Origin: Deltaproteobacteria bacterium
GTDB lineage: Bacteria > JAUYMQ01
Assembly (NCBI GenBank): GCA_030698575.1
Contig: JAUYMQ010000183.1
Location: 1-8,918, forward strand
DNA: 8,918 nt
Direction: 5' to 3'
Under the pieces are notes generated by a model, which saw nothing but the letters and a program-made list of their open reading frames with translations, did not search any database and was not told the origin of the DNA. Position 1 is the stretch's first letter. Each line of letters starts with the position of its first letter. Positions 1 to 8,918 of the stretch are shown here, one piece after another. Made by a program: the position numbers and the translations under genes.

Positions 1-1153
1 GGTCCATTTCGAATTCCACGTCCCCGGCGCGGACGCCTCCCGTCAGGTCCGCATCGTCGAGGGGCCAGACTGCGTCATGCGCAAATTCTCCCGCGGCGCC
101 CTCCTTGACGGTCACCTCGTCGTTCGCCTCGATCTCGGGCAGCTCATCCTCGAGCAATACCACCCCGGAAGGGTCCTCTTCCATGTTGTCTAACATGTTG
201 TCTGACATGTTGTCTGACATGACCTCTGCCGGCCCGAAATCCGGCGGCTCGGCATCCACCTCCGGACCCGACTGTTCCTCCCAGATGCTGTCGGCCTCCG
301 TCAGATTCGGCGCCGTCTCCACGAGCGCCTCGGCAAACGTATCAGCGGGGGCGGAAGCGCCCGGGCCGACCGGCTCGAGATCGAGAGTGAGTTCGTCCTC
401 CGGCAAATCGGAATCGGAGGGGAGATCAAGAAGCGGTATCGAGTCCGGAACGGCCTCCTGATAAACGATCGAATCGGCTGTGTCCGGCTCGGCTGCTTCC
501 GGCTCAGCGGACGTCGGAACAGGGTCGCGCGCTTCGATGTCGCCAGACGCCTCCGCTCCGTCGGGAGCCGCCTGGATGCTTGCATCTTCCCACCAGGGAG
601 TCGGAAGCGCATCCGTTTCGAGGGCCGGCTCGGGAGTTTCGTCGGCCGCCTTCGCCTCGGCGAACGTCCCGGGCTCCTCGGCCGCTTGCCCGGGGACCGC
701 CGTTGCGGCCGGGGTCTCGACGACCACCGGTGTGGGTGCGGGCTCGATCCCGGCCAGAGCCTGGCGCGCTTCCTCGTCGTCGGGGTTCAGCGCGAGCGCG
801 CGGGCAAAGGCTTCGAAGGCGCCTTCGAGGTCGCCCAGCTGAACGCGCGCCTCGCCAAGGAGCCGGTGCGCCAGCGCGTTCTCAGGTGCATGCGAGATGG
901 CCTCGACCAGTTCGCCTGCCGCCTCATCGTGCCGGTCCAGGGCAAGCTGAGCCCGTGCCAGCGCCACGCGACCGCTGGCGTAAGCCGGGTGGATCGCCAC
1001 GCCGGTCCGGGCGATCGTGAGGGCTTCCTCGAGCCGGTTCGCCTTGCGACAAGCCTCCGCCAGGGGCGCGAAGACGCGCGAGTTCGGATCCCGCTCGAGG
1101 AGCTTCCGGTACCGTTCGATATGTTGATCGATATCGCTTGTATTTTCAGGCAT
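1..1153 (-). CDS. TPR-repeat protein with long acidic tail (partial, C-terminus beyond window)
   Basis: The gene starts at the ATG at 1153 and stays open for 384 codons to the left edge, so the C-terminus is missing. The start is firm because an in-frame TAA (1154-1156) directly precedes it. I see no good Shine-Dalgarno. Residues 9-135 form about three tetratricopeptide repeats, recognisable by motifs such as LAEACRKANRLEEAL, ALARAQLALDRHDEA and LLGEARVQLGDLEGAFEAF. TPRs are protein-protein interaction scaffolds. From about residue 136 the protein becomes low-complexity, rich in Glu, Asp, Pro and Ala, with a short M-S-D-N repeat near residues 312-324. I see no signal peptide or membrane segment, so it looks cytoplasmic, at least in the visible part. 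It follows aroB after 109 bp on the same strand. In gammaproteobacteria this place is often held by damX, but no SPOR domain is visible here. The partner and function are unknown; a role in pilus or envelope regulation is only a positional guess. Confidence 0.85.
   Translation of the reverse strand, partial: MPENTSDIDQHIERYRKLLERDPNSRVFAPLAEACRKANRLEEALTIARTGVAIHPAYASGRVALARAQLALDRHDEAAGELVEAISHAPENALAHRLLGEARVQLGDLEGAFEAFARALALNPDDEEARQALAGIEPAPTPVVVETPAATAVPGQAAEEPGTFAEAKAADETPEPALETDALPTPWWEDASIQAAPDGAEASGDIEARDPVPTSAEPEAAEPDTADSIVYQEAVPDSIPLLDLPSDSDLPEDELTLDLEPVGPGASAPADTFAEALVETAPNLTEADSIWEEQSGPEVDAEPPDFGPAEVMSDNMSDNMLDNMEEDPSGVVLLEDELPEIEANDEVTVKEGAAGEFAHDAVWPLDDADLTGGVRAGDVEFEMD
183..218 (-). 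repeat. 12-bp tandem repeat (3 copies) inside the TPR gene
   Basis: Three consecutive 12-bp units, atgttgtctaac followed by two identical copies of atgttgtctgac on the plus strand. The copies differ at one base. On the coding strand they encode M-S-D-N, M-S-D-N and M-L-D-N in the acidic tail of the TPR protein. Because the unit is a multiple of three, gain or loss of copies would keep the reading frame. Confidence 0.9.
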
Positions 1154-1262
1154 TTAGAACTTGCGGAACGAGAGAGGATCGCGTTCCGCTCCCCCTGGGG
1201 CAATGCGCGGGGGCGCGCCCCTATATATAGGATGCGGCCGGGCCCCGCGCGTGATGCCGAAA
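1154..1262 (-). other. aroB to TPR-gene intergenic region with three palindromes
   Basis: This 109-bp spacer contains, in transcription order, a 12-bp AT-core palindrome cctatatatagg (1220-1231), an abutting GC palindrome ggggcgcgcccc (1210-1221), and an inverted repeat with 8-bp arms gcggaacg/cgttccgc (1163-1170 and 1182-1189, 11-nt loop) that ends 9 nt before the TPR start codon. No run of T follows any of them, so none looks like a standard intrinsic terminator. The TATATA core could be a -10 element, but I find no -35 box at a suitable distance. The region may hold an operator, a promoter or an RNA structure that controls the TPR gene. Confidence 0.5.
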
Positions 1263-2366
1263 CTAGATGGATCTCCCTTCGAGATCAAGCGTGTCGAGCA
1301 GCTCCTTCACGGAAATCTGGACGATCTCGCAGCGGCCGATGCGCCGGACCCCCACAAACCGGATTTCTTTCCCGCGCCGCTTCTTGTCCGCTACAACGGC
1401 GCGTTCCCAGGCCCTTCGGCCGAACTGGGGCGGCTTCGTGGGCAGGCCGGCCGCCAGCACCAGATCGAGAATTCTCGCGGGGGCGTCGGCGCTGCACAGG
1501 CCCAGGCGGGCTGAGATTCGCCCCGCCATGATCATTCCGATACCCACCGCTTCCCCGTGTTTGTATTTCCGGTACTCAGTCAGCGCCTCAATGGCATGCC
1601 CGAAGGTATGGCCGAAATTGAGGATCGCCCGCACTCCGGATTCGAGTTCGTCGGCTGCAACAACAGCCGCCTTGAGCTGACAGGCACGGCGTATGACCGG
1701 AACGAGCGCGCCCGCATCAACCGCCAGTATGCGCGGCATCTGCTTTTCGAGCCTGCCGAAGAGATCGGCGTCGCGGATCACGCCGCACTTGATGACCTCC
1801 GCCATGCCCGCGCGAAGCTCGCGCTTCGGAAGGGTGCGCAGCGTCTCGATGTCGGAGTAGACGAGGCGCGGCTGGTAGAAGCTTCCGATCAAGTTCTTGC
1901 CGAGCCGGTGATTGACGCCGGTCTTTCCCCCGACGGCAGAGTCGACCTGCGCCAGGAGGGTCGTCGGCACCTGTACGTAGGGGACCCCTCGCAGAAATAC
2001 CGCGGCGACGAAACCAGCGAGGTCGCCCACCACCCCGCCGCCCAGTGCGATGACGGCCGAATCGCGATCGAGGCGCGCCTCGATGAGCCGGCCGATCACT
2101 TCCTCGGCGACGGTCAGGGTCTTGGCGGGCTCGCCGTCGGGAACGAGACACTGGATCGGGGAGTATCCCCTCTTCTCCAGCCCCGACTTGACCCGGCGCC
2201 AGTAGCGGCGCGCGACGCGCCGGTTGGTCACAACGGCGACACGGCGCGGAGAGATCACGCGGCTCAGGGAATCAGCGAAACCAGCCAGGCCGTCGGCCGC
2301 GAAGATTATGGGGTATGAGCGATCGCCGAGGCTGACCCTCAGCGGCTTCGCTGCTTCACCCTGCAT
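1263..2366 (-). CDS. aroB: 3-dehydroquinate synthase AroB
   Basis: AroB converts DAHP to 3-dehydroquinate, the second step of the shikimate pathway, in the cytoplasm, using NAD and a divalent metal. The 367-residue length is normal for the family. Visible signatures are the NAD-binding segment ALGGGVVGDLAGF (107-119) with DGE-x-x-K (77-82), the substrate-binding stretch VPTTLLAQVDSAVGGKTGVN (133-152), and the three expected metal ligands: Glu190 in AGMAEVIKCG, His253 in NFGHTFGH and His270 in KHGEAVG. The ATG at 2366 is preceded by GGGGGAGG at 4 nt. This start lies inside the end of aroK (11-bp overlap), which suggests translational coupling. The frame is open further upstream to 2591, but that extension only shadows aroK. 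The gene appears intact, with a TAG stop. Confidence 0.97.
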   Translation of the reverse strand: MQGEAAKPLRVSLGDRSYPIIFAADGLAGFADSLSRVISPRRVAVVTNRRVARRYWRRVKSGLEKRGYSPIQCLVPDGEPAKTLTVAEEVIGRLIEARLDRDSAVIALGGGVVGDLAGFVAAVFLRGVPYVQVPTTLLAQVDSAVGGKTGVNHRLGKNLIGSFYQPRLVYSDIETLRTLPKRELRAGMAEVIKCGVIRDADLFGRLEKQMPRILAVDAGALVPVIRRACQLKAAVVAADELESGVRAILNFGHTFGHAIEALTEYRKYKHGEAVGIGMIMAGRISARLGLCSADAPARILDLVLAAGLPTKPPQFGRRAWERAVVADKKRRGKEIRFVGVRRIGRCEIVQISVKELLDTLDLEGRSI

Positions 2367-2967
2367 GGTCCCTCCCCCTGTCGGTTCGGGCGGCCCGAGT
2401 CTTCCCCCGCCGTGTAGGCAAGTTTTCCAGCGCTTCGATAACGGCGCTGGCGGTGCCGGACACCCCCAGCCGATCGGTACCGACCGTGGTGTCGGCGAGC
2501 GCGTAGGCATCAGCGCGGGCGGAGAGCAGCTCGCGAATGCGCCGGAGACGCAATTCCTGCGTCCGGGCCCCCGCGAGCATGGGACGGTCACCGCCGCCGC
2601 CGACTCTCCGGAGAATCGTCTTCGGCGAGGCCTCGAGAAGAACGATGGGGCCGAGCCCGCGAAGGGCGGCCACGTTCGCCGGGTCCGTCATCGCTCCTCC
2701 GCCGGTCGACAGCACCAACCTCGACCTTCCCTTGAGCGACGCGATCGCCCTGCTCTCGCGCTCTCTGAAGCCTGCCTCGCCCTCCTCCGTGAAGATGGCG
2801 GGGATGTCCTTGCCGGCCTGCTCGCGGACGAGCTCATCAGAGTCAATGAACGCGTATCCAAGGCGCCTGGCGAGCGCCCGGCCGACGACGCTCTTCCCCG
2901 TTCCCATGAACCCCGTTATGACCACATTGTCGAACCGATTCGCGGCGGCATCGGGTCCTGGCGTCAT
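2356..2967 (-). CDS. aroK: shikimate kinase AroK
   Basis: Shikimate kinase phosphorylates the 3-hydroxyl of shikimate with ATP in the cytoplasm. The 203-residue product is slightly longer than the usual 170-190, owing to about 12 N-terminal residues and a basic C-terminal tail (about 185-203). Visible motifs are the Walker A loop GFMGTGKS (19-26), the shikimate-binding DSD (42-44) and FRERE (67-71), the glycine triplet STGGGA (87-92), and the lid segment DRPML (127-131) with its conserved Arg128. Arg151 in SARADAY matches the family's late conserved arginine. The ATG at 2967 gives the natural domain boundary, but its Shine-Dalgarno is poor (only CCCGGA directly before it). The frame is open upstream to 3177 with proline- and arginine-rich sequence unlike the family, so that extension was rejected. 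The gene follows pilQ after 187 bp and overlaps aroB. Confidence 0.95.
   Translation of the reverse strand: MTPGPDAAANRFDNVVITGFMGTGKSVVGRALARRLGYAFIDSDELVREQAGKDIPAIFTEEGEAGFRERESRAIASLKGRSRLVLSTGGGAMTDPANVAALRGLGPIVLLEASPKTILRRVGGGGDRPMLAGARTQELRLRRIRELLSARADAYALADTTVGTDRLGVSGTASAVIEALENLPTRRGKTRAARTDRGRDHAG
2371..2378 (-). promoter_or_regulatory. aroB ribosome binding site inside aroK
   Basis: GGGGGAGG on the minus strand lies 4 nt before the ATG at 2366. It decides the aroB start and sits within the last codons of aroK, as expected for coupled translation of the two shikimate genes. Confidence 0.75.
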
Positions 2968-3154
2968 TCCGGGAAGATACCACGGCGGGCGGCCAGGGCG
3001 AAGCAATCGCGACAGGGGGCGGTCGATCCTCCCTCCCGGCGATGCCGTGAAATGGCGACGGGGCGGCCGCGGCCGCCCCGTCTCGCAGTTCCAGGCTGTT
3101 TCCCCGCGGGAAGCATCATCCCGAGACGAGGGCGGACCGGCCTTCCAGAAAGGC
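2968..3154 (-). other. pilQ to aroK intergenic spacer with hairpins
   Basis: This is the longest gap inside the gene block (187 bp). It carries the 26-bp palindrome at 3057-3082 and a smaller hairpin at 3100-3112 (ttccc/gggaa, 3-nt loop). I recognise no convincing -10/-35 or -24/-12 promoter for aroK. The spacer could mark the boundary between a regulated pilus unit and constitutively needed aro genes, but that is inference. Confidence 0.5.
3057..3082 (-). terminator. perfect 26-bp GC palindrome after pilQ, possible terminator or attenuator
   Basis: The half-site GACGGGGCGGCCG is followed immediately by its exact reverse complement. As RNA it would fold into an 11-bp stem with a CGCG tetraloop, about 72 nt beyond the pilQ stop. 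Downstream on the minus strand the sequence is GCCATTTCACGG, with only three consecutive T residues, so it is a weak match to an intrinsic terminator. It could equally stabilise the 3' end of the pil mRNA or act as an attenuator before aroK-aroB. Confidence 0.4.
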
Positions 3155-5785
3155 TCAGGCCGCTCCCGCCTCCCCACCGATAATTCTCGGCGTCACGAAG
3201 ATGATGAGTTCCTTCTTCTTGTCGGAAACGCTGTAGTTCCGGAAAAGCCACTGGAAGCCCGGAACACGGTTCAGGTACGGAATGGACATGTTGTTCGCGG
3301 CCTTGTCGACGACGTAGATTCCGCCGATCACGACCGTCTGCCCATCCTTCACCAGAGCCTCCGTGGTCGCCTCGTTCTTGGCGATCGCGGGGTCGCCCGT
3401 CGCCGTTGGTACCGAGAGGTCCGGCGCGTTCCGGGCCACCTTGATCTTCATGATGATCGACCTGTCGCTCGTCACGTGTGGCGTCACCGTGAGCGAGAGA
3501 TCCGCATCGATGAACTCGAGGTTCGTGTCCCCCTCCTCGGTGGTCTGGAAGGGAATGGAGATGCCCTGCTGGATCTTGGCTTCCTTGTTATCGAGCGTGA
3601 TGATCCGCGGGCTCGAGATCACGCGGCCGTTACCGGAGCTCTCGAGCGCCTGGATCGTGACGTCCACGTCGAGCTGATCCTTCAGCGCCGTGAAAGAGCC
3701 GGAAGCGACACCGGTCGGCATCCCTTTAATGGGAAGGGCGCCGGAAAAGAGGCTGGATCCCGACGGGCTCGTGCCCGAGTTCACCACCCGGTTCCCGAAA
3801 TTGACGTTGTCGCTAGCGGCGTTTTTCCCGTTGCCGATGTCAGCGTTCAGGAAGTCGGCCGTGTACATGATTCCCAGTTCTTTCGCGAAGTCGAGGTTGG
3901 CTTCGACGATCTTCGCCTCGATCAGGACCTGGGGGGTTTGCGTGTCGAGCCGTCGAACGAGCTTGACCGCCTGCTCGATCACCGTCGGGATGTCCTTGAT
4001 GATGAGCGTGTTCGTCCGGATGTCGACGTTGGACGAACCACGGTCGGACAGAAGGCTCTCCACCTGCTCCTGCGCATCGGTCACTTTTGCGTAGTTGATC
4101 GGAACGAGCTTGACCATGAGGTCTTCCAGCTTCTCCACCGACCGACGATCGGCAAGATACTGGGCCTCCTCGGCCTTGAGGCGCTCGGCCGGCGCAACCC
4201 GGAGGATGTTCCCGGTCCGGATGTAGCCGAGCTGCCGGCTCGCAAGCACCACGTCCAGCGCCTGATCCCAGGGGACATTTACCAGGCGCACGGTAACTGC
4301 GCCGGCGACGTCCTCGGCCGCAACCACGTTAAGTCCGCTGACCTCCGCGATGAGGCGGAGAATGTTCTGGATGTCGGCATCCTTGAAGTCGAGTGAAACC
4401 AGATTGCCGTGGTAGACTTTCCCGGGCCGGAAGCCGAGGCTGATCTCGGGCCTTTCGGTCAGGACCCCTTCGTTGGGATTCCGGATCTCGTCCGGATCGA
4501 TCTCGGACGCCGCCTCCGTGTCCAGAGCAGCCATCACCGGCGTCGCCAGCGGCACGATCGGCTCCGAGGCCTCGAGATCGGGCAGCGCCGGGTTCTCCGT
4601 CTCCGGCGTGATTGCAGCGGCGGTGCGCTCCTCCTTAAAGGGCTCCGGCTTAACGGGCCGGGGAGCAGCTTCAGGGGCGATCTCCGTCACCTGGGCCGCC
4701 ACCGGGGTCGCTGCAGGAATCGCGCTCGCGATGTTCTTCGAACGATCTCCGAAGGCGATCAGAAGCGTGCTCCCCGCGGGCTCAATGGCGTAGGGCGCGC
4801 TTTCGTCGTCGAGATCCAGGACAATTCTCACCTTGCCGGGATGGGGCCCGATCCGGACGCTGCCGATTTCGGGGCCGCCAACCGGTATCAATCGCTTCCC
4901 GCTCGCCTCTTGAACGCCGAAGACATCGACCACCAGCCGGCTCGGATTGTCGAGCGTGAAGAAATCGAAACTCCTCGCGCGGCCGTTCAGCTCGACGGCC
5001 ACCTGCGTGCCGGTAGCTGCCTTGTCGACGCTGACCGCAGTCAATTCAGTCGCTTCCGGAAGAGCGAGATCACGGGTAGCGGGCGCTTCTGAAGGCTCCG
5101 CCTTCGTGACCTGCACGGCCTGCGGCGATTCTTTCCCGGAAGCCTCAGCCTCGGTTTCCGTCTTCGCGGGCGTAGCGCCGATCTTCGCGAGGGCATCCGT
5201 CTCAGCGCCGCCGATGTCTGTGGTATCGAGGCCGGACTTCGCCGCTGAGGGCTCCGGAGCCAGATCGTCCTCGGCCGCTTCCGCCGAAACCTCCATCACG
5301 AGGCCGTCAGGCTTCTGGTGGACCTCGTAGTGCACTTCCCGCTTCAGCGTGACCAGGATGCGGCTCGACTGCTTCTTGGAAGCCGTCTGGGTGACGAACA
5401 CCTTGTCCACCAGCTCGCCGTCGACCTCGAAGGGGGCGATGGGCTTGGCGATCTGCGTTCCCGCCAGGTTGAGGATCACCGCCGGCGGATCCTGCTGCCG
5501 GACGGCGAAGAAGAACACCGGCCGGTTCGCATAGGCGCGAATGCTCGTCCTGTCGCCCTCCTTCGTAATCTCGACGCGATCAATGACGGTGGCGTCGTTG
5601 TCGGAACCGAGGGCGGAGGCCTTCGGGCCGGCGCCTGTTTCGTCCTTCGCGTACGCACTGGCGCCCAAAAGGAGCGTCAGGCACGCCGCAATGATGAAGA
5701 GCGCGGCTACGCGGGACAGAAGGCCCCGAGCAACGCCACCTTCGACGAAGGAGCCCATATTTTCAAACCTCCCCCTGTTGCTCAT
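3155..5785 (-). CDS. pilQ: type IV pilus secretin PilQ
   Basis: PilQ forms the multimeric outer-membrane channel through which the pilus fibre passes. The 876-residue protein has a signal peptide (hydrophobic segment about 23-46, likely cleavage after AYA46), two AMIN domains (about 66-168 and 248-346; AMIN domains bind peptidoglycan), and a Pro/Ala/Glu-rich linker (about 347-450). Next come an STN/N0 domain (about 458-532), a secretin N1 domain (about 553-613, with VPINYAKV and TNTLIIKDIP), and the C-terminal secretin domain (about 617-870). The last contains VLIEAKIVEAN, GNGRVISSPRI, KDGQTVVIGGIY and the signature RVPGFQWLFR near 840-849. It ends in ELIIFVTPRII, typical of PilQ. The ATG at 5785 shares one base with the pilP TGA stop and has GGGGAGG at 7 nt. 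An alternative ATG at 5758 (residue 10) also has a strong Shine-Dalgarno. The gene appears intact. Confidence 0.97.
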   Translation of the reverse strand: MSNRGRFENMGSFVEGGVARGLLSRVAALFIIAACLTLLLGASAYAKDETGAGPKASALGSDNDATVIDRVEITKEGDRTSIRAYANRPVFFFAVRQQDPPAVILNLAGTQIAKPIAPFEVDGELVDKVFVTQTASKKQSSRILVTLKREVHYEVHQKPDGLVMEVSAEAAEDDLAPEPSAAKSGLDTTDIGGAETDALAKIGATPAKTETEAEASGKESPQAVQVTKAEPSEAPATRDLALPEATELTAVSVDKAATGTQVAVELNGRARSFDFFTLDNPSRLVVDVFGVQEASGKRLIPVGGPEIGSVRIGPHPGKVRIVLDLDDESAPYAIEPAGSTLLIAFGDRSKNIASAIPAATPVAAQVTEIAPEAAPRPVKPEPFKEERTAAAITPETENPALPDLEASEPIVPLATPVMAALDTEAASEIDPDEIRNPNEGVLTERPEISLGFRPGKVYHGNLVSLDFKDADIQNILRLIAEVSGLNVVAAEDVAGAVTVRLVNVPWDQALDVVLASRQLGYIRTGNILRVAPAERLKAEEAQYLADRRSVEKLEDLMVKLVPINYAKVTDAQEQVESLLSDRGSSNVDIRTNTLIIKDIPTVIEQAVKLVRRLDTQTPQVLIEAKIVEANLDFAKELGIMYTADFLNADIGNGKNAASDNVNFGNRVVNSGTSPSGSSLFSGALPIKGMPTGVASGSFTALKDQLDVDVTIQALESSGNGRVISSPRIITLDNKEAKIQQGISIPFQTTEEGDTNLEFIDADLSLTVTPHVTSDRSIIMKIKVARNAPDLSVPTATGDPAIAKNEATTEALVKDGQTVVIGGIYVVDKAANNMSIPYLNRVPGFQWLFRNYSVSDKKKELIIFVTPRIIGGEAGAA
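5768..5775 (-). promoter_or_regulatory. second candidate ribosome binding site at the pilQ start
   Basis: GGGGGAGG lies 9 nt before an in-frame ATG at 5758, inside the first codons of pilQ. The upstream site GGGGAGG (5793-5799) lies 7 nt before the ATG at 5785. Both are good sites, so the N-terminus of PilQ is uncertain by nine residues. The shorter form would leave a more compact signal peptide. Confidence 0.5.
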
Positions 5786-6339
5786 CAGCTTTCCTCCCCA
5801 TACAGATCGGGCTGAACGATCTTCAGGGTCACGCTCTTCTGGCTCTCGTGTCCCAGATAATCGATATAGGTTTCCTTGACCCGGACCTCACGGTCCCCGA
5901 TGTTAGTCACGATGCCCCGGTTCTTGCCAATGTCCGATCCGATCTGGATGACATGGCTGCGACCGGTCGGGTCCGCGACCATGGCCTTGGGCAATTCCAC
6001 GTTCCAGACGACGGCCGTCAGTTGAAGCTGTGCGAGGTCATACCGGCGGAGCGGGCTTTCCGCGACCTTCGAGGATTCACGAAGGAGAATGAAGGGGCGG
6101 AAAGGGTCCGGCTTGTTCGCCGATTCGTACCTGTACTCGGCCTGCAGAGCCGCTTCCTGAACCGTTTTGGTTGCTGGAGCGGTCTTCGCCACCTCGTCGG
6201 TGGCAGCCGGCGTATCTGACGCCGGACCTTCAGAGCCACCACAACCAGGAAGGATGGCGATCATTGCGATGGCGAACGCTGCGGCACAGCCCCAGCTCCA
6301 TCGGCTCCGGCGGTTCTCCATTTTATTGTTTCGTGCCAT
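5785..6339 (-). CDS. pilP: type IV pilus assembly lipoprotein PilP
   Basis: PilP is an inner-membrane-anchored lipoprotein that binds the PilN-PilO dimer and contacts the N-terminal domains of PilQ, aligning the inner- and outer-membrane parts of the pilus machine. The 184-residue product starts with a basic segment, then a hydrophobic stretch (about 17-31) that ends in a lipobox-like LPGC with the lipidated Cys at 33. A flexible linker (34-66) follows. The conserved PilP core shows YESANKPDPFRPF (71-83), PLRRYDLAQLQLTAVVW (96-112) and GRSHVIQIGSDIGKN (126-140), which form the beta-sandwich domain. The ATG at 6339 has GGGGAG at 4 nt. A TTG at 6366 would extend it by nine residues but has less support. 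The gap to pilO is 39 bp, and the stop overlaps the pilQ ATG. Confidence 0.95.
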   Translation of the reverse strand: MARNNKMENRRSRWSWGCAAAFAIAMIAILPGCGGSEGPASDTPAATDEVAKTAPATKTVQEAALQAEYRYESANKPDPFRPFILLRESSKVAESPLRRYDLAQLQLTAVVWNVELPKAMVADPTGRSHVIQIGSDIGKNRGIVTNIGDREVRVKETYIDYLGHESQKSVTLKIVQPDLYGEES

Positions 6340-6378
6340 CTCGCTCCCCGTCTCTTGAGTCCGCAACGGCGTCTGGGA

Positions 6379-6996
6379 TCAGGCGCCGGCGGCAGCGGCT
6401 GCCGCTGCCTCGTCCGCCGCGAGTTCCGCGTCATTGACGAAGCGGAAAGTCGTGGCCACCCCGCTAATCGTCAGCATGACCGCATTCGGGCTTACCTCGA
6501 CGTTGTCCACGCTGAAGCTCTGCACGTTCACGATCCGGTTGAGTCTTGAGAGTTCGTCAAAGAATTTCGCCAGATCATGGTAGCCGCCGTTCAGCACGAT
6601 GCTGATCGGCACCTCGGCGTAGAATCCCTTCTTCACTTCCGGCTGCGGAATGAAGGATTTGAACTCGAGGCCCGCGTTCTTTCCCAGAGTCGTGATGTCT
6701 GTCAGCAGCACCGGCAGTTCCTTGTCGTTCGGAAGCTGCATGAGCGCTTCGGTGAGCTCCGCGTTGAGGCGCTTCAACTCATTCTCGAATCGCGGAAGAT
6801 CGGCGGCCAGCGTGCGATTCTCGGCCAGCTGAACCTGGAGTTGCCCCAGCTTGTCGTTCGATGCATTCAGGTCCTGCCGCTTGGCATCGAACATTGCGAA
6901 CCAGTAAGCGACCAGGAGCAGTACCGAGGCGCAGGCCAGCAGCGCGAGCTTCTGCTGCTTCGGCAGCTTCTTGATCTTGTCCATGTCAAGCGCCAC
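6379..6996 (-). CDS. pilO: type IV pilus inner-membrane protein PilO
   Basis: PilO is a bitopic inner-membrane protein that pairs with PilN through matching coiled coils and ferredoxin-like periplasmic domains. The 205-residue product has a short cytoplasmic N-terminus with KKLPKQQK, one membrane segment (about 16-36), a coiled coil (about 38-90), and a compact periplasmic domain (about 94-190) with GLEFKSFIPQPE and YHDLAKFFDELSRL typical of PilO. The C-terminus is an alanine run (198-203). The start is taken as GTG at 6996 because GGAGGAGG (7003-7010) lies 6 nt before it. An ATG at 6984 is the fallback; it would sit 1 nt after the pilN stop but 18 nt from the Shine-Dalgarno. With the GTG, the gene overlaps pilN by 11 bp. 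Confidence 0.95.
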   Translation of the reverse strand: MALDMDKIKKLPKQQKLALLACASVLLLVAYWFAMFDAKRQDLNASNDKLGQLQVQLAENRTLAADLPRFENELKRLNAELTEALMQLPNDKELPVLLTDITTLGKNAGLEFKSFIPQPEVKKGFYAEVPISIVLNGGYHDLAKFFDELSRLNRIVNVQSFSVDNVEVSPNAVMLTISGVATTFRFVNDAELAADEAAAAAAAGA

Positions 6997-7558
6997 TTTC
7001 AGCCTCCTCCGGAACTCCCGGGATCGCGACCGAACAGCTGATCGTGAACCGGTTGAGTTTCACCGGCCCGCCCTCTTCCAGTTCGCTCCGCTCGAGCTCG
7101 ACGTTCTCGAAATAGGGTGATTCCTCGAGTTTTATCATGTATGCGGCGATCGTTTCGTTATCGATAGACAGGCCCTCGACCGAGAGAGAGCCGTTACTCT
7201 CGTTGAGGCGCGTGAGCCAGACCTTCTCGGGAAGGCGGCTCGCTATCTCGTCAAGAACGCGAACCGGCCCGCCGCGGTTGGCTTCAAGCGTCTTGATGAT
7301 GGTGAGCTTCTCCTCGATGTCCGCCTTGCTCTTCTTGTACTCCGCAACGTTCCCGATGACCTTGCTCAGCTCATCGATCTCGGCCTGGGTTGTCTGGACC
7401 TGGCTGTTGACGGAGGAGATGCGCCCCACGATTACCACGTGGATCGCGATGATGAGGAGGAGCGTTCCGCCCAGGACCCCGCCAATGACGAGGGCCTGCT
7501 TGAGCTCCGTCTCCCGCTTCTTGGCTTCCCTTACGGGAAGTAAATTGATGCTGATCAT
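6986..7558 (-). CDS. pilN: type IV pilus inner-membrane protein PilN
   Basis: PilN is a bitopic inner-membrane protein whose short cytoplasmic tail docks into PilM and whose periplasmic part dimerises with PilO. The 190-residue product opens with ISINLLPVRE (2-11), the conserved INLLP motif that binds PilM. A membrane segment (about 22-45), a coiled coil (about 48-92) and a periplasmic ferredoxin-like domain (about 97-182) follow, including VLDEIASRLPEKVWLTRL and YMIKLEESPYFENVEL. The ATG at 7558 follows the pilM stop by a single base and places INLLP at the very N-terminus, as in the family. The Shine-Dalgarno is modest (GGGGG in GGGGGCGTGAC). The frame is open to 7639, but that extension only shadows pilM. 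Confidence 0.96.
   Translation of the reverse strand: MISINLLPVREAKKRETELKQALVIGGVLGGTLLLIIAIHVVIVGRISSVNSQVQTTQAEIDELSKVIGNVAEYKKSKADIEEKLTIIKTLEANRGGPVRVLDEIASRLPEKVWLTRLNESNGSLSVEGLSIDNETIAAYMIKLEESPYFENVELERSELEEGGPVKLNRFTISCSVAIPGVPEEAESGA
7003..7010 (-). promoter_or_regulatory. pilO ribosome binding site deciding a GTG start
   Basis: GGAGGAGG on the minus strand is spaced 6 nt from GTG (6996) and 18 nt from the first ATG (6984). The spacing favours the GTG and therefore an overlap with the end of pilN. Confidence 0.7.
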
Positions 7559-7559
7559 G

Positions 7560-8633
7560 TCACGCCCCCGCCGTGCGGAGCGCCAGCCCGACGCCCACGC
7601 ACATGGACGGCCCGACCTCGCGCAGATAGTCCTCGTCAATCATCTTCCCGTCACACTCGATCTGGCGGAACGGATCCGCGATCTCGACCGGAACGCGTGT
7701 CTTTTCCTCGATAATCTCCGGAAGGCCAGACATCTGGGCGCAACCGCCGCTGAGGATGATCCTGGACACGCGATCCTCCGGCGCCGTGGCGCCGAAGAAC
7801 TCCATGGAGCGCTGGATCTCGGCGGCCAGCGTTTCGGAAACGCCGCGCATCGCCCGATCAACCTCCTCGGGCAGGATTTCCTTGCCGGCCAGCGAAGGCG
7901 TACCGCCCAGCTTGATTGCCTCGGCTTCCTGGAAGCTCACGTGCAGGGTTTTCTGGATCTCTTCCGTATACTGGTTCCCGCCGGCCGAGATGTCCCGGGT
8001 GAAGACGGGGAGCCCGTTTTTCACGATGTTGATGTTCACGATCGAGGCCCCGATGTTCACCAGGGCCGCAGTCTCGTCCTGATTCGCGGCGTAGTTCTTC
8101 TCGAACATCGTCTCGACGGCGAAGGCTTCAACGTCGATCACCGTGGGCCGCAAGCCCGCTTCCGTGATCACGTTGACGTAGTCGTTGATCAGCTCTTTCT
8201 TCGCCGCGACGAGCAGAACATCCATCTTTCCGTCCGACTCGAACCCGTTCGAAAGAATCTGGAAATCGAGATTCACGTCGTTGATGTCGAAGGGGATGTA
8301 CTGCTCCGCCTCCCACTGGATCTGCTCCTCGAGCTCTTCCTTGGTCATCGCGGGAAGACTGATCTTCTTGATAATCACCGAATGGCCGGAAACGGCCACG
8401 ACGGCATCCTTGGTCTTGATGTTGTTGTTCACGAGAACGTTCTGGATTGCCTCGACGATCGCGCCTGAATTTAGAAGCGCGCCGTCGACGATCGCCTCGG
8501 GAGGAAGGCTCGCTGTGCCGAGATTGACGAGCTGATATCCCCGCCTTCCCGGCCGGAGCTCCACCACCTTCACGGCGTGTGATCCGATGTCGAGCCCGAT
8601 GACCGGCCGTGCCTTGTTCAGCTTGAAAAACAT
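7560..8633 (-). CDS. pilM: type IV pilus actin-like ATPase PilM
   Basis: PilM is a cytoplasmic actin/FtsA-like nucleotide-binding protein that holds the N-terminal peptide of PilN and connects the pilus alignment complex to the cytoplasmic motor side. The 357-residue length is normal. Visible motifs are phosphate-1 GLDIGSHAVK (13-22), the PilM-typical segment QWEAEQYIPFDINDV (106-120), phosphate-2 LVNIGASIVNINI (191-203), FTRDISAGGNQYTEEI (211-226) and the adenosine motif ILSGGCAQMSGL (293-304). The ATG at 8633 has AGGGAG (8639-8644) at 5 nt. It is the first gene of the block, and the only recognisable promoter, of sigma-54 type, lies about 200 bp upstream. The gene looks intact and ends in TGA one base before pilN. 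Confidence 0.97.
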   Translation of the reverse strand: MFFKLNKARPVIGLDIGSHAVKVVELRPGRRGYQLVNLGTASLPPEAIVDGALLNSGAIVEAIQNVLVNNNIKTKDAVVAVSGHSVIIKKISLPAMTKEELEEQIQWEAEQYIPFDINDVNLDFQILSNGFESDGKMDVLLVAAKKELINDYVNVITEAGLRPTVIDVEAFAVETMFEKNYAANQDETAALVNIGASIVNINIVKNGLPVFTRDISAGGNQYTEEIQKTLHVSFQEAEAIKLGGTPSLAGKEILPEEVDRAMRGVSETLAAEIQRSMEFFGATAPEDRVSRIILSGGCAQMSGLPEIIEEKTRVPVEIADPFRQIECDGKMIDEDYLREVGPSMCVGVGLALRTAGA

Positions 8634-8844
8634 GCGCTCTCCCTGGAGCGGCCCGATGGCACGCGACGCTTCATCGGGCCCGCTTCTGACGATCGACCTG
8701 ACAAAAAGGAGTGTCCAAGGATCCCCCGTTCAATCACCTTTTTCGGGAATAGCCGCGGGAACTTGAGCCCAATCCGTGCGCCCTTTGTGCGGGCCCTCCG
8801 CAGGGCGGTCTTGCTGCCCATCCCGTCCTCGAGGGCAACAAGAG
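8634..8844 (-). other. untranslated leader of the pil operon
   Basis: About 200 nt separate the sigma-54 promoter from pilM. The stretch holds a small hairpin (gccct/agggc, 8793-8806), a strong hairpin next to the pilM ribosome binding site (8647-8684), and an open frame of 67 codons (8821-8618) whose highly basic product resembles nothing I recognise. No known riboswitch pattern is apparent to me. Confidence 0.5.
8647..8684 (-). promoter_or_regulatory. hairpin abutting the pilM ribosome binding site
   Basis: The arms ggcccgatg (8650-8658) and catcgggcc (8672-8680) are exact reverse complements. Three more pairs past a single bulged C extend the stem to 12 bp around a 13-nt loop. The stem ends two nucleotides before AGGGAGAG, the pilM Shine-Dalgarno. 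It has no T-run, so it is not a standard terminator. It could modulate translation or protect the mRNA end. Confidence 0.55.
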
Positions 8845-8860
8845 AGCAACAACCGTGCCA
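8845..8860 (-). promoter_or_regulatory. sigma-54 (RpoN) -24/-12 promoter for the pil operon
   Basis: The minus strand reads TGGCACGGTTGTTGCT, which matches every position of the sigma-54 consensus TGGCACR-N4-TTGCW, with the invariant GG and GC at the correct spacing. Transcription would start near 8834 and give a leader of about 200 nt before pilM. RpoN promoters require an AAA+ enhancer-binding activator (PilR does this for pilA in several bacteria). Activator sites usually lie 80-200 bp upstream and would fall outside this window. Confidence 0.8.
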
Positions 8861-8918
8861 GATGCCGCATTCCCACCCCGGGACCGGGAGGCAAAATGGC
8901 CCATGATTTCAGGGGTTC
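8861..8918. other. sequence upstream of the sigma-54 promoter
   Basis: These 58 bp reach the window edge. They contain frames without stops on the minus strand, but the predicted peptides look random, so I see no gene end here. No clear repeated activator site is visible in so short a stretch. Confidence 0.35.

Follow-up and report, generated by a model that had tools for sequence, protein, structure and literature searches.

On its minus strand, the window (the whole 8,918-nucleotide stretch of DNA analysed here) carries five genes for the alignment complex and the secretin of a type IV pilus. The first-pass annotation had named the five genes pilM, pilN, pilO, pilP and pilQ, and Pfam and NCBIfam matches bear out each name. 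Genes for shikimate kinase and dehydroquinate synthase come after pilQ on the same strand. In the direction of transcription, the features are as follows.

8861 to 8918, minus strand: DNA upstream of the promoter core to the contig end, 58 bp (contig boundary)
8845 to 8860, minus strand: match to the RpoN (sigma-54) -24/-12 promoter core, TGGCACGGTTGTTGCT (exact pattern match)
8634 to 8844, minus strand: pilM leader, about 200 nt (Rfam and fold tests)
7560 to 8633, minus strand: pilM, 357 aa, first gene of the operon (TIGR01175, 1.5e-88)
6986 to 7558, minus strand: pilN (PF05137)
6379 to 6996, minus strand: pilO (PF04350)
5785 to 6339, minus strand: pilP (PF04351), with a start at 6339 or possibly further upstream
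3155 to 5785, minus strand: pilQ, secretin (TIGR02515)

Of the PilM matches in a search of the genome, that in the window alone is similar enough to be taken for the alignment protein. Two others share 25% identity with it, one of which (contig C571) sits in an apparent type II secretion cluster.

The sigma-54 core and the pilM leader

The element TGGCACGGTTGTTGCT (8860 to 8845, minus strand) is the sole match to TGGCACN5TTGCW in the window. It lies on the coding strand of pilM to pilQ, as had been stated, and the distance of about 200 bp first given was measured as 211 nt from the end of the core to the pilM ATG at 8633. The 16-base core pattern, TGGCACG-N4-TTGCW, is satisfied at all specified bases, with the GG and GC dinucleotides present at their fixed spacing. 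The Barrios consensus reportedly has a longer form with weakly conserved flanks, mrNrY before the core and NNw after it. At these outer positions the site matches the Y and fails to match m, r, r and w. The claim of a consensus match at every specified base therefore stands for the core only, the weak outer positions being partly met.

From the usual spacing, transcription would be expected to start near 8834, about 12 nt past the -12 element. No sigma-70-like promoter was found between 8500 and 8918. An activator-binding site for the pilM promoter, if there is one, is mostly beyond the contig end. The genome was searched for a contig overlapping this end, by the approach that worked for pilS and pilR (below), and none was found.

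The promoter might serve a small open reading frame or a leader RNA at 8821 to 8618 and not pilM, which we regard as very improbable. What favours the small frame is its ATG with a GAGG-like ribosome site, 13 nt past the expected transcript start and opening 67 codons. However, the frame overruns the pilM start and has no Pfam match; with no protein family matched, it was rejected as a gene. A leader RNA fares no better, since a search of Rfam gave nothing for the leader at thresholds up to E 5 and its overall fold was no better than that of shuffles (z-score 0). These two results also ruled out a riboswitch or other known RNA in the leader.

Just ahead of the pilM ribosome site, at 8650 to 8680, lies an inverted repeat with 9-bp arms (GGCCCGATG/CATCGGGCC). 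It may form a hairpin or serve as a site for a regulator; the local hairpin has a z-score of -2.25, for a segment chosen post hoc. A dispersed repeat was considered and rejected, as the single other match falls in what resembles the coding frame of a phosphate-transport permease and is apparently fortuitous.

Perfect sites across the genome

A short pattern can match by chance, in which case the promoter would be inactive and pilMNOPQ would be transcribed from a promoter past the contig end. None of 200 dinucleotide shuffles of the window contained a perfect site. Across the 4.13-Mb genome, perfect TGGCACN5TTGCW sites number 21, versus 3 for a reversed-pattern control. At the control density, chance would place about 0.007 perfect sites in a stretch the size of the window, counting both strands, and about 1e-4 in the 211 nt ahead of pilM, which argues against a chance match. 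With one mismatch allowed, the genome holds 100 sites versus 115 for the control, which is no enrichment. Perfect sites alone were therefore taken as evidence, and CGGCACGCACATTGCA, a one-mismatch site ahead of minor pilins on contig C292, was set aside.

Control by sigma-54 needs an rpoN gene, and one is encoded on contig C238 of the same genome (PF04552, E 6.9e-63). The scan for further RpoN sites that the first-pass annotation had proposed, including pilA, was also productive. On contig C253 (locus L180, 2484 and 3232), two tandem type IV pilin genes each have a perfect site of their own, at upstream distances of 92 and 177 nt. The tandem pilin genes are directly downstream of a gene for a protein with receiver, sigma-54-activator and HTH_8 domains (PilR). 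Contig C253 starts with the end of a sensor kinase gene and overlaps the end of contig C264 (294 bp at 94.6%), on which an aroE-like gene and pilB, pilT and pilC lie together with the kinase gene (pilS). The resulting order, pilB-T-C-S-R-A, is the arrangement found in Geobacter. The other end of C253 overlaps the end of contig C347 (545 bp at 93.4%), and the two overlaps suggest assembly breaks at strain variants. The pilB-T-C region of this genome has no strong sigma-54 site, so the pilus machine genes are not all under such wiring. At another locus (L125, 1501 to 1516), a perfect sigma-54 site lies upstream of a Flp/Fap pilin gene, about 360 nt away.

That the pilins carry the same perfect site as pilM is further evidence against a chance match. 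Because these pilins lie beside pilS-pilR, PilR is also the natural candidate for the activator. A different NtrC-family protein could act on a real sigma-54 promoter at pilM, responding to another cue, such as one from nitrogen, envelope or exopolysaccharide control. The genome has 24 sigma-54 activator-domain matches from which such a protein could come. Perfect sites are also found upstream of an ammonium transporter gene, a classic RpoN target, before another NtrC-type regulator gene, and before a CBS-domain gene beside an activator gene. Against this stand the shared site at the pilins, which belong to the same organelle, and the single close PilM in the genome. We judge an activator other than PilR to be rather unlikely.

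Upstream regions of pilM in other genomes

In the set searched, the host genome is the sole member of its phylum. The relatives compared have PilM proteins 42-61% identical to that of the window. The first-pass annotation had looked to conservation of the GG and GC dinucleotides in orthologous upstream regions, and this was not borne out: no sigma-54 site was kept upstream of pilM at 42-61% PilM identity (nearest relatives 57-61%), a range in which none is close enough for a fair conservation test. Over 103 upstream regions, the best forward sigma-54 score had a median of 3.9, versus 4.9 for the reverse strand and 4.9 for shuffles; the window site scores 18.7 on this scale. As far as can be tested, within relatives at 42-61% PilM identity, the pilM site is thus lineage-specific. 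In four Polyangiaceae loci (L100, L102, L104 and L106), strong sigma-54-like sites lie on the strand opposite pilM (e.g. TGGCACGGGTTCTGCT) and perhaps serve a divergent gene.

The absence of the site in relatives is what a chance match would predict. The gene order of the relatives points the same way, because a small HTH gene immediately precedes pilM in 58 of 101 of them, so that the promoter there is usually further upstream. In the window, however, the DNA from pilM to the contig end contains no HTH gene, and one member of the family used as query gave no match in the host genome (92% complete), in a search run without a positive control. With the low chance expectation and the pilin sites also weighing against it, an inactive chance match at pilM seems improbable. 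The HTH protein itself (MSKAELARKAGxSxLTIDRVE...) is conserved across L032, L035, L072, L073, L094 and 53 other loci. Its gene lies about 1-150 nt before pilM, in hosts that include Geobacter and Myxococcota.

Two distant genomes have sites of their own. G024, which is unrelated, has a perfect match to TGGCACN5TTGCW on the strand that encodes pilM, with 70 nt between it and the pilM open frame, an arrangement like that in the window, although its leader is shorter and the two PilM proteins are 30% identical. Genome-wide, G024 has 17 perfect sites versus 4 for the control. In G025, also distant, a high-scoring site with one mismatch lies about 72 nt before pilM. Both genomes encode rpoN. A perfect site in an unrelated genome suggests that wiring of pilM to sigma-54 has arisen more than once, and independent origins are the most likely for the sites in the window and in G024. 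Sigma-54 control of pilM thus appears to be scattered in unrelated lineages and not an old shared trait.

A predicted PilR/RpoN pilus regulon

Taken together, we consider it likely that TGGCACGGTTGTTGCT is a working RpoN promoter of pilMNOPQ, and we lean, by a smaller measure, towards PilR as its activator. RNA polymerase with RpoN would bind TGGCACGGTTGTTGCT and remain as a closed complex, leaving the promoter silent. The closed complex would then be remodelled by an activator of the NtrC family acting from an upstream site past the contig end; PilR, phosphorylated by PilS, is the likeliest such activator. Transcription of pilMNOPQ would start near the predicted position and would run through pilQ as a single transcript. 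The same PilS-PilR/RpoN system would drive both tandem pilins on C253, so the supply of pilin and the alignment and secretin machine would rise together. Pilus parts and pilus machine are therefore probably switched on together in this genome, and the sequence is best explained by a PilR/RpoN pilus regulon to which pilMNOPQ belongs. As to its origin, a tentative and rather doubtful account is that the lineage lost the HTH gene that many of its deltaproteobacterial and myxococcal relatives have before pilM and that PilR/RpoN took over the assembly operon, placing machine and pilin under one switch, while one or more other lineages gained a sigma-54 input to pilM on their own.

We take COG4972 to be PilM. 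A 2025 survey of sigma-54 places COG4972 among the sigma-54-enriched groups in Myxococcia (PMC12316311). A pilM-type gene is thus predicted under sigma-54 there, as here, but that survey gives a statistical listing under secretion systems, for another lineage, with no promoter of a pilMNOPQ operon. The homologous fcpMNO genes of Campylobacter are not under RpoN (PMC11870540).

Control of pilA by RpoN and PilR is established in Pseudomonas (PMC6058289 and work cited there) and Xylella (PMC3224663), and also in Geobacter sulfurreducens, where pilA lies just downstream of pilR (PMC2725144). The predicted PilR/sigma-54 sites of Geobacter include further pilus genes, according to one of these papers (PMC6058289). 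The systems of Pseudomonas aeruginosa, G. sulfurreducens and Xylella fastidiosa share with the present one the sigma-54 core, the pilS-pilR-pilA neighbourhood and the organelle. The present system differs in having a perfect site before pilMNOPQ as well; in the passages cited here from those accounts, pilM goes unmentioned. In the open-access literature we found no RpoN promoter shown for pilMNOPQ.

The mechanism proposed is an ordinary one, and the finding is an extension of known regulation that leaves the general view of pilus control unaltered. Genes for pilus alignment and the secretin are not often named as RpoN targets, and the finding gives them a predicted sigma-54 input in a lineage on which few experiments have been done. 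Should the prediction be true, one two-component switch would set both the pilus subunit and the pilus machine in this organism.
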